A DNA stretch of 64,000 nt, taken from assembly GCA_028822935.1 (NCBI GenBank), contig JAPKCM010000002.1, positions 1-64,000 of the forward strand. The letters are read 5' to 3'. Within the stretch, counting starts at the first letter, position 1, and every line of letters starts with the position of its first letter. Source of the DNA: Akkermansiaceae bacterium. GTDB taxonomy: Bacteria > Verrucomicrobiota > Verrucomicrobiia > Verrucomicrobiales > Akkermansiaceae. Of the stretch, positions 1-64,000 are shown piece after piece. The notes beneath the pieces are model-generated. The model was not told the DNA's origin. It saw only the letters and a list, made by a program, of their open reading frames with translations, and ran no database searches. The translations under genes and the position numbers were made by a program.

Positions 1-524
1 AGCCTCGGACCTCGACGGTGAATGCCGTCACCTCCGACATCCTGCCAACCTTGTGTGCGTTGGCCGGTGCGACCCTGCCGGATGTTCCCTTGGATGGGAT
101 TGATCTCGTTCCGCTTTTGAATGGGAAAATGACGAAACGTGGTGAAGCCATCGAGTTCTGGAATTTCCGCGGGGGTAAGGGTGCGCCAAAGCCCTACATT
201 GATCCGGAGCTTCAGAAAGGGACCACTCCTTTGGTTAAGAAAATGGGGAAGATCTTCACACGCAATTTCCGCAACGACCATCACCCTGAAATCAGAGAAA
301 AGGATTTCCTGGGACCGCGGGCCATCCTGACCGCTGACTACAAGTTGGTCATCGATGGAGACAAGAGCACGGGGGTTGAACTCTTCGATCTGAAGAAAGA
401 TCTCGGCGAGAAAAACAATATTGCCGAAGCGCATCCAGACATCGTTGAGTTGTTGTCGAAACAATTACGCGACTGGCAAGGCGGCGTGATGAACAGCCTG
501 ATGGGGAGGGATTACAAAGAGTAG
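1..524 (+). CDS. Sulfatase, C-terminal part (cut by window start)
   Basis: This is the last 173 or so codons of a type I sulfatase, open from base 3; the true start lies before the window. The readable part has the usual late-sulfatase features: a stretch around 'TSDILPTLCALAG' (target-domain closing helix), 'DGIDLVPLLNG', and a C-terminal subdomain with 'YKLVIDG', 'ELFDLKKDLGE' and 'NNIAEAHPD'. The formylglycine motif and the metal site are outside the window, so activity cannot be judged. A second copy of the last 48 codons lies at 12300-12446. The next gene is convergent, 26 bp away. Confidence 0.85.
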   Translation, partial: PRTSTVNAVTSDILPTLCALAGATLPDVPLDGIDLVPLLNGKMTKRGEAIEFWNFRGGKGAPKPYIDPELQKGTTPLVKKMGKIFTRNFRNDHHPEIREKDFLGPRAILTADYKLVIDGDKSTGVELFDLKKDLGEKNNIAEAHPDIVELLSKQLRDWQGGVMNSLMGRDYKE

Positions 525-550
525 CCGAAAGCGATCTCCTGAAAAATATT

Positions 551-1168
551 CTACTTCTTCGGCGCGGTTTTCGGCGCGTGCTTGAAGTTGCGCATGTCGA
601 TCTTTCCTGAGGCGAAGGAGAGAGTGATGGAGTTTTTGTCGCGTTTGAGGGCGGGGTGTTTGAGGGTGGTTTTGAAGTCTCCGAGGGTGAGGTCGGCGGA
701 GCCGTCGTTGACGACGATGGAGAGCTTGGTCCATTTTTTGTCGAGAGCGGGGAGATTGGGAAGTCCTTCGGGGTTGATGGTAGTTCCCTTGTTTGTCTTG
801 GACGATTTCTCGGCCCACGCGAGGATGCGGCTTGTGACTTTGCGTCCGGTTTTTTGGGCATCCATGAGAATGACGCGGAAGATGTGGCCATCGCCGTTGA
901 AGGTGAAGACGAGGCGTTGGCAGTCGGTGGGTTTGAAGTCGAAGGACGTTGATCCATCGACGAATTCGGAAGACCAACGGATGATGGGTCCGTGGTTTTT
1001 GAACTTTTTGTAGAGTTCGGGATCGGAAGTGCAGGAGGCGACTTTTTCGGCATAGGTCCACTTGCCACGAGTGGCTTCGTGGAGGGAGCCGTCGGCGAAA
1101 CTGTCCTTGATGGGAGCAGCGGAGAGCGGGAGGATAAGGGAGAAGAGGATGACGAGATGGGTTTTCAT
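551..1168 (-). CDS. Secreted DUF1080-like (concanavalin-type fold) protein
   Basis: 205 residues from the ATG at 1168, chosen because the protein then starts with a signal peptide (MKTHLVILFSLILPLSAA); an upstream in-frame start at 1210 would bury it. The rest is beta-rich with a pattern seen in short DUF1080/LamG-like secreted proteins of Verrucomicrobia: 'DSFADGSLHEATRGKW' near the N-terminus and 'TKLSIVVNDGSADLTLGDF' towards the end. Such proteins are thought to bind or cleave sugars, but no catalytic residues can be named here. It sits between a sulfatase tail and an amidohydrolase relic, exactly where the duplicated copy at 12.4 kb has no such gene. Family assignment is moderate. Confidence 0.6.
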   Translation of the reverse strand: MKTHLVILFSLILPLSAAPIKDSFADGSLHEATRGKWTYAEKVASCTSDPELYKKFKNHGPIIRWSSEFVDGSTSFDFKPTDCQRLVFTFNGDGHIFRVILMDAQKTGRKVTSRILAWAEKSSKTNKGTTINPEGLPNLPALDKKWTKLSIVVNDGSADLTLGDFKTTLKHPALKRDKNSITLSFASGKIDMRNFKHAPKTAPKK

Positions 1169-1337
1169 AGGTTGAGGTGTTATCGTGACGTTTTGCTGGT
1201 CTTTGGCCAAGAGAGAAGGGTCCGCGAATTTACGGAAATTGGAACTGATCTATTATGCTTTGCAGTCCTCCCGAGGGAATTCTGGAGAGATTCGTGAAAG
1301 TTGGCGGTGATTCGTGGATTCTTTTTTTAGGAGAGTG

Positions 1338-1552
1338 GAGGAGACGAGCTTGCCGTTGATGATGACGTGCGTGGTGTGGGTAGTGGTTTCGAGGGGGCTC
1401 CATCGAAGAGGGCGAGGGCGGCGTGTTTGCCTTTTTGGAGGGAGCTGAATTTGTCGTCGAGGCCGAGGATCTTTGCCGGGTAGAAAGTTCAGGCGGCGAG
1501 GGTGAAGCTCATATTTTCGAGATCGTCGTCGGGGCGGGCCAAGGTTGGGGGG
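1338..1552 (-). pseudogene. Amidohydrolase 3'-end relic
   Basis: The minus strand still encodes 'TTTHTTHVIINGKLVSST', identical to the C-terminus of the intact amidohydrolase at 12479-13693, and in another frame 'LQKGKHAALALFDG', matching its 'LEKGKHADLALFDG'. One base has been lost between the two blocks (after the DG codons), and about 120 bp is missing relative to the intact copy, with the junction at the repeated string GGCGGCGAG. Homology stops near 1552. This decayed segment supplies a spurious N-terminal extension to the open frame of the next gene, which supports the start chosen there. Confidence 0.8.
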
Positions 1553-1592
1553 CACCTCTTCCAATGACCTGCCTGCGCATCAAGCAAGTCAG

Positions 1593-1611
1593 TGACAAGA
1601 TCATGTCATTG
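1593..1611. promoter_or_regulatory. Candidate response-regulator operator, site 1
   Basis: TGACAAGATCATGTCATTG. The first 16 bases form an inverted repeat, TGACA-N6-TGTCA with a GATC centre. It lies 36 bp before the ATG at 1648, so it could overlap the promoter or leader of the dehydrogenase/kinase/regulator operon. Near-identical sequences occur at 6844 and 10167 and were not noticed elsewhere in the window. Confidence 0.6.
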
Positions 1612-1647
1612 CTGCTGGCTGCCATTTCGGAGACATTGATTGGCGCA

Positions 1648-4119
1648 ATGAAGAATCCAGTCTCCTCTTTATCTCTCCTCCTCACAATCCTCCCGGGCTT
1701 GGCCTTTGCTCTGGACGTCTTTGCGCAGGAGACCGCAGACGTCACGCTGAAGATTCACCATCCTAATATTGAGTCTATCACGCGCTTTGCAGAGAACCCT
1801 GACATCGTTACGCCAATCGGAGTGGCAGTGGCACCAGATGGTCGGGTGTTTGTGCAAGAAAACCACACTCATAAACGAGGCAAGGATTATACCGGACCAG
1901 AAACCGATCGAATCCTCGTATTCGAAGACACGGATGGTGACGGCGTTTCTGACGAGCGGTCAGTGTTCTACGAAGGACTGATCTTCAGCACCGATCTTCT
2001 CTTTGGACCCGATGGCGACCTCTATGTGGCAACTCGCTGGTTCATCGGCCGCTTTCCTAAAGCAGCCAACCTGAAGAAGGCTAAAGGAGATCCTGAAATC
2101 ATCGTAGAGTGCCAGACCGATGGTAACTACCCGCACAACGGCGTCGGCGGGCTGGCCATCGATCCGGGCAATCCGGAAATACTGGCCTTCGGGTTTGGTG
2201 AAAATCTGGGCGAAGATTACACGTTCGTAGGATCTGATGGCATCGAAATCTCCGGAGGAGGAGAAGGTGGCTCGACCTACCAATGCAAAACCGATGGCTC
2301 TCAACTGAAACGCATTTCCACCGGTCATTGGAACGCCTTTGGAATGTGCTACGACCTCAACGGTAATCTGTTCTCCACCGACAATGACCCGAGCGGCACC
2401 CCTCCGAACCGGCTCCTCCACATCATTCCCGGGGCAGACTTCGGCTTTGAGTTTCGCTATGGCAGATCCGGACGCCATCCCTTGGTGGACTGGTATGGGA
2501 AAAATCCCGGAACGCTCGGTATGATCGGGGCGCTGGGCGAAGCCACCTGCGGCGTCATTCCTTTTGGCCCCGGCCAACTTCTGACCGCTTCATGGACCGA
2601 CAACCGGGTCGACCTCCATCCCCTCACCGAGTCAGGAGCTTCCTTCAAGGCGGGACGCGAGCCTTTTCTCAGCGGGCCCGACGACTTCCGTCCAGTTCAT
2701 TTCTCGTATTCACCTGATCACAAAGCACTCTACATCACGGACTGGGTCAGCCTCTCCTACCCGGTCCACGGGCAAGGGCGCATTTGGAAGGTCACGCTCA
2801 AAGAGCCAGTCGACCTGACGCCTTGGCCCAGAAAAAAAATTGAAATACTGGCACCGAAAATATCATTAACACTACTCGGCGATGCTGATCCTTACCTCCG
2901 CACTGCTGCGATGGAAACACTGAGGCAGCACTCTGACATTCTCAAATCCTTCGACTGGAAAGCAGAGTCCAATCCTGTGGCGAGAGCCCACTATGCGGTG
3001 GCTTTGAAACGCGCGGATCCCATTGGAAATGCTGGCATCATTCCCGAGTTGCTTGGTGACGTCGATTCTGATGTTAGATATGTCGGTATAAAGTGGATTG
3101 CTGACGAAAAGCAGAGCCAATACCGCGAGCAGTTGAGCGCCCAATTGGATCGCAACGGCTTGAAGCGACGCGACCTGCTCGCCGTGGTTGCCGCCCTCGC
3201 CGAAGTCAGCGGAGACCTGAGTAAGGAATTCTCCCCCGGCGATGCTCTACTCGAGTTGGCACTCGACGATAGCAAAATCCAATTCCTGCGCTCTCTCGCA
3301 CTGCACGGTGTGCCGATCGGTCACAAAGGACTGACGATTGGCGCGCTCAGAAAACTTGCTAAATCAAAAGGTAAAGCCTTGCAACGCGAAGCGGTTCGCG
3401 CCCTCGCTATTCATCCGGACCCGACCCGTGCTGAGACTCTCGCCAGACTTGCTGCGAACGCAAACCTCGATGCCAGCGTTCGCGCCGACGCCATCGCCGG
3501 CCTCGCATCGTTTGCCGAAGACCACCAGGAATCCCTTAAAGAACTTGCTAGCTCCTCTGAGGCGACTGTCGCCAAAGAGGCCACGCGCACCCTTGAATCA
3601 GCCGGCCTGCAACCGCGTGAACTTGCCACCAAACCACCCTTCACTGACCTCGCCGCCTGGGAAGCGATGCTCGACGACGTGCCTGGCGAACCCAACCTGG
3701 CCGCAGGTCGACGCCTCTTCTTCCACCAGCGCCTTGCGACCTGCTCCAACTGCCACGCCATCAACGGTCGCGGACTGGAAGTGGGCCCTGACCTGACCAC
3801 GATCGGCCGCCAGGCAGACGGCGGACGCAGCTGGGTGCTCACTCATATCCTCGATCCCAACGCGGAGGTCGCCCCCTACTTTCGTCCGCAAATGATCACG
3901 ACCCGCGACGGCCAGACCCGGATGGGATTCGTTCTCGGAAAAGAAGGAAAAGCCCTGGGCTACATCGGACCGGATGGAAAAAAGTTTTCGGTAATCAAGG
4001 CCGACGTGACAGCTCGGGAGGAACTCCCGATCTCTCTCATGCCCCCCGGATTGCTCATGCCTTTATCGGCAGAAGAGATCCGCGATTTGCTGGCTTATAT
4101 TCTGGAGGGAAGAGAGTAG
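1648..4119 (+). CDS. PVC-type membrane-bound dehydrogenase with C-terminal cytochrome c domain
   Basis: 823 residues. The ATG at 1648 is chosen because it opens a signal peptide (MKNPVSSLSLLLTILPGLAFA); earlier in-frame codons run into the amidohydrolase relic. Residues about 40-390 form a sugar-dehydrogenase-like beta-propeller ('PIGVAVAPDGRVFVQENH', 'DTDGDGVSDE', 'NGVGGLAIDPGNPE'). About 400-690 are HEAT-like helices. A heme c motif, C699-S-N-C702-H703, sits in the PVC-specific C-terminal heme domain ('NCHAINGRGLEVGPDL'). These fusions are common in Planctomycetes and Verrucomicrobia and are thought to oxidise sugars or sugar-derived compounds in the periplasm, but the substrate is unknown. 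The kinase gene follows after 12 bp, so the three genes are probably one operon with an operator upstream. Confidence 0.85.
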   Translation: MKNPVSSLSLLLTILPGLAFALDVFAQETADVTLKIHHPNIESITRFAENPDIVTPIGVAVAPDGRVFVQENHTHKRGKDYTGPETDRILVFEDTDGDGVSDERSVFYEGLIFSTDLLFGPDGDLYVATRWFIGRFPKAANLKKAKGDPEIIVECQTDGNYPHNGVGGLAIDPGNPEILAFGFGENLGEDYTFVGSDGIEISGGGEGGSTYQCKTDGSQLKRISTGHWNAFGMCYDLNGNLFSTDNDPSGTPPNRLLHIIPGADFGFEFRYGRSGRHPLVDWYGKNPGTLGMIGALGEATCGVIPFGPGQLLTASWTDNRVDLHPLTESGASFKAGREPFLSGPDDFRPVHFSYSPDHKALYITDWVSLSYPVHGQGRIWKVTLKEPVDLTPWPRKKIEILAPKISLTLLGDADPYLRTAAMETLRQHSDILKSFDWKAESNPVARAHYAVALKRADPIGNAGIIPELLGDVDSDVRYVGIKWIADEKQSQYREQLSAQLDRNGLKRRDLLAVVAALAEVSGDLSKEFSPGDALLELALDDSKIQFLRSLALHGVPIGHKGLTIGALRKLAKSKGKALQREAVRALAIHPDPTRAETLARLAANANLDASVRADAIAGLASFAEDHQESLKELASSSEATVAKEATRTLESAGLQPRELATKPPFTDLAAWEAMLDDVPGEPNLAAGRRLFFHQRLATCSNCHAINGRGLEVGPDLTTIGRQADGGRSWVLTHILDPNAEVAPYFRPQMITTRDGQTRMGFVLGKEGKALGYIGPDGKKFSVIKADVTAREELPISLMPPGLLMPLSAEEIRDLLAYILEGRE

Positions 4120-4131
4120 ACTGTCTGCGGC

Positions 4132-6141
4132 ATGCGATTGTTACTCCTCGTTATCTTACCTCTCTTCACTGCTTCGCTGACGATCGCGAATGAAGTTTCG
4201 CCGACCTCACTCAAGTTGGCCAGATTGCTGAGCGCGGAGCTACGGGAGGATGAACGGACGGAAAAAGAACTCCGCTCCCGACTGGAGAAAATGCCGCCAC
4301 TGTCCTCGGGGCATCGGGGAGAAAATGCCGGATTTCACAGCCTGTTTCAGCCGGAGCGGGAGACACCACTTGATCTTGTCATCGACCTCGGGCAGGTCTA
4401 CCCAGTCGAACGTATTATCGTGTTCCCTGTTCAGGGAATGTTTCGCGGTGCTTTGATCGAAGGCTACGGCTTCCCCAAAAACTTTCTCATCGAATTGTCC
4501 GTCGACGAGGAATTTTCAGAACCATTCCCCATCCTTGAGTCCTCGTCTTTGCCCCTTCCATTCAGGCCGGTCTACCCAATGCAGTTTGCTCTGGATGCGC
4601 CGACCGGAGCCCGCTATCTCCGTCTGCGTGTTCTGGAACACTGGACCCGTGAGGATGGGAGGTTTCTCAGTGCTTTTGGAGAAATGATGGTGCTTTCGGA
4701 GGGGCGAAATGTGGCGCTTTATTCCGAGGTAAAGGCTGATTCATTCACGACCCTCCCGGACTGGCACAAGAGGCATCTCGTCGATGGTCAGGTTGACCTA
4801 GGCCTCCCTGTCACTCCGGAACCCAGCCCATCCAATGGATTTCTCTCCAAAGGATCCAAAGAACGATCTGCCGACAAGTGGATCGAGATTGAGTTGCCGC
4901 GTGCCGCGAAAGTGGACGATGTCGTGATCATTCCGGCTCAACCCGTAGATGCACCGGATCAGTTCGGCCACGGATTCCCTCGCAAGTTTCGCCTCCTTAT
5001 CTCCGACAATCCTGAGTTTGAAAATGCTCACCTCATCGCCGACTTTTCAGAGAGGCCTTTTCCAAACCCTGGTGATAATACTGTCGTCTTTCCGGGTGGA
5101 GGATTCGTTGCAAAATTCATTCGTCTCGAAGTCAGTGAAATGTGGCACATCAGCACCGGGCGTTTCAGCATCACTCTTGCCGAGATGCAGGTCTTTGAGC
5201 ATGGAGAGAATGTCGCTTTCGGAGCTGAAGTCACGGCGAGCGACGTTCACACGGGTCCGGTCGCAGAGGTATGGAAACCGAAGTATCTCGTCGATGGATT
5301 CAGCAGCCAAAACCGGCTCATTGGACTTGAGCCCTGGTTGCTCGGTTTGGAAGAACGGGATAAAACCGAGCGAAAAATTGAAGAGGTTCAGAGCCGAATC
5401 GAAACCCGTATTGAGCGAACCACAGGATTCGTGTTAGGAATTTCTGCGGCGATTGCTTTGTCCTTGATGGCCCTGACTGGCACACTCCTGATCCGTCGAA
5501 AGCGCACTCTCGCACAACAACAGGAATCCCTCCGCGCCCGCATCGCTCGCGATCTGCACGATGACCTTGGGAGCCGACTCGGGGGCATGAGACTGATCAG
5601 CGAAAGCCTGCTCAAAGCCGAGCAGCTTCCCGAATCCCTCCACGAAGATCTCGACCTTTTGAATCGCTCCAGCGCAGAAGCGACCGACGCCATGCGCGAC
5701 ATCGTCTGGTTGCTCGATACACGTGAGCGGTCCCTCGAGAAGTTGCGCCTACAGTTGAAGCTGTTGCTGCCCTCGATCCTCGGATCGATGCCTTGGGAAT
5801 TCTACATCGACGAAGCACCCAACGCAGAGGTCAACTTTGAATTTCGCCGCCAGGTCGTTCTCGCCTTTCGCGAATCTCTCAACAACGCCGCCCGTCATTC
5901 CAAAAGCGACAGGTACGAATGCCGAGTCAGCGGCGACTCGGAAAATTTCTCGTTTGAAGTGCGCGACTGGGGCAAGGGATTTGACGAAACCACCGTCAAA
6001 AAAGGACTGGGGCTCAACAATCTTCGCAAGCGTGCCGAAACACTGAATGGCAAAATCACCATTAAAAGCCAAGCGGGCAACGGCACCACAGTGATCTTCT
6101 CAGCCCCCTACCGACGCTCCAAACGTCACCGCCTTCCATGA
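4132..6141 (+). CDS. Sensor histidine kinase with two discoidin-like ectodomains
   Basis: 669 residues: signal peptide 1-20; first beta-sandwich about 75-200 ('DLVIDLGQVYPVERIIVFP', 'ARYLRLRVLEHW'); a second copy about 250-390 ('KWIEIELPRAAKVDDVVIIP', 'AKFIRLEVSEMW'); a short charged helix; one membrane segment near 430-452; then a NarX/DesK-type kinase. The phosphorylated His is in 'RDLHDDLG'. The ATPase part has an N-box ('RESLNNAARHS'), a G1 box ('RDWGKGFD') and 'GLGLNNLRKRA'. The two repeats resemble F5/8-type (discoidin) domains, which usually bind carbohydrates, so I infer a periplasmic polysaccharide or oligosaccharide sensor. The stop overlaps the start of the regulator gene by 4 bp (ATGA). 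Confidence 0.88.
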   Translation: MRLLLLVILPLFTASLTIANEVSPTSLKLARLLSAELREDERTEKELRSRLEKMPPLSSGHRGENAGFHSLFQPERETPLDLVIDLGQVYPVERIIVFPVQGMFRGALIEGYGFPKNFLIELSVDEEFSEPFPILESSSLPLPFRPVYPMQFALDAPTGARYLRLRVLEHWTREDGRFLSAFGEMMVLSEGRNVALYSEVKADSFTTLPDWHKRHLVDGQVDLGLPVTPEPSPSNGFLSKGSKERSADKWIEIELPRAAKVDDVVIIPAQPVDAPDQFGHGFPRKFRLLISDNPEFENAHLIADFSERPFPNPGDNTVVFPGGGFVAKFIRLEVSEMWHISTGRFSITLAEMQVFEHGENVAFGAEVTASDVHTGPVAEVWKPKYLVDGFSSQNRLIGLEPWLLGLEERDKTERKIEEVQSRIETRIERTTGFVLGISAAIALSLMALTGTLLIRRKRTLAQQQESLRARIARDLHDDLGSRLGGMRLISESLLKAEQLPESLHEDLDLLNRSSAEATDAMRDIVWLLDTRERSLEKLRLQLKLLLPSILGSMPWEFYIDEAPNAEVNFEFRRQVVLAFRESLNNAARHSKSDRYECRVSGDSENFSFEVRDWGKGFDETTVKKGLGLNNLRKRAETLNGKITIKSQAGNGTTVIFSAPYRRSKRHRLP

Positions 6142-6800
6142 ACGATTTACCCGAAAATATCACCGTCTGGCTCGTCGAAGACAACGAAATCTATCGCTGC
6201 GGGCTTTCGCGCGCCATCGAATCGGCCGACGGGATGTTCTGTCCGGAAGCTTTTGCCGATGCAGAGTCCGCTCTCTCGGCCGTCGACACCGGCATGATTC
6301 CCGACGTGATCCTCCTTGACGTCGGCCTACCCGGAATCGATGGACTCACCGCCTTGAAACGCTTCGCCAAGATCGCGCCGGAGATCCGCATCGTCCTGCT
6401 CACTGTCTTCAACGACACCGACAAAATTTTCAAAGCCGTCTGCGCCGGAGCCAACGGCTACCTGCTCAAGACCTCCTCCACCGACCAGGTCCTCAACGCC
6501 GTCCGACAGGCCGCTGCGGGTGGTGCACCCATGGATCCCCAAGTGGCAGATCGCGTCCTGACATTGTTCAACCAATTGGCAGAAGCCAAATCTCCCCCGC
6601 CACCTGATTATGGCCTCAGTCCGAGAGAGAAGCAGATCCTTGAGCAGATGGCCCAGGGATTGGTGAACAAGGAAATCGCCGACGTGCTTGGTATCAGTCC
6701 CCACACCGTGATCAATCACTTGCGCAGCATCTACACGAAGCTGCACGTTAATACCAATACAGGAGCGGTCGCCAAGGCGATTCGTGAGGGGTTGGTGTAG
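6138..6800 (+). CDS. NarL/FixJ-family response regulator
   Basis: 220 residues. The N-terminal receiver has the acidic pair in 'LVEDNE', the phospho-acceptor Asp in 'VILLDVGLPG', the Thr in 'VLLTVF' and the Lys in 'GYLLKTSS'. The C-terminal LuxR-type helix-turn-helix is complete ('YGLSPREKQILEQMAQG', 'NKEIADVLGISPHTVINHL', 'IYTKLHVNTNTGAVAKA'). It is translationally coupled to the kinase gene and is its obvious partner. Regulators of this class bind short inverted repeats as dimers; the three TGACA-N6-TGTCA-type sites around this gene are the natural candidates. A hairpin (6808-6824) follows the stop. Confidence 0.93.
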   Translation: MNDLPENITVWLVEDNEIYRCGLSRAIESADGMFCPEAFADAESALSAVDTGMIPDVILLDVGLPGIDGLTALKRFAKIAPEIRIVLLTVFNDTDKIFKAVCAGANGYLLKTSSTDQVLNAVRQAAAGGAPMDPQVADRVLTLFNQLAEAKSPPPPDYGLSPREKQILEQMAQGLVNKEIADVLGISPHTVINHLRSIYTKLHVNTNTGAVAKAIREGLV

Positions 6801-6802
6801 CA

Positions 6803-6834
6803 GCTAGGGGCAGAATCTCTGCCCGTGCCCCATT
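6803..6834 (-). repeat. Short palindromic repeat (GGGGCA type), copy 1
   Basis: The sequence contains a perfect 7-bp stem GGGCAGA/TCTGCCC with loop ATC (6808-6824). Read on the minus strand, the segment closely matches 10328-10358 (TGGGGCA..., then TCTGCCCC, then CTA). It follows the regulator stop and could also end transcription, although it lacks a T tract. Confidence 0.5.
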
Positions 6835-6843
6835 TCATGACCA

Positions 6844-6862
6844 TGACAAGTTCATGTCATTG
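6844..6862. promoter_or_regulatory. Candidate response-regulator operator, site 2
   Basis: TGACAAGTTCATGTCATTG, differing from site 1 by one base over 19. It is an inverted repeat TGACA/TGTCA and lies 93 bp upstream of the glycoside-hydrolase-like gene that starts at 6956. Confidence 0.6.
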
Positions 6863-6955
6863 CGAGTTCTCGCGTCCACGCGCATGGTGATTGCCTAAAG
6901 GAAGGAGGCATTTCCGAAACCAAGGCTCTCCTTTTTTCTCAAAAAGATCGTCACC

Positions 6956-9900
6956 ATGCAGAACTCCCACTTCAAAAGCCTTTCCCTCATTGTGAGTGCC
7001 AGCGTGCTCGGTCTGTTTTTGGCCTATGCGTACCTCAACCCGAAGGTCCGCGCCCAAGAAGCACCTCCCGCCTCAGTCCCGGAATTGCTCTCAGCGATGG
7101 CGCTGACGGAAGAGCAGAAAGTCAGCTTTGCGGGACAGGAGGATTTCCGAATCAAGACTCAAGCCAAACTTCAACAGCTTACGGGAGCAGAATTAAAAAC
7201 GGCCCGGGACGCTTTCTATGCTGAACGAAGGGCGGCGCTTCAGGCATTGTTCAATGACGAACAGTCGGCCCTGTGGACGACTTACTGGAACGGTCAGCGC
7301 AAGGCACCGAAAGCCGATCCGAACAGTAACAGACCATCAGCCGCTCCTCCGGTTGCGAGCGGCAAGCACGACGTTCCCGGCTTGCTCGGTAAACAAGGAT
7401 TCGTCCACGCCGAGCGGCAGGATGGGATCTGGTTTATGATCAACGCCGAAGGCGAACGTTTCGTCCCCACCGGCATGAACCACGTCGGACCGATGCATCG
7501 ATTCGCTCCCTACAACAAAGAATTCTGGGTCGAACAATTTGGGCCGGACATCCTTTCGGCCAAGGGGCAGCCCGACTGGAATGGTCCCGGCGTGAAGCGG
7601 TGGATGGAACGAATCGCTAAGGACCACAAGGACAATGGATTCAACACCTTGGCCTTTCACCATCCGCTCACGATGCCGACGGAGTATTGCAATGAGCTTG
7701 AGCTCTACTACGTCGGCAAGATGAAGTTCAGTCACGTCCACGCACAGCGGGCAAAGAAATTTGGTCCTGACGGAAAGCTTCCCGACGTCTTCGATCCCGC
7801 GTGGCTGGCCAAACTCGATACCTTTGCCAAAAATTACACCAAGCGCCACATGGATGCCAAATACCTGCTCGGCTACACCTACGATGACCTCCCGGCTTAC
7901 ACGATCAACCATCTCGAAAAGCGGATCACCAAGTTCGAGCACCATCCTTGGGTCATCGATATCATCTCCAAGCCAGGACTGACGAAGGGTAAGCAGGAAT
8001 GGATCGACGTTCTCAAGGAGCAGTATTCCTCAGCCGCGGAAGCAGGTGCGATGTATGGAGTCGAAATATCAAAGTGGGATGATTTCAGAGAGATTGTCGA
8101 ATGGCCGATACCCCAGGATCCCAAACAAGGTTTCGCCGATCAGGAAAAGATGAATGCGAAAATTGTGGAGGCCTATCTCAAGGGCAACCACGACGCGATC
8201 CGCAAGCACGATCCCAACCATCTCATTTTCGGTGACAAGATTCAGAACGCGCGACCTCAGCCCGATTGGGTTTGGGAGATTGTCAGGAAATATGTCGATG
8301 TCGTGTTGATCCAGGACTACGACTTTTTCACTCCTGCCCACGAGAAAAAGCTCCGTCACATTCACCGAATGACAGGCAAGCCGATCATCAATGGCGATCA
8401 CTCCTATGGAGTCCTTCGTCCGAACATGACGGCCGTGAAGGGCATTAAGGTCAGCACCGCCGAAGAGAAAGGCCAACAGTATGCGACCTATCTCCGAGGC
8501 GTCTTGAACCTGCCTTTCATGCTTGGATGGCAGACCTGCGGCTACCTCGAAACATGGGAAGGAACAGCCGACGACACCGGCAAGCAGCAAACCGGCTATT
8601 TTGATCCCTTCGGCAAGCCGATCGAAGAGGCACTGTCACAGGCTCGCATTGCCAATTCTAAGGCAGTGGAGTGGCACGAGCAGGCAGGGACTCTCAAGAA
8701 CGTGTATTCCACGAAGCAATTACTGAGACGCTCCAATGGAAAGAAACCTCAGGCGCGAAAGTCACCGGGCAATGCTTCGAAAGCAGGTCCGATTTTCAGC
8801 AAGTTCAATGAAGTGAAAACAGAGGCGACCGGCTTCATCGGCATGCAGGAAATTGACGGTAAGTGGTGGTTCATCGATGCAAATGGCTTCGGATTCTTTC
8901 CTGTGGGCCTCACCCACACTCAGGCGTTTCCCGGTATCCTCGAGCAGTTTGATTCTCTTGAGGCCTACTACGACTCGGCTTTTCGCGGAATGAAGGAAGT
9001 GGGCTTCAATTCCCTGAGTGTTCTCAGCGGTCAAGCGCAGCTTGTCGCTCAGCAAAATGGCATCGCTTACACTCACACGGTTAATTTGGGGATCCCGCAC
9101 GGAAACACCTACAAGCATTCAGATTTCTTTCGTCCGGATCCTTTCTCACCGGAATACGATGCTATGTGCCGAACGAATGTGAGGAAAGCTTGTGCCCTAA
9201 AAAAGGGAGATCCCTTCCTGCTTGGTTACAGTTACGGATTCAATCCATTCCAAATTCCGAATAAATGGATCAATCACCTGCTCTCGAAGGACTCCCTCAG
9301 CCCCGGGAAAGGCGCACTGGTCGATACCTACAAGGCTCTCTACGAAAATGACATCGCTGCATTCAATGAGACTTATGACAAGAGTTACAATCACTTCGAC
9401 GACATTCTGGCCTGCACCGATATTAGCTACGAGGACGAGCTGAATCCGTGGCCCGGTGAAACGGTTGAAACTCCACGCAAGCGGGATTTCAACCGGCTCA
9501 TCTGCACGGTGATAGCGAAGGTTCACGAAGTGGCTCATCGCCATGTCCGCGAAGCCGACCCCGACCACTTGATCCTCGGTTTCTACTTCAAGACCTACAA
9601 CATGAACCTGCAGATGTATGATGCCATCGCCCCTTCTCTCGATGTGCTTTCCCCCCAGCACCATATCGTTCCGGAGTATTACGCCGACGGTAGTTTCAAC
9701 TACGATGCCGGTGTGCTGAAAGCAGACGAAATCTACCAACGAACCGGAAAACCCATCTATCACGGCGATCAATTCCTCGGAAAAGTCGATCTCAACAAGC
9801 CGGGACGCCTCCTTCAGCGCGGAAAGAATCGGTATCCCTATTACCACTCTCAGGAATACCGGGGTCAGGTCTATGAAGCGCTGCTCGAACGCATCCTCGC

Positions 9901-10153
9901 ATTCCCTCAGATTGTCGGTTTAGCGGGATGCGCCACCCTGTATGACAACCCGGATATCAACGGGAGCCACGGGGGAAACAAGGGAATCTTTGATCAGCAG
10001 CTCATCGAGAAGCCCGCCTTCACGGGATACGTCGAAACTGCCAATAGCAAGATTTATCAATTGAGAGCCAAGGACTATAGCGAGGACGAAATCCAGGCCC
10101 TCACCGAAACGGTGGTCGAAACGATGGACAAGGCGGCGAACTCGAAGGAGTGA
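6956..10153 (+). CDS. Large exported protein with two agarase-like glycoside hydrolase domains
   Basis: 1065 residues: a signal peptide or anchor about 8-33, a helical charged stretch about 45-115, then two homologous halves of some 450 residues each. Matching pairs include 'DGIWFMINAEGERFVPTG' with 'DGKWWFIDANGFGFFPVG', 'LLGYTYDDLP' with 'LLGYSYGFNP', 'DPNHLIFGDK' with 'DPDHLILGFY', and 'GKPIINGDHSYG' with 'GKPIYHGDQFLG'. This order of motifs recalls beta-agarase-like (GH50-type, clan A) barrels. The Glu expected in the 'DNEL'-type acid/base motif and in the nucleophile strand is not evident; Asp stands there. It may therefore be a very divergent enzyme or a binding protein. It is preceded by operator site 2. 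Confidence 0.7.
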   Translation: MQNSHFKSLSLIVSASVLGLFLAYAYLNPKVRAQEAPPASVPELLSAMALTEEQKVSFAGQEDFRIKTQAKLQQLTGAELKTARDAFYAERRAALQALFNDEQSALWTTYWNGQRKAPKADPNSNRPSAAPPVASGKHDVPGLLGKQGFVHAERQDGIWFMINAEGERFVPTGMNHVGPMHRFAPYNKEFWVEQFGPDILSAKGQPDWNGPGVKRWMERIAKDHKDNGFNTLAFHHPLTMPTEYCNELELYYVGKMKFSHVHAQRAKKFGPDGKLPDVFDPAWLAKLDTFAKNYTKRHMDAKYLLGYTYDDLPAYTINHLEKRITKFEHHPWVIDIISKPGLTKGKQEWIDVLKEQYSSAAEAGAMYGVEISKWDDFREIVEWPIPQDPKQGFADQEKMNAKIVEAYLKGNHDAIRKHDPNHLIFGDKIQNARPQPDWVWEIVRKYVDVVLIQDYDFFTPAHEKKLRHIHRMTGKPIINGDHSYGVLRPNMTAVKGIKVSTAEEKGQQYATYLRGVLNLPFMLGWQTCGYLETWEGTADDTGKQQTGYFDPFGKPIEEALSQARIANSKAVEWHEQAGTLKNVYSTKQLLRRSNGKKPQARKSPGNASKAGPIFSKFNEVKTEATGFIGMQEIDGKWWFIDANGFGFFPVGLTHTQAFPGILEQFDSLEAYYDSAFRGMKEVGFNSLSVLSGQAQLVAQQNGIAYTHTVNLGIPHGNTYKHSDFFRPDPFSPEYDAMCRTNVRKACALKKGDPFLLGYSYGFNPFQIPNKWINHLLSKDSLSPGKGALVDTYKALYENDIAAFNETYDKSYNHFDDILACTDISYEDELNPWPGETVETPRKRDFNRLICTVIAKVHEVAHRHVREADPDHLILGFYFKTYNMNLQMYDAIAPSLDVLSPQHHIVPEYYADGSFNYDAGVLKADEIYQRTGKPIYHGDQFLGKVDLNKPGRLLQRGKNRYPYYHSQEYRGQVYEALLERILAFPQIVGLAGCATLYDNPDINGSHGGNKGIFDQQLIEKPAFTGYVETANSKIYQLRAKDYSEDEIQALTETVVETMDKAANSKE

Positions 10154-10166
10154 GAGTTACGACTTC

Positions 10167-10185
10167 TGACAAGATCTCGTCATTG
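10167..10185. promoter_or_regulatory. Candidate response-regulator operator, site 3
   Basis: TGACAAGATCTCGTCATTG. It matches site 1 except in the centre of the right half, and begins 13 bp after the stop of the glycoside-hydrolase-like gene. It lies about 290 bp before the sulfatase start, with a small open frame in between. Confidence 0.55.
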
Positions 10186-10251
10186 TGGGTAGCGACGCAT
10201 TCTGTAAATGTCGTTGAAGGTGACAACTTACTAATCCACTTCTATTTCATT

Positions 10252-10467
10252 ATGCCTAGTCAATCAGCGCTTTCCGACCGAAGACAATTCCTCATAGCGA
10301 GCCTGTCGCTTTCGCCCGGGTTTGGATTGGGGCATAGGGAAACTCTGCCCCCTACAGCAAATGAGGCACTCGACAATAGGTTCCACGAGACCCTAGATCG
10401 CTATCGCTCCGTCATGAAGGACCGAAAAACGTTTCTGCTAAAAACCCCTGCCGTTAGAAAACCTTGA
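10252..10467 (+). CDS. Short Tat-signal-like open frame, possible gene remnant
   Basis: 71 codons from the ATG at 10252. The start looks like a Tat leader ('SDRRQFLIASLSLSPG'), but the frame then enters a copy of the GGGGCA palindromic repeat ('GLGHRETLPPTANEA') and ends inside the next gene's leader without any mature domain. I read it as the leader of a lost exported protein or a chance frame; a small exported peptide cannot be excluded. It lies between operator site 3 and the sulfatase. Confidence 0.25.
   Translation: MPSQSALSDRRQFLIASLSLSPGFGLGHRETLPPTANEALDNRFHETLDRYRSVMKDRKTFLLKTPAVRKP
10328..10358 (+). repeat. Short palindromic repeat (GGGGCA type), copy 2
   Basis: TGGGGCATAGGGAAACTCTG followed by CCCCCTACAGC. 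The GGGGCA/TGCCCC arms can pair. It matches the minus strand of 6803-6834 with a few changes. Confidence 0.5.
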
Positions 10468-10475
10468 AGTTTCAA

Positions 10476-12053
10476 ATGATGAAGAAAAACACCCTCCTTC
10501 TTTCTGCTTTTGGCGCGGTAGCGCTGGCTGCAACAACGGGCATAACTGTCGCCGAAGTCGTTCCTGTGCCTGACTCGGTCACTCTAGAGAAAATCTCCGA
10601 CGCGAAGCCCCGCAATGTCGTATTCATCCTTTCCGACGACCACCGCTACGACGCGATGAGCTTCATGGGTCATCCGATCGCGGTGACTCCTAGCATGGAT
10701 GCGATGGCGAAGGAGGGGGTTCACCTCAAAAATGCTTTTGTCACGACTTCGCTCTGCTCGCCCAGTCGTGCATCGATCCTGACAGGTCTCTACACTTTTC
10801 GTCACCGAGTAATCGATAATCAGAGGCTTGTTCCAGAAGGTACTTTGTTTTTCCCGCAGTATTTGCAGAAGGCAGGATATAAAACCGGCTTCATTGGGAA
10901 GTGGCACATGGGGAGTTCGAAAGATGATCCGCGGCCAGGCTTCGACTATTGGGTCAGCTTCAAGGGGCAGGGAAAATACTACCCTCCCAACGATAACTAC
11001 ACCATCAATGTGAACGGCGAAAACGTGCCGCAGGACGGCTACATCACGACTTTGCTGAGTCGCTACGCGGTTGAATTCCTCGAGGATCAAAAAGACAGCA
11101 AGGAGCCGTTCTTTCTCTATCTCTCCCACAAAGCAGTGCACGGACCATTCACACCGGAGCCGAAATATGACGGGTCGTTGGAGGAAAAGCCCTTCACGCT
11201 TCCTGCCTCCAGCGAACTGCAAGCCGGGAATCAGAAGAACCGTCCGCGTTGGCTTCTCGATCAGCGAAACAGCTGGCATGGCATGGATTTCCCGCTCCAC
11301 ACGAAATCAAGCGTCGAAGAAATCTACAAGAGCTATTGCGAAGCGCTGCGCTCGGTCGATGACAGCATCGGGGCGGTGACGGACCAGCTCAAGAAGATGG
11401 GCATCTATGACGAAACACTCGTGATCTACATGGGCGATAACGGTTACATGTTCGGCGAACATGGCTTAATTGATAAGCGAGTCGCCTATGAGACTTCAAG
11501 TCGTGTCCCCATGCTCATGCAGTGTCCAGAGTTGATCGACGGCGGCAAAGTGGTCGAGGAGGTCGTCGCCAACATCGACATCGCTCCCACCGTGATGGAA
11601 GCCATGGGACTGAAAAAGCCCGCTCACATGGACGGGCAAAGCTTCCTGCCCCTCGCGCTCGGACACGAGATCCCGTGGCGGGACTACTTTCTCTACGTTT
11701 ACTATTGGGAGCCGAACTATCCAATGACCCCGACACATTTCTCGCTGCGCGGAGATCAATACAAGTTCACGACCTACTACGGAGTCTACGACACCGATGA
11801 GCTGTTTGATATTCAGACAGATTCGATGGAGCAAAACAACCTCCTCCATGATCCTGCCTTTGCAAAGGTTCGCATGCAGATGGAAAGGGCTCTCTATAAA
11901 AAAATGGCCGAACTCGGCGGGATGGACATTCCTATGAATCCCCGAAAGGGCACGCAGAAGGTGGAGCGCTTGCGGAGTCGGGGTGGGGCGGAGGCCGCAG
12001 AATTTCCGGAAGCATTCATCGTCGATGAACCGTTGAGAGAGGAAATAAAATAG
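10476..12053 (+). CDS. Type I sulfatase, exported
   Basis: 525 residues from the ATG at 10476 (an adjacent ATG at 10479 is equally possible; TTG at 10464 is less likely). Signal peptide to about residue 26 ('LLLSAFGAVALAATTG'). Metal-site Asp pair in 'VVFILSDDHRYD'. The formylglycine Cys is C94 in C-S-P-S-R, followed by 'ASILTGLY'. Further sulfatase marks are 'GYKTGFIGKWHMG', 'HKAVHGPF' and 'YMGDNGYMFGEHG'. The enzyme would remove sulfate from a sulfated glycan in the periplasm or outside the cell after maturation by a formylglycine-generating enzyme or anSME, neither of which is in the window. Operator site 3 upstream suggests co-control with the preceding genes. Confidence 0.9.
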   Translation: MMKKNTLLLSAFGAVALAATTGITVAEVVPVPDSVTLEKISDAKPRNVVFILSDDHRYDAMSFMGHPIAVTPSMDAMAKEGVHLKNAFVTTSLCSPSRASILTGLYTFRHRVIDNQRLVPEGTLFFPQYLQKAGYKTGFIGKWHMGSSKDDPRPGFDYWVSFKGQGKYYPPNDNYTINVNGENVPQDGYITTLLSRYAVEFLEDQKDSKEPFFLYLSHKAVHGPFTPEPKYDGSLEEKPFTLPASSELQAGNQKNRPRWLLDQRNSWHGMDFPLHTKSSVEEIYKSYCEALRSVDDSIGAVTDQLKKMGIYDETLVIYMGDNGYMFGEHGLIDKRVAYETSSRVPMLMQCPELIDGGKVVEEVVANIDIAPTVMEAMGLKKPAHMDGQSFLPLALGHEIPWRDYFLYVYYWEPNYPMTPTHFSLRGDQYKFTTYYGVYDTDELFDIQTDSMEQNNLLHDPAFAKVRMQMERALYKKMAELGGMDIPMNPRKGTQKVERLRSRGGAEAAEFPEAFIVDEPLREEIK

Positions 12054-12299
12054 GGTGAAAAACTTCGATTCTTCCTATTTAGTGAAGCAGCTATAGAAGA
12101 CTGGGTTTTGGCAAAGCCACGGAGCCACGGTTCGGTTCCGTCTGATTTTCCCGTTGAATATCGGGGGGGGAGGGGAGACAGAATCAGTAATTATGAGGTG
12201 AAGCTATCCGATATCTCCTTGAGGCAGGAGAGATCTCTATCTCTATCCTTTTTTAGCGCAACCTTCTTATTGTAAGAGCAATAAGTGGAAGGGGGGGGC

Positions 12300-12446
12300 G
12301 ATCTCTTCGACTTGAAGAAAGATCTCGGTGAGAGAAACACTCTTGCTGAAGCGCATCCTGACATCGTTGAGCAGTTGTCGAAGCAACTCCACGATTGGCA
12401 AGGTGGCGTGTTGAACCGTCTGATGGGGCGGGATTACAAGCAGTAG
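12300..12446 (+). pseudogene. Sulfatase 3'-end relic
   Basis: 49 codons including the stop ('DLFDLKKDLGERNTLAEAHP' onwards) that match the last 48 residues of the sulfatase at the window start almost residue by residue. The match begins abruptly after a run of eight G and continues through the stop and the short spacer up to the stop codon of the convergent gene. There is no upstream sulfatase body. The 246 bp before it (12054-12299) hold no gene, only a weak hairpin at 12214-12231. Confidence 0.85.
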
Positions 12447-12478
12447 CGCAAAGCTGTGCTGATTTCCTGGAAAATAAT

Positions 12479-13693
12479 CTACTTCGCTGTCGAAGAGACG
12501 AGCTTGCCGTTGATGATAACGTGGGTGGTGTGAGTGGTGGTTTCGAGGGGGTCGCCATCGAAGAGGGCGAGGTCGGCGTGTTTTCCTTTTTCTAGGGAGC
12601 CGATCTTATCGGCGAGGCCGAGGATTTTGGCGGCGTTGATGGTGCAGGCGGCGAGGGCGGCTTCCTGCGGGAGGCCGTAGGCGGCGGCCATCGCCGCTTC
12701 GAAGTGGACGACGCGGGTTTTGGGGACGTAGGTTTCGTAGCCGGACTGGAAGGCGAAGGGGATGCCTGCTTTGTGAAGTTGGGCGGCGAGGGTGAAGGTC
12801 ATGTTCTCCATGTCACCGAAGGGACGGCCCATGGTGGGATGGACGATGACGGGGATCTTGGCGGCTTTAATTTCGTCAAGGAGAAGGTAGGCCTCGGCGG
12901 CGCCATCGAGGATGAGGTCGAAGCCGAATTCTTCGCGAAGGCGGAGGGCGGCGGCGATGTCTTGGTGGCGGTGGGCGTTGATCAAGAGCGGGATCTTTTT
13001 GGTAAGAATATCGACGAGGGTATCGAGCTTGAGGTTCGCATCCGGGGCCTCTTTTTCAGGATCGTTTTTTGCGGCTTCAATTTTGAGACTACGAGCTTGG
13101 GCCTTCAAAAATTCGGCACGGAGCATGGCGATTGCTTTGGAGCGGGTGCCGGGAGATTTGCTGAGCGCTTTGGAGCCAATCGTGGAGGCGATCGCGGAGG
13201 CGGGAATCAGGGTGTCCTTCATCGAGGTGATGGAGGGAACGTTGGTTTTCACCACCATAAGCTGGCCGGAGATAAGAGTGCCGGGAGCATGGCCGGTGTG
13301 GACGGTGGTGACGCCGAGATCACGGAGCCATTTGACGAGAGGGTCGCGACCGTTATAGGCGTCGATGGCGCGGAGTTCGGGCTGGATGGGGGCGGATTTT
13401 TCGAGTTGTTCCTGGTCGTGCTTGGGCGAGTTGAGGATTCCGGAGAGGCCGACAGTGGAGTGGGCATCGATGATGCCGGGGGTGGCGACTTTTGCGGTGA
13501 GGATTTGGTAGTCCTCGGGGATTTGGATGTCGGTGCCGACGGCTTGGATGGTGCCATCTGGACCGCAGAGGATGATGGCGTTTTTGATCGGCTTGAGGTC
13601 GCCGGTCATGGTGAAGAGAAGATCGGCTTTGACGGCGATCTGGCCGTGGGCGGCGGTGAGGCTGAGGAGAGCGATTAGGAGAAATTTTATCAT
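12479..13693 (-). CDS. Exported amidohydrolase-family protein with altered metal site
   Basis: 404 residues, signal peptide 1-17 ('MIKFLLIALLSLTAAHG'). It has the fold marks of imidazolonepropionase-like amidohydrolases: 'VATPGIIDAHSTVG' at the first metal strand, 'LINAHRHQDIAAALRL' for the later His pair, and a closing beta-sandwich ('GSLEKGKHADLALFDGDP'). In this family the first strand normally carries His-x-His; here only one His is left ('DAHST'), and the C-terminal catalytic Asp is not evident. It may be a non-catalytic partner of the adjacent, better-conserved paralogue. It is convergent with the sulfatase relic. A decayed copy of its 3' end lies at 1338-1552. Confidence 0.8.
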   Translation of the reverse strand: MIKFLLIALLSLTAAHGQIAVKADLLFTMTGDLKPIKNAIILCGPDGTIQAVGTDIQIPEDYQILTAKVATPGIIDAHSTVGLSGILNSPKHDQEQLEKSAPIQPELRAIDAYNGRDPLVKWLRDLGVTTVHTGHAPGTLISGQLMVVKTNVPSITSMKDTLIPASAIASTIGSKALSKSPGTRSKAIAMLRAEFLKAQARSLKIEAAKNDPEKEAPDANLKLDTLVDILTKKIPLLINAHRHQDIAAALRLREEFGFDLILDGAAEAYLLLDEIKAAKIPVIVHPTMGRPFGDMENMTFTLAAQLHKAGIPFAFQSGYETYVPKTRVVHFEAAMAAAYGLPQEAALAACTINAAKILGLADKIGSLEKGKHADLALFDGDPLETTTHTTHVIINGKLVSSTAK

Positions 13694-13712
13694 GATGAGG
13701 AAGGGGGGCTTT

Positions 13713-13752
13713 TTGAACGTTCAACGTCCAACGCTGAACGTTCAACTTTGAA
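13713..13752. repeat. Intergenic TTGAACGTTCAA repeat
   Basis: TTGAACGTTCAACGTCCAAC followed by GCTGAACGTTCAACTTTGAA. It contains two self-complementary TGAACGTTCA units about 20 bp apart. It lies between two co-directional amidohydrolase genes. Confidence 0.6.
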
Positions 13753-13814
13753 GGGCTTGGTTGAGGATGTTCGCCTAAAGGCTACACTACGAACTGGGGC
13801 TTGGTTGAGGGGGG

Positions 13815-15149
13815 TTAGCGGTAGAAGCAGCAGCCGGTGGCTTGGCGGTTGTGGCCGGCGCCGTAGCCGCCCTCGGCGAAGAGGCGGTCCTGGGGGTCTT
13901 CGAGGTCGAAGACTTGTTTTCCTTCGATGTGGGTTTCGAGGATGCGGGTGTAGATGGAGAAGGGGTCGCCGGAGAGGAGGACGAAGTCGGCTTGCTTGCC
14001 GGGTTCGAGGGAGCCGACGGATTTGTCGAGGTCGAGTATCTTGGCGCCGGAGAGGGTGAGTGCTTCGAGGGATTTTTGGCGAGACATGCCGGCGCGGACG
14101 CCGATGGCGGCATTGCGGAGGAACCAGCGGGAGTCGTTGATGGGGTCATCGGTGTGGAGGGCTGTGAGGACGCCGCGTTTTTCGAGCTCGACTCCGTTGC
14201 GCCATTCGAAGTCGCGGGCTTCGAGTTTTCCACCGGGGGAGTCGAGGAAGATGAGGGAGCAGGGGACGTTGGCGGCGGCGATTTCATCGGCGACTTTCCA
14301 TGCTTCGGAGACGTGGTGGAGGACGACTTTGAAGCCGAATTCTTCTTTTAGGCGAAGGACGGTGAGGATGTCATCGTGGCGGTGGGTGTGGTGGTGGACG
14401 GTGCGCTTGCGATCGAGAATGTCGGCGAGGGTTTCGAGGGCGAGGTCGCGCTCGAAGGTTTTTTCGAGATCGTTTTCCTCGAGGTGCTTGGCGCGCTTTT
14501 TTTGGTAGACTTGCGCTTCGAGGAATTTTTGGCGGACGAGGGCGGCGGATTTGGCGCGGGTGCCGGGGAAAGGGCCGTTATCGCGGATGGAGTTGGTGCC
14601 GTTCGCCATTTTTACGCCGTAGGCGAGGGAGCCATCGGGGAGTTTGATGGAGAGGTCTTCGACGGTGTTTCCTTCGCGGAGTTTGAGGTAGAGGGTCTGG
14701 CCGGAGAGGAGGTGGCCGGAGCCGGACATGAGGTTGACAGTGGTGATGCCGCCGGCGCGGGCCTTGTTGATAGAGGTGTCCCGGACGTCGATGGAGTCGA
14801 GGACGCGGACTTCGGGCTGGATGGGCGAGGAGGAGTCGGCACCGGAAACCGAGCCGATGTGGGAGTGGGTGCAGATGAGGCCGGGGATGATGGTCTTTCC
14901 GGTGGCGTCGATGCGTTGGGCATCTGCGGGGATGTTGATCTGATCGGAAGGTCCGACGGCGATGATGGTGTCGCCTTTAAGGAGGAGAGTGGCGTTTTCG
15001 ATCTTAGGCGAAGAGACTGGGTAGATGGTGGCGTTGGTGAAGGCCTGGATTTTGAGTTCGGGTTCCGGGGATTCCTGGGCGGAGGAGTAGATGAGCGGGA
15101 ATGCGATGAGGGGGGCCAGGGCGAGGGCGAGGAGGTTGCGTGAGCGCAT
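13815..15149 (-). CDS. Exported amidohydrolase (imidazolonepropionase-like)
   Basis: 444 residues from the ATG at 15149, which opens a signal peptide ('RNLLALALAPLIAFPLIYSSA'); the longer frame starts inside a low-complexity repeat. The metal-binding His-x-His is intact ('CTHSHIG'), as are a His motif ('HHHTHRHDDILTVLRL') and the C-terminal Asp ('LHTDDPIND'), so this copy looks catalytically competent, unlike its downstream paralogue. The C-terminus ends in an unusual Cys-Cys tail ('TGCCFYR'). Substrates of these exported metallo-hydrolases are mostly unknown (cyclic amides, dipeptides). It probably forms one transcription unit with the next gene on this strand (12479-13693), 121 bp away. Confidence 0.85.
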   Translation of the reverse strand: MRSRNLLALALAPLIAFPLIYSSAQESPEPELKIQAFTNATIYPVSSPKIENATLLLKGDTIIAVGPSDQINIPADAQRIDATGKTIIPGLICTHSHIGSVSGADSSSPIQPEVRVLDSIDVRDTSINKARAGGITTVNLMSGSGHLLSGQTLYLKLREGNTVEDLSIKLPDGSLAYGVKMANGTNSIRDNGPFPGTRAKSAALVRQKFLEAQVYQKKRAKHLEENDLEKTFERDLALETLADILDRKRTVHHHTHRHDDILTVLRLKEEFGFKVVLHHVSEAWKVADEIAAANVPCSLIFLDSPGGKLEARDFEWRNGVELEKRGVLTALHTDDPINDSRWFLRNAAIGVRAGMSRQKSLEALTLSGAKILDLDKSVGSLEPGKQADFVLLSGDPFSIYTRILETHIEGKQVFDLEDPQDRLFAEGGYGAGHNRQATGCCFYR

Positions 15150-15193
15150 GGGGAAAGAGTGATGGGTGAATGGTGAAGAGTGAAGGATGAATC
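15150..15193. repeat. GTGAATGGTGAAGAGTGAAG-type microrepeat
   Basis: Imperfect 7-8-bp units of the form GGTGAA/GAGTGAA/GGATGAA immediately upstream of the amidohydrolase start. Such intergenic tracts often give rise to spurious open frames, as here. Confidence 0.45.
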
Positions 15194-15392
15194 GTGGAAG
15201 TTGGTCGTGCAGAATGGGAGAAGTCGATATTTTATGAAAGGCATCCAAATTCACTAAAATTAGACAGAAGCTTGATGGATCACGGGGGTCGAACTCTTCC
15301 TCTGACCGAACTTGAAAGAAAGCCCCTCTTTTTCCGGGTCCCGGCAGAAGAATGATTGCAAGGAGCTACTCCTTACCGGATCTTGGTCAATT

Positions 15393-16298
15393 ATGAGCAA
15401 GTCACCTTTCTTGATTCTTATTGTCAGCCTCTTTCTGGCCTTTCCTTCCTCCGCCGAAAATCTCAGGGACACAATTGTGGGTCCCCGAAAGGGAGCCTTG
15501 GTCATCATGGGAGGAGGCGGTCGGGATCAGACTTTCCCGCAGATCTTCAAGAAGCTCGTCGAGCTGGCCGGAGGAGAAAAAGCGCGCATTGTCATCGTCC
15601 CGACCGCTGCTTCAAGTGATCCAGATTATAACTACGAGCGCTCGTGGTCGGTTCAATTGGCCAAGCAGATGGGGGTTGCGGCGGTCACGATTCTCCATAC
15701 TCATGACCGGAAGGAAGCGGAGACAGAAGAATTCGTAAAACCACTCACGAGGGCGACCGGAGTCTGGTTCGGTGGAGGTCGACAATGGCGTTTCACAAAG
15801 GCCTATGGCGGAACGCGAACCGAGAAGGAGTTTCACAAGGTCCTCGATCGGGGCGGAGTGATTGGAGGATCATCAGCGGGAGCAACCATTCAAGGGTCCT
15901 TTCTCGCGCGTGGAGATTCGAGTGGAAACACCATCATGGTAGGCGATGTGCAGCGGGGATTTGGATTCATGCGAAACACGGCAATCGACCAGCACGTCGT
16001 GGCCCGTGGACGAGAAATGGATCTTCTGAAGGTTTTGACAGATCCGGAAAAGAAGATGCGCAAGGAATTTGATCGTGCCGAACTTCTTGGGATCGGGATT
16101 GACGAAGACGTTGCGATTGTCGTGAAAGGCGATCAATTCGAAGTTATCGGCAAGGACAAGGGAGCGGTTCTGGTTTATGATCCTAAATCGTGGACGGAGG
16201 ACACTCCTGACGAAAAGAAGTGGATAACGGTGAGAAAGGGCGGCAAATATGATTTGAAGGAACGGAAAGTGTTAAAGATGGGCGACGAAGAGCGATAA
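15393..16298 (+). CDS. Cyanophycinase-like serine peptidase (S51 family), exported
   Basis: 301 residues. The ATG at 15393 opens a signal peptide ('KSPFLILIVSLFLAFPSSA'). The S51 fold is clear: 'GALVIMGGGGRD' at the first strand, 'RIVIVPTAAS', 'GVWFGGGRQWRF', and the nucleophile elbow 'IGGSSAGAT' with the catalytic Ser in GSSAG. 'VGDVQRGFGFM' and 'DQHVVARGRE' fit the rest of the site. Cyanophycinases cleave beta-Asp-Arg dipeptides from cyanophycin; secreted relatives act on other peptides, so the substrate is open. It is divergent from the amidohydrolase pair and convergent with the next gene. Confidence 0.88.
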   Translation: MSKSPFLILIVSLFLAFPSSAENLRDTIVGPRKGALVIMGGGGRDQTFPQIFKKLVELAGGEKARIVIVPTAASSDPDYNYERSWSVQLAKQMGVAAVTILHTHDRKEAETEEFVKPLTRATGVWFGGGRQWRFTKAYGGTRTEKEFHKVLDRGGVIGGSSAGATIQGSFLARGDSSGNTIMVGDVQRGFGFMRNTAIDQHVVARGREMDLLKVLTDPEKKMRKEFDRAELLGIGIDEDVAIVVKGDQFEVIGKDKGAVLVYDPKSWTEDTPDEKKWITVRKGGKYDLKERKVLKMGDEER

Positions 16299-16352
16299 GA
16301 GAGGCTGGTGTCGTCGATGGGTTCTCCCAAGCCGAAGAGTTCCGGAGTGAGT

Positions 16353-19022
16353 CTAATTTGGCCCAGGCACGAGAAAATCGAGCTTCCAGTCGGCGGGTGC
16401 GGGGGCATTTCCAGTTTGAAGTCGCTGTTTCCATTGAGAATCGTTGAGTCGGGTTTCCCGGTCCTCCAAAAACTCAAAATGACTCATGGTCGGTCCTCCG
16501 TAAACACAGGTAGTTCCATCGGCGTGCTTCACGGCAACGAGGATGAATTGAGCTTGGCCGGTTCCTTCGTGGAGGATAGCTCCCGGATTGCCGTGGCAGT
16601 CGCTTTCGCTATCGGTATGAACGTCGACCACGACGGGATTCCACAGAGCCGACGGGTGCTCCTCGGGACTTGAAAAGGCGGTTTCGAAGTAGAGGTTGGG
16701 AAACCACCCGGTGTATTGGCGAATTCCTGCACAGCTTTCACTGCTGAAGGTTTCCACGGTATCTTTAACGAACTCATGCATTTCAGGCGTATGTGGAAGT
16801 CCGGCCAATTGCTGTCTGGCGATGCCCTCCAGAGTAAGACAGCGATTTGAAAAGTTCTCCAGGTGGGTGGTCATTTCCGCGATTCTGCTTCCTCGATCAA
16901 TAGGGATCCCTCCTGGTAAACCTACCAGACTGTTCCAGTCGCGTAGTGGAAAGAGGGGGCCATCCCAGGGGGGTAGTCTGGGGGCCACGAAAAATTCGCC
17001 ACTGAGATTGAGGGGAGCGAGGAGATTTCGATATTGCAGAGCCATTTCGGAAAGACGCTTCCAGAGTTCCGGGTAGGGATCGACGTAGCCGTCCGGGAAT
17101 TCACATATAGCAGGCGGGGTGAAGCTTTGCTCGGCGTAGAGCAACGTGTCGTGCCGCAGTTGGGTCCATGACATGAGTTGGGTGCTCATGACGCGGTGTT
17201 TCCAGGCGGTCGTGCGGAAGGTATCTGGTGCGGTGGCGGGAACGGGCTGCGAGAGTCCCCGGAGGGCGTAGAGCCACGAACCATAGGTGTGTTCGGTCCA
17301 AAATCCGTCTTCCTGGGTATCAAAAACCGAGCGAACGGAAGCGAGATTCTCCCGATAATCGTATCCGTCTCGAAAGGGGATTCCTTCTTGGGATGCCATG
17401 CGATCAGTGAGGATGGGGAGGGCGGTGTCATTTCCCAAAGTGGCGTAGGCGACATCGAGTCCGGAGGGAATTCGGCGAGCGATTGAATTTCCATTCTCTT
17501 TTACTTTTGGGAAGACGACATTTTGGAAAGTCCACGCGTCGGGAGTCCAGCGCTGACCAAACAACGAGAGTGCTCGTGGCAGGACAAAGTCGATGGGATT
17601 GCAGCCGGGATCGATAGTGCCGCCATCGATTTCCTGCGCGCCATAATTCGTCGCAAGGAGAGCAGTCCGGATGGTGGCAAGATGGACATCGGAGGCAAGA
17701 TCCGCCGGGTCATCGAGGGAAAGCGACTCAAGCAGGGCCGCCATTTCGGCCACGGTCATCGCGTCGGATTGTCCGGCGAGGGATTGCAGGAAGGATTCCA
17801 ATTCCTCCCATTGTGGCATCAGATTTTGATCGCGGACTTGCAGAGCAAGAAGGATGGCTGCTCTGAGTTCACGGTCGCTTTGAGGAGTGGCGGTTGCGTA
17901 TCCCATTTGAAATTGGGCCCGGCTCAACCATAGGAATCCCTGGAAGTAGGCCGTTAGGACCTGCGAATTGGCATAGTGACCTCGAGGGGTGAAGAGGGTC
18001 ATGTCTTCATAGCGCCTATCATCTCCATAGAGACCCGTTTTAGCCACCCCGCTATGAGCTTGGGCAGCTTGAAACCAGTGCATGGGTGAAGACTCATCGC
18101 CAGATGGAGGGCTGTCGTTGTATCCTTTTAAAAGCAGCTGAGCGGTGCCGAGGTAGAGGTTGAGATCAGCGATGGCCTGTCGGACATGATCCGCTCCGGG
18201 TGATTCATCGTTTTTCCATGAGGCCTCGAGTTCGGAAAGATTGGAGAGGTCGCCCATGAAATTTCTGAGTGAGGGGTAGAGAATGAGTTCCTCCACTTCC
18301 TCGAGCATCCCAAGGAAGGTGGTGTGCCAGGCATCCAGAACGGAGTCGGATGAGATGAAGACGGGGAGATCATCCGCCCATAGCTTGTAGTAATAATCGA
18401 CCGGGAGTGCGGATCCACTCCGGCCGCCTAAATTTCGGTTGATTCGGGGAGAGACGACGAAGCCGTTTTTCTTAAACTTAATGGTTTCGGCTTCATTGAG
18501 TGAAAAATCCGTGCTGCGCCTTTCAGGGTCATTTACAGCAAGGTTGGCATTGTGCTCCTCCGGCGTGGTATCGAATTCGGTCCAGTAATTGGCCACGGTC
18601 GGGTCCCATTCGATGGCGGGAAGACAAGCGGGATCTTGCGGGGAGGGAGCGGCGCGATATCCCTCCATCGCATTGAGGAACTGACGCTGATAAGAAGCCG
18701 GGGGGGCGGAGGAGTCGGTGCGATGAGCGTATTTCAGCTCTTGTTCCAGGCGGAAGAAGCGGGAAGTCTCGCCGGGAGTCAGCCTGAGGATCGACTCCCC
18801 TCCTCCGCTTGAGTCATTGAGTGTCAGGGCCTCTTCTTCAACCCATTTGTAGAGATCCGGCGATGAGAGGATGCGACTTTCAAGAATGGAAGAAACGCCG
18901 GAAGATGGAGGGAAATTGTGAGGCCAGGTGAGTTCAATCCCACGGTCTGATTGATGTATCGAAAGTTGTTGGGCCAAGAGCGGAACAATTGCGCCGATAG
19001 TCAGGAGGAGAATTACCTTCAT
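16353..19022 (-). CDS. DUF3160 family exported protein
   Basis: 889 residues from the ATG at 19022 (a TTG two codons earlier is less likely). Signal peptide to about 19 ('VILLLTIGAIVPLLAQ'). A short N-terminal beta region resembles the 'SPDLYKW' comparison domain common in Verrucomicrobia ('ILSSPDLYKWVEEEA'). From about residue 190 comes the DUF3160 core: 'PVFISSDSVLDAWHTTF', 'GLYGDDRRYEDM', 'TPRGHYANSQVLTAYFQGFLWLSR', and near the end 'VVVDVHTDSESD'. DUF3160 has no established activity. The gene stands alone between convergent and divergent neighbours. Confidence 0.8.
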   Translation of the reverse strand: MKVILLLTIGAIVPLLAQQLSIHQSDRGIELTWPHNFPPSSGVSSILESRILSSPDLYKWVEEEALTLNDSSGGGESILRLTPGETSRFFRLEQELKYAHRTDSSAPPASYQRQFLNAMEGYRAAPSPQDPACLPAIEWDPTVANYWTEFDTTPEEHNANLAVNDPERRSTDFSLNEAETIKFKKNGFVVSPRINRNLGGRSGSALPVDYYYKLWADDLPVFISSDSVLDAWHTTFLGMLEEVEELILYPSLRNFMGDLSNLSELEASWKNDESPGADHVRQAIADLNLYLGTAQLLLKGYNDSPPSGDESSPMHWFQAAQAHSGVAKTGLYGDDRRYEDMTLFTPRGHYANSQVLTAYFQGFLWLSRAQFQMGYATATPQSDRELRAAILLALQVRDQNLMPQWEELESFLQSLAGQSDAMTVAEMAALLESLSLDDPADLASDVHLATIRTALLATNYGAQEIDGGTIDPGCNPIDFVLPRALSLFGQRWTPDAWTFQNVVFPKVKENGNSIARRIPSGLDVAYATLGNDTALPILTDRMASQEGIPFRDGYDYRENLASVRSVFDTQEDGFWTEHTYGSWLYALRGLSQPVPATAPDTFRTTAWKHRVMSTQLMSWTQLRHDTLLYAEQSFTPPAICEFPDGYVDPYPELWKRLSEMALQYRNLLAPLNLSGEFFVAPRLPPWDGPLFPLRDWNSLVGLPGGIPIDRGSRIAEMTTHLENFSNRCLTLEGIARQQLAGLPHTPEMHEFVKDTVETFSSESCAGIRQYTGWFPNLYFETAFSSPEEHPSALWNPVVVDVHTDSESDCHGNPGAILHEGTGQAQFILVAVKHADGTTCVYGGPTMSHFEFLEDRETRLNDSQWKQRLQTGNAPAPADWKLDFLVPGPN

Positions 19023-19306
19023 AGACAATCACAGTAGATGGCGACGGCTCTTATGGGGAGGGTAAAAAAGCTACTATTTTTCAATCTTTTGGAAGTCATT
19101 GATGACGAGGGCGATCTGTAATCTTTGTCCCCGTTGTGAGCTGGCCATTTCACATGATCTTCGCCGCAGGTGCGGTGTTTGAGTTCCTTTTGAAAATGCT
19201 CTTCACAATGAGCTCCCATTGCTCTGCCGGGTAATCGCCCCGGCTGAGTGAGTGAGAGATGATTTTCATGCGGGACTTAGGCTGCAGATCACGCTAACCT
19301 TTTGAG

Positions 19307-20794
19307 GTGAATTATCATCCATCGCGTCGGCACCTTCTCCAAACTGGCGCGGCTACCGGAGCGCTGGGATTTCTCTCAAAGATTCCCTTGCTCGGAGCCG
19401 AGGATGTAAAGCTGGATCCCAATCAGGTTCAGTTTCGTCCCGAGATCGAACCTCTCATTCGGCTGCTGGAGGAGACCCCCCGTGAGCGGCTTCTGGAAGA
19501 GGTTGCCGGACGCATTAAGAAGGGAACGACCTACCGTGAAATTCTCAGTGCCCTTCTTCTGGCAGGGGTAAGAAACATCCAGCCCCGTCCGGTGGGATTC
19601 AAATTCCATGCCGTCTTGGTGGTGAATTCAGCTCACCTTGCGAGTGTGAATTCTCCGGACTCCGATCGCTGGCTCCCCATCTTTTGGGCGCTCGATTACT
19701 TTAAATCTTCCCAGGCCCGGGATGTGCAAGAGGGAGATTGGACGATGGCTTCGGTCAAAGAGAGTGAGGTTCCCTCATCCGGGAAAGCCCGTGAGCTTTT
19801 TGCGGAAGGAATGGATCGCTGGGACGAAGCGAAAGTTGATGCCGCGACGGCAGGGTTGGCCCGGGCGGCAGGTGCTCAGGAAGTGTTCGATCTCTTCGCA
19901 AAATATGGAGCGAGAGATTTCCGCGACATTGGACATAAGGCGATCTTCGTCGCCAACAGCTGGAGGACTCTGCAAGCGATTGGGTGGAACCATTCCGAAC
20001 CCGTTCTCCGCTCCCTTGGATATGCCTTGTTGCAGCACAGTGGGAGCAACCCCGGTGAAAGCAGCCACGAGGCAGACCTTCCCGGTCGATTGAACGAAAA
20101 AATATTAAAAACGATCCGAGGCGACTGGCAAGGGGGCGTGGTAAAAAAAGAAGCGACCAGCGAGATGCTTTCCGTACTCCGGGAAGGGACATGGGAGGAT
20201 GCGAGTCGAAAGGTTGTTGAGCTTCTCAATAATAAGATTTCACCGCAGTCCATCTGGGATGGAATTTTCCAACATGCCTCCGAGATGCTCATGCGTCGGC
20301 CGGGAATCGTTTCCCTTCACGCCAGCACGACTACGAATGCGCTGCACTATGCGCATCAGCACACCTTCAATGATGAAACGCGGAGATTCCTCCTCCTTCA
20401 GAATGCTGCTTTCCTCACGATGTTCCGTGATCGTGGCGGAGTAAAAGAGGGGGTGGCGATTGATCAATTTGAGCCGGTTGACGGAGTTCCCGGTATCGAT
20501 GAAATTTTCGCCGAAATCAGCGGAAACAAGGAGCTGGCGGCCAAGAAAGCTCTCGCCTATCTCAATGCGACGAAAGATCCCAAACCCTTCATGAAGGAAG
20601 CCCAGCGCCTGATCTACCTTAAGGGAACGGGCTCGCATGATTATAAATTCAGTTCCGCTGTCCTGGAGGATTACGAGAGCATTTCCCCCAAGATGAGAAA
20701 TCGCTTTTTGGCAGGAAGTGTCTTTTGGCTTCAAGGTTCTGGCAAAAAAGATACCGATCTCGTGGCGCGAACGCGGAATGCTTTGGGTTCGTGA
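19307..20794 (+). CDS. Tat-exported protein of unknown function
   Basis: 495 residues. The GTG at 19307 is the likely start because it places a Tat signal ('SRRHLLQTGAATGALGFL') at the N-terminus. I do not recognise the mature domain. It is mostly helical and has several His-rich spots that could bind metal or heme: 'GFKFHAVLVVNSAHLAS', 'GHKAIF', 'LHASTTTNALHYAHQH'. The 284 bp upstream hold no gene I can support. The GH81 gene follows after 119 bp on the same strand. The conserved-looking His pattern suggests a redox or hydrolytic enzyme, but this is speculation. Confidence 0.75.
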   Translation: MNYHPSRRHLLQTGAATGALGFLSKIPLLGAEDVKLDPNQVQFRPEIEPLIRLLEETPRERLLEEVAGRIKKGTTYREILSALLLAGVRNIQPRPVGFKFHAVLVVNSAHLASVNSPDSDRWLPIFWALDYFKSSQARDVQEGDWTMASVKESEVPSSGKARELFAEGMDRWDEAKVDAATAGLARAAGAQEVFDLFAKYGARDFRDIGHKAIFVANSWRTLQAIGWNHSEPVLRSLGYALLQHSGSNPGESSHEADLPGRLNEKILKTIRGDWQGGVVKKEATSEMLSVLREGTWEDASRKVVELLNNKISPQSIWDGIFQHASEMLMRRPGIVSLHASTTTNALHYAHQHTFNDETRRFLLLQNAAFLTMFRDRGGVKEGVAIDQFEPVDGVPGIDEIFAEISGNKELAAKKALAYLNATKDPKPFMKEAQRLIYLKGTGSHDYKFSSAVLEDYESISPKMRNRFLAGSVFWLQGSGKKDTDLVARTRNALGS

Positions 20795-20913
20795 TCATCG
20801 AGGGCCAGGGTTTTGGCGGGAAAATAGAGGAATTTTGTAAATTGATTACGTTTTTTGATTTGTGCAAAATAACGCAATTTACTTCATCGGATTTGGGCTT
20901 AGTTTCGATCCCC

Positions 20914-23127
20914 ATGAGGAAGTTTTTTAGTTTGGTTGGCTTGGGGATCGTTTTGAATCCGGTTTTTTCCTTGGGAGAGATTGTGCCGGTGGGTGCGGGG
21001 AGTTACACGACGGTGCGGCCCGAAAAGATTGCGGCTTTGCCGGTGGCCGAGGCGATTTACCGGACGAAGGATTTGACGGGCCCAGTGCCGACAAATCAGT
21101 GGTGGAGTTCGCTGGTTTGGGAGAAATTTTCGCAGAACATGTTTCCGCATCCCCTGGGTATGGTGTGTCACGAAGCGGGCTTGGGAGTGAGTTATCCGGG
21201 AGGAGGAATTGATGGGAGCTCGGGTAATATCATGGGCGGTGGCGTTTCGAAAGGGGGCGACTTTTCGATCGGGCATTCGGCGATGGCGGAGTTTCCTGAT
21301 GCGCGCTTGGCGGATTATTCGGATTGGATGATCACGGCGGAGTTTGCAGCGGGGGACGCGATCTTGCGGACGAGCTATGGACATGGCAGTCCCTTTGTTT
21401 TTGGTGAGGTGCAAGGCGGCGAGGTGCAGTTGACGATGGCGCATAAGCCGATTGTTTGGTCGGGGAAAGAAGGCGACTCGATAATCGGGTTGACGGTGCG
21501 CGGGAGTCATTATGGTTTGTTCGGCGCGAAGGGGTCGAAGTGGACCGGGCTCGATGGGACGATGGTGAAAAATAAAAAGGGGAAATCGTATTTCTCGGTG
21601 GCCTTGTTGCCGGAGGGGAATGAGAAGACGCTGAAACTTTTTGCGAAGCATGCGCATCTGCATGTTGTTGATACCCTGGTGCAGACTAAGGTGGGCAAGG
21701 GCCAGGTGACGACGGAATATCACGTGGTTACCAAGGCGATGGAGGGATCGGGTTCAGGGACCCTCATGGCGCTCTATCCCCATCATTGGAAATATTCCAA
21801 GGCGGCGCTCACGGGGATGAGTTACAAGTCGGTGCGGGGTGAGATGAAGCTTTTTTCGGGAGAGGAGTTTTCCACTTTAGTTCCGGTGCAGGGCTTACTC
21901 CCGATGTTGCCAAAGGAAGGGATCGCGAGTCGTGAGCGGATGGTGGCCAATCTCAAAAAGGAGGCCGGACCGATAAAGGATGAATTTGCAGATACTTATT
22001 GGGAAGGAAAGCATCTCGGCAAGCTTGCGACGCTGAGCGGGATTGCGGAAATTACGGGGGAGAAAGGATTGCAGGATCGTTTTGTGGGGGAGATTCAAAG
22101 TCGGTTGGAGAATTGGTTAACGGCTTCGACCGGTGAAGCTGCTCCGCTTTTCTATTACAATAAGGCGTGGGGGACCTTGATTGGGAGTGGGGCGTCTTAT
22201 GGGAGTGATGACCAATTGAACGATCACCATTTCCACTACGGTTATTTCATTCGAGCAGCGGCGGAAGTGGCGCGGCTTGATCCGGCGTGGGCGAAGAGGT
22301 GGAGTCCCATGATGAAGTTGATCATTCGCGATATCGCGTCGTCGAATCGGAAGGACGCGATGTTTCCTTACATCCGATGCTTTGATCTTTATGCGGGGCA
22401 TTCGTGGGCCTCGGGGCATGCGAAGTTTGGCGACGGGAACAATCAGGAGTCGTCATCAGAATCACTCAATGCCTGGTATGGCTTGATGCTTTGGGGCGAG
22501 GTTACGGGTGACAAAGACCTCCGCGATTTGGGAACCTTCCTCTTTAACACTGAGCGGACTGCGGTGGAGGAATATTGGTTCGATGTCTCAGGGACGAACT
22601 TTCCGAAGGACTTTCCAAACGTGGCGTTGGGGATGATTTGGGGAGGTAAGGGTGCTTTTGCGACTTGGTTCTCGGCAGACATCGATTGTATTCACGGGAT
22701 TAACTGGCTGCCCTTTACACCGGCATCGATCTACATGGGGCGGCATCCGAACTATGTGAAGAAGAATCACGACATGATTGTTTCTAAGCGAAAAGGCGGC
22801 GCGGATTACAACAATGGCTGGGGCGATTTGGTGGTGATGTTGGGCGCGCTCAATGACCCAAAAGTGGGGGTGGATTATCTCACGGCGACGCCGGACTGCT
22901 CACTCGAAGGAGGAAACACGCATGCCTTTATGGATCACTGGATACACACGCTTGATCGACTGGGGCGCAATGATGCGGCGGTGATATCGGATTATCCGTT
23001 CACGAATGTTTTCTTGAAGGAGGGCAAAAAAACTTACGCCGCTTTTAATTTCGGGAAGGCACCGATGGAGGTGACTTTTTCTGATGGAAAGGTAATTGAG
23101 GCCAACCCGGGGATGACCGTGAAGTAA
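20914..23127 (+). CDS. Glycoside hydrolase family 81 endo-beta-1,3-glucanase
   Basis: 737 residues. The ATG at 20914 gives a signal peptide ('KFFSLVGLGIVLNPVFSLG'), so the longer open frame overlapping the previous gene is rejected. GH81 marks are strong: 'VPTNQWWSSLVW' at the start of the beta-sandwich, 'YGSDDQLNDHHFHYGYF' in the (alpha/alpha)6 barrel, and the catalytic region 'GNNQESSSESLNAWYG' with its Glu residues. 'DLYAGHSWASGHAKF' and 'WYGLMLWG' also fit. These enzymes cut laminarin-type beta-1,3-glucans internally, which suits an alga-degrading lifestyle. The length is normal for the family. Confidence 0.9.
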   Translation: MRKFFSLVGLGIVLNPVFSLGEIVPVGAGSYTTVRPEKIAALPVAEAIYRTKDLTGPVPTNQWWSSLVWEKFSQNMFPHPLGMVCHEAGLGVSYPGGGIDGSSGNIMGGGVSKGGDFSIGHSAMAEFPDARLADYSDWMITAEFAAGDAILRTSYGHGSPFVFGEVQGGEVQLTMAHKPIVWSGKEGDSIIGLTVRGSHYGLFGAKGSKWTGLDGTMVKNKKGKSYFSVALLPEGNEKTLKLFAKHAHLHVVDTLVQTKVGKGQVTTEYHVVTKAMEGSGSGTLMALYPHHWKYSKAALTGMSYKSVRGEMKLFSGEEFSTLVPVQGLLPMLPKEGIASRERMVANLKKEAGPIKDEFADTYWEGKHLGKLATLSGIAEITGEKGLQDRFVGEIQSRLENWLTASTGEAAPLFYYNKAWGTLIGSGASYGSDDQLNDHHFHYGYFIRAAAEVARLDPAWAKRWSPMMKLIIRDIASSNRKDAMFPYIRCFDLYAGHSWASGHAKFGDGNNQESSSESLNAWYGLMLWGEVTGDKDLRDLGTFLFNTERTAVEEYWFDVSGTNFPKDFPNVALGMIWGGKGAFATWFSADIDCIHGINWLPFTPASIYMGRHPNYVKKNHDMIVSKRKGGADYNNGWGDLVVMLGALNDPKVGVDYLTATPDCSLEGGNTHAFMDHWIHTLDRLGRNDAAVISDYPFTNVFLKEGKKTYAAFNFGKAPMEVTFSDGKVIEANPGMTVK

Positions 23128-23186
23128 TTCGAAGAAAATCTTAGTTTCGCTGTAATATCCCCTAAATCTTTGCGTGCTTTAGGGTG

Positions 23187-23435
23187 ATGAATCTATCAAT
23201 TCCAATCGCACTTGCTCTTCTTCTCATGTTCTCGGTTTAAGCGGTTACTGTTTACTTTAGCGTGATCAATAACAGTTCCTTTGGCGGCAATGACATCAAC
23301 CGTGTCGATGAGGATGGATCGAATTTTTCGAATCTCTACAACGCTTTCACCGCTGGAACTGGAGTGGGCTCTCTTTTTATCCTGTGGTGGACTTTTGATG
23401 TTTGTGCGACGAAGTGGATAGAGCTTTTGACCTGA
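23187..23435 (+). pseudogene. Small exported protein gene interrupted by TAA
   Basis: 83 codons in one frame: a good signal peptide ('MNLSIPIALALLLMFSV'), then TAA at 23238-23240, then an ordinary-looking coding stretch in the same frame ('SVINNSSFGGNDINRVDEDG', 'FSNLYNAF', 'GVGSLFILWW') to the TGA at 23433. A single-base change would restore it. The family is unknown. It lies 59 bp after the GH81 stop. Confidence 0.45.
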
Positions 23436-23725
23436 CCTAAAAGGTGTCCACTCCACTAAAGGACTTGTTTTGGGATGAAACTTTTCCTGATGTCCGTGTT
23501 CCATTGATGATTATTTTTTTAGCACTGACATCAGTTCGTCTCTTTTCCATTTTTATTTTCACTGGTGCTTGCCAAATTAGAGATGCTCAGCAAAAAGGGG
23601 CAGGGAGGCAGAGGTGGAGGTAACCACTTTTTCTAATTGGAGAAGAAGGCCATGGCCGAACCTTTCGTCGGGGTTACGGCTGACGAGGTTGTGACACCAA
23701 TAGCGAAGCTTTCGGCTAGTGCGGC
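23436..23725. other. Intergenic stretch without recognisable gene
   Basis: No frame with coding character, hairpin with T tract or repeat was recognised. Short open frames here lack any plausible start region or conserved pattern. Confidence 0.4.
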
Positions 23726-24601
23726 TTACAAAGTCTTCAAGTAAGCAACGCTTTCCGTGACGCTCTTGAGCGGGTTCGGCGAGTGGTCTTGCTCGATATG
23801 GCAATGAACCACCCCGGCGGCCTTGCCTGCTTCGATGATGGGTTCCATGGGGATCATGCCATTGCCCAGTTCCTTGAAGGCTTCTTTGGGCATGCCGTCG
23901 TAGATGGGAAGTTCGAGCCCCTTCTTGAGGTCCTTCAGGTGCAGCTGTGAAACGCGCCCGCTCAACTTTTTGATCAAAGTGACGGGATCGACGCCTGCGG
24001 CTTTGACCCAGAAGACATCGAGTTCAAATTTCATCTCGGGAGCGAACTCCTTGGTGAAGATGTCGAATCCGGTCGATCCGCCCATCGGTTTGTATTCGAA
24101 AGAATGATTGTGGTAGGCGAGTTGGATGCCTGCCTTTTTGGCGATGACGGCGGCCTTGTTGAGGTTCCCAGCGACGCGCTTGTAGTCATCGAGTGAGTTG
24201 CGGTCCTTGTCGTGGAGGTAGGGAACGACGAGGTGGGTGAGTTTGATCTGGTTGGCCTTCTCGACGATTTTTCTGAAGTCGGAGAAGCCTTCGTCGGATG
24301 GATTTACGGCGGCTTCCCAATCGAAGTGAGTGGAGTGCAAGCCGAGGCCGTGATCGTTGGCGGCCTTGATCATGTCATCGCAATTTGGGAAGCCATACAT
24401 CTCGCCTTGTTTGTAGCCGGCATCGACGAGTGCCTTGATCGTGCCGGGGGTGTCGGTTTTGAGTTCGTTGCGGAGGCTGTAAAGCTGAAGGCCAATATTT
24501 GCGCGGTAGACATTGTCCGCGGCAAGGGCGCTGAGGGTTTGGGAGGTGCCGGCAAAGAGAGTGGTGGTGGCGGAGGTGCGGAGGAACGAGCGACGATTCA
24601 T
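23726..24601 (-). CDS. Tat-exported sugar phosphate isomerase/epimerase-like protein
   Basis: 291 residues. Tat leader 'NRRSFLRTSATTTLFAG'. It is a xylose-isomerase-like TIM barrel: 'IGLQLYSLRNEL' on strand one, 'LHSTHFDWEAA', 'LVVPYLHDKD', 'LAYHNHSFEYKP', 'MKFELDVFWVKAAGVDP', 'VSQLHLKDLKK' and 'HCHIEQDHSPNP'. The Glu/Asp/His set that holds a divalent metal is present. Such Tat-exported paralogues are frequent in PVC bacteria next to carbohydrate genes, but their substrates are mostly undetermined. It is a single-gene unit facing away from the next operon. Confidence 0.85.
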   Translation of the reverse strand: MNRRSFLRTSATTTLFAGTSQTLSALAADNVYRANIGLQLYSLRNELKTDTPGTIKALVDAGYKQGEMYGFPNCDDMIKAANDHGLGLHSTHFDWEAAVNPSDEGFSDFRKIVEKANQIKLTHLVVPYLHDKDRNSLDDYKRVAGNLNKAAVIAKKAGIQLAYHNHSFEYKPMGGSTGFDIFTKEFAPEMKFELDVFWVKAAGVDPVTLIKKLSGRVSQLHLKDLKKGLELPIYDGMPKEAFKELGNGMIPMEPIIEAGKAAGVVHCHIEQDHSPNPLKSVTESVAYLKTL

Positions 24602-24799
24602 GTTGCATGAAAGAAACCATATGCTCTCAGGGTAGCCAATGAAAAGATGAGGCTGGAGAACTCTCTTTTTGTAACCTTCGCCATACTGCTAGGCATTTTG
24701 GATTGAAGATGTGGACCTGAAATCTACTGTTTGGAGATAATTTTATTCCATTGCTGGGTCTGTAGATTTTCCACTCCGAAGACGATCCATTCACCACTG

Positions 24800-25069
24800 A
24801 TGACGACATTTTCACGGGCAGTTTCCCTTGGCGGAATTCTACCTCTTCTCATCGGAAGTAGTTTGGCGGAGACGCGGGCTGAGTTGACTCAACAGCGCCT
24901 CGTCGAGAATGCCAAGGCCCAGTTGGTGGGATGTCATGGATACTCGGTGGGCGGTCCCAAGTTTCTCGAAATGTCTTGGACGTTGGGGGAAGCGAAGAAT
25001 TTCCCAATGCGGCATCGGAAATGCAGAGGGAGCTTTAGCCTCCGGTTTTTGGTCCGCGGGGCTTTTTGA
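24800..25069 (+). pseudogene. Possible cytochrome c relic
   Basis: The ATG at 24800 opens a signal peptide ('MTTFSRAVSLGGILPLLIGS'), followed by 'AKAQLVGCHGYSVGGPKF'. This resembles a heme c site in which only the second Cys and the His (CH) survive; the first Cys of CxxCH is gone. The frame then degenerates and runs into the 3' end of yidC on the other strand. Tentative. Confidence 0.3.
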
Positions 25070-26924
25070 GCTTTGCGGTTTCCTGGCCTGAGGCTTGTCC
25101 TTTCTTGCGCAGCTTTTGCTGTTTCTGTGCTTCTTCGGCGCGTTCGGACATCTTTTGCATGAAGGTTTTCTTACCGGCTTTCTTGGAAGTCTTGAGCTCA
25201 GGTTCGGGCATTTTTTGCATGAGCCAGGTCTGGCCGATGGAGAAGATGTTCTGGGTGGTCCAGTAGAGGGCGAGAGCGGAGGCGAAGTTGTAGCAGAAGA
25301 AGAAGAACATGATGGGCATGAACATCATGATACGGCGCTGCATTTTATCGCCGGTACTGGGGGTCATTTTCATCTGCAGGACCATCGTGACGGCCATGAG
25401 GATGGGGAGGATGTTGACGGGGACCGGGTCGCCGAGGAAGGGGAGGCCGAAGGGAAGGTGGCCCATGGTGTCGGGCTGAGAGAGGTCGGTGACCCACATG
25501 AAGGGCTGGTTCCGCAGTTCGACGGCATATTGCAGCATGGTGAAGAAGCCGAAGAAGACGGGGATCTGGACGAGGAGGGGGAGGCAACCACCCATCGGAT
25601 TGACTCCGAATTCGCGATACATCTTCATCGTCTCCTGTTGAATCTTATTGGGATCGTCCGCATACTTCTCCTTAAGTGCTGCCATTTTCGGCTGGAGTTT
25701 GGACATGCGCTTCATGGTCCGGGTGGACTTGGCATGGAGCGGCCACATGACGGAGCGGATCAGGATTGTGAGGACGACGACGGCCCAGCCCCATGACCAG
25801 GGGCTATTTTCGCTTCCGAAGAGACCGGAGAGCTTGTTGAGAATCCAGTTCAGGGTCCGGCTGATTGGACTGAAGAAACCGTAGTTCATGACGTCATCTT
25901 TATTGCCATCGAGGCTGCGGATGAGGGAATTATTTTTTGGCCCCATGTAGATGTCGTAGACGAGGGTCCGGCCCTTTTCGGGGGAGAGGTTTTCGCCGGG
26001 AAAGCTGATTGATTGGGTTAGGAGGGGGGCGATGTCGCCGCCGCGTTCCAGTGGGAGGGTGACTTTGTCGGGCTGGGCGCGGACGATGCTGGGAAAATCT
26101 TCGGCGGGGTCGACGATGGTGGCGAAGAATTGGTTTTCGACGCCGGCGAAATCGAGGGTTTGCTCGGTGGATGCAGTGAAGTCGATTTTCTCCTTACTAA
26201 AGAAGCCCCCTTTGAAATAGCCGGGATGTTCGGATTCGAAGTTGCCCTTGTCCTGCCAGAAGAAGTTAACGTAGTCAGCGCGCTCACCCTTGTGGAGGGG
26301 AGCGGTCGATCCGGTGACCAATTGGATGGTGCCCAGAGGAATATCGATCTTAGAGGTGTTGAAGAGCTCGATGGTCAATTGGAGGCGATAGGCGGTGCCT
26401 TCGCCCTCGGCGACCTTTCGCCAGGTTTTTTTGACGCCGAGTCCGTTAGTGAGCTCACCAATGTAGACGACGGAGTTTTCGTCTTTTGAAAATTCTTTGT
26501 AGAAGGGTTTGTCGAGAGCCACTCCACCAGGTCCGAGGAGGGCGCCGATGCGATTGGGCCCAAGGTCATTCATGCGGACCTTGCGGGTGAGGTCCTTGAC
26601 GGCGAGTTCGTTCTTAAAGGTGGCCTCCTTGATGCCTCCTTCGAGTGAGGAGAGTGCGAAAATGGTCTCGTCGGTTTCGATCAGGTGGAGTTCATCGTTA
26701 CCGACGGCTTCCACTGGAGGAGTGACGCCGAGTCCGGGCTTCTCCGTGCTGGCATCCAGGCTTGCGGGAGTTTCCGGGTCCTCCGCTGCTTCGGTGGCCC
26801 TCTTTTGGCCGGCTTCCTCAGCTTGGCGTTCGCGCAAGATTTTGTTGTTCTCGCTACTTAAGTGGAAGTTGTAGGCGAGCAGAATACTGCAAATGATGAC
26901 GACGATCCAAGCTTTACGATCCAT
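25035..26924 (-). CDS. yidC: Membrane protein insertase YidC
   Basis: 629 residues. N-terminal membrane anchor at 6-20, a long periplasmic beta-sandwich to about 360, then the conserved 60-kDa insertase domain: 'WAVVVLTILIRSVMWPLHAKS' with the groove Arg, 'KLQPKMAALKEKYADDPNK', 'NPMGGCLPLLVQIPVFFGFF', and later 'MQRRIMMFMPIMFFFFCYNF'. It ends in a Lys-rich tail typical of YidC, which contacts ribosomes. It inserts inner-membrane proteins alone or with SecYEG. It is the last gene of the rpmH-rnpA-yidD-yidC cluster; yidD stops 14 bp before its start. Confidence 0.97.
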   Translation of the reverse strand: MDRKAWIVVIICSILLAYNFHLSSENNKILRERQAEEAGQKRATEAAEDPETPASLDASTEKPGLGVTPPVEAVGNDELHLIETDETIFALSSLEGGIKEATFKNELAVKDLTRKVRMNDLGPNRIGALLGPGGVALDKPFYKEFSKDENSVVYIGELTNGLGVKKTWRKVAEGEGTAYRLQLTIELFNTSKIDIPLGTIQLVTGSTAPLHKGERADYVNFFWQDKGNFESEHPGYFKGGFFSKEKIDFTASTEQTLDFAGVENQFFATIVDPAEDFPSIVRAQPDKVTLPLERGGDIAPLLTQSISFPGENLSPEKGRTLVYDIYMGPKNNSLIRSLDGNKDDVMNYGFFSPISRTLNWILNKLSGLFGSENSPWSWGWAVVVLTILIRSVMWPLHAKSTRTMKRMSKLQPKMAALKEKYADDPNKIQQETMKMYREFGVNPMGGCLPLLVQIPVFFGFFTMLQYAVELRNQPFMWVTDLSQPDTMGHLPFGLPFLGDPVPVNILPILMAVTMVLQMKMTPSTGDKMQRRIMMFMPIMFFFFCYNFASALALYWTTQNIFSIGQTWLMQKMPEPELKTSKKAGKKTFMQKMSERAEEAQKQQKLRKKGQASGQETAKLKKPRGPKTGG

Positions 26925-26938
26925 GGTTTATAAAAGGG

Positions 26939-27193
26939 TCAATGTTGAGATGATTGAGGTCTCGCGGGTGGGACGGGGTCATAACCGGACCCACCCCAAG
27001 GATGACAGCGTAAAATTCTGCGAATCCCAAGCCAGCTGCCTTTGAGGGAGCCGTGGGTTTCGACTGCTTCGAGAAAATAGTGCGAGCAGGTCGGAGCGTA
27101 GCGGCAGCCTGCGTGTGGTCCGGCCAGTGCTTTCATGAAAGGCCGAAGAAAGATCTGGTAGAAGCGGATGACGATGCGGATGAGCCATTTCAT
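26939..27193 (-). CDS. yidD: Membrane protein insertion efficiency factor YidD
   Basis: 84 residues from the ATG at 27193, which overlaps the rnpA stop by 4 bp; a longer frame within rnpA is rejected. Family marks: amphipathic N-terminus '[17 protein letters not shown]', then '[20 protein letters not shown]' and '[17 protein letters not shown]'. YidD is a small peripheral inner-membrane protein that aids YidC-dependent insertion, which fits its position between rnpA and yidC. Confidence 0.95.
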
Positions 27194-27546
27194 GCGTTTT
27201 CGCTCCAGAGGTTGAGCCGTTTGGCGGTTTTGATCCAGTCGGCCTCGAGTTCCTGATAGGTGGCATCGACGGCGCGAAAACGGGCGATGGTGACGAGGCG
27301 ATACTGGTCGGGGAGGTGGTCCCCCCATTTACGGACGATTTCGCGGAAGCGGCGACGGAGAAGGTTGCGCGTGACCGCTTTTTTTGAAGCCTTCTTCGAG
27401 GTGATGAAGCCGAATCTTCGATCATCGAGGGTCGGGTCCAAGTGGGAACCGATGACGAGAAAGCGTCCGGCGGCTGATCGCCCCTGGGTGCGCACGGTGT
27501 GAAACTCGCTCCAGTCGAGCATGCGTCGCTTGCGGGAAAGTTCCAT
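27190..27546 (-). CDS. rnpA: Ribonuclease P protein component
   Basis: 118 residues. It starts '[18 protein letters not shown]'. The RNR-type RNA-binding motif appears as '[18 protein letters not shown]', and '[13 protein letters not shown]' precedes it. RnpA helps the catalytic RNase P RNA bind and cut the 5' leader of pre-tRNA. A hairpin terminator separates it from rpmH upstream, while it is translationally coupled to yidD downstream. Confidence 0.95.
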
Positions 27547-27562
27547 AGCTGCGACGGCACGC

Positions 27563-27603
27563 CGAAAAAAAGAAGGCCGCCTGAGGAAAACTCGAAGGCG
27601 GCC
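27563..27603 (-). terminator. Intrinsic terminator or attenuator between rpmH and rnpA
   Basis: On the minus strand, directly after rpmH, GGCCGCC pairs with GGCGGCC around a 15-base loop (27575-27603), followed by TTCTTTTTTT. This is a classic rho-independent layout and probably lowers rnpA expression relative to rpmH. Confidence 0.8.
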
Positions 27604-27609
27604 AGCTGA

Positions 27610-27795
27610 TTACTTGGTATTGTTCTGCACCGTGTGGCGCTTGAAGTGAATCTCGGCCCCTTTTGGAAGGAGGCGCTTGCGGCCCTTACGACGGCGATTC
27701 TTGAGGATACCACGACCTGCCTTGTCAGCCATGCGTGCACGGAAGCCGTGTTGACGCTTACGGACTCGCTTCGAAGGCTGATAAGTTCTTTTCAT
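27610..27795 (-). CDS. rpmH: 50S ribosomal protein L34
   Basis: 61 residues, a little longer than the usual 44-47 because of a C-terminal extension ('[16 protein letters not shown]'). The core is unmistakable: '[20 protein letters not shown]', '[16 protein letters not shown]'. It is the first gene of the cluster; no dnaA lies upstream, where many bacteria keep it. Confidence 0.97.
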
Positions 27796-28278
27796 AGCAG
27801 TAGATCGGAAAAAGGTTGAGTAATCGCCTCTCCAATTTGGTGAGGGAGGCGGAGACTAGCCAGACGAGCGTCCTTGTCAACTCATCGTGGATTTTTTTAA
27901 AGGAAATTTTCACTCAAAGGACATACACTAGCACTTCCTCCCCAACTTTTTTGCTCAATGGAGATATTGGTGATGCAGCGACTCGCCCGGTAGGTGTGTT
28001 CGAGCAAGTATTTGAAGTTCCTGAGGCCGTAGGAGACTGAATAGGCATGGTTGAGCCAACGAGAACGCCTTTCTCTGACCAAGCATCCAAAGTCATGTAA
28101 GCCGAAGTGGTGACGCGATGGAGGTCGGAGCTTCTCTTCGTGAGCATTTTCCGAGAGAGCGAAGCTCCCTGAATAAGTGGCACTTTCGTCACATTTCAAC
28201 TTTTGTTATTTGTGATTTTCGTGTCTAAATCCCGATCTGCTGCGAGTTAGTGGCACTCGTGACTAAATCTAGATACAC
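27796..28278. other. 483-bp intergenic region upstream of rpmH and porin 1
   Basis: It holds the promoters of two divergent units. About 27,900-28,200 stays open on the minus strand in two frames ('RSRWLNHAYSVSYGLRNF' in one), but neither frame resembles a family I know, so I treat it as non-coding or as old relic DNA. No dnaA gene and no cluster of DnaA boxes was seen. Confidence 0.4.
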
Positions 28279-29451
28279 ATGAATAAAAAATTGATCCAAG
28301 TAATTGGTGCTGGCGTGACTGCCACCACCCTTAGCGCCCTCGCTGGCGATATTTCGGTGGCACCTCCCGCTCCCGTGAATAACGGAAACTGGTGCGATAC
28401 CCTGCAGGATATGGGCACTCTTTATAAGGATAATAAGAGTCCTTACATTCAGGAGATCAAGGTCTTCGGACGGGCGCATTATCAGTTCAGCTACGTCGAT
28501 GGTGAGAACAACACCCAGGATTTTTCAGAAGATGGTGGTGAGCTTCGTCGTCTCCGTTTGGGCACTTCGATCAAGTTCCTCAACGGCTTTAAGCTCGTTG
28601 GTCGCGCAAACCTTGAAAAGGGTGGCTTCCGTAGCGACCAGTTAGGCTACAACGGCATGGACGAGTTGTATCTTGAGTATGGTTTGGGCGATGTCGCTGG
28701 ATTTGAGGATGTGACTATCGGATACGGTCGTTACAAAGTTGCTTTCGGTGGCGAAGAGCACATCTCTTCGAAGAAGATTAAGACGGTTGAGCGCTCGAAC
28801 CTCAATAATTTTTACGCACCAAGCCGTTCCACAGGAGTGCTTATCGATGCTTCCCGGGGTGACATCGATTACACCTTGGGTGTATTCTCAACAGATGCTG
28901 ACCAGACTCTCGGTCAGTGGGACGAAGGTATTGCTTACTACGGAAGCGCTGCGTTCGGCGCTTTCGATGGAGATATGACGATTGATTTCGTTTATAACGA
29001 TGCTGATCCTGTTTTGGACGAAGACACCTTCGGATACGAGTGGGCGACTTCAGTCACACACCAGTCTAAGATCGGAAACTGGGACCTTCTGCTCAATGGC
29101 ACCTACGGTGAAACCCACAATGGTGCTGAAGTTTATGGTCTTGTTGTGATGCCATCGACTTTCCTCATTGAAGACAAATTGGAAGCTGTTTTCCGCTACC
29201 AGTATGCCGCTTCTGATGATCCTGCTGGTTTCAGCATCAACAGCCGTTCGGTTCGCAACTCTGCTGCATCTGACGGTGTTGGCATCGTGAATGGCGGTGA
29301 TGAGAACCACACCATCTACGCTGGCCTCAATTACTTCCTCTGCGACCACAACGCCAAGGTGATGGTGGGAGCTGAGTATGAGACCTTCGAAGGAACCGTC
29401 ACAGACGTGGAAGCGACCACTCTCTGGGCTGCCTTCCGCATGTATTTCTAA
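28279..29451 (+). CDS. Outer-membrane porin (OprP-like), copy 1
   Basis: 390 residues. Signal peptide 1-22, then a short linker with 'NNGNWCDTLQDMGTLYKD', then alternating beta-strand pattern to a terminal Phe ('TLWAAFRMYF'), as expected for outer-membrane barrels. Strand motifs 'FGRAHYQFSYVDG', 'FKLVGRANLEKGG', 'DELYLEYGLGD' and 'VTIGYGRYKVAFGGEEH' resemble phosphate-selective porin O/P-type proteins. It forms a diffusion channel; solute preference cannot be read. A strong terminator follows, so it is a separate unit from its paralogue. Confidence 0.82.
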   Translation: MNKKLIQVIGAGVTATTLSALAGDISVAPPAPVNNGNWCDTLQDMGTLYKDNKSPYIQEIKVFGRAHYQFSYVDGENNTQDFSEDGGELRRLRLGTSIKFLNGFKLVGRANLEKGGFRSDQLGYNGMDELYLEYGLGDVAGFEDVTIGYGRYKVAFGGEEHISSKKIKTVERSNLNNFYAPSRSTGVLIDASRGDIDYTLGVFSTDADQTLGQWDEGIAYYGSAAFGAFDGDMTIDFVYNDADPVLDEDTFGYEWATSVTHQSKIGNWDLLLNGTYGETHNGAEVYGLVVMPSTFLIEDKLEAVFRYQYAASDDPAGFSINSRSVRNSAASDGVGIVNGGDENHTIYAGLNYFLCDHNAKVMVGAEYETFEGTVTDVEATTLWAAFRMYF

Positions 29452-29480
29452 GAACGCAAGATAGCGTCTTTTTCAACTAA

Positions 29481-29513
29481 GCGGGTGTCCTGAGAAGGAC
29501 ACTCGCATTTTTT
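29481..29513 (+). terminator. Intrinsic terminator after porin 1
   Basis: GCGGGTGTCC and GGACACTCGC (one G-T pair) form a 10-bp stem around TGAGAA, followed by A then six T. Confidence 0.85.
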
Positions 29514-29643
29514 GTGGATATTCCCGCGTTTGAGGAAGGGTCTGGAGGTCGCCTGATCCATCCAGCAGGTGAGATGAAGTGACAATTTTGACAAAATACC
29601 GGTTGGCCTCTTGTCCAAATTATGGCTTTCTAAGCGCCAATTA

Positions 29644-30804
29644 ATGATGAAGATCCGAACCACCGCCACTCTTGCTCTGACTGCCGTCGGAGCTTTCGCT
29701 GGAGAAACGATCCAAGAAACCGAAAAGCCCGAGAATAATGGGGATTGGTGCGAGCGTTTCGATTCTCTAGCTGAAATTTACAAGGATAAGAAAAATCCAT
29801 ACATTCAGGAGGTCGAGCTCTACTTGAGGGCGCATTATCAGTTTGGCTACACTGATGGTGATAATCTGGGCCAGAATTTCTCAGGTCACGGTGGTGAGTT
29901 CCGCCGTTTTCGTGTTGGCGCAGCGGTCGAGTTTCTCGATGGTTTCAAGTTGGTTGGGCGCATCAATGTCGAGGATGGCGATTATCGTGACTACAAGATC
30001 GCTTACGATGATTTCGATCAACTGTATCTTGAGTATGACTTCGGGGACGTGGGCATCTTCGAGAATGTCGTTTTAGGCTATGGTCGATATAAGATCGCCT
30101 TCGGTGGGGAAGAGCACGATTCCTCTAGTGAGATCAAAACGGTCGAACGGTCGAATCTGAATAATTTCTTCGCGCCAGACCGTTCTACCGGCTTTTCGTT
30201 GGAAGCGGAATATGAGGATGTGGAGATGAAATTCGGGGTCTTCACCACTGACGAAGAAGAGGCTCTTGCTGACTGGAATGCGGGCGTCGCTTACTATGCC
30301 GGTTTTAATTTTGATCTCGGGAAAGATCACAATCTCCTTGTAGATTTTCTCTACAACGACGCCGAATCAGTGAAGGGGCAGGATTCAATTGGTTACAAGT
30401 GGGCGACTTCCGTCACGCATCTCTCCGAGATCGGAGACATCGACCTCTTTTTAAATGCCACCTACGGACGGACTCACAGCGGAAACGATGTTTATGGAAT
30501 CGTCGTCATGCCATCCACCGAGATTATCAAGGACAAGCTCGAAGCCGTCGTGCGCTACCAATATGCTAATGCAGATGCGAGGGTCTTCAAAATCAATAAG
30601 CGAAATGTCAATAATGTTGCGAGCGCTGACGGCGTCGGGATCAATCCTGGAGATTTGAACCACACCATCTATGCGGGCTTGAACTACTTCCTTTGCGAGG
30701 ATCACGCCCGGTTTCAGATTGGCGCCGAATACGAGACGCTCACGGGACGCTTTCTTGATGTTGAAGCCACGACTCTCTGGGCTGCCTTTAAACTCGACTT
30801 CTAG
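29644..30804 (+). CDS. Outer-membrane porin (OprP-like), copy 2
   Basis: 386 residues from the ATG at 29644 (29647 equally possible). Signal peptide ('TTATLALTAVGAFAGE'). It is a paralogue of the preceding porin over its full length: 'NNGDWCERFDSLAEIYKDKK', 'LRAHYQFGYTDGD', 'FKLVGRINVEDG', 'VERSNLNNFFAPDRSTGF', ending 'TLWAAFKLDF'. It has more acidic residues in several loops ('EEEALADWN', 'EYEDVEMKF'), which could change channel preference. Its stop overlaps the stop of lpxA on the other strand by 4 bp. Confidence 0.82.
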   Translation: MMKIRTTATLALTAVGAFAGETIQETEKPENNGDWCERFDSLAEIYKDKKNPYIQEVELYLRAHYQFGYTDGDNLGQNFSGHGGEFRRFRVGAAVEFLDGFKLVGRINVEDGDYRDYKIAYDDFDQLYLEYDFGDVGIFENVVLGYGRYKIAFGGEEHDSSSEIKTVERSNLNNFFAPDRSTGFSLEAEYEDVEMKFGVFTTDEEEALADWNAGVAYYAGFNFDLGKDHNLLVDFLYNDAESVKGQDSIGYKWATSVTHLSEIGDIDLFLNATYGRTHSGNDVYGIVVMPSTEIIKDKLEAVVRYQYANADARVFKINKRNVNNVASADGVGINPGDLNHTIYAGLNYFLCEDHARFQIGAEYETLTGRFLDVEATTLWAAFKLDF

Positions 30805-31574
30805 CGCATGACGCCGCGCGTGGACGTCTGGATGAAATCGACGAGCTGTTTGACGCAAGGATAGGTCGCCGCATCTTCCGGGAGGGAGGCGATGGCGTCC
30901 GCTAGGTTGAGATCCTTTCGGAAAAAGAGCTTCTTGTAGGCGGTCTTGAGCGCTCTGAGGTCTTCTTCGCTAAAGCCGCGTCGTTCGAGGCCGATCTTGT
31001 TGATACCGCGCACCTGTCCCGGGTTTCCATCGATGATGGTGAAGGGAGGAACATCCTGGGTAATCTTGGTCATGCCGCCGATGATGGCATGCGCGCCGAG
31101 GCGGCAAAATTGATGCACACCGGAGAGGCCGGAAACGATGACGTAGTCCTCGGTTTCGACGTGCCCTGCAAGGCTGGCATTGTTCGAGAGGATGTTGTGA
31201 TTGGCGATCTGGCAATCATGGGCGACGTGGGCGTAGGCCAGAATGAGATTATCGTTGCCGATGCGGGTTGGGAGTTTTTCGTGAGTGCCGCGATGGATCG
31301 TGACGTTTTCACGGAAGACGTTGCGATCACCGATTTCGAGAGCGGTGGGCTCTCCCGCATATTTTAAGTCCTGGGATTTGATACCGATGGCAGCGAAGGG
31401 GAAAAACTCGTTATCGTTTCCGATCTTTGAATGTCCATGGATGACGACGTGGGAGTGGAGTTTGCAGTTGCCGCCCAAGGTGACGTTTCCCCCGATCACG
31501 CAGAAGGGACCGATCGCGGCGTTTTTACCGATCTGAGCATCGGGCGAAATGATGGCGCTGGGGTGGATGGACAT
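30801..31574 (-). CDS. lpxA: UDP-N-acetylglucosamine acyltransferase
   Basis: 257 residues. Left-handed beta-helix hexapeptide repeats run from the start ('IHPSAIISPDAQIGKNAAIG') to about 190, with the catalytic His region 'AYAHVAHDCQIANH' and 'LAGHVETEDY', followed by the helical C-terminal domain ('GLERRGFSEEDLRALKTAYK'). LpxA carries out the first step of lipid A synthesis in the cytoplasm, acylating UDP-GlcNAc at the 3-OH. It shows that the host makes lipid A. The DUF2452 gene lies 6 bp upstream, probably co-transcribed; other lpx genes are not in the window. Confidence 0.95.
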   Translation of the reverse strand: MSIHPSAIISPDAQIGKNAAIGPFCVIGGNVTLGGNCKLHSHVVIHGHSKIGNDNEFFPFAAIGIKSQDLKYAGEPTALEIGDRNVFRENVTIHRGTHEKLPTRIGNDNLILAYAHVAHDCQIANHNILSNNASLAGHVETEDYVIVSGLSGVHQFCRLGAHAIIGGMTKITQDVPPFTIIDGNPGQVRGINKIGLERRGFSEEDLRALKTAYKKLFFRKDLNLADAIASLPEDAATYPCVKQLVDFIQTSTRGVMR

Positions 31575-31580
31575 AGAAGC

Positions 31581-32009
31581 TTAGCCGACATCGGCCACTC
31601 CTTCGTCGCTAAAAAGATCGCGCGCGTCAACACTAGCCTCAATCAACTCCCACTGGCGGTCGAGATTGAGGCGGAAACTGGCGAGGTGTTTTTGGGCCCA
31701 CTGATCGGGTCCGATCATGGAAAGGATGTTTTTTTGGCGGACGCGATAGAGGTGGTAAGTCTCGCCCATGACGGGTTCGAACTGGATATCGGCCTCATAA
31801 ACGAGCTTGTTCCAGTTGAAGTGTTCGATGGTGCGGACGTATTGTTCCCGCATTTCGGTGAGTTTTTGATGGAGGTCACGCTCGACTTGGCTGAGGCCGC
31901 GGGATTTGAAGGAGGTGAGATCATTGGGGATGATTTTCGGGCTCAGCGTCGATACCGGATAAGGGAGAAAGGCCGCAGAAGTGGGTAGGTCTTGAGAAAG
32001 TTCGTCCAT
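31581..32009 (-). CDS. DUF2452 family protein
   Basis: 142 residues. It matches the DUF2452 pattern: 'FLPYPVSTLSPKIIPND' early, a helical middle ('LHQKLTEMREQYVRTIEHFN'), then 'FEPVMGETYHLYR' and 'LSMIGPDQWAQK'. The function of this family is not established. It is soluble with no signal peptide. It lies just ahead of lpxA on the same strand, probably as a two-gene operon. Confidence 0.75.
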   Translation of the reverse strand: MDELSQDLPTSAAFLPYPVSTLSPKIIPNDLTSFKSRGLSQVERDLHQKLTEMREQYVRTIEHFNWNKLVYEADIQFEPVMGETYHLYRVRQKNILSMIGPDQWAQKHLASFRLNLDRQWELIEASVDARDLFSDEGVADVG

Positions 32010-32132
32010 TGAATGCCATTAAGGTGCCAAAGAAAGGGCTTTTCGCAATGGGGATTTTCCTTATCTTGCATCAGTTTGAATCTTACTGATCTTGAAATTG
32101 AGGAAACAGGTGAAGGTTCGAAAAGTAGTCAT

Positions 32133-32159
32133 CTCCCCTCCATGACATGCGGAGGGGAG
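32133..32159. terminator. Hairpin downstream of the symporter gene
   Basis: CTCCCCTCC/GGAGGGGAG gives a perfect 9-bp stem around ATGACATGC. It lies 43 bp beyond the stop of the minus-strand symporter gene. No T tract on the minus side, so rho-independent termination is uncertain. Confidence 0.5.
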
Positions 32160-32201
32160 CTTTCTTGGAACTTATTTTGCGGCGATCTTCTTCGCGAGAC
32201 C

Positions 32202-33725
32202 CTAGAAATACTTGGCCAAGGTCTCTGCTTTAGGCGGAGGCGAGGCAAGTGAGCCGATGATCATGGCGAGGGCACCGATGAACCACATGGCGGCGGCGGG
32301 GACAATGCCTCCGGGGAGGAAGTATTCGCCTCCGAAGCCAGACATGGTGAAAAAGGTGACCCAGCTGATGAAGACGGCGATGACGCAGGCGTAGGCTCCG
32401 ACCTTGGTGGCGCGCTTCCAGTAAAGCGAGGCGATGACCAGGGGAGTGAGGGCGGCGAAGCCGGAGAAACTCCAGATCGCGAGGTCGAAGACGTTCTTCT
32501 TGTAGAGGAGGAGCGAGAGGATGTAGGTGATCGTGACGATCGCGACGATGAAGGCGCGGGCCATGAAGAGGATCTGCTTGTCGGTGTATTCCTTCTTGCT
32601 GTTGTGAAGGACGACGTCGTTGGTGAACATGGTGCCGAGGCAGAGGAATTGGGAGTCGAGCGAGGACATGATGGCGGCGAGGATGCCGGTGGTGACGAGG
32701 CCGACGATAATGGGGTCATGGACTAGAACGGCGACCATTTTGGCGAGAACTGCGCCGCTGGGAGTTGGGATTGCTCCGTTGAGTGCAGGGACGCCGGTGG
32801 CCCAGACGCCGATGAGGACACAAGGAACCCAGACGATCATGATACAGATGGGATGGGCGATGACGGTGAGCTTGAAGCTTTTGGCGCTCTTGGCGGTGAG
32901 CCAGTGCTGGAAAAGGTGGGGGAACATGCCCACACTGAGCGGAATGAACATGTAGGTGAGGAAGGTGAGTTGGCTAAAGCCGACCTCGCCAGAGACGGTG
33001 CGCACTTTGTGTGCGTCGCTCGCTTTTTCGATGGCTGCACCCACTCCGCCAAGCTTGGTGGAGATGAGGTAGAAGGCGAGGATTCCCATGACCATGAAGA
33101 CGATCGTCTGGAAGGTGTTGGCCCAGGCGGCGGCGCGGGAACCACCGGCGAAGATGTAGGTGAGCACGACGCCGCAGATGACAAGGCCAGTGAGCCACGG
33201 TGGGACGGCTCCGTTTTCGAAGAGGTCGGGGAAGGTCCCGGGAATGTCGATTTTTGGAGTCACTTTGGCGACGGTGACTCCGTAGATGGTTTTAGCCGCG
33301 CCGATGATTCCGATGAGGAGGTAGGGGATGACGAGGAGAACGAGGATCGGGAAGAGGAGGTAGCCGAATTTTGTGGATTCGAAACGGGCCCGGAAATACT
33401 GGATCTGGGTGACGTAGCCGTGGCGCTTGCCGATGGCCCAGAGCTTGATGCCAATCATGAAAAAGCAAGCCGCGTGAATCAATCCTGAGGAGGACGCCAT
33501 CAGGCCGTAAGTGCCGATTCCGTTTTCGAAGGCCTTACCGGTGGAGCCCACGAGCGCAAAGGCGGTCATGGTGGTGCCGAAGACCGACATCAGGAGCATG
33601 AAAGGCCCGATGGAGTGGCTCGCGACGAAATAGTCCTTTGAAGTGCCCCGGAAGAGGGTTTTTGAAAAGAGGGCGAGCCCGAGAAGGAGCGCGAGATAGA
33701 TGACGATTACGATGATAGTGGCCAT
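32202..33725 (-). CDS. Sodium:solute symporter family permease
   Basis: 507 residues with about 13 hydrophobic segments. SSS-family marks: 'GTSKDYFVASHSIGPFMLL' after the first helix, 'GTTMTAFALVGSTGKAFENG' in the unwound helix region, 'FAGGSRAAAWANTFQTIVF', and 'LDSQFLCLGTMFTNDV' near the sodium site. It imports an organic solute with sodium. Substrate is unknown; such PVC members are often linked to sugar or carboxylate use. The partner DUF3311 gene lies 5 bp upstream. Confidence 0.9.
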   Translation of the reverse strand: MATIIVIVIYLALLLGLALFSKTLFRGTSKDYFVASHSIGPFMLLMSVFGTTMTAFALVGSTGKAFENGIGTYGLMASSSGLIHAACFFMIGIKLWAIGKRHGYVTQIQYFRARFESTKFGYLLFPILVLLVIPYLLIGIIGAAKTIYGVTVAKVTPKIDIPGTFPDLFENGAVPPWLTGLVICGVVLTYIFAGGSRAAAWANTFQTIVFMVMGILAFYLISTKLGGVGAAIEKASDAHKVRTVSGEVGFSQLTFLTYMFIPLSVGMFPHLFQHWLTAKSAKSFKLTVIAHPICIMIVWVPCVLIGVWATGVPALNGAIPTPSGAVLAKMVAVLVHDPIIVGLVTTGILAAIMSSLDSQFLCLGTMFTNDVVLHNSKKEYTDKQILFMARAFIVAIVTITYILSLLLYKKNVFDLAIWSFSGFAALTPLVIASLYWKRATKVGAYACVIAVFISWVTFFTMSGFGGEYFLPGGIVPAAAMWFIGALAMIIGSLASPPPKAETLAKYF

Positions 33726-33730
33726 GTTTT

Positions 33731-33955
33731 TTAGAGTTCGTCGTTTCCTTCAGCCCATTCTTCGAGCTTGGTGGGCCAAGCGAATTTAACCACAAGGGCC
33801 CAGAATCCTGCGGCCACGAGGGAGTAGCAGGCATGATAGAAGAGACCGATGGGAATGAATCCCCAAACGAGCGCGGGGTTGTCCCAATTCCAAACGTCCT
33901 GATGCAGCACTGCCAGGAGCAGGAAAACTGCGATGATGATCCAAGTTTTCTTCAT
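33731..33955 (-). CDS. DUF3311-like small membrane protein
   Basis: 74 residues with two membrane segments: 'WIIIAVFLLLAVLHQDV' and 'FIPIGLFYHACYSLVAAGFW'. Size, the 'GFIPIGLFYHACYS' motif and the position directly before a sodium:solute symporter gene fit the DUF3311 family, which accompanies many such symporters as an accessory subunit of unknown role. Confidence 0.8.
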   Translation of the reverse strand: MKKTWIIIAVFLLLAVLHQDVWNWDNPALVWGFIPIGLFYHACYSLVAAGFWALVVKFAWPTKLEEWAEGNDEL

Positions 33956-34098
33956 TGTGTCGTGAGGCTACCGTTAGCTTTGCCAATGCCTTTCAATCTG
34001 TCGATTCCAAGAAGATAAAAAACCAACGAATTGCTTCGGTGGGCTTGGAAGAGAATTTTTGAGCTCAGCGGCGGTGGCATCCGAGGAGGTGACCGCCA

Positions 34099-34425
34099 TT
34101 GGTAGCGATGCCCAGTGCTCCTGACCAGGAAATGTTGTCATCGCCGGTGGGTGGAAAGAAGACACTTTTGAAGATGAAGGAGTTTGAAGCGCGTGATGGG
34201 ATCACTGTTCCCCAAGGCTCTAAATCGATTGCGGTGCAGGCCAATTCGGCTACCAGCGGGCTCCCCATCGTCGGGGTGCAGGTGACCGATGAAGGGGACG
34301 TGATTTGGTTTTTTCCTTGGTCCCGGGAGTGGGTGAAATACTGGTCGATTGGGAATCTTCGGTTTTTCAATGAAGCGGACCGCGGGAAAGAGGAACCCCC
34401 GCTCTACTTCCGGCTCTATGAGTAA
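34099..34425 (+). CDS. Small hypothetical protein
   Basis: Up to 108 residues, not recognised. An in-frame stop at 34090-34092 limits the start to TTG 34099 or ATG 34108. The strong AGGAGGTGA at 34084-34092 is 6 bp before the TTG, which favours that start. The sequence looks protein-like ('ITVPQGSKSIAVQANSA', 'IVGVQVTDEGDVIWFFPW'), soluble and beta-rich. It stops 2 bp before the next gene's start, so the two are probably an operon. Confidence 0.45.
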   Translation: MVAMPSAPDQEMLSSPVGGKKTLLKMKEFEARDGITVPQGSKSIAVQANSATSGLPIVGVQVTDEGDVIWFFPWSREWVKYWSIGNLRFFNEADRGKEEPPLYFRLYE

Positions 34426-34427
34426 CC

Positions 34428-35168
34428 TTGCGGTTTCTCTTGGAAACGAATTTACTCGCGGCGGTGTATACGAACTTACTGCGCTGGGCGGTTCTCCGTC
34501 CGATCCTGAAACCAATCACGCGAATTGTGGTGGGGCTGATTGCGATCCCGCTCTTTCGGCTCTTCATGAAGCACGGACTTCGCCAGGAGAAGGTCGAGGA
34601 AGAACTCGAGCATGATTTGGAGCAATGGTTCCGGGCGGCGGTCATCCTCTTGGTGGCGACGGCGAACATGGAGCACTACATTTTCGGCTGGGTCCCGCTC
34701 GATCTCGAAGGGGGACAGGCCTGGGTGGGTGTCTTTTTCCGACTCCTCCTCGTGATTGGGGTAATCGAGCTAATGCCCGATCAGGCCCTCTTTGGAGTGA
34801 TCCATGGGGGCGCGTTCGAACCTCCGGTGGGAAAAGGAATGTTCCGTAAGCTTTGGACCGGGCGGAAGAAATGGGCCGAGAAAGCGGCCTGCAAGCATCT
34901 GAATCGATCAACTCCGGTGTTCGCGATGATGTCCGCTATTTTCGGGGGAGAGGCAGGTGGACTGGATTCCGCGATCGGGTGGATCTGTTACTTGTTGGCG
35001 ATCGTGCAGTATCTCATCATCGCGCTCATCACTTCGGCTGATAAGGCGGGAGATTTGATTGGCAGTTTTGACCGCGCAGTTGCCGAGCAACGTGAAGATT
35101 TGGTCGAGGAATTTGTCGAAGAGGACGAGGTCACTTCAGAGGAAGAGTCTTCTCCATCGCTGAAATGA
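34428..35168 (+). CDS. Integral membrane protein of unknown function
   Basis: 246 residues from a TTG at 34428; a GTG at codon 13 is an alternative. There are hydrophobic segments near 30-45 ('ITRIVVGLIAIPLF'), 68-85 ('FRAAVILLVATANMEHYIF'), 100-120 ('GVFFRLLLVIGVIEL') and 183-205 ('IGWICYLLAIVQYLIIAL'), and a very acidic C-terminus ('DLVEEFVEEDEV'). I do not recognise the family. The last 38 bp overlap the 3' end of the VKOR-DsbA gene on the other strand. Confidence 0.65.
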   Translation: MRFLLETNLLAAVYTNLLRWAVLRPILKPITRIVVGLIAIPLFRLFMKHGLRQEKVEEELEHDLEQWFRAAVILLVATANMEHYIFGWVPLDLEGGQAWVGVFFRLLLVIGVIELMPDQALFGVIHGGAFEPPVGKGMFRKLWTGRKKWAEKAACKHLNRSTPVFAMMSAIFGGEAGGLDSAIGWICYLLAIVQYLIIALITSADKAGDLIGSFDRAVAEQREDLVEEFVEEDEVTSEEESSPSLK

Positions 35169-36273
35169 AGGCGTCGGAGTCCTTCATGAGGCCCTGAAGC
35201 ATTTTTCCTTTTCCGATGAGGAGTTTGGGCATCTTGACGGTGCGCGAGTTGAGTTGCTTGTAGTCGTTCGTATTTGAGGCGAGGAGTCGATCCACCTCGG
35301 GATCGTTGAGAGCGGCATTGAGTTTTTCTTCTCCAATGATGAGAGCGATCTTTTCCTTCGCTTGCTCGGGCCAGAGGATGGGACGGGTGAAGAGAATCTT
35401 GTGGATTTCGGGAAATGATTCTGGCTGGGCGATCCAAGAAGCAAGGGAAAGACGGGCCAGTTCACAAGAGTGTTCGTGATTGTGAACCTGAGCCGGAATG
35501 TTGGGATTGCAGTCGCGATTGAGGGGGGTGACGTTCATGACGACGACGATCTCCTGAGGATATTTTTCTTTGAGCTTCGCAAGGTCGCCTTCGAGAGTCT
35601 GGCATGAACCGCAGGTGTAATCGAAGTATTTCACCAATACGTGCGGGGCATCAATTGGTCCCATGAAGGGAGATTTTCCTAGGATGAATTTCTTGCCAGT
35701 TCCCACATCGATGATGCGCTCGCCGCTGTTTTCCGGAACAGGCTCCCCTCCTGAGAGGGTTTCTTTGGAGATGGCGTAACCCTTGGGTTCTGGTCCGACG
35801 GCTTGCCCGATGATGAGGATGGCGAGGCCAAGGCCAGCTGGAAGGAGAGCAGGCGCGATACTCTTTCCACTGGGTCGACTGGGAAGGGCGCGCCAAATAG
35901 CGATGGCACAGAGGACTCCGGTGAGGTGGGTTCCGAAGCACCAAGGGCAGAAGGCTTTGATGATGAGCAATTGAACGAGAGAGAACCAAATGGCGGCGCC
36001 GACCAAGAGCAGGACGACGGTCATGAGGGCGGTCCGTTGTGGCTTGAAGGTGAGCCCGATGATTCCCAGATAAAGAACGGTGGAAAAAGCGCTCACCGGG
36101 ATGCCGAACCACTGGGACCATTTCGAGCCAAGGACATTTGCGCAGCCACTTGTTCCGCCGCATCCTTTGATCGAGGAGATGGTGCCATTGAGCTTTTGGA
36201 TCAAAAGGTAGGCGCTAATCGCGAGCCCGATCATCGCGAGGACCCGGACTAAAGCGAAGGAGGATTTCTTCAT
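35131..36273 (-). CDS. VKOR domain fused to DsbA-like thioredoxin domain
   Basis: 380 residues from the ATG at 36273. The N-terminal half is a vitamin K epoxide reductase-like membrane domain with four or five helices, a loop Cys pair ('GCGGTSGCANVLGSKW') and the redox motif C-P-W-C ('KAFCPWCFGTH'). The C-terminal half is an exported thioredoxin-fold domain with active site C-G-S-C ('YFDYTCGSCQTLEG') and cis-Pro region 'NVTPLNRDCNP'. Such fusions form periplasmic disulfide bonds, passing electrons from substrate via the DsbA part to VKOR and quinone, and replace DsbA/DsbB. It is a single gene. Confidence 0.9.
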   Translation of the reverse strand: MKKSSFALVRVLAMIGLAISAYLLIQKLNGTISSIKGCGGTSGCANVLGSKWSQWFGIPVSAFSTVLYLGIIGLTFKPQRTALMTVVLLLVGAAIWFSLVQLLIIKAFCPWCFGTHLTGVLCAIAIWRALPSRPSGKSIAPALLPAGLGLAILIIGQAVGPEPKGYAISKETLSGGEPVPENSGERIIDVGTGKKFILGKSPFMGPIDAPHVLVKYFDYTCGSCQTLEGDLAKLKEKYPQEIVVVMNVTPLNRDCNPNIPAQVHNHEHSCELARLSLASWIAQPESFPEIHKILFTRPILWPEQAKEKIALIIGEEKLNAALNDPEVDRLLASNTNDYKQLNSRTVKMPKLLIGKGKMLQGLMKDSDAFISAMEKTLPLK

Positions 36274-36379
36274 GGTGAGGAGGAGATTGGCGGATGAGGG
36301 GGGAGAAGACAAGGACGGGAGTCGAGTGGGCGAATCCTTCTTGGTCTGGTGAGATTGATTCGATAGGGTGCTCTTTTAA

Positions 36380-37294
36380 ATGATGAGCATTCAGACACGG
36401 AATCGATGGCAGACTTCAAGGCGGGATTTTTTAAAGGGGTCGACGGCCTTGTTGATCGGAGGCGTATTGGCGCAGGAAGGAGAGGAAAAGAGCGCGCTGC
36501 GCTTTGGCCTGGTGACTGATTTCCACTATGCTGATTGCGAGAAGAGGGGGACGCGGCACTACCGGGAATCGCTGGGGAAGATGAAGGAATGCGTCTCCCT
36601 GATGAATGAAAAGAAGGTCGCTTTCCTAGCTGAGCTGGGTGACTTGAAGGATCAAGCCGATCAGCCCAAGGAGAAAGAGACGCTCGCTTTTCTGAAGACC
36701 ATCGAAGCGGAATTTGCGGAGTTCAAGGGACCGCGTTATCACGTGATTGGGAATCACGATATCGATAGTATTTCAAAAGAGCAGTTCCTCGCGAATGTCG
36801 AGAATACCGGAATCGCGAAGGACAAGAGCTACTACTCCTTCGATTCGAAGTGGGTCCACTTTGTCGTTTTAGACGCCAATTATTTAGCAGATGGCAGTGA
36901 CTGTGCGCCCGGAAACTGTACGTGGACCGATACCCATATTCCAAAGAAGGAACTGGAATGGCTCAGGCGCGACCTTGAGGCGACAAAGCTTCCCGTCGTC
37001 GTCTTGGCGCATCAGCGGCTTGATGGAAGCGGAAGTCATTTTACCAGGAATTCAGATGAAGTACGAAAACTTCTTGAGAAAAGTGGTCGCGTGCTTGTCG
37101 TCTTCCAAGGGCACGATCATCGCGGCGGGCATTCGCTCATCGGAGGGATCCACTATTACACCTTAAAGGCCGCCGTTGAAGGCAGCGGCGAGGAGAATAA
37201 CTCCTATGCTATCGTGGAAGTACGGGGGAATGGCGATATCGTGGTGGAGGGATTCCGCAAGGCGGTGAATTTGGCGATGCCACGAAATTCCTGA
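36380..37294 (+). CDS. Tat-exported calcineurin-like phosphoesterase
   Basis: 304 residues (ATG at 36380; 36383 also possible). Tat leader 'TSRRDFLKGSTALLIGG'. All metallophosphoesterase motifs are visible: 'GLVTDFHYAD' (D-x-H), 'AELGDLKDQ' (GD), 'YHVIGNHDID' (GNHD), 'VVLAHQRLDG' and 'VFQGHDHRGGH' (GHDH). It hydrolyses phosphomono- or diesters outside the cytoplasm; the substrate is unknown. It stands alone, divergent from the VKOR-DsbA gene. Confidence 0.9.
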   Translation: MMSIQTRNRWQTSRRDFLKGSTALLIGGVLAQEGEEKSALRFGLVTDFHYADCEKRGTRHYRESLGKMKECVSLMNEKKVAFLAELGDLKDQADQPKEKETLAFLKTIEAEFAEFKGPRYHVIGNHDIDSISKEQFLANVENTGIAKDKSYYSFDSKWVHFVVLDANYLADGSDCAPGNCTWTDTHIPKKELEWLRRDLEATKLPVVVLAHQRLDGSGSHFTRNSDEVRKLLEKSGRVLVVFQGHDHRGGHSLIGGIHYYTLKAAVEGSGEENNSYAIVEVRGNGDIVVEGFRKAVNLAMPRNS

Positions 37295-37397
37295 GGGGCC
37301 TATTCCGCATTTTTTTTTAATGACACGGTAGAAGGAGGCGGTCGCGCGAGGGGAGGTGTCAAATCAGGCTTTCTTTTGCGCTTGGAGCACACAAGAA

Positions 37398-37422
37398 CGC
37401 CTCCGAACAGAATTCGGAGGCG
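37398..37422. terminator. Hairpin between convergent phosphoesterase and sulfatase genes
   Basis: CGCCTCCGAA/TTCGGAGGCG, a perfect 10-bp stem with loop CAGAA. It sits between two gene ends and could act in both directions; T-richness after it is poor. Confidence 0.6.
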
Positions 37423-37457
37423 ATATGATTCGGAGAGTTGTGGGCGCTGACATGCGG

Positions 37458-38993
37458 CTACTCCCGGGTTCGGCCGTTGGCGATGGCGGTGGCGAGTTCG
37501 GCTTGGAGTTTGGCAGCGATCTTGGCGTGGCCTTTGATGATGTTGACCTTCTCGCCGGGGTCGTTGGAGAGGTCGTAGAGTTGGTATTCGGGGACCTTGG
37601 TGTTCGCGAGGGTCTTCTCAACTTTGATGTTGCGGGCCGATTTTTTAGCGTGGTGGGTGAGTTTCCAGTTGCCGGAGCGGTAGCCGTGGTTTCCTCTTCC
37701 GCCGTTGTCCTGCTGGATGAGGTGGGTGCGGCCCAGGGCGTCGGGTCTTCCGAGGAGAGCGCCGGAGACGTCTAGGCTGTCGAGGAAGGCTTCCTTGGGA
37801 ATCCCGGTGCCGGTGAGGGCGGCGAGGCTGGTGGCGAGATCGATGGTGCAGACGACTTGCTCGGAGGTGCCGGCGGGAATTTTACCCTTCCAGGAGGCGA
37901 TGAAGGGGGTGCGGGTGCCGCCTTCGTAGATCGAGTATTTCCCGCCTTTGTAGGGGCCGGCGGCTTTGTGACTGCCGAGCTTTTCGAGGGCTTCGTCTTT
38001 GTAGCCATCATCCATGACGGGGCCGTTATCGGAGCAGAAGACGACGAGGGTGTTTTCGGTGAGCTTGAGACGGTCGAGGGTCTTCATGATCTCGCCGACG
38101 GTCCAGTCGAGCTGGACGATGGAGTCGGCGCGGAAGCCGTGGGGCGTGACGCCTTGAAAGCGCTCGTGCGGGATGCGCGGGACGTGGAGGTCGTGGGAGG
38201 CGTAGAAGAGGAAGAAGGGCTTATCTTTGTTTTTTTCGATGAAGGCGTTGGATTGCTCGACCCATTTGTCGGCGAGGTCTTCATCGCGGAAGCGGGCTTT
38301 GTGGCCGCCGGTGTAGAAACCGATGCGGGAGATGCCATTGTGGATGGTGGCATTGTGTCCGTGGGACCAGTCCATCTTGAGGGAGTCGCGATGGGTGACG
38401 CCGGTGGGGTGATCAGGGGAAGGTTTTTTCCTTCCAACCCAGAGGGGATCGGCGGGGTCAAGGTTGAGGACGCGGCTTTCGGTGACGTAGACTTGCGGGA
38501 CGCGGTCGTTGGTGGTGGGGAGGAGGAAGTGATGATCGAAGCCGATCTCGCGGGGGCTGGGCTTGAGCTCGCCATTCCAATCGGGTCCTTTTCCTTTCTC
38601 ACCAAGGCCGAGGTGCCATTTGCCGACGACGCCGGTTTGGTAGCCGGCTTTTTTCATGAGGTCTGGGAGGGTGAAAGTGCTTTCGTCGATAATGAGGTGA
38701 CCGTTTGGCGGCGCGATTCCGGTGCCGGGCTTTCGGAAGGCATAGGTGCCGGTGAGGAAGGAGTAGCGTGTCGGGGTGCAGGTGGACGCGGAGCAGTAGC
38801 CGCTGGTGAAGCGTTGGCCACCGGCGGCGAGCTTATCAATGTGCGGGGTCTTGAAGGTGGTGGCTCCGTAGCAGGAGAGGTCACCGTAGCCCATGTCATC
38901 GGCCATGATCACGATGACGTTGGGTTTGGCTGCGCCAAGAAACTCTAAGCTTGAAATACTAAATACTAAAGTGAGGGAGAGGAGGTGTTTCAT
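37458..38993 (-). CDS. Type I sulfatase, exported
   Basis: 511 residues from the ATG at 38993, which opens a signal peptide ('KHLLSLTLVFSISSLEFLG'). Metal Asp pair D32-D33 in 'IVIMADDMGYGDLSCYG'. Formylglycine Cys C72 in C-T-P-T-R ('CTPTRYSFLTGTYAFR'). Other marks: 'GYQTGVVGKWHLG', 'KPFFLFYASHDLHVP', 'VVFCSDNGPVMDDG' and 'PYKGGKYSIYEGGTRTPF', typical of the arylsulfatase A-like group. It would desulfate a glycan or small ester in the periplasm. It is more distant from the two sulfatases near the window start and has no TGACAAG-type operator upstream. Confidence 0.92.
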   Translation of the reverse strand: MKHLLSLTLVFSISSLEFLGAAKPNVIVIMADDMGYGDLSCYGATTFKTPHIDKLAAGGQRFTSGYCSASTCTPTRYSFLTGTYAFRKPGTGIAPPNGHLIIDESTFTLPDLMKKAGYQTGVVGKWHLGLGEKGKGPDWNGELKPSPREIGFDHHFLLPTTNDRVPQVYVTESRVLNLDPADPLWVGRKKPSPDHPTGVTHRDSLKMDWSHGHNATIHNGISRIGFYTGGHKARFRDEDLADKWVEQSNAFIEKNKDKPFFLFYASHDLHVPRIPHERFQGVTPHGFRADSIVQLDWTVGEIMKTLDRLKLTENTLVVFCSDNGPVMDDGYKDEALEKLGSHKAAGPYKGGKYSIYEGGTRTPFIASWKGKIPAGTSEQVVCTIDLATSLAALTGTGIPKEAFLDSLDVSGALLGRPDALGRTHLIQQDNGGRGNHGYRSGNWKLTHHAKKSARNIKVEKTLANTKVPEYQLYDLSNDPGEKVNIIKGHAKIAAKLQAELATAIANGRTRE

Positions 38994-39157
38994 GAAATGT
39001 TGTTGTTGTAAGGGGTATGTCATGCGGGGGGGGGAGCGTGCAAGGGCGATAGTTTTCACGAAGAACTTTCGAGTTCTTCGTGAGCCTTGTAATTGACCTT
39101 GAGGAGAAAGGCGCCCCTCCCGCGACGCATTTACCCGGAGCAGGTATCGCCGAAATT

Positions 39158-39424
39158 ATGGCCCATCGGCTTGAAAGGGCGGTCGGCAAGGCCCTCTAGG
39201 AACTGCGGAAGGAAACCGTTGACCCCTTTTTCGGGATCGTGAAGGAAGGGTTGGGCTTCCGGAGGTTTTCGATGAGAGGCGAGGAAAAAGCGAACATCGA
39301 ATGGGACCTCATGAGCATCAGGGCGAAGGTGAAGAGGCTTCACAAGCTCGAGTGTCTTCGCGACAGCCTGAAGCCCGCGTGGGGCCAAGGCGTGGACGAA
39401 AACGACCGAAAGAAACGAGGATGA
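39158..39424 (+). pseudogene. IS1182-type transposase C-terminal relic
   Basis: The frame reads 'MAHRLERAVGKAL', a TAG at 39197, then 'ELRKETVDPFFGIVKEG' and 'GFRRFSMRGEEKANIEWDLM'. This matches the conserved end of IS1182/IS5-group DDE transposases (usually R-K-x-x-V-E-P-V-F-G-x-I-K, then G-F-R-R-F-x-x-R-G). The TAG replaces the residue before the usual R-K. No upstream transposase body, terminal repeats or target duplication was found. The remaining 248 bp up to the next relic hold nothing recognisable. Confidence 0.7.
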
Positions 39425-39672
39425 CGCGATAGAAAAGAACTGAATCAACTCGAGAGCAAGAAAAGCCTCACTAAGAGAATTAATCACGCGAAAACGCGGT
39501 CCGAGAATTTTCAAAGATCCTGGCCCGCGATCAAGTCCGATAGACTGCTAGGACACAAATCAAGCCGAAGGTGGCAGCGGCGGCGGTGCGGTGACGGTTT
39601 ACTCGAAATAGAAAAAAAGCTGAGCAGTTTCCTACACAGATTTTTTAATGATAGAGTGTTGCCGATGGCGAA

Positions 39673-39753
39673 CTAGCGACAACGGCGAAGCAGTCCAAGG
39701 CTGGCCAGTCCAAGAAGAGCAAGCGAGGAAGGCTCAGGAATAGATGACGCCGC
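39673..39753 (-). pseudogene. Orphan PEP-CTERM sorting tail
   Basis: The minus strand ends in 'SSIPEPSSLALLGLASLGLL' followed by RRCR and a stop: a textbook PEP-CTERM signal (PEP motif, hydrophobic helix, Arg cluster). Upstream the frame stays open for a while but no domain is recognisable, so most of the surface protein seems lost. It implies that an exosortase exists, or existed, in this genome; none is in the window. Confidence 0.65.
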
Positions 39754-40029
39754 ATGCTCCTTCTGGATTTTTCCGACTTTCCTGAAATTTCGGACATTAC
39801 ACTCGTTTTTCCGGTAGATCTCGATTTTTGCCCTCGAGATCGGCTTTTCCGACCGACCGCGCGAGGACGGGATCGCGCAGCAATTTGTCATAGTTGTTGA
39901 GATACTCATTACCCATGATGAGGCCACTCGGTCATCATATTCACGAATATTTGGGGGATGTGAGAGAGCGGAGACAAGTTCTTGATTCGACGATGGAGCT
40001 GGTATAAGTTCGCTTCTTCCTTTTAGATT

Positions 40030-40941
40030 ATGCACCTGCTATCCATTGAAGAATCCAGTGCCCAGCAACTTGAATTCCTGATCGACCTCGCTGTCGATCT
40101 GAAGGCGACTCGTGGCGCCCATAAATCTCAACCACTTGCGGGCCAAACTTGGGCGATCATTTTTACGAAGGCTTCGACCCGGACTCGTGTTTCCTTTGAG
40201 GTTGGGATTCGTGAACTTGGTGGGAGAGTCATGTTTCTTTCCAAAGATGATATTCAGCTTGGTCGGGGTGAACCGATTAAGGATACCGCAAGAGTCCTTG
40301 GCCGCATGGTCCATGGTGCGGTGATTCGGACTTTTTCTCAGCAGGATGTTGTTGATTTTGCCCACTTTTCCGGAATTCCGACAATTAATGCTCTGACCGA
40401 TGACGAGCATCCTTGTCAGATTCTTGCCGACCTCCTCACGATCCGCGAGAAGCTGGGTGGATGGAGCGGGAAGAAGGTCGTCTTTATCGGCGACGGCGAC
40501 AATAATATGTCCCGCTCTTGGATGTGGGCTGCAAAGTATCTTGGCTTCGAACTCGTGGTTGCCGCTCCTAAAGAGTGTCTCCCGCCCTCTGAGTTCTTCA
40601 TTCGCCTCAATGCTGCGAACGTTTCCCTGACGAGTGATCCGGTGGAGGCCGTCAAGGGGGCGCATGTCGTCAACACCGATGTCTGGTTATCAATGGGACA
40701 AGAAGGACAGATGGAAAAGGAAGCTCTCTTTGGTGATTTCCAGGTTAATAAGGAACTCCTCTCTCATTGTGCGGAGGGACACATTGTTCTCCATTGCCTG
40801 CCTGCCTATCGCGAAAAGGAGATCACGGAAGAAGTGCTTGAGCTTCATTCCGATACGATCTTCCAGCAGGCGGAGAACCGACTGCATGCTCAGAAAGCGG
40901 TTTTGGCCCGGGTCGATCCCTATGACTCGTTGCGTTCATGA
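40030..40941 (+). CDS. argF: Ornithine carbamoyltransferase
   Basis: 303 residues. Carbamoyl-phosphate site 'KASTRTRVSFEVG' (S-T-R-T-R), 'QLGRGEPIKDTARVLGRMV', 'HPCQILADLLTI' (H-P-x-Q), the ornithine-side 'VNTDVWLSMGQE' and 'LHCLPAYREKEITEEV' (H-C-L-P). It makes citrulline from ornithine and carbamoyl phosphate in arginine synthesis in the cytoplasm. The length is normal. Its stop overlaps the next start by 4 bp. No other arg gene is in the window. Confidence 0.96.
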   Translation: MHLLSIEESSAQQLEFLIDLAVDLKATRGAHKSQPLAGQTWAIIFTKASTRTRVSFEVGIRELGGRVMFLSKDDIQLGRGEPIKDTARVLGRMVHGAVIRTFSQQDVVDFAHFSGIPTINALTDDEHPCQILADLLTIREKLGGWSGKKVVFIGDGDNNMSRSWMWAAKYLGFELVVAAPKECLPPSEFFIRLNAANVSLTSDPVEAVKGAHVVNTDVWLSMGQEGQMEKEALFGDFQVNKELLSHCAEGHIVLHCLPAYREKEITEEVLELHSDTIFQQAENRLHAQKAVLARVDPYDSLRS

Positions 40942-41435
40942 TCGGTCGGGAGCTAGCAAGCGCCTGGCGCTTTTGTCGCGAAAATGGAATCAAAAGAACT
41001 CTTTTGTGCCGAGACACCCCCATTCTGATTCAGTTTGGGAAATATGGGATGTGCGGGGTCCTCTCGGTCATCGTTTTCCTAGCGGTCACGACGTTTGGGG
41101 AGTGGCTTTTTCCGTGCTCCTTTTCCGAGGATCTCCCGGAGCGTGCTCGTGCGCTGAATAACATTCCGCTGCATTTTGCGGCCTTCCTTCCTTCGAATTT
41201 TGCGGCCTATGCGCTCAATCGCTGGCTCGTCTTTACTCCAGGAAAGCACAGCTTCGGAAAAGAAATCAGCCTCTTCACTTTAATTTCCTTCTTCTCTTTC
41301 TCTCTAGGAGAACTGATTCCATTTTTCTTGGTTGATACTGTAGCGGTAAATAACACCGTCGCCCATCTGTCGTTCGTCATTTCCTCTGCGATGATCAATT
41401 TCCTCTGCCGAAAATTTTTCGTGTTCGAAAAATAG
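40938..41435 (+). CDS. GtrA-like small membrane protein
   Basis: 165 residues with four hydrophobic segments: 'CGVLSVIVFLAVTTFGEWL', 'LHFAAFLPSNFAAYALNRWLV', 'LFTLISFFSFSLGELIPFFLV' and 'AHLSFVISSAMINFLCRKF'. The order, with 'NFAAYALNRWLVF' after helix two and 'FLCRKFFVF' at the end, is that of the GtrA family (putative flippases for polyprenyl-phosphate sugars). It is coupled to argF by an ATGA overlap, which looks like convenience of transcription rather than shared pathway. Confidence 0.8.
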   Translation: MIGRELASAWRFCRENGIKRTLLCRDTPILIQFGKYGMCGVLSVIVFLAVTTFGEWLFPCSFSEDLPERARALNNIPLHFAAFLPSNFAAYALNRWLVFTPGKHSFGKEISLFTLISFFSFSLGELIPFFLVDTVAVNNTVAHLSFVISSAMINFLCRKFFVFEK

Positions 41436-41459
41436 ATTGAGGGCTGATAAAATCGATTT

Positions 41460-42650
41460 ATGAGGTTGAAACAGTTTTTTGCGGTCGCAGTATTTCTCGC
41501 TTCAATCGCCAATGCATTCGCGGCAAAGCCTGAAGAAATCACCTTAGAAAAGGTGCGTGACGTCTATCTCAAGCGGGAGGGGGTTATCACTAAATCTTTG
41601 GAAGAAGAGAAGGCCAACCTTCCCAAGGATGCTAAGGCAGAAGACCTTTTGCCTGACAAAAGTCCGCTGCGGAATTCCACTTTATTTCATCTCCGCTACT
41701 TGACGCATTTGGAACGAACTCTTCGGATGACGGTGATTGATCAAGAGACCCGCCGGGTGCAGCTCAAGAGCGAGTTGCTTCCTTCCGGTGAGGATCGTCG
41801 GATTGTGAAGATGTGGAAAGAATTGGAAGCCGAGCGCTTTCTCCAGCTCGCTCCACCACCGGTCGATAAGAAAAGGCGAAGGAGAAGAGGCGATGACGAC
41901 TCTGCCGAAGCCGAACTGAATGGTCGCTTCGGATCGCGCGCGAAGAGCTTGCTGAGAAAACTCGAGGTTAGCGAAGAGCGTCTCGATACCGCCCTCTCGA
42001 GGGATCGACAGGATGAACGGCTCATCGGTAAACTTGAAAAGGAGATTACGGTCTTTGAGGCGCAGGTTGAAGAGATGCGGCTTGCTTACTTTGGTGACTC
42101 CTCAACGGATAGCTTCGAGTCTCCGTTTGAACCTGCTGGAGATGCGCCTGCGGAGAAGCTGTTAACCGATGTCATCAAATCACGGGACGCCCTTCTGCGT
42201 GTTCTCCGGGGCGAGGAGCCTTTGAAACAAGAGGGAGAAAAGAAGAAGGCGAACATTGGCGAAATGTTCATCGAGAGTCAGAATCTGGGGGTCATTCTCG
42301 ATGTTTCCAGCAGCATGACCAACTTTATCAAGCCACTGAAGGAGGAGATTGCCAAGGAATTTAGCAGTCCTCACTACCGGGAAGTGCCGGGATGTCGCAT
42401 GGACTGGTCGTTGATTCCCATCGGCGCGAAGCCCGATGGAAGCATGCTGGCGATGGAGGATCTCTTGATTGTTCTAAAAGCCGATACCATTTTCTGGTTC
42501 TCTGATCTCAACGATGGAGAATCTCCTCAGGCCCTTGCCCGTTTGCAATGGCTGCTCGATATTTCGAATGCCAATTTCTACGTCAACTCGATGGGAAAGA
42601 AACCGAGCCGGGGCTTGGAGCCACTCGTGACCGAGTTTCGTAAAAAGTAG
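41460..42650 (+). CDS. Exported protein with von Willebrand A-like domain
   Basis: 396 residues. Signal peptide 1-20 ('FFAVAVFLASIANAFA'). A charged coiled-coil-like middle includes a basic patch ('KKRRRRRGDDD'). The last third reads 'LGVILDVSSSMTNFIKPL', a MIDAS-type D-x-S-x-S start of a VWA fold, and 'LKADTIFWFSDLNDGES' with a later conserved Asp. VWA domains bind ligands through a metal. Such proteins are common in PVC genomes; the partner is unknown. It starts 24 bp after the gtrA-like gene. Confidence 0.7.
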   Translation: MRLKQFFAVAVFLASIANAFAAKPEEITLEKVRDVYLKREGVITKSLEEEKANLPKDAKAEDLLPDKSPLRNSTLFHLRYLTHLERTLRMTVIDQETRRVQLKSELLPSGEDRRIVKMWKELEAERFLQLAPPPVDKKRRRRRGDDDSAEAELNGRFGSRAKSLLRKLEVSEERLDTALSRDRQDERLIGKLEKEITVFEAQVEEMRLAYFGDSSTDSFESPFEPAGDAPAEKLLTDVIKSRDALLRVLRGEEPLKQEGEKKKANIGEMFIESQNLGVILDVSSSMTNFIKPLKEEIAKEFSSPHYREVPGCRMDWSLIPIGAKPDGSMLAMEDLLIVLKADTIFWFSDLNDGESPQALARLQWLLDISNANFYVNSMGKKPSRGLEPLVTEFRKK

Positions 42651-42712
42651 CTGTTTGGCGTCTTCTCAAATTTGTTGAACAAAGCGGTTCAGCAGCGCAC
42701 GCTTCTTCTCCC

Positions 42713-44860
42713 GTGGAAGTTCGTGAAATCAAAGACCGCCCTGGCCATCTCCTTTTTTGGTGGGTGGGTATCGCAATTGCCATCGTGCCCTATCTGGCGA
42801 TGTTGATTCGTCCTGAATGGCGGGCGTCGTGGTTCCTGCCTCCGGGTCGGTTCGCGGACAATATCATGATTGTGGGCCGCCATTTTCTCATCGGGGCAAC
42901 CTTGGGGGGCTGGTTGTGGTTTTTGGTGAATCGCGTGAACCCGCTGCGGTCCGTGAAAGGATGGTGGAAGCAGGAAGTGCCGCTGAACTGGATTTGGTTC
43001 GTCTTGTCCTTCCTAATTTACGCCACTCACAACATTCTCCTCTTGTTCAACCTGCCCTTTGGTCCCGGAGAGCTCGTTTTTGCGGGTTTGGGTAGAGCGC
43101 TAACGGCATTGATCGTGTTGTCGCTGCTTTGGTTGTCGGCACACATTGCGAGTCTCGCTTCGCCAACCCGTTTTCGTTTTTTGCCTTGGGCTGCGATGGC
43201 GGTTTTTCCCGGGCTGCTTGCTGCCGATGCTCTGGGGATTCTTTTCTGGAAGAACTCTTTAAAATTCATCGTCAACAAGATCGATGAGGAAGGGAGTTTC
43301 GATCTCGCCGGCCAACTGGCTGCCGCCGGAATGACTCAAACATCGACCGGGATTCTGATCGGGGTTGCTCTCTTTGTCTTGGTGCTCTGTGGCCTTTGCT
43401 GGGGAGCGGCCAAGCTCTCGCAGTGGATTTCAGCGCGTCATTTTAGACCTCAGTTCGCGCTGTTGGTTCTCCTGCTGGCGTGGGTAGGGGTGGCTGCAGA
43501 GAAGGGAAGTGGCTTTGCGTGGAAATCGCGGAAGGCACTTCGAATGGAGCACAATAGTTATGACATCCATCTCACTCCGCTCAAGCCAGAGCCGGGCTTG
43601 GTCTCCTTTTCGGCAGTATGGAAAGATAAGAGGCGTCCGGAGATCGATGGCACCTCTGAGCTGAGGCCAGATATCTATGTCATCATGATTGAGAGCGTTC
43701 GCGCGGATGCCATTTCTCCCGAGCACGCGCCATTTTTGAGTTCCTTCAGGGATCAGGAATGCCAGCAACTGGGGAGAACTTGGGCTGCTTCAAATGCAAC
43801 GCACTTTTCCTGGTATTCCTTTTTCAATGGCCAGCTTCCTCCCTTTTGGAGTGAAGCGGTTGATGTTGCCCGGGCTGGTGGCGAGTTGCCACCATCGCCT
43901 TTTATCGAGATTTTGAAGAAGGCGAATTACCGTATGGAAGTGCGGGCGGTGTGCGACCTGGGATACAATGGGATGAGCTCCACCAATTTCGGAGTGCCCC
44001 ATGTGATGGATTATCTCAAGGAAGCAGCGCACGGAAGTGAGTTCGACCAATTGACGATCCCTCAGAGGGAGATTGCGAACTTTGCGGAGATGAAAGAGCA
44101 TCTTCAGAATCAGCAAAAGGGCGGCAATTTTCACTTCATTGCCCTCGATTCCCCTCATTTCACCTATCTTTGGGATCCCAGTTTTGAGCCACCCTACGAT
44201 CACTATGATGAGAACGCAGCGTTTCATGCTTTTCCGAATGCCGATGACATTGTGCGGGTTAAAAATCGCTATCTCAATTCGGTGGCATTCGTTGACTCCC
44301 AGATCGAGGAATTCATCCACATGTTGAAAAAGAAGAACCAATACGACGATTCGATCATCATCATCACCGGCGACCATGGAGAAGAATTTCATGAGAATGG
44401 CTCCTGGTTTCATTGCTCTTCGTTGGAAGCGGAGCAGACTTCGGTTCCTCTCATGATCAAGTGGCCTGAGGGGACGAACCTTCCTGAGCATCAGAGTGCC
44501 TCGCACCTCGATGTGCTGCCATCGCTGTTACATTATTTTGGTGAAGCGGATTCTTCTTATGCCGGATTGCCGGGACGTCCTCTTCTGAAAGTCAATCAGG
44601 AGGAGGCGACGCAGGTGACGATGACCTCGCTGTGCGGGATTACCGGAATTGCGATGGCATGGAGGAAGGGCGATTATTCCGCAACCTTCCGATGGGAGGC
44701 GCCGTGGTCGAATGAGCTTCCAGGCTTCTTACATCTCGATGATTTGGAAGGCCCGGAGGGGTCGTTGGATTTAACGACGAAGGAGGAATGGGAAGCGGCG
44801 CTTTGGAAGTACTTCCCGGATGTGAAGGAGAGATTGTTTGTGGAGTTCGAGCGGAAGTAG
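42713..44860 (+). CDS. LtaS/sulfatase-like membrane phosphoglycerol or phosphoethanolamine transferase
   Basis: 715 residues from a GTG at 42713. Seven hydrophobic segments occupy roughly 1-275 ('LLFWWVGIAIAIVPYLAMLI' to 'FALLVLLLAWVGVAA'). From about 320 follows an alkaline-phosphatase-superfamily domain: 'PDIYVIMIESVRADAI' (first metal Glu/Asp), 'ASNATHFSWYSFFNGQLP' with the candidate Thr/Ser nucleophile, 'HFIALDSPHF', 'IIIITGDHGEEFHENGSW' and 'QTSVPLMIKWP'. This layout is that of lipid-head-group transferases such as LtaS, EptA or OpgB rather than secreted sulfatases. It would decorate an envelope polymer or lipid A. Substrate unknown. Confidence 0.8.
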   Translation: MEVREIKDRPGHLLFWWVGIAIAIVPYLAMLIRPEWRASWFLPPGRFADNIMIVGRHFLIGATLGGWLWFLVNRVNPLRSVKGWWKQEVPLNWIWFVLSFLIYATHNILLLFNLPFGPGELVFAGLGRALTALIVLSLLWLSAHIASLASPTRFRFLPWAAMAVFPGLLAADALGILFWKNSLKFIVNKIDEEGSFDLAGQLAAAGMTQTSTGILIGVALFVLVLCGLCWGAAKLSQWISARHFRPQFALLVLLLAWVGVAAEKGSGFAWKSRKALRMEHNSYDIHLTPLKPEPGLVSFSAVWKDKRRPEIDGTSELRPDIYVIMIESVRADAISPEHAPFLSSFRDQECQQLGRTWAASNATHFSWYSFFNGQLPPFWSEAVDVARAGGELPPSPFIEILKKANYRMEVRAVCDLGYNGMSSTNFGVPHVMDYLKEAAHGSEFDQLTIPQREIANFAEMKEHLQNQQKGGNFHFIALDSPHFTYLWDPSFEPPYDHYDENAAFHAFPNADDIVRVKNRYLNSVAFVDSQIEEFIHMLKKKNQYDDSIIIITGDHGEEFHENGSWFHCSSLEAEQTSVPLMIKWPEGTNLPEHQSASHLDVLPSLLHYFGEADSSYAGLPGRPLLKVNQEEATQVTMTSLCGITGIAMAWRKGDYSATFRWEAPWSNELPGFLHLDDLEGPEGSLDLTTKEEWEAALWKYFPDVKERLFVEFERK

Positions 44861-44880
44861 ATTTTTTCCGGAGTTTGTAA

Positions 44881-44923
44881 CCCCGCGCTATCGTTCGTGA
44901 TCCCCTCCTGGGATTGAGCGGGG
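44881..44923. terminator. Compound hairpin between convergent genes
   Basis: Outer arms CCCCGC/GCGGGG (44881-44886, 44918-44923) enclose a second stem ATCCC/GGGAT (44900-44904, 44910-44914). It lies between two gene ends and is a plausible bidirectional terminator. Confidence 0.45.
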
Positions 44924-44927
44924 AATC

Positions 44928-45686
44928 CTAACTGACGACGAACTCGACTTCGCCCCAGCGGGCGGGGAGGTGCATGTTGACGGCACCTTGCGGGCTCCAG
45001 ACCCAGTTATTCTCGGGATGGTCTTGTTCCTCGGGATTGAGGCTTTCGGCGATGGGGGTGCCGTGGGGCGGAATGCGCACGTAGCGGCCATCGATGATTT
45101 CGTGGGGCCATTGCACACGGGAAAAGTTCACTTTCCAGACGTCTCCCGGGGTGGGCGGTGAAGGACGGTTTTTGTTGTATTTGCAGAGCTCCTTCCAAGG
45201 GAAGGCGACTTCGACGGACCAAGCTTCATCGAGGTCGTTGGAGTCGTTGATCGTTCCTTTGACGTGCACTGCTTTTTTGAGGCCGGGGAGGTTACAGCCC
45301 AGAATGGGAACTCCTCCTTCGCCGTAGGGTTTTGGGAGACTGAGTTCCCAAATGGTGCCAAGGGCATTGATTTCAAATTCGTAGTAGTTGAGCCCGTCGC
45401 AGTCGGGGTCGATGAATACTTCAAAGTCATTGTCTTCGAACATGACCGCGTTTTTCTTGGTAATCGTGCCCCAGACGTGAGGCTCTTCGAGCTCTGCTCC
45501 GACGTAGAAGAACTCGTCGTCCCAAGCCATCTTCACACGGGTGCGGAAGTGGGGCTTCAATGAATCTTTTCCGGTGATGTCGACGAAGTCATCTGTCCAA
45601 GGGATTCCCTCCCATGCAGGGTCGGTGAGGGTGCCATCGATCTTGATGGGGCGGTCGATTTTTTGACAGCGGTAGTGGCGCGGCAT
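44928..45686 (-). CDS. CBM9-like carbohydrate-binding protein
   Basis: 252 residues from the ATG at 45686, 4 bp after the preceding gene's stop on this strand. No signal peptide. It reads like a family 9 carbohydrate-binding (DOMON-like) module: 'IDGTLTDPAWEGIPWTDDF', 'TRVKMAWDDEFFYVGAELEE', 'NDFEVFIDPDCDGLNYYEFE', 'WSVEVAFPWKEL' and 'WKVNFSRVQWPHE'. CBM9 modules bind ends of glycans. Position suggests co-expression with the upstream transglutaminase/hydrolase fusion, but lack of a leader means its site of action is unclear. Confidence 0.8.
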   Translation of the reverse strand: MPRHYRCQKIDRPIKIDGTLTDPAWEGIPWTDDFVDITGKDSLKPHFRTRVKMAWDDEFFYVGAELEEPHVWGTITKKNAVMFEDNDFEVFIDPDCDGLNYYEFEINALGTIWELSLPKPYGEGGVPILGCNLPGLKKAVHVKGTINDSNDLDEAWSVEVAFPWKELCKYNKNRPSPPTPGDVWKVNFSRVQWPHEIIDGRYVRIPPHGTPIAESLNPEEQDHPENNWVWSPQGAVNMHLPARWGEVEFVVS

Positions 45687-45690
45687 TCTT

Positions 45691-47967
45691 TTAAAAAGTG
45701 AGTTCAATAACCGTGGTGGCTGCTGAGCTAGGGTCGAGGCGCTGATTGAGTGAGTCCCAGATGGCTTGAACTTTTCGGGAAGGTTTTCCCTGGAATTTTT
45801 GGACGCCGTTGACCTTAATCGTTATTTCTTGATCGAGGTTGATGAGTTCATCGCTCAGGCGGAGGTTTAGTTTCTTGAGTCCCTCGGTTTTGATCTCGAT
45901 CATTTGGCCTCTAATTTTCGTAATTACGGTTTGGCCTTTTTTGGCGGTGCCTTCGGGGACTGAGAGCCAGTAAAAGCGATCGTGGGTGCGTCCGTTCTGG
46001 TGCCAGACGATTCTCTTGGGCCAGGGGTTCCGGATGCGCTTTGCCATCCATGGGAGCGCGGCGCGATCCTTGCGGTCCATCCAGTGACCAAGACTTTTGT
46101 AGATGGTAACTTGGTGATCGTATCCCGAAGGGTCACCTTTTCGAAGCCCACTGAGTTTTTCGCCCCACTGAGCGGCGATCTTATTTCGGCCATAGGCGGC
46201 GTCATTTCCGCCCATGAAGATCATGAAGGGGAGGTTTCGAAGTCCGAGAGGATTGGCGTCATTGGGGTGGCCGGCCATCATGGCGGCAGCGGCGAAGCGA
46301 TCGGCCATGCGAGGGGCGAGTTGGTAAACGCCATCGCCTCCTGCGGAGTAGCCCATGAGATAGATTTTGTTCGGATTGACTCCGCGGAGGGCAACCATGT
46401 TGTCGATGAGTCGAGCGAAGAGGGCATCGATGTGTCCTTCGTGCCAAAGGTTCCAGCTGTTGCTCGGGGCCCGGGGTGCCACGACGATTCCTTCGGCAGG
46501 TTCGTAGAGGCGGATTTGGTTTTGCCATTGCTGGTCGTTGACTCGTGCGGGCGCGCCGCCACCTCCGTGCATCGAAATCCAGAGTGATCGACCGTCGGCG
46601 GGTTGCTCTCCGAACTGGCGCTCGAGATACTTCATCTCTTTTCCGGCGGCTTTGATGACTTTGGCTTCGAGTTCTTTCTTACGGTTTTCGAGGGATTCGG
46701 CTTCAAGGGATTGCGTGATGAGGGCGAGTGCTTCGGTGGCTTCCTTTTTGGAAAGGTCGTTTTGAGGGATGGAGAGATGGCGTTCTTCAGGAAGGAGGTC
46801 GAGCCAGGCGGCGACGGGTGACTCGGCCTGATTGAGCTGATTCCAATAGAGATCGATGGTGGATTCGGACGCCTTGATTACTTCGATGCCGGCACTTCGC
46901 TTTTCTCCTTCGAAGTCGATTTGTAAGTTGGATACGGCACCGGATGGGAGCTTGATCCGAGCCATGTCATTGAGGTCGGCGGTGCCGGCCTTTGTGGTGA
47001 CTTTTTTCTTATCATGAGAAATGGTGGCGATGATTCTCTTGCCATCTTTTTTGTCCCAAAGACGAAGGTTGACGATGCTGGCGTTCGTTTTTTTCTGAGC
47101 TTTGGCGTAGCGGTGAGTGACGTTAACGGAGGCGACGTTCTTATTCTTCAAATCCCAGACCATGGGGAAGTGAGTGCCGGAGTTTTTCCAGGATGTTGCC
47201 CAGATCGCGTGTTTCCAATCATCGGCAATGGCCTTTGAGGCATCGCCGGTGAACCAGGCCTTGTTGAGCCCATTCTTGTTGAATTCATCGGCGCCAGTGA
47301 AGTGCCATTGGCCTTCATCGTAGATTTCGATCCAAGTGTGGTTTCCTCGCTTGTTGGCCCAAAGCGCTGTGCCAGCGACGCGAGCGGGGACGCCGACCGA
47401 GCGGCAGGCATCGACGAGAATGATCGAGAGTCCGGTGCAGGTGGCCATGCCGAGTTTTTGAGATTCGGAGGGGCTTTGGTTGGGGGCTTTGCGTCCGGTG
47501 TTGTAGTGGACGTTGATGAGCTTAAAGAACTCGCGGTTGATTGCCTGGGCAGCCTCAGTGGCGGAGTTGGAATCTTTGACGATTACGGAGCATTTGGAGT
47601 GAAAATCTTTTCGCCAAGGCTCGCGGGTTTCATCGAGCGAGGCGTAGGGGAGGACGTCATTGAAGAAGACCTTTTCGGGGAGATTTTTGGCCCATGAGAA
47701 TTGCTCGCGGGCCTTGAGCGCGAGACTGAGGTTCTCGAGGAGGAAGTCTTTTTTGAGGGACTGGAGATCACTCGCCGGCATTCCTTCAACGAGAAAAGTA
47801 GCGGATTTTTTACCGAAGGGGCCGTGCTTGGCAGTGGCCTCTTTTACAAAGCCCTCGATGTTAGAACGATTGTCCCCGGCTGCCTCTAGCTGGGATTCAA
47901 GAGTGGGTTGGGCAAAAGAGAGGGCGACACTCGAAAAGAGAGCCACCGCAACTGTTAAAATTTTCAT
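45691..47967 (-). CDS. Exported transglutaminase-like / alpha-beta hydrolase fusion
   Basis: 758 residues. Signal peptide 1-19. The first half contains a transglutaminase-like fold: catalytic Cys in 'GMATCTGLSIILVDACRSVG', His in 'KRGNHTWIEIYDEG', acidic residue in 'FTGADEFN'. After a beta linker, about 460-690 form an esterase-type alpha/beta hydrolase: 'SLWISMHGGGGAP' (oxyanion side), nucleophile Ser in 'LMGYSAGGDGVYQLAP', Asp in 'MGGNDAAYGR' and His in 'YKSLGHWMDRKD'. A beta tail follows. It may process peptide- and ester-linked polymers; the natural substrate is unknown. It is the first gene of a two-gene unit with the CBM9-like gene. Confidence 0.83.
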   Translation of the reverse strand: MKILTVAVALFSSVALSFAQPTLESQLEAAGDNRSNIEGFVKEATAKHGPFGKKSATFLVEGMPASDLQSLKKDFLLENLSLALKAREQFSWAKNLPEKVFFNDVLPYASLDETREPWRKDFHSKCSVIVKDSNSATEAAQAINREFFKLINVHYNTGRKAPNQSPSESQKLGMATCTGLSIILVDACRSVGVPARVAGTALWANKRGNHTWIEIYDEGQWHFTGADEFNKNGLNKAWFTGDASKAIADDWKHAIWATSWKNSGTHFPMVWDLKNKNVASVNVTHRYAKAQKKTNASIVNLRLWDKKDGKRIIATISHDKKKVTTKAGTADLNDMARIKLPSGAVSNLQIDFEGEKRSAGIEVIKASESTIDLYWNQLNQAESPVAAWLDLLPEERHLSIPQNDLSKKEATEALALITQSLEAESLENRKKELEAKVIKAAGKEMKYLERQFGEQPADGRSLWISMHGGGGAPARVNDQQWQNQIRLYEPAEGIVVAPRAPSNSWNLWHEGHIDALFARLIDNMVALRGVNPNKIYLMGYSAGGDGVYQLAPRMADRFAAAAMMAGHPNDANPLGLRNLPFMIFMGGNDAAYGRNKIAAQWGEKLSGLRKGDPSGYDHQVTIYKSLGHWMDRKDRAALPWMAKRIRNPWPKRIVWHQNGRTHDRFYWLSVPEGTAKKGQTVITKIRGQMIEIKTEGLKKLNLRLSDELINLDQEITIKVNGVQKFQGKPSRKVQAIWDSLNQRLDPSSAATTVIELTF

Positions 47968-48026
47968 AGTGAGAACCTAGCTGACGAAGTTCGTCAGGCA
48001 AGGATTCTCACTGAGAGTATGCGGTT

Positions 48027-48737
48027 CTATTCGACGACACGCACCTGGAAGAAGAGCGTCGATTGGGCGAAGGTCTCATCGAGTGTGATCCTCGTCGAAA
48101 GGCCTTGTGATGGGATGCTGTCGTCTGATTCGAACCAGCTTTCATCTTCAAGAGTCTCCGAGTAGTAGATTCCATAGGTGAGATTTGGAGCGGATTTCCA
48201 ATCGATGGTCCGTAGACGAAGCCCGCTTCCTTGCACCGTGCCTGGCGGAGGAAACAACTCGGTCGACGTCTACATCCGCAACAATCCCACTCCGGTGCTC
48301 AATCACCCCATCGTGAAGAGGGGATTTCCGTTATTGGGAAGGTTGCTGCCTTCAGAATAAGTGCGGAGATCGCTCTGGCCAGTCGCATTGACGCGGGCCC
48401 ATTAAGAGATGGTAAACGAGGGGTTTTTGAAGGCCGGGAGATCATCTCCAGCATCGTGATTTCGAAAAAGGTGGGCTTTGTTGACCTTCTGAAGCTTAAA
48501 GCCCATGCCGAACTGGCCTGGGATTAGATCGCTGGCATCGAGGCCGGAAAGGATGAAGTCGAAGCCGCTTGCGAGGTCCGGAGTTTTGTTGCCTTGCACC
48601 TCATCGAGGGGCCAGTAGGAGACCAAGTCGGTCTTGAGGGAATCTCCCTGACCATAGCTGAGCTGGGTCAGGAAACTGAGGGAAGCGAGCGGTAGGAGAA
48701 ACCGCTGGAAGTGCTTGAATGAGTGTGTGTTCGCCAT
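48027..48737 (-). pseudogene. LamG-like secreted protein, broken and locally inverted
   Basis: The minus strand starts with a signal peptide ('FLLPLASLSFLTQLSYG') and a LamG-type domain ('LVSYWPLDEVQGNKTPDLAS'), then hits TAA after 'KNPSFTIS'; coding continues in frame ('WARVNATGQSDLRTYSEGS', 'NGNPLFTMG'), then TGA. Between GCACCG (48233-48238) and CGGTGC (48293-48298) the coding strand switches: 'NNSVDVYIRNNPTPV' is read on the plus strand. Turning this segment round gives one continuous minus-strand frame into 'QGSGLRLRTIDWKSAPNLTY' and the normal C-terminus. The gene is thus dead, with two stops and a micro-inversion. Confidence 0.75.
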
Positions 48738-48815
48738 ATCTAAAAAGACTAGCGTGGACGGTATGATTTGTCAGACAGGCCTGCCAAGGAGGTGAGCCGG
48801 ATTTCATGAAATCTC

Positions 48816-50171
48816 CTAGCGGCTACCGGATCGGCGGGTGTTGGTGCCGCGGCGACTTCCGCCTCCTGAGGGTCGTCGATTTTCTCCACCGCCACCGCGG
48901 TTGCCGTCGCGACTTCCACTTCTACGATTTTGGCCACCGCCACCGCCTCCTCCGCGACGACCACCACCACCACCACCGCCACGGGAGACTTTGGGTTTGG
49001 GAACGCGTGCGCCGAGGGCCGCTTCGGGAAGGGGGATACCCGGCTCGTGACCGGCGAGGACTCGGCGCTCGATGAGGCGGCCGATGAGCTTTTCGATATC
49101 GACCAAAAGATGAAGTTCTTCAGCGGCGACGAGCGAGATAGCCTGCCCACTTGACCCTGCACGGCCGGTGCGGCCGATGCGGTGGATGTAGTCCTCGGGG
49201 ACTTCCGGGAGGTCGAAGTTGACCACCTGCGGGAGCTGGTCGATGTCGATTCCACGTGCCGCGATATCGGTCGCGACAAGGACGCGGATTTTTCCTGCCT
49301 TGAAGTCGGCGAGCGCGCGGGTGCGGGCATTTTGGCTTTTATTTCCGTGGATGGGAGCGGCCCCGATGCCTTTTTTCTCAAGGAAGGTCGCGAGCTTATT
49401 CGCTCCATGCTTGGTGCGGGAAAAGACGAGGACTTGGCGCCAGTTTTCACCCTCGATAAGATCGGCGAGGGCGTAGGCCTTATCGGTCTTATTAACGGGG
49501 CAGATCCACTGTGTCACCGTCTCGGCGGTAGTATTGCGCGGACTCACCGAGATTTCGGTCGGGTCGTTGATGAGACCTTTTGCGAGTTGACGGATGTCTT
49601 TTGAAAAGGTGGCCGAGAACATCAGGTTCTGTCGCTTCCGGGGAAGGGCTGCGATAATTTTTTTGATGTCGTGGATGAAGCCCATGTCGAGCATGCGGTC
49701 GGCTTCATCGAGAATGAGGACTTCGAGTCGCTTGAAGTCGATGGTGCCTTGTTGATAGAGATCCAAAAGGCGACCCGGGGTGGCGATGAGGATGTCGACG
49801 CCACGGCGGATTTTATTGATCTGCGGGTTGGCACCGACTCCGCCGAAAACAACGGTGGAAGTGAGTTGGAGGTGCTTGCCGTAGGTCGCGACGCTTTCGG
49901 CGACCTGTGCGGCGAGCTCGCGCGTGGGAGTGAGCACAAGGGCGCGGGCTTCGCGATTGCGTGCAGGTTTTCCGCTCGCAAGGCGATGCAGAAGTGGGAG
50001 CGTGAAGCCGGCGGTTTTTCCGGTTCCGGTCTGGGCCGCTGCCATGACATCGCCGCCGGTCATGACCGCGGGGATGGCTTGGGCTTGGATCGGAGTCGGG
50101 GTGTCGTAGCCGGCATCGATGACGGCTTTCAGGATGAGTGGGTCAAGACCCAGGGTATCGAATTTTTCCAT
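48816..50171 (-). CDS. rhlE: DEAD-box ATP-dependent RNA helicase, RhlE type
   Basis: 451 residues. Q-motif '[20 protein letters not shown]', Walker A '[12 protein letters not shown]', '[10 protein letters not shown]', DEAD motif '[14 protein letters not shown]', 'FSATFSKDI' (S-A-T), '[14 protein letters not shown]' and '[12 protein letters not shown]'. The last 65 or so residues are a low-complexity Gly/Arg/Asn tail (RGG-like, '[13 protein letters not shown]'), which binds RNA without sequence preference and may favour condensation. RhlE enzymes remodel rRNA and mRNA, often in the cold. It is a single gene on this strand. Confidence 0.93.
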
Positions 50172-50338
50172 AGAGGAGGTTTGCTGACCTCCTTGAGAGT
50201 AGGATTGATTCCTTCAAACAGTGGCCACGCCGGGAGAGGCTAGGCGCTATTTTGGCAAAGATTACAAGTGCGAACCGGTTTCTTTTCGACCGAAGAAAAT
50301 CGGTGGATTTGGTCTAAAAAAAGTCTAGATTGGAACCC

Positions 50339-50806
50339 ATGAGTGAAAAGCCTGAGGATAAGAGTGTGATCTCGAAGTGGATCGCACACATCTTGGACGA
50401 TCTCATCAAGATCCCGGGAACGGACCGTCGGATTGGACTCGATCCGATCATCGGCTTGATTCCGGGAGTGGGGGATTTTTTAACCTCTACCGGTGGGTTG
50501 GCATTGCTTGCCGCCGGAGCCAAAAAGCGTGTGCCGAAGAGTGTCTATCTCCGCATGACTTCCAACTGGGTTTTGAACTCACTTGTGGGTGCCATTCCTT
50601 TCCTCGGAGATGCCTTTTCCTTCTGGTATAAATCGAATCGGAGGAACTACGAGTTGCTCAATGCCCATTTGGAAAACACGACTGAGTCGGAGCGCAAGAA
50701 ATCGAGCGGCTGGTGGGGAGTGGCGATTCTGGGCTTTGCCATCGTGATCGTGGTGACCTTGTTTATCTTGATCGGCTGGTGGGTTTCCCGTCTCATTGAG
50801 GGCTAA
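50339..50806 (+). CDS. DUF4112 family membrane protein
   Basis: 155 residues from the ATG at 50339. Family marks: 'LDDLIKIPGTDRRIGLDPII', 'GLIPGVGDFLTSTGG', 'VGAIPFLGDAFSFWYKSNRR'. One clear C-terminal membrane segment ('VAILGFAIVIVVTLFILIGW'), with shorter hydrophobic turns before it. Function of DUF4112 is unknown. Downstream, 50807-51042 holds no gene I can support. Confidence 0.85.
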   Translation: MSEKPEDKSVISKWIAHILDDLIKIPGTDRRIGLDPIIGLIPGVGDFLTSTGGLALLAAGAKKRVPKSVYLRMTSNWVLNSLVGAIPFLGDAFSFWYKSNRRNYELLNAHLENTTESERKKSSGWWGVAILGFAIVIVVTLFILIGWWVSRLIEG

Positions 50807-51042
50807 CGAGTGAGGGGTCATCGATAATCGTCACCTTGGAGGGGGAGCGCTTGCGCTTTGATGGGAGTCGTAATGAATGGCGAGATCACCCAAGCAGCAG
50901 ATGAGCATCTCGAGTATCGCTCGGATTTCGAAAACCTTCTCAAGCATGCGAACGCTATTAATTGGTGCGAGTCGCCCGACGTGGATCATCCAGTGGTTGA
51001 AATAGCGGAGATTCTCAAAGGTCGCTTTGTCAATCAGACTGC

Positions 51043-51702
51043 CTAATTGGAGCCTTCCTTGAGCGCGACGAGGAATTTCACCATCGTAGGAAACTGATAT
51101 TCGGCGTCCGAGAAGTCGATGCAGGCGGTGATTCGGTTTGGAATTGCTGCGACGGGATTGCCGGCTTTGTGGGCCGCGCTCATGCCGTTGAGTGAGTCCT
51201 CGATGACGAGACAATCGGCAGGTTCGAGATCGGGCAGCAGCGAGTTGGCCTTTAAATAGAGATCCGGTGCGGGCTTGATGCGCTTGGCATCTTCCTTGCA
51301 AACAATGTCTTGGAAGCTCTTGGTGAGATTCAATTTTTCAAGCCAGCCATCAACCCAGTTGTGGGATGAACTAGAGACTACCAAAGCGGGAATGTTTTGC
51401 TCTGCGGTATATGCCAGGCACTCGCGCAGACCGGGCATGGCGTCGAGCTTGGCGATCTCGCTGCGGATTCTCTGATTGCGCTCGCTGCGGATTCCCTTCC
51501 AGTCGAACTTTTTGCCCGTCAATTCTTCGAGGTGTGATTCAGGCGACCATGTGGCGAAGTCTGAGCCGATGCATTTGACGTAAGTTTCTAGCGGAAGGTC
51601 GTGGCCTTGGGTGAGGAAAACCTCGAGAATGCTTTGGTAGATGGACCATTCGGTATCGAGGATGACGCCGTCGAAATCGAAGAGGAGGGCCTTTGGTGAC
51701 AT
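51043..51702 (-). CDS. HAD-superfamily hydrolase (beta-phosphoglucomutase-like)
   Basis: 219 residues from the ATG at 51702; the longer frame overlaps the divergent gene's promoter. Motif I 'LLFDFDGVILDTE' (nucleophile and acid Asp), motif II Ser in 'ALVVSSSSHNW', motif III Lys in 'RIKPAPDLYLKA', motif IV 'CLVIEDSLNGMSAA'. A helical cap lies between motifs I and II. It dephosphorylates or isomerises a small sugar phosphate; which one cannot be told. The 79-bp gap to the next gene is a shared divergent promoter region. Confidence 0.9.
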   Translation of the reverse strand: MSPKALLFDFDGVILDTEWSIYQSILEVFLTQGHDLPLETYVKCIGSDFATWSPESHLEELTGKKFDWKGIRSERNQRIRSEIAKLDAMPGLRECLAYTAEQNIPALVVSSSSHNWVDGWLEKLNLTKSFQDIVCKEDAKRIKPAPDLYLKANSLLPDLEPADCLVIEDSLNGMSAAHKAGNPVAAIPNRITACIDFSDAEYQFPTMVKFLVALKEGSN

Positions 51703-51781
51703 GAGAGGGAAGGGACACCGAGTTGAATTGAAAGACAAGTCTTCTTGCGCTTGATGGGGACCTCGGGTTTGTTTCTTCCAG

Positions 51782-53419
51782 ATGAAATTCTTTGCGATCT
51801 TTTTTCTCTCCGCAGTGTTGATGCAGGGAGCCGCCTTTCGGGTGACCGAGTTGCGCACCGAGCATGAAGTCAATCCGACCGGAGTCGTTGCCACTCCTCG
51901 CCTGAGTTGGGTGCTTGAGGCATCAGAACGAGGCCAGGGCCAGGGTGGGTTTCATCTTTTGGCGTCATCGACACCGGAGAAGCTCGCGGCGAATGAGGGC
52001 GACCTCTGGAAAACGAAGGAGAGGAGCAATGGGCAGCGCTTGTTGATTCCCTGGAATGGCCAGGCCTTAAAATCCGGCCAAAAGGTTTTTTGGAAGGTAA
52101 AGGTCTTGAGCCTAAAAGGTGAAGAGAGCGAGTGGAGCGCACCGGCCCATTTCACGGTGGGAGCCGAACGCAAGTTTGGAAAGGTGACCCGTATCTCCAG
52201 CTTCGAGAGCAGTAATGCGGTCTTGAACGAAATCTACCAACGTAATGTTGTGACGCTTGGAAACCGCCTCAAGGCCTATCTCGGGGGAAATGATCAGGCT
52301 TTCGGCGATGGCCATGCCCTTCACCGCTCGGCGCGCGAGTTGCTCTTCCACTACGATTCTGCTCCGGCGCTCCTCGACTGGATCGCCAAGGTTCACTCCG
52401 CGCAAAACGAACTGGGCTACTTCCCCGGTGGACCGGGCTTGCCATTTGGACCCGTCAACTCAGACGCAGGAATCAGTGTTCCACATGCCGTTTGGTGGAT
52501 GAGCGGGGACAACGATTTGATCTTGAACAGCTGGGAGCGGATGGAGAATTACATGATCCGCCGAGAAGAAGCTGATATCACGATGAAGGGTCATTCGTGG
52601 GGAGCCGAGCCTACCAATTTTGGCTCGTTGACGCCGGAGTTTGTCGACTTGTGCTATTTTGGGATGACGAGCCGTCTTATGTTTGAGCTTTCCCACCCTG
52701 CCAGGAAGCCAAGCAATGGCGTGCGCTACATGACCTTCAGTTCTCGAATTCAGCAGAAATTCATGAGCCAGTATCTTGGAGAAGAGGGCCTCCTGAAACC
52801 CTCATCCCAGGATGCTCAAGTTCTCGCGCTTCGCTCGTCGGTGATTAAGAAAAACCCGCGTAAGGCTGTCATTGAGGCCTTTGGAAAAAATGCCAAACCT
52901 CTCAAGGATCTCACCGCCTTTTCCGCGAAGCCGCTCCTTCCTGTCCTCACGCTCACCGGAAATCAGGACATCGCTTTTGATCTCGTCTCCGATCCTAAGG
53001 GGCCTTGGGCTGACCCTCAAAACGCTGATTTCGAAGGAAGCGGCGCGACGGAATGGATGATGTCGAACCTTCTTGGAATCGATACCAACTTCCCTGGCTT
53101 TCAGCAGGTCCGACTCACGCCATTGATTCCCAGTTGTAAGCGTCTCGCTTGGGCCAAAGGCCATTTCGATTCTCCCGCAGGTCGTATTTCGATCGCCTGG
53201 AAGAAGGCTGAAAACGGGGAGCTTTCCTACAAATGCACCATCCCGGCGGGAATTTTCGGGGTAATCTCTCTTCCTCTTGCCGAAGGGCAGGCGATCCTTG
53301 AATCAGGGAAGTCGATCGAGGATTCCTTTGGTTTGGAAAAGACCAAGGGCGGCAAGGAAGGCTGGGTTCGCATGTTGGCGCACTCGGGGAGTTACCACTT
53401 TACCATCGCGTTCCTTTAA
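51782..53419 (+). CDS. Reduced GH78-like (alpha-L-rhamnosidase-related) exported protein
   Basis: 545 residues. Signal peptide 1-17 ('KFFAIFFLSAVLMQGA'). Then a beta domain typical of GH78 N-termini ('VTELRTEHEVNPTGVVATPR', 'GDLWKTKERSNGQ', 'VFWKVKVLS'), then a shortened (alpha/alpha)6 barrel ('HYDSAPALLDWIAKVHSAQN', 'LGYFPGGPG', 'WWMSGDNDLI') and the closing beta domain ('GATEWMMSNLLGID', 'FQQVRLTPLIP'). Normal family members are about 900 residues and carry a 'DCPQRDERLGW'-type catalytic loop; here 'GDGHALHRSARELLF' stands in that place and the Bac_rhamnosid_N domain is missing. Probably a non-catalytic or very altered relative. Confidence 0.7.
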   Translation: MKFFAIFFLSAVLMQGAAFRVTELRTEHEVNPTGVVATPRLSWVLEASERGQGQGGFHLLASSTPEKLAANEGDLWKTKERSNGQRLLIPWNGQALKSGQKVFWKVKVLSLKGEESEWSAPAHFTVGAERKFGKVTRISSFESSNAVLNEIYQRNVVTLGNRLKAYLGGNDQAFGDGHALHRSARELLFHYDSAPALLDWIAKVHSAQNELGYFPGGPGLPFGPVNSDAGISVPHAVWWMSGDNDLILNSWERMENYMIRREEADITMKGHSWGAEPTNFGSLTPEFVDLCYFGMTSRLMFELSHPARKPSNGVRYMTFSSRIQQKFMSQYLGEEGLLKPSSQDAQVLALRSSVIKKNPRKAVIEAFGKNAKPLKDLTAFSAKPLLPVLTLTGNQDIAFDLVSDPKGPWADPQNADFEGSGATEWMMSNLLGIDTNFPGFQQVRLTPLIPSCKRLAWAKGHFDSPAGRISIAWKKAENGELSYKCTIPAGIFGVISLPLAEGQAILESGKSIEDSFGLEKTKGGKEGWVRMLAHSGSYHFTIAFL

Positions 53420-53452
53420 AGTCCGCGCGGATGGCGTGAGCGAAACCTGCTG

Positions 53453-54069
53453 CTACGCGGCTGGGTTCTCTAAACGGGGGCCACCGCTTTTTGGCGAACC
53501 ACTGGTGTCGAGGTGCAGGCCACCGATCGTCATGTAAACGTGACTATTTTGCGCCCAGATCGTGATCCAATCGCCTTTGCCGGATTTGCCGTAGTTCAGG
53601 AATCCCTTTGAGGACATCTGGTCGGCCATGATGCCCGCTTCGCGCAGGACGTAGCTTACCGAGCCCGAGCAATCGTAACCGCGGTCGTTGAGCTGGGCAT
53701 ACCCGCCGCCGAACTTGTAGGGGATCGTTGAAGTCAATTTCCCGCCGCGACGGCGCGCTTGACGACATCTGGGGCATTTGAGGGCGCGATCGCGGTGCTG
53801 CCGATGAGGTGCACCTTCCGCTTGCCCGATGACCGAATAGGAGTCGCGGGTGCTGGACTGTAAGGCACGGGCATCGCCACCCGAGGAATCACGGGCTCGC
53901 TGCGGGTCATTGAGACCGGAGAAACCGCCGCAGCTTGTATCGAGGTATACTGCCAAGACATGTTTTCCCTGAGCCCCGACTTCCGTGGTCCCCAGCGCGG
54001 ATCGACTGCACAGCAGCTGAGAAGCAGGCAGACCACGATTATTTGAGAAAAGATAAGTGACGTCCTCAT
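53453..54069 (-). pseudogene. NlpC/P60-like lipoprotein split by a -1 frameshift
   Basis: The first 111 codons (54069-53734) give a lipoprotein signal ('IIVVCLLLSC', Cys at the lipobox) and a Pro/Ser-rich linker, ending '...VVKRAVAAGN' and TGA. The -1 frame carries on at once with 'LTSTIPYKFGGGYAQLNDRG', the catalytic Cys in 'YDCSGSVSYVLREAG' and the His in 'SHVYMTIGGLHLD', to the TAA at 53471 side of the window segment. Together they form a normal C40 peptidase, which would cut cell-wall peptides. The overlap point is GGGAAAT just before the TGA, a pattern compatible with ribosomal slippage; a simple indel or sequencing error is equally possible. Confidence 0.7.
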
Positions 54070-54229
54070 TTTTAACTCCGATTAAAAAATTTTAGAAATA
54101 GTGATATCCAAAGTCAATTGATTTTTAAAATCCCATGTAAAATCACGTTTCGGAAAGAAGGCTAGCAATTCCAGCAAGATTCCAGTCGCTTGATGACGTA
54201 AGCTAAGCCAGTCTCGAAACACTGAAACG

Positions 54230-54751
54230 ATGGCAACGGAAAAATCGATGAATTGGCTTACATTTGCATTACTAACAGTGGTCTTTTGGGGCCTGTATGG
54301 CGTCTTCCTCCACAAGGGAGCGATGGGCATGGCGGATCCCCAATTTGGCCGCTACAAGGCCTTCCTCGTGGTGGGAATCGCCTACTTCTTGGTCGCGGTT
54401 CTCGGCCCCTTGCTGCTTCTCAAAGCTTCCGGAGCATCCCTCAGCATGCCCGCGAAAGGTTTTTGGTGGGCGCTCCTCGCTGGAACGGTGGGCGCTTTAG
54501 GAGCCCTGGGCGTCCTTCTTGCCTTCGGGGCAAAAGGCTCTCCCACCGCGGTCATGTCGATTATCTTTGCGGGCGCTCCCGTGGTGAATGCTATCGTTCT
54601 TCTAAGCCTTCAAGAAAATGGATTTTCCTCTGTCCGCTGGCAGTTAATCCTAGGTGTCTTCTTAGCGGCGCTCGGCGGCGCTTTGGTGACCATTTACAAG
54701 GATCCTCGTCCGGTACCCGCCGTTTCTGAAAGTGGCGAGGAGGAGGCTTAG
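54230..54751 (+). CDS. Small DMT/EamA-like membrane protein
   Basis: 173 residues with five hydrophobic segments: 'LTFALLTVVFWGLYGVFL', 'AFLVVGIAYFLVAVLGPLLL', 'WWALLAGTVGALGALGVLLAF', 'AVMSIIFAGAPVVNAIVLL' and 'LILGVFLAALGGALVTIY'. This is half of the usual ten-helix EamA transporter, so it may work as a dimer. It starts with 'MATEKSMNWLTFALLTVVFW'. It is 3 bp ahead of the cvfB-like gene and very likely co-transcribed. Substrate unknown. Confidence 0.78.
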   Translation: MATEKSMNWLTFALLTVVFWGLYGVFLHKGAMGMADPQFGRYKAFLVVGIAYFLVAVLGPLLLLKASGASLSMPAKGFWWALLAGTVGALGALGVLLAFGAKGSPTAVMSIIFAGAPVVNAIVLLSLQENGFSSVRWQLILGVFLAALGGALVTIYKDPRPVPAVSESGEEEA

Positions 54752-54754
54752 GCC

Positions 54755-55594
54755 ATGGCTTACATCGGTGATACGACGGAGCTGGAGGTGGTCCGGATCT
54801 CCAAAATTGGACTTTTTCTCGATGGCGGCAATCTTGAGGATGTCCTTCTGCCGAACAACGAGTTAGGGGCGGACAAGTTCTCGGTCGGCGACTTTCTGGA
54901 AGTCTTTCTTTACTGCGATTCCGAGGATCGGCCCATAGCCACTCGGAAAACACCGACGGTCCTCCCGGGAACGATTGGCGTTCTTAAGGTCATTGAGACG
55001 ACCCCGATCGGGGCCTTTCTCGATTGGGGGCTCCCCAAGGATCTCCTCCTTCCCTTCAGGGAACAGCGCGGCAAGCCCCGCGGGGGCCATAGTGTCGTTG
55101 TCTACGTCGCACCCGATGGCACCTCGGACCGCATCATTGCCACTCAACGAGTTGACAAGTTTCTCGGCGACGAAGCCCCTCAGTATGAAATCGGCCAAGA
55201 AGTGGACCTGATCATCCATGCCATCACCGATCTGGGCTACAAAGCGGTCGTCGATGGCGTCCATTCGGGTCTCCTCTTCGCAAACGAAGTCTTCCGCAAG
55301 CTCCGCATTGGCGACTGCATCAAAGGCTACGTGAGGGACGTGCGAAGCGACTGGAAGGTTGACCTATCCCTTTATCCACCGGGATCTTCGGGCATTGAGA
55401 CACTTGAAGCGAGGCTTCTTGCAGAGCTCGAAAAACGGGGCGGATTCTGGAAGATCGACGACTCGACTCCTGCGGATGACATCCACCGCGAGCTCGGAGT
55501 GAGCAAAAAAGCCTTTAAGAAAGCCACGGGATCCCTCTACAAAGCCCGTAAAATCAGCTTTCAGGACGATGGCATCAAGTTGATTAGCGAGTAG
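54755..55594 (+). CDS. cvfB: CvfB-type S1 RNA-binding protein
   Basis: 279 residues. Three S1-like OB folds are visible: 'GDTTELEVVRISKIGLFLDG', 'GTIGVLKVIETTPIGAFLDW' and 'GQEVDLIIHAITDLGYKAVV', followed by a winged-helix end ('IDDSTPADDIHRELGVSKKA' and 'GSLYKARKISF'). The match with CvfB (conserved virulence factor B) proteins extends over the whole length. These bind RNA and tune gene expression; no enzymatic activity is known. Cytoplasmic. Confidence 0.9.
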   Translation: MAYIGDTTELEVVRISKIGLFLDGGNLEDVLLPNNELGADKFSVGDFLEVFLYCDSEDRPIATRKTPTVLPGTIGVLKVIETTPIGAFLDWGLPKDLLLPFREQRGKPRGGHSVVVYVAPDGTSDRIIATQRVDKFLGDEAPQYEIGQEVDLIIHAITDLGYKAVVDGVHSGLLFANEVFRKLRIGDCIKGYVRDVRSDWKVDLSLYPPGSSGIETLEARLLAELEKRGGFWKIDDSTPADDIHRELGVSKKAFKKATGSLYKARKISFQDDGIKLISE

Positions 55595-56106
55595 CTCGAG
55601 GAGTGAGTCGTTTTGATAGAAGATAGTGAACTTTATGTTTACAAAAATCTATCACGGGAGAGTGGATTAATACACAAACGTGAGATTTCCATTAAAATTT
55701 ACGTTTGGAAACCTTGATGTTTTCGGAGTTTCTCACCAGAAAACGGACCAATAGCCGCGAAAACACCTCATATTTTTTAAGATTCGTGTTTCTGAACTAA
55801 TTTTCATGAAAGGGGTATTTTTTTTGACCCCCAAGTTGTGTCCTCGGATGAGGATCCGCCCCGTCAGAAAAATCGGCGCAGTTCATTGAGTGGACGGGAT
55901 TCGCTGCCAACTCGCACTATTTCCTTAACCTTTAAGCAAACTTCCCAAAGCACAATATAGAGTAGTGTTAATAATTTGTGGATACCATATGAGCAAAATG
56001 GACGTTGACCAAAGAGGTCAAATCACCCTAATCTTCGCACCGCTGGACATCAACGACGAGGGGTCATTGAATCAGCAAAAAACAGCTCACCACTTCCGCG
56101 CACACA
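55595..56106 (+). promoter_or_regulatory. 512-bp AT-rich region upstream of nrdB
   Basis: No gene is visible. Near 55949-55967, CACAATATAGAGTAGTGTT resembles a stretched NrdR box (consensus ACACwATATATwGTGT) but has about 3 extra bases in the middle and no second copy at the usual distance. GGGGT/ACCCC around eight T (55814-55836) is a weak hairpin. An A+T-rich promoter for the nrdBA operon is expected here; exact elements are not clear. Confidence 0.3.
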
Positions 56107-57201
56107 ATGTCAGATACCACTACCATTACCCTAGGAGAGCGCACTTTCGTTCTCGATAAAGACAAGGCGCAGGCGGCATTTGACGCAAAAAAGGTGATTA
56201 ACGGGCGTGAAACGATGTTCTTCAACATCCTTCCCCTAAAATATCAGTGGGCCTACGACCTCTACAAGACGATGAAGTCGAACCACTGGGAGCCCGAGGA
56301 CATCCAGATGCAGACCGATATCGGTCAGTGGCAGGGGGATTCGATCACCGACGCCGAGCGTTGGATCATTAAGATGGGTATCGGTTACTTTTCTGCTGCC
56401 GAAGGCATCGTGGGAGACAACATCATTCACGTCGTCCGAGAACTGATGACCGCTCCCGAACTCAAGTTGGTTCTCGGACGCCATGCGCATGAGGAAAACA
56501 TCCACGCGGACTCCCTCGTCTACATGATTTCCTCTCTCGGACTCAATCCGCACGAATGCGAGGCCATGTTCGAGGACGTGCCCACCATCAAGGCGAAGAA
56601 CAATTTCGTCGTGAGTAATTCCCGCGGTTTGCGCCGTGACATGGATCTTACCAAACTCGAAGACAAGCAGGCGCTCGCCAAGAACATCTTCCTTTTCGGC
56701 CAAGTCATGGAAGGGACCCAGTTCTACGGCCTCTTCGGCATGATCCTGAGCCTCTACCGTCAGAATAAGTTCCCCGGAATCGGCCAAATGTTCCGCTACA
56801 CCTTGCGCGACGAGTCCAATCACATCGAAGTCTTCCGCAATCTTCTCAATGCGCTCGTCACTGAGAACCCCGACATTTGGACTCCCGAGTTCAAAGAGGA
56901 GCTTCGCCAGACCATGGCCGAGGGCGTCCGCCTTGAGAAAGACTTCATCAAGGACTGCCTCCCAGTCGGCTCTGTCGGTCTCTCAGTCGACGAGTTCGAC
57001 CAGTATATCGACCACATCGCGGACCGCCGCCTTGTCAATTGCCACCTCGAACCTCTCGCTGGCAATACGACTAATCCCTTCCCTTGGCTTACCGAGGCCA
57101 TCGACCTCAAGAAGGAGCAGAACTTTTTCGAAGGAAAAGTGACCGAATATCAAAAGGCTTCCGCCCTCGAAGAATCCGGCTACGACGACGACGACCTTTA
57201 G
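56107..57201 (+). CDS. nrdB: Ribonucleotide reductase small subunit, class Ic type
   Basis: 364 residues. The ferritin-like metal ligands are all readable: E99 ('YFSAAEGIVGDNI'), E130 and H133 ('EENIHADSLVYM'), E202 ('QVMEGTQFYG'), E236 and H239 ('RDESNHIEVF'). The residue four after H133, where class Ia enzymes have the radical Tyr, is L137. The first ligand is Glu rather than Asp. Both traits match the Chlamydia trachomatis class Ic group (E89, F127), which uses a Mn/Fe centre in place of a tyrosyl radical. Subunit R2 starts the radical chain for dNTP synthesis. nrdA follows after 134 bp. Confidence 0.95.
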   Translation: MSDTTTITLGERTFVLDKDKAQAAFDAKKVINGRETMFFNILPLKYQWAYDLYKTMKSNHWEPEDIQMQTDIGQWQGDSITDAERWIIKMGIGYFSAAEGIVGDNIIHVVRELMTAPELKLVLGRHAHEENIHADSLVYMISSLGLNPHECEAMFEDVPTIKAKNNFVVSNSRGLRRDMDLTKLEDKQALAKNIFLFGQVMEGTQFYGLFGMILSLYRQNKFPGIGQMFRYTLRDESNHIEVFRNLLNALVTENPDIWTPEFKEELRQTMAEGVRLEKDFIKDCLPVGSVGLSVDEFDQYIDHIADRRLVNCHLEPLAGNTTNPFPWLTEAIDLKKEQNFFEGKVTEYQKASALEESGYDDDDL

Positions 57202-57335
57202 GCGGCTCCGCCTCAGTTCAAAGCCAATTCCAGTGAACTAAAAACTGAGGATTTTCAACTGCCTTCAGCTCCACTTTCCATTCTCAAAAAACCTTCCGCT
57301 CCGCCCACTCAATCTCTCACGCACTCACACAGACA

Positions 57336-60300
57336 ATGTATCGCTCAATCACCCTTGAAGAAGATATCGCCCTTAAAGAAACGGTTTCCTCCCGTTATGC
57401 GAACCAAGATACCGTTCCCTATGCTTGGCGTGAAATCCTCTCATCCGAGAACCGCGCTCCTGTCCCGGAGATCACCGTGACTCGTGGTAGAAAAGAGGAA
57501 ACGTTTTCTCTTTCAGATGTCGCTGATGCCATCGGTGAGTCACTCACCAACCTCCTCATTTCCCGCAAGGAACCTGAGGACACCATCTTTTCCGAAAAGA
57601 ATCGGTCGTTTGTTTCTTCGGTCGCCAATCGTGTCTCAAACAGCCTAATGCGCGAGGTCCAGCGCGGCGGCCAACTCAAGCTGAGCCAAAACGATCTCTA
57701 CCTCCTCATCGAGAAAGCGCTTATTGAAAATGACGCGCACGATGTCGCCAAGTCCCTCGTTTTCCAGCGCTCGCTCGAGAACAAAGGCGAGATCTCCGTC
57801 GAGGAAAACCCCTCGGTCATGCCCGTTCGTCTCATTCGCCGAAACGGCAACGTCGTCCCTTGGTCCGAGACCAAGATCGAGAATGCCGTTTCGCGTGCTT
57901 TTCTCACTGTCCGCCACGAGACCGGCCCAGCGGCTTCCATTGCCCACGCCGTAACAGACCTCGTCCGCGGTGGCGATTCTGCCTTCGTCCACATCGAAGA
58001 CGTGCAGGATCTCGTTCAAGAAGAACTCATGCGTCAGGGCTTTTTTAAAGTCGCTGCGCATTACGTCCGTTACCGCGACGAGCGCACCCGCATGCGTGCT
58101 GACAATCCCGAGATCTTTGAGGATCCCGCACAGGAATCGATGGTCGTCGTCACTGATGTCGATGGCGTTTCCGCTTTCTGGGATGGCTCTGAGCTCAAGA
58201 AGCGCATCCAGTTTGCCATGATCGGACTCAAGCTCTCGGTTTCCGAGGAAGAAATTGAAAAGGAACTCCGCCGCTCTATCGGTGCCGAGATTTCCGCTGT
58301 CGATCTCAAGCAGACCATCATTCTCAATTCTAAGACCCTGCTAGAGAAAGACTCCGAGATGGCCAAGTTCTCCGGCCGTATCCTTCTCTCCTACATCTAC
58401 GAGGAAGTCCTTCCCTGGAATATCCAGACCGATGGTGTCGAGACTCTCAAGGCCGCCCACCGCGATAATTTTAAGGCCTACCTCCTTCACGGAGCGGGCA
58501 TCAAACGCGTCTCCCAGGACATCATCGATAAGTATGATATTGACCGCCTTGCTGATGCGCTCGATCCCACCGCCGACCTCGACTTCGAGTTCCTCGGCAT
58601 CCAGACCCTCTACGATCGCTACCTCAACGTTGATAAGACCGGCGAAAAAGACCGCCGTATGGAAACTCCCCAGTATTTTTGGATGCGTGTTTCCATGGGA
58701 CTCTTCAAAGCTGAGACCTCCAATGCCGAGGGCTGGGTCATCCGCCTCTACAATCTTTATAAAGGGCGCAAGTTTTGCTCCTCCACCCCGACTCTCTTCA
58801 ACTCCGGCACCCTTCACAGCCAGCTCTCCTCCTGCTACCTCTACAAGGTCGATGACTCCATTGAGTCCATAATGCAGCGGGGTATCGCCGAGAACGCCTA
58901 CCTCTCCAAGTGGGCCGGCGGCCTCGGTGGTTCTTGGACCGCTGTTCGCGGAATCGGTGGCTACATTCAAGGCACCAATGGCGAATCCCAAGGCGTCATT
59001 CCTTTCCTGAAGCTTCACAACGACCAGCTCATCGCCGTCAACCAAGGCGGCAAGCGTCGCGGCTCCGGCTGCGCCTACCTCGAGTCCTGGCACAATGACA
59101 TCGAGGACTTCCTTGAGCTCCGCGTGAATGTCGGCGACGAGCGCCGTCGCACCCACGACATGAACACCGCGAACTGGATTCCCGACCTTTTCATGAAGCG
59201 CATGGAAGCGCGTCAGAACTGGACCTTGTTCCGTTCCAACGAAACTCCCGATCTCCACGACCTCTTTGGTAAGGCCTTCGAGCAACGCTACGCGGAATAC
59301 GAGGTGAAGGCTGAAAAGGGCGAGATCTGGTCCCGTAAGGTCGAGGCTATCGACCTCTGGAAGAAGATGCTCAAAATGATCTTCGAGACCGGTCATCCTT
59401 GGATCACCTTTAAGGACCCGTGCAACGTCCGCTCCCCGCAGGACCACACTGGCGTCATTCACTCCAGCAACCTCTGCACCGAGATCACCCTCAACACCTC
59501 GGACGAAGAGACCGCCGTGTGCAACCTCGGCTCCGTCGTCCTCGACACCCACATCACCAAGGACGGCGCGCTCGATCACGATATGCTCCGTGAGACCATC
59601 ACTGTCGCCATCCGGGCGCTCGATAACGTCATCGACATCAACTTCTACCCCACCGATGCCGCCAAGACGGCCAACTCGCGCCACCGCCCCATCGGCCTCG
59701 GCGTCATGGGGCTCCAGAATGCCCTCTTTAAAAAGGGTCTCCAATTCGCCTCCGAGCCCGCCATGGAATTCAACGACGAGTTCATGGAAGCGATCGCTTA
59801 CTATGCCTACGGCGCCAGCAGCGAACTCGCCGGAGAGCGGGGGACTTACGGCAGCTATAAGGGATCCAAGTGGGACCGCGGCATCCTTCCCCAGGATACC
59901 GTCGATACCCTCGAGGACGAACGTGGCCTCAAAATTGACGTCCCCCGTGGTGGGAAAATGGATTGGCGTCCCGTCCGTGAGTCCATCGCTCAGCACGGCA
60001 TGCGAAACTCCAATGTTCTCGCCATCGCGCCCACCGCCACCATTTCGAACATCATGGGAACTACCCCATGCATCGAGCCGAATTACACCAACCTTTTCGT
60101 CAAGAGTAACCTTGGGGGCGACTTCATCGTCCTCAACGGCCAGCTTGTCGATGACCTCAAAGCCGAAGGCCTTTGGAACGAAGAGATGCTCGACCAATTG
60201 AAATACTTCAATGGCGAGCTCGCTAACATCGAGGGCATCCCCGACCACCTCAAGAAGAAGCACCAGACCGTCTTCGAGATCGGCTATGAGCACATCATCG

Positions 60301-60581
60301 ATGCCGCCGCCCGCCGCCAGAAGTGGATCGACCAGAGCCAGAGCGTGAACCTCTTCCTCGCCAACCCAGACATGAAGTCTCTCAGCCACATGTATCGCCG
60401 CGCCTGGCATACCGGCATGAAGACGACCTACTACCTCCGCTCCCTCGGAGCGAGCGAGATTGAAAAATCAAACGACAAAGGCGCCCCGACCACCAAGAAA
60501 AAGGACTACACTCCAGAAGAGAAAACAGCCTGCAGTATCGACGCGGTGATGAATGGTGAAGAGTGCGAGGCTTGTCAGTAA
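57336..60581 (+). CDS. nrdA: Ribonucleotide reductase large subunit with multiple ATP cones
   Basis: 1081 residues, far longer than the E. coli enzyme (about 760), because the N-terminus holds repeated ATP-cone modules: 'PEITVTRGRKEETFSLSDVA', 'MPVRLIRRNGNVVPWSETKI', and a third, weaker one near 'VVVTDVDGVSAFWDGSELKK'. The catalytic core has the redox and radical Cys: C500 ('SSCYLYKVDDS'), C714 ('NLCTEI') and C729 ('AVCNLGS'). The mobile C-terminal pair is C1077/C1080 ('CEACQ'). Length and cone number resemble chlamydial NrdA, which fits the class Ic NrdB next to it. It reduces ribonucleoside diphosphates; the cones sense ATP/dATP. Confidence 0.96.
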   Translation: MYRSITLEEDIALKETVSSRYANQDTVPYAWREILSSENRAPVPEITVTRGRKEETFSLSDVADAIGESLTNLLISRKEPEDTIFSEKNRSFVSSVANRVSNSLMREVQRGGQLKLSQNDLYLLIEKALIENDAHDVAKSLVFQRSLENKGEISVEENPSVMPVRLIRRNGNVVPWSETKIENAVSRAFLTVRHETGPAASIAHAVTDLVRGGDSAFVHIEDVQDLVQEELMRQGFFKVAAHYVRYRDERTRMRADNPEIFEDPAQESMVVVTDVDGVSAFWDGSELKKRIQFAMIGLKLSVSEEEIEKELRRSIGAEISAVDLKQTIILNSKTLLEKDSEMAKFSGRILLSYIYEEVLPWNIQTDGVETLKAAHRDNFKAYLLHGAGIKRVSQDIIDKYDIDRLADALDPTADLDFEFLGIQTLYDRYLNVDKTGEKDRRMETPQYFWMRVSMGLFKAETSNAEGWVIRLYNLYKGRKFCSSTPTLFNSGTLHSQLSSCYLYKVDDSIESIMQRGIAENAYLSKWAGGLGGSWTAVRGIGGYIQGTNGESQGVIPFLKLHNDQLIAVNQGGKRRGSGCAYLESWHNDIEDFLELRVNVGDERRRTHDMNTANWIPDLFMKRMEARQNWTLFRSNETPDLHDLFGKAFEQRYAEYEVKAEKGEIWSRKVEAIDLWKKMLKMIFETGHPWITFKDPCNVRSPQDHTGVIHSSNLCTEITLNTSDEETAVCNLGSVVLDTHITKDGALDHDMLRETITVAIRALDNVIDINFYPTDAAKTANSRHRPIGLGVMGLQNALFKKGLQFASEPAMEFNDEFMEAIAYYAYGASSELAGERGTYGSYKGSKWDRGILPQDTVDTLEDERGLKIDVPRGGKMDWRPVRESIAQHGMRNSNVLAIAPTATISNIMGTTPCIEPNYTNLFVKSNLGGDFIVLNGQLVDDLKAEGLWNEEMLDQLKYFNGELANIEGIPDHLKKKHQTVFEIGYEHIIDAAARRQKWIDQSQSVNLFLANPDMKSLSHMYRRAWHTGMKTTYYLRSLGASEIEKSNDKGAPTTKKKDYTPEEKTACSIDAVMNGEECEACQ

Positions 60582-60729
60582 AGGCCTCTTCTCCCTTTCC
60601 CAAAAATCTGTGAGAATCTGAGCCAATCAATCTCAAATCTGTGTAAAAAATTCTCAATTCTCAATTCCCAGTCAACCGCCACCCAAAACCCAAGATCTCC
60701 CAAGCCAAGCCCATGCCCAAAAAGTCTGA

Positions 60730-60966
60730 GACCTCCTCTCCGACCTCCGCAAAGCAGGCTTCGAGATCGGCCGCCAACGCGGTTCCGACCACCAGTTCAA
60801 GCACCCAAAAGTGAACGGAATCATCGCCGTCTCCGGTAGTGAAAGCCATGATGCCAAACGCTACCAACACGACAAAAGGATAGACCTTTTTTTATTGCGT
60901 TATTGCGCAAATAATCTGTTGAAGGCCTTCGGCCATTCGTTCCGTCCGGGCGGGGATGGTCGCTGA
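60730..60966 (+). pseudogene. HicA-type toxin relic
   Basis: In one frame: 'KV', TGA (60727-60729), then 'DLLSDLRKAGFEIGRQRGSD' and 'HQFKHP', followed by 'IIAVSGSESHDAKRYQ'. This is the HicA mRNA-interferase fold (K-v-R-D-l-l, R-q-x-G-S-H-x-q-F-k-H-P). The TGA stands where Arg (CGA) is expected, and no ATG with a ribosome site precedes it. No hicB antitoxin gene follows. Function is probably lost. Confidence 0.6.
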
Positions 60967-61148
60967 TCCAGCGGATTGCCGATGGCGCAGTGATTGGGAG
61001 TAGGAGTTTCGTGAACGAAGTCTTCCAGGGGAGCAGAGACTACTTTGGTAAACGGCGCCAGACCGGAGCAGGAAAACCGCGAGGCTCACTAGGACGCTTA
61101 GCGGGAGAAATCTGGAGCGCCCGGGATCTGAGAGAGGGGATTCACTAG
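60957..61148 (+). pseudogene. REP-associated Y1 transposase C-terminal relic
   Basis: The frame reads 'WSLIQRIADGAVIGSRSFVN' and then 'SRDYFGKRRQTGAGKPRG' and 'EIWSARDLREGIH' to a TAG. This order (D-G-x-v-I-G-S-x-x-F-V, then K-R-x-x-G-A, then a final S-x-R-D-L-R) is that of the C-terminus of Y1/IS200-like REP-associated transposases. The catalytic HUH and Tyr part is absent. It abuts the hicA relic. Confidence 0.55.
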
Positions 61149-61603
61149 CTCGCCGCCTGCCCGAGACCATTGATGAATTTCCGGAGCACCTGCTCGGGGC
61201 ATTTGGCGTAATTGCGATGCCCTTCTTTGCGGAAGAACGATCCGAGTTCGGCTTTCGTGACGACAAATTCCGCTTCCTTGAAGACGGCCATCATGCCCTC
61301 GTCGCGCAGGGCGAGGGCGATCCGGAGCTTTTTTAAAACTTCGTTGTTGGAGATGAATTCCAGAGGTTCCGGAATGGAGCCGTCGGGGCGGGCTCCCCGT
61401 TTTTCAATGATGAGTCCGTCTAGAAATTGGCAAAGTCCGGCATCTGAAAGCGCTAGGAAATCATGGTGGTCCTCGCGCTTGAGCCAGCGTCCCACTTGGA
61501 CAAGGTCCACTTTCTCTTCGACGTGCGCGATGGTCTTAGCCATCTGAATATCGTTGAAGTTAAACGCGTAACGGAGGCGGCGCAGGATGTCGTTATTATT
61601 CAT
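61145..61603 (-). CDS. DUF1456 family protein
   Basis: 152 residues. Two repeats of the DUF1456 (YehS-like) pattern are present: 'NNNDILRRLRYAFNFND' and 'SNNEVLKKLRIALALRD', each followed by 'VGRWLKREDH' or 'LGSFFRKEGH'. The second half ends 'CPEQVLRKFINGLGQ'. Small helical cytoplasmic protein; the family has no proven function. It is a single gene, divergent from the thioredoxin-like gene. Confidence 0.88.
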   Translation of the reverse strand: MNNNDILRRLRYAFNFNDIQMAKTIAHVEEKVDLVQVGRWLKREDHHDFLALSDAGLCQFLDGLIIEKRGARPDGSIPEPLEFISNNEVLKKLRIALALRDEGMMAVFKEAEFVVTKAELGSFFRKEGHRNYAKCPEQVLRKFINGLGQAAS

Positions 61604-61765
61604 GAATTTGGAGACTCTGGGAGTAGCTTTAGATCAATGTGCGCCGGATTCAAGGATGCATCCTCCATCCTGTATTTTCTCATGACGGAGCACATTATGA
61701 CAGAGGATCCGTCTTTCTATTGCCAAGCTTCCAAGATGATTCATTCGATGTAGGGTGGAAAAAGA

Positions 61766-63034
61766 ATGAGATTTTTATTCGCTTTTTTATTAGTCCTTCG
61801 GTTGCCCGCGGCTCCGATTCCCGACTTGGCCGTTGGCAGTCCTTTCCCCAATTTTTCTTTGGAAAATGTTTCCGGCGGTCAGATAAAGCCGGTTCGTTCC
61901 TATCTTAAGAAGAAGACGGTTCTTCATATTTTCGCTTCTTGGTGAGCGGGGTGTCGGAAGCACGTGCCAGGGTGGCATGCAAAGACGGCAGAGTTGGTGA
62001 AGAAAGGGAAACTTCAAAATCTAGGGATTGTTCAGGAGCAACATCCAGATCGGGCTCGCTTGTTCATGCAGTGGCAGAAGATGGATTGGCCCGTTTTAGC
62101 GGATCCATTTAATTTGCTAGAGGTAAAGGTCGTGCCGATCACCATGCTGGTGGATGGATCAGGGATCATTCGGTATAAGAATCCGTCAAAGAAGGATTTA
62201 GAGGAATTCATGGCGGCGCTCTATCCGCGGACGACGCTTCAAGAAGTGGACTATTCGTTCGATGGTCGTTTGGAAGCCCGGGAGAAGGAGTTGGAGAAAA
62301 GCCCAAAGAGTCCGACGGCCCATTTTCGCTTGGGGGTGGCCTTGCGGCAAAGGTTTGATTCGCAGGAAAGAAAGGCGGGTGATTTTGGGAAGGCCATTTC
62401 TGCGTGGCAAAAGGCGCTCGAATTTCGGTCGGATCAATATATTTGGAGAAGACGAATACAGCAATATGGACCTCGTCTCGATAAGCCTTATTCGTTCTAT
62501 GACTGGGTCAACAAAGCCCGCGTAGAGCTGAAGGCTCGCAATGAAGTGCCGCATCCTTTGAAGGCCAAGCCGAAAGGGTCGGAGTTCGCCTATCCAGGAA
62601 AAAGGAATGGGGCGTTGGTGATTCCGTCGAAACATCCCGACCCCGAGGGGAAGGTTCCATCGGATCACCAGAAGTTGGTCTCGGTATCGACGGTGATTGT
62701 TCCGTCGACAAAAGGGGACGGAGGGGCGGTGAGAGTGCATTTGCGATTCACGCCTTCAAAGATTAAGGCAACCCACTGGACCAATGAAGCCGGGAACGTG
62801 AGCTTTCACCTCAAACCCAATGCCGCGTTTACGCTCCATGATTTGCAGGGAGCGGGAAAGCCTCCGGAAGTTGCCGCAAGTTCTGAAGAGAGGGTGATCG
62901 AATTCGAACTACGTCCGACCAAGGGAAAGGCGCTCCCTGAAAAGATTGATGGGGCGGCCTATTACTTTGTTTGTAAGGGCGAGGCTGGTGTTTGTCAGCT
63001 TCTCAGGCATCCGGTGGCGATTTCAACTCGCTAG
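61766..63034 (+). CDS. Thioredoxin/TlpA-like protein, predicted selenoprotein (TGA = Sec60)
   Basis: 422 residues from the ATG at 61766 if TGA at 61943-61945 is read through. Signal peptide 1-16. A TlpA/AhpC-type thioredoxin fold follows: 'PFPNFSLENVSGGQ', 'TVLHIFASW-U60-AGCRKHVP', 'LGIVQEQHPDRARLFMQWQK' and the cis-Pro region 'VKVVPITMLVDGSGIIRY'. The TGA replaces the first Cys of CxxC (U60-A-G-C63). After the domain come a TPR-like stretch ('PTAHFRLGVALRQRF') and a C-terminal beta domain. The frame is intact for 363 codons after the TGA, which argues against decay. An alternative is a late start (GTG 61964) without the active site, which would make little sense. Confidence 0.8.
61943..61979 (+). 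promoter_or_regulatory. In-frame TGA with SECIS-like hairpin
   Basis: After the TGA (61943-61945), CGTGCCA (61963-61969) pairs with TGGCATG (61973-61979) around the loop GGG: seven pairs, one of them G-U. The apical loop starts 24 bases after the TGA and begins with G, which agrees with published bacterial SECIS rules (distance about 16-37 bases, G among the first loop bases). It would recruit SelB to insert selenocysteine. Confidence 0.65.
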
Positions 63035-63237
63035 GCCTCATGACTGAGGGATAAAATAGAAAATAAGCAGGGCATAAAGAATGCTAAAGCTCTCCTGTTC
63101 CACTCAGCGAGAATGATCGCGAGGGCAAGTAATCCGGGCCCGTTGAGAGCAGAATTCGATGTCTTGCTTCTTGACGTCTCTGGAGTGTTCCCCCCAGCAT
63201 CGTCCCCTCTCATCAACTAGAACTTACCCTCATCAAA

Positions 63238-63948
63238 ATGATTGATGCCTCTAAGAACCGAGCGTTTCTCCCTTTCCTTTTTGCGGCCTGTGCCGGAAGC
63301 CTGTTTTGTAGTTCGTGCTCGAGTGCTCCTGTTTCAGGGGACTCCTCCATGCGTGCCTACGAAGCCTATAATCTGCCTGCCACCCTTCCTACTAATCCGT
63401 CGAATGTGCGCGTGAAAGTTTCGACCACGAACCGCATGACCTATGTTATGGAGGGCAACAAGCCGCTCCTTGTGATGCCGGTGACCGTCGGGAAAAGCTC
63501 GTCCCCGACTCCTGCCGGAAGCTTCCGGATCCAATCCAAGAATCACTACTACCGGGCCAACACGCATGGTTATGCAGTCAAAGGCAACACGGTCCGTGGA
63601 GTCTACCTAAAGAACAAGCCACCGGGTTGGGGTTTTAAGGGGACCCCGATGCCCTACTGGTGTGAGTTTAAGTCCGCTTATGGCTTCCATACCGGCTGGA
63701 TGAGGTCGTATCCTTCCTCGAGTGGCTGCCTGCGCATGCATAAGAATGTCGCGCCCAAGTTCTACCGCCTCGTGAGTGTCGGGACCCCGGTGTCGATCTC
63801 ATCGACTCAACCCGAGGATGCTACGATCGGACAGAACGTCCCTCGTCCTCCGGATTCCACGTCTTTTCCTGGTAACCCGGATGGCATGATGGCTCTTACG
63901 GACGAATTCTTCACCCAGCACAAGACGCCGACCTATTCGAGGCAGTAG
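63238..63948 (+). CDS. L,D-transpeptidase (YkuD) lipoprotein
   Basis: 236 residues. Lipoprotein-like leader ('LFAACAGSLFCSSCS'). The YkuD fold shows 'RVKVSTTNRMTYVMEGNKPL', 'MPVTVGKSSSPTPAGSFRI', then the catalytic motif with H151 ('YGFHTGWM') and C164 in 'SSSGCLRMHKNVAPKFY'. Such enzymes cross-link peptidoglycan (3-3 links) or attach proteins to it in the periplasm. A Pro-rich tail follows. It is the last gene in the window; nothing recognisable lies in 63035-63237. Confidence 0.9.
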   Translation: MIDASKNRAFLPFLFAACAGSLFCSSCSSAPVSGDSSMRAYEAYNLPATLPTNPSNVRVKVSTTNRMTYVMEGNKPLLVMPVTVGKSSSPTPAGSFRIQSKNHYYRANTHGYAVKGNTVRGVYLKNKPPGWGFKGTPMPYWCEFKSAYGFHTGWMRSYPSSSGCLRMHKNVAPKFYRLVSVGTPVSISSTQPEDATIGQNVPRPPDSTSFPGNPDGMMALTDEFFTQHKTPTYSRQ

Positions 63949-64000
63949 GGAAAGAAGAGCTGAGTGATTGAATCGTGTGGTGAGGGCGTCATCAATGTGC

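Follow-up and report, generated by a model that had tools for sequence, protein, structure and literature searches.

A gene on the forward strand of a 64,000-nucleotide stretch of Akkermansiaceae DNA (hereafter the window, meaning the whole stretch analysed) almost certainly encodes a selenoprotein, in which the UGA at position 61943 is predicted to be read as selenocysteine (Sec60). This assignment draws on the selenocysteine (Sec) machinery of the genome, the conservation of the TGA in homologues, a covarying hairpin, synonymous constraint, and equal selection on either side of the codon. The predicted product joins a redoxin domain, a TPR-like helical region, and a C-terminal domain resembling the N-terminal domain of DsbD, laid out in the window as follows:

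61753–61759, plus strand: Shine-Dalgarno-like GGGTGGA, found by inspection
61766–63034, plus strand: selenoprotein gene of 422 residues, Sec60 included, ending in TAG, from the frame and homologues
61766–61822, plus strand: N-terminal hydrophobic stretch, probable signal peptide, by inspection; the N-terminus is hydrophobic in relatives too
61823–62230, plus strand: redoxin domain of ResA/CcmG/TlpA type, residues 20–155, from Pfam and structure
61943–61945, plus strand: predicted Sec codon TGA (Sec60), the same codon being TGA in 37 of 37 checked homologues
61952–61954, plus strand: Cys63, second residue of UxxC, invariant in 36 sequences
61963–61979, plus strand: putative SECIS hairpin with 7-bp stem and GGG loop, from covariation, folding, and synonymous constraint
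62270–62536, plus strand: TPR-like helical region, residues 169–257, from model helices and TPR profiles
62435–62509, plus strand: signature QYIWRRRIQQYGPRLDKPYSFYDWV, residues 224–248, nearly invariant in the alignment of members
62633–63031, plus strand: DsbD-N-like beta domain, residues 290–422, from fold, Foldseek, VIA-align, and profile
62972–62974, plus strand: Cys403, first of an invariant C-terminal pair (36 sequences), aligned to a DsbD-N Cys
62993–62995, plus strand: Cys410, second of that pair (36 sequences), aligned to a DsbD-N Cys

The translated frame reads MRFLFAFLL...HIFASW-U-AGCRKHVPGWH..., with its ATG (61766) placed 6 bases downstream of the GGGTGGA and its TAG stop at 63032–63034. 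Frame reading confirmed that one TGA alone breaks an otherwise intact frame of 422 residues, and that it does so at the first Cys position of a thioredoxin-type CxxC (ASW-U-AGC), as the original prediction had stated. The stretch beyond is open as claimed, although the count of 363 given for it includes the stop, which leaves 362 open codons. Comparison with the nearest relative (L010) gives a pN of 0.18 and a pS of 0.79 ahead of the TGA, against 0.18 and 0.77 past it, values alike enough to place both halves under equal purifying selection.

The genome carrying the window (4.59 Mb in 156 contigs, 96.1% complete) has close relatives among Akkermansiaceae and other Verrucomicrobiales genomes, and it encodes SelA, SelB, SelD, and tRNA-Sec, the set whose absence would have counted against the prediction. 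The selA gene (456 aa) lies on the same contig as the window, ~64 kb further on; selB (644 aa) scores 278 bits against a cut-off of 242, and the tRNA-Sec, with anticodon UCA, scores 53.9 bits against a cut-off of 47. The selD gene (L121, positions 1828–2880, minus strand) has an in-frame TGA of its own, read as Sec (ASCGGUASK), and most selD genes of relatives have one as well. Of ten genomes that carry the window gene, nine have selA, a co-occurrence in the expected direction that is not significant (p 0.077); the sole carrier lacking selA is a genome that is 72% complete. A reassigned UGA code was considered and rejected because UGA ends other genes here: TGA terminates 5 of the 28 long ORFs in the window, and it also serves as the gene's own terminator in the relatives L013, L015, and L017.

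Relatives of the gene are 36–72% identical across the near genomes, the order, and the Planctomycetota taken together. They were recovered from 10 of 58 near genomes; nine have exactly one TGA within the match, and the tenth ends at a contig edge before the site. Across the order the gene occurs in 18 of 387 genomes, and in the Planctomycetota in 41 of 392, each match with one TGA. A 388-genome sample of the whole phylum turned up nothing beyond the window genome and a single further member of its family, which places the gene, as far as Verrucomicrobiota go, mainly in the window genome's order. Phages and plasmids returned only distant single redoxin domains, and a viral scan confirmed none. 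Recurrence of the TGA in independently assembled genomes shows that sequencing error does not explain it.

The codon at position 60 was then read directly in 37 sequences from the two phyla, and it is TGA in all of them. Identity to the window protein falls as low as 36% among homologues, and the two phyla are split in the tree with high support and long branches, which argues that the TGA has been conserved over the long term and does not reflect a shared error. The original prediction had proposed looking for Cys at this position in some relatives and UGA in others; the site is indeed invariant, but with UGA throughout and Cys in none. At E ≤ 1e-20, the full architecture turned up with neither Cys, nor Ser, nor any other residue in place of Sec in the 387 genomes of the order, the 388 of the phylum sample, or the 392 planctomycete genomes; the search covered these two phyla, scored about four candidates per genome, and could miss very divergent Cys forms. 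With no Cys form in >1,000 genomes searched, the family is a good case for what Sec offers beyond Cys. Where gene callers treat UGA as a stop, genes of this kind are truncated, and a conserved redox enzyme can readily escape notice in these two environmental phyla, which are barely covered in the selenoproteome papers searched.

The 7-bp hairpin with GGG loop reported after the TGA is real, with arms at 61963–61969 and 61973–61979 that form seven pairs, one G-U among them. Its distance of 24 bases applies to the loop, while the stem begins 17 bases past the TGA. The bacterial SECIS model described in PMC13188914 has a loop of 3–9 nt, a stem of 4–16 bp, G in the first two loop positions, a loop 16–37 nt after the UGA, and a minimum free energy at or below −7.5 kcal/mol. 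The window hairpin, with its GGG loop, 7 bp, 24 nt, and −8.3 kcal/mol, falls within this model on each count. No Rfam family covers the hairpin.

Six modelled pairs are formed in 97.2% of cells (36 distinct sequences), and the pairing partners vary, with pair 22–36 found as G-C, G-U, C-G, and A-U, and pair 24–34 as G-C, G-U, and A-U. Cells changed on both sides number 11 against a shuffled mean of 2.4. The covariation score is 0.270 against 0.149 for shuffles, which ignore relatedness (0 of 500 as high), and the slid controls, which account for it, score lower than the hairpin too (best 0.168). In the clearest cases the compensatory changes shift the amino acids in step: GTG...CAC (Val, His) is replaced by CTG...CAG (Leu, Gln) in L080 and L082, and by ATA...TAT (Ile, Tyr) in L070. 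The Val codon of the hairpin is nearly always GTG (when two sequences agree in the residue, their codons agree 94% of the time vs. 35% expected) and shows the largest synonymous-constraint excess of the gene, and 5-codon windows over the hairpin rank top of the gene for such constraint. Taken over its full 48 bases, the stretch has a folding energy no better than that of shuffles (z −0.8), so the case for a SECIS element rests on covariation and synonymous constraint.

Machinery, site conservation, and recurrence across genomes thus all support the interpretation of the TGA as a Sec codon. The codon shared by all 37 checked homologues, the covarying hairpin, and the matching selection on either side put the pattern well outside chance. 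That the TGA is instead a real stop (the gene being a pseudogene, the letters missequenced, or two short proteins encoded apart) has on its side the normal use of TGA as terminator in this genome and a GTG-started ORF downstream (61964–63034), but is barely credible given a codon kept in every checked homologue of two phyla across long branches, equal purifying selection before and after it, a covarying hairpin, a full Sec machinery, and a downstream ORF that would begin inside the redoxin domain without the catalytic residue.

A model of the full protein (AF2, 17 sequences, mean pLDDT 84) places the redoxin domain first, then five helices, then the beta domain, whose modelled extent is residues 305–420. 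The redoxin domain exceeds the Pfam gathering cut-offs of PF00578 (39.8 bits over 26) and PF08534 (31.1 over 26.6), and NCBIfam and structure comparison put it nearest to ResA, CcmG/DsbE, and proteins like them; peroxiredoxins also appear among its structural matches, with Z about 10–11. TPR profiles match the helical region in up to half of the members. Within it lies the signature, which across members reads QYIWRRRIQQYGPRLDKPYxFYDWV and is nearly invariant in two phyla. Together with a separate fold of the beta domain, these results bear out both the TPR-like middle and the beta domain at the C-terminus that had been proposed from the letters.

The beta domain, folded alone from 36 sequences, reached a pLDDT of 94, and the first eight Foldseek matches to it are DsbD N-terminal domains. 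VIA-align gives Z 8.5 with the ScsB N-domain (3.4 Å, 110 residues) and 8.0 with Neisseria DsbD-N (3.2 Å, 104 residues), although adaptin-ear domains reach Z 7.9, near enough to these values that the fold alone does not settle kinship with DsbD-N. Cys403 and Cys410 sit close to the domain's C-terminus, and both are kept in 36 of 36 sequences. In a profile comparison with DsbD_N of related genomes (E 1e-4, probability 57–58%), the alignment covers most of the domain, including its W..N region, and sets both cysteines on the redox pair of DsbD. The C-terminal domain of the window protein has no match in Pfam, PF11412 included, while 3 of 36 members match DsbD_N (PF11412) weakly (best E 0.005); a profile search against PDB sequences returned noise only. 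The domain is therefore probably a remote relative of DsbD-N that falls outside the PF11412 model as drawn, the remoteness following from the profile probability and the adaptin-ear scores. The genome also encodes DsbD and a stand-alone DsbD_N protein.

From sequence, models, and analogy, the gene product is, on balance, likely to be an exported thiol-disulfide reductase that uses Sec and is recycled in the manner of DsbD-N. By comparative genomics, UGA 61943 is almost certainly decoded as Sec60 through the hairpin at 61963–61979 with SelA, SelB, SelD, and tRNA-Sec. In the periplasm, the Sec60 selenolate may attack a disulfide (or peroxide) substrate, and Cys63 would resolve the intermediate to give a selenenylsulfide with Sec60. 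The Cys403–Cys410 pair, of the same or a neighbouring chain, could then reduce this Sec60–Cys63 bond, in the way that DsbD-N serves CcmG, and might in turn be re-reduced by the cell's DsbD. In PDB 1z5y, DsbD-N (chain D) and CcmG (chain E) form a disulfide-linked complex; the C-terminal domain matches chain D and the redoxin domain matches chain E, so both partners are matched by domains of one chain, a direct analogy for the relay. Details of this relay are offered with less confidence than its general form, and reduction is the preferred direction over oxidation. The invariant Cys pair gives a concrete, testable recycling route for a periplasmic selenoenzyme. More tentatively, these proteins may be a family of obligate selenoproteins, shared by Verrucomicrobiota and Planctomycetota, that has no Cys form, a one-chain CcmG-DsbD-like Sec-redoxin recycled intramolecularly; we rate this full reading at a little less than even odds.

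The selenoprotein could instead act chiefly as a periplasmic peroxidase, turning a peroxiredoxin-like selenol on hydroperoxides while its C-terminal domain binds a partner and carries no relay. This is unlikely, though it accounts for AhpC-TSA (PF00578) as the best Pfam match and for the peroxiredoxins among the structural matches, and Sec peroxidases are among the proteins described in PMC13188914. The Sec, however, sits in a UxxC at the CxxC position of ResA, CcmG, and TlpA, not in the peroxiredoxin PxxxTxxC/U motif; the best NCBIfam and structural matches are disulfide oxidoreductases, and the second invariant Cys pair suggests redox exchange.

That the selenoprotein oxidizes or isomerizes thiols in the periplasm, or handles a metal (copper) there, with its C-terminal Cys pair being structural, appears more doubtful still. 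TlpA-type proteins include metallochaperone reductants, and the Ig-like fold of the C-terminal domain resembles many non-redox domains as well, but the aligned members share no conserved metal ligands, their neighbourhoods hold no adjoining metal genes, and the Cys pair aligns by profile with the redox pair of DsbD. No conserved operon or partner gene is common to 35 neighbourhoods from both phyla, so gene context gives no hint of the substrate. The upstream neighbours in the window, at 56107–60581, encode both subunits of ribonucleotide reductase, small and large.

Sec-redoxins as a class are already known. Among the selenoproteins of the 2026 catalogue (PMC13188914) are Prx-like thiol:disulfide oxidoreductases (PF00578, UxxC), a ‘Redoxin family protein’ (PF08534, UxxC), and a TlpA-type family that contains UGC; its text mentions neither Verrucomicrobia nor a TPR fusion. 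The PF00578 and PF08534 representatives have the Pfam domain and UxxC motif in common with the window protein, and no TPR-like or DsbD-N-like part is described for them there; they are set apart by description, so overlap is possible. In the same text, the DsbD-like fusion is the rhodanese protein TsoB (NF045694, rhodanese/DsbD fusion-like), a selenoprotein with a DsbD-like part as in the window protein; TsoB differs in having a rhodanese, a UxxxxU motif, and two Sec, and the window protein has no NCBIfam match to NF045694. Nor does the window protein match GOS_C (NF045500), a UxxC Trx-like selenoprotein, at E up to 10. The Cys-based CcmG/DsbE, ResA, and TlpA thiol-disulfide oxidoreductases have the same redoxin fold and active-site position but lack the TPR-like and DsbD-N-like parts, and the N-terminal domain of DsbD/ScsB (PF11412) probably shares its Ig-like fold, and shares its redox Cys-pair position, with the C-terminal domain of the window protein, which differs in being fused C-terminally to a Sec-redoxin without a transmembrane part.

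The nearest named family is NF041054, WAxxUGC_long (ResA-like WAxxUGC motif-containing protein), which is probably the ‘UGC-containing TlpA disulfide reductase’ named in PMC13188914. Like the window family, it has a redoxin that carries Sec at the equivalent Trp-Sec position and leads into TPR-like helices, and in some window-family members the profile match spans both the redoxin and helical parts. Scores are far below its 300-bit cut-off (34.2 for the window protein, 48–66 for five other members). Planctomycete members of NF041054 read WASW-U-GC, one residue shorter than the WU-AGC of the window family; they are extended at the N-terminus and stop after the helices, so that the DsbD-N-like domain is missing. 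A weaker, WNYHRQ-type version of the QYIWRRRIQQYGPRLDKPYSFYDWV signature is found at the end of NF041054 proteins. One planctomycete relative of this family (L145) has neither Sec nor Cys at its active site (FASWDNSR), so the wider NF041054-related group also includes forms without redox residues.

No description of a Sec-redoxin/TPR-like/DsbD-N-like fusion was found in the main texts of the literature searched. The original prediction that such a fusion had not been described as a selenoprotein thus holds for the architecture within the literature and families searched, whereas the Sec-redoxin class itself was already catalogued in PMC13188914. What appears to be new is the three-domain architecture with its DsbD-N-like domain, some catalogue representatives having been compared by description.

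Two further UxxC proteins were seen in related genomes. Sister genomes of the same genus (L020, L024, L027–L033, L035, and L037) encode a second UxxC selenoprotein, with a long helical N-terminal part and then a redoxin reading DFWGDW-U-GPCRAMYPHERSLV, in which TGA occupies the same codon in 11 of 11; a search with the window protein did not find it in the window's own genome. Another genome of the order (G040) encodes at L025, positions 1312–2136, a short redoxin whose TGA falls in ASW-U-GPC and which has a hydrophobic segment at its C-terminus.
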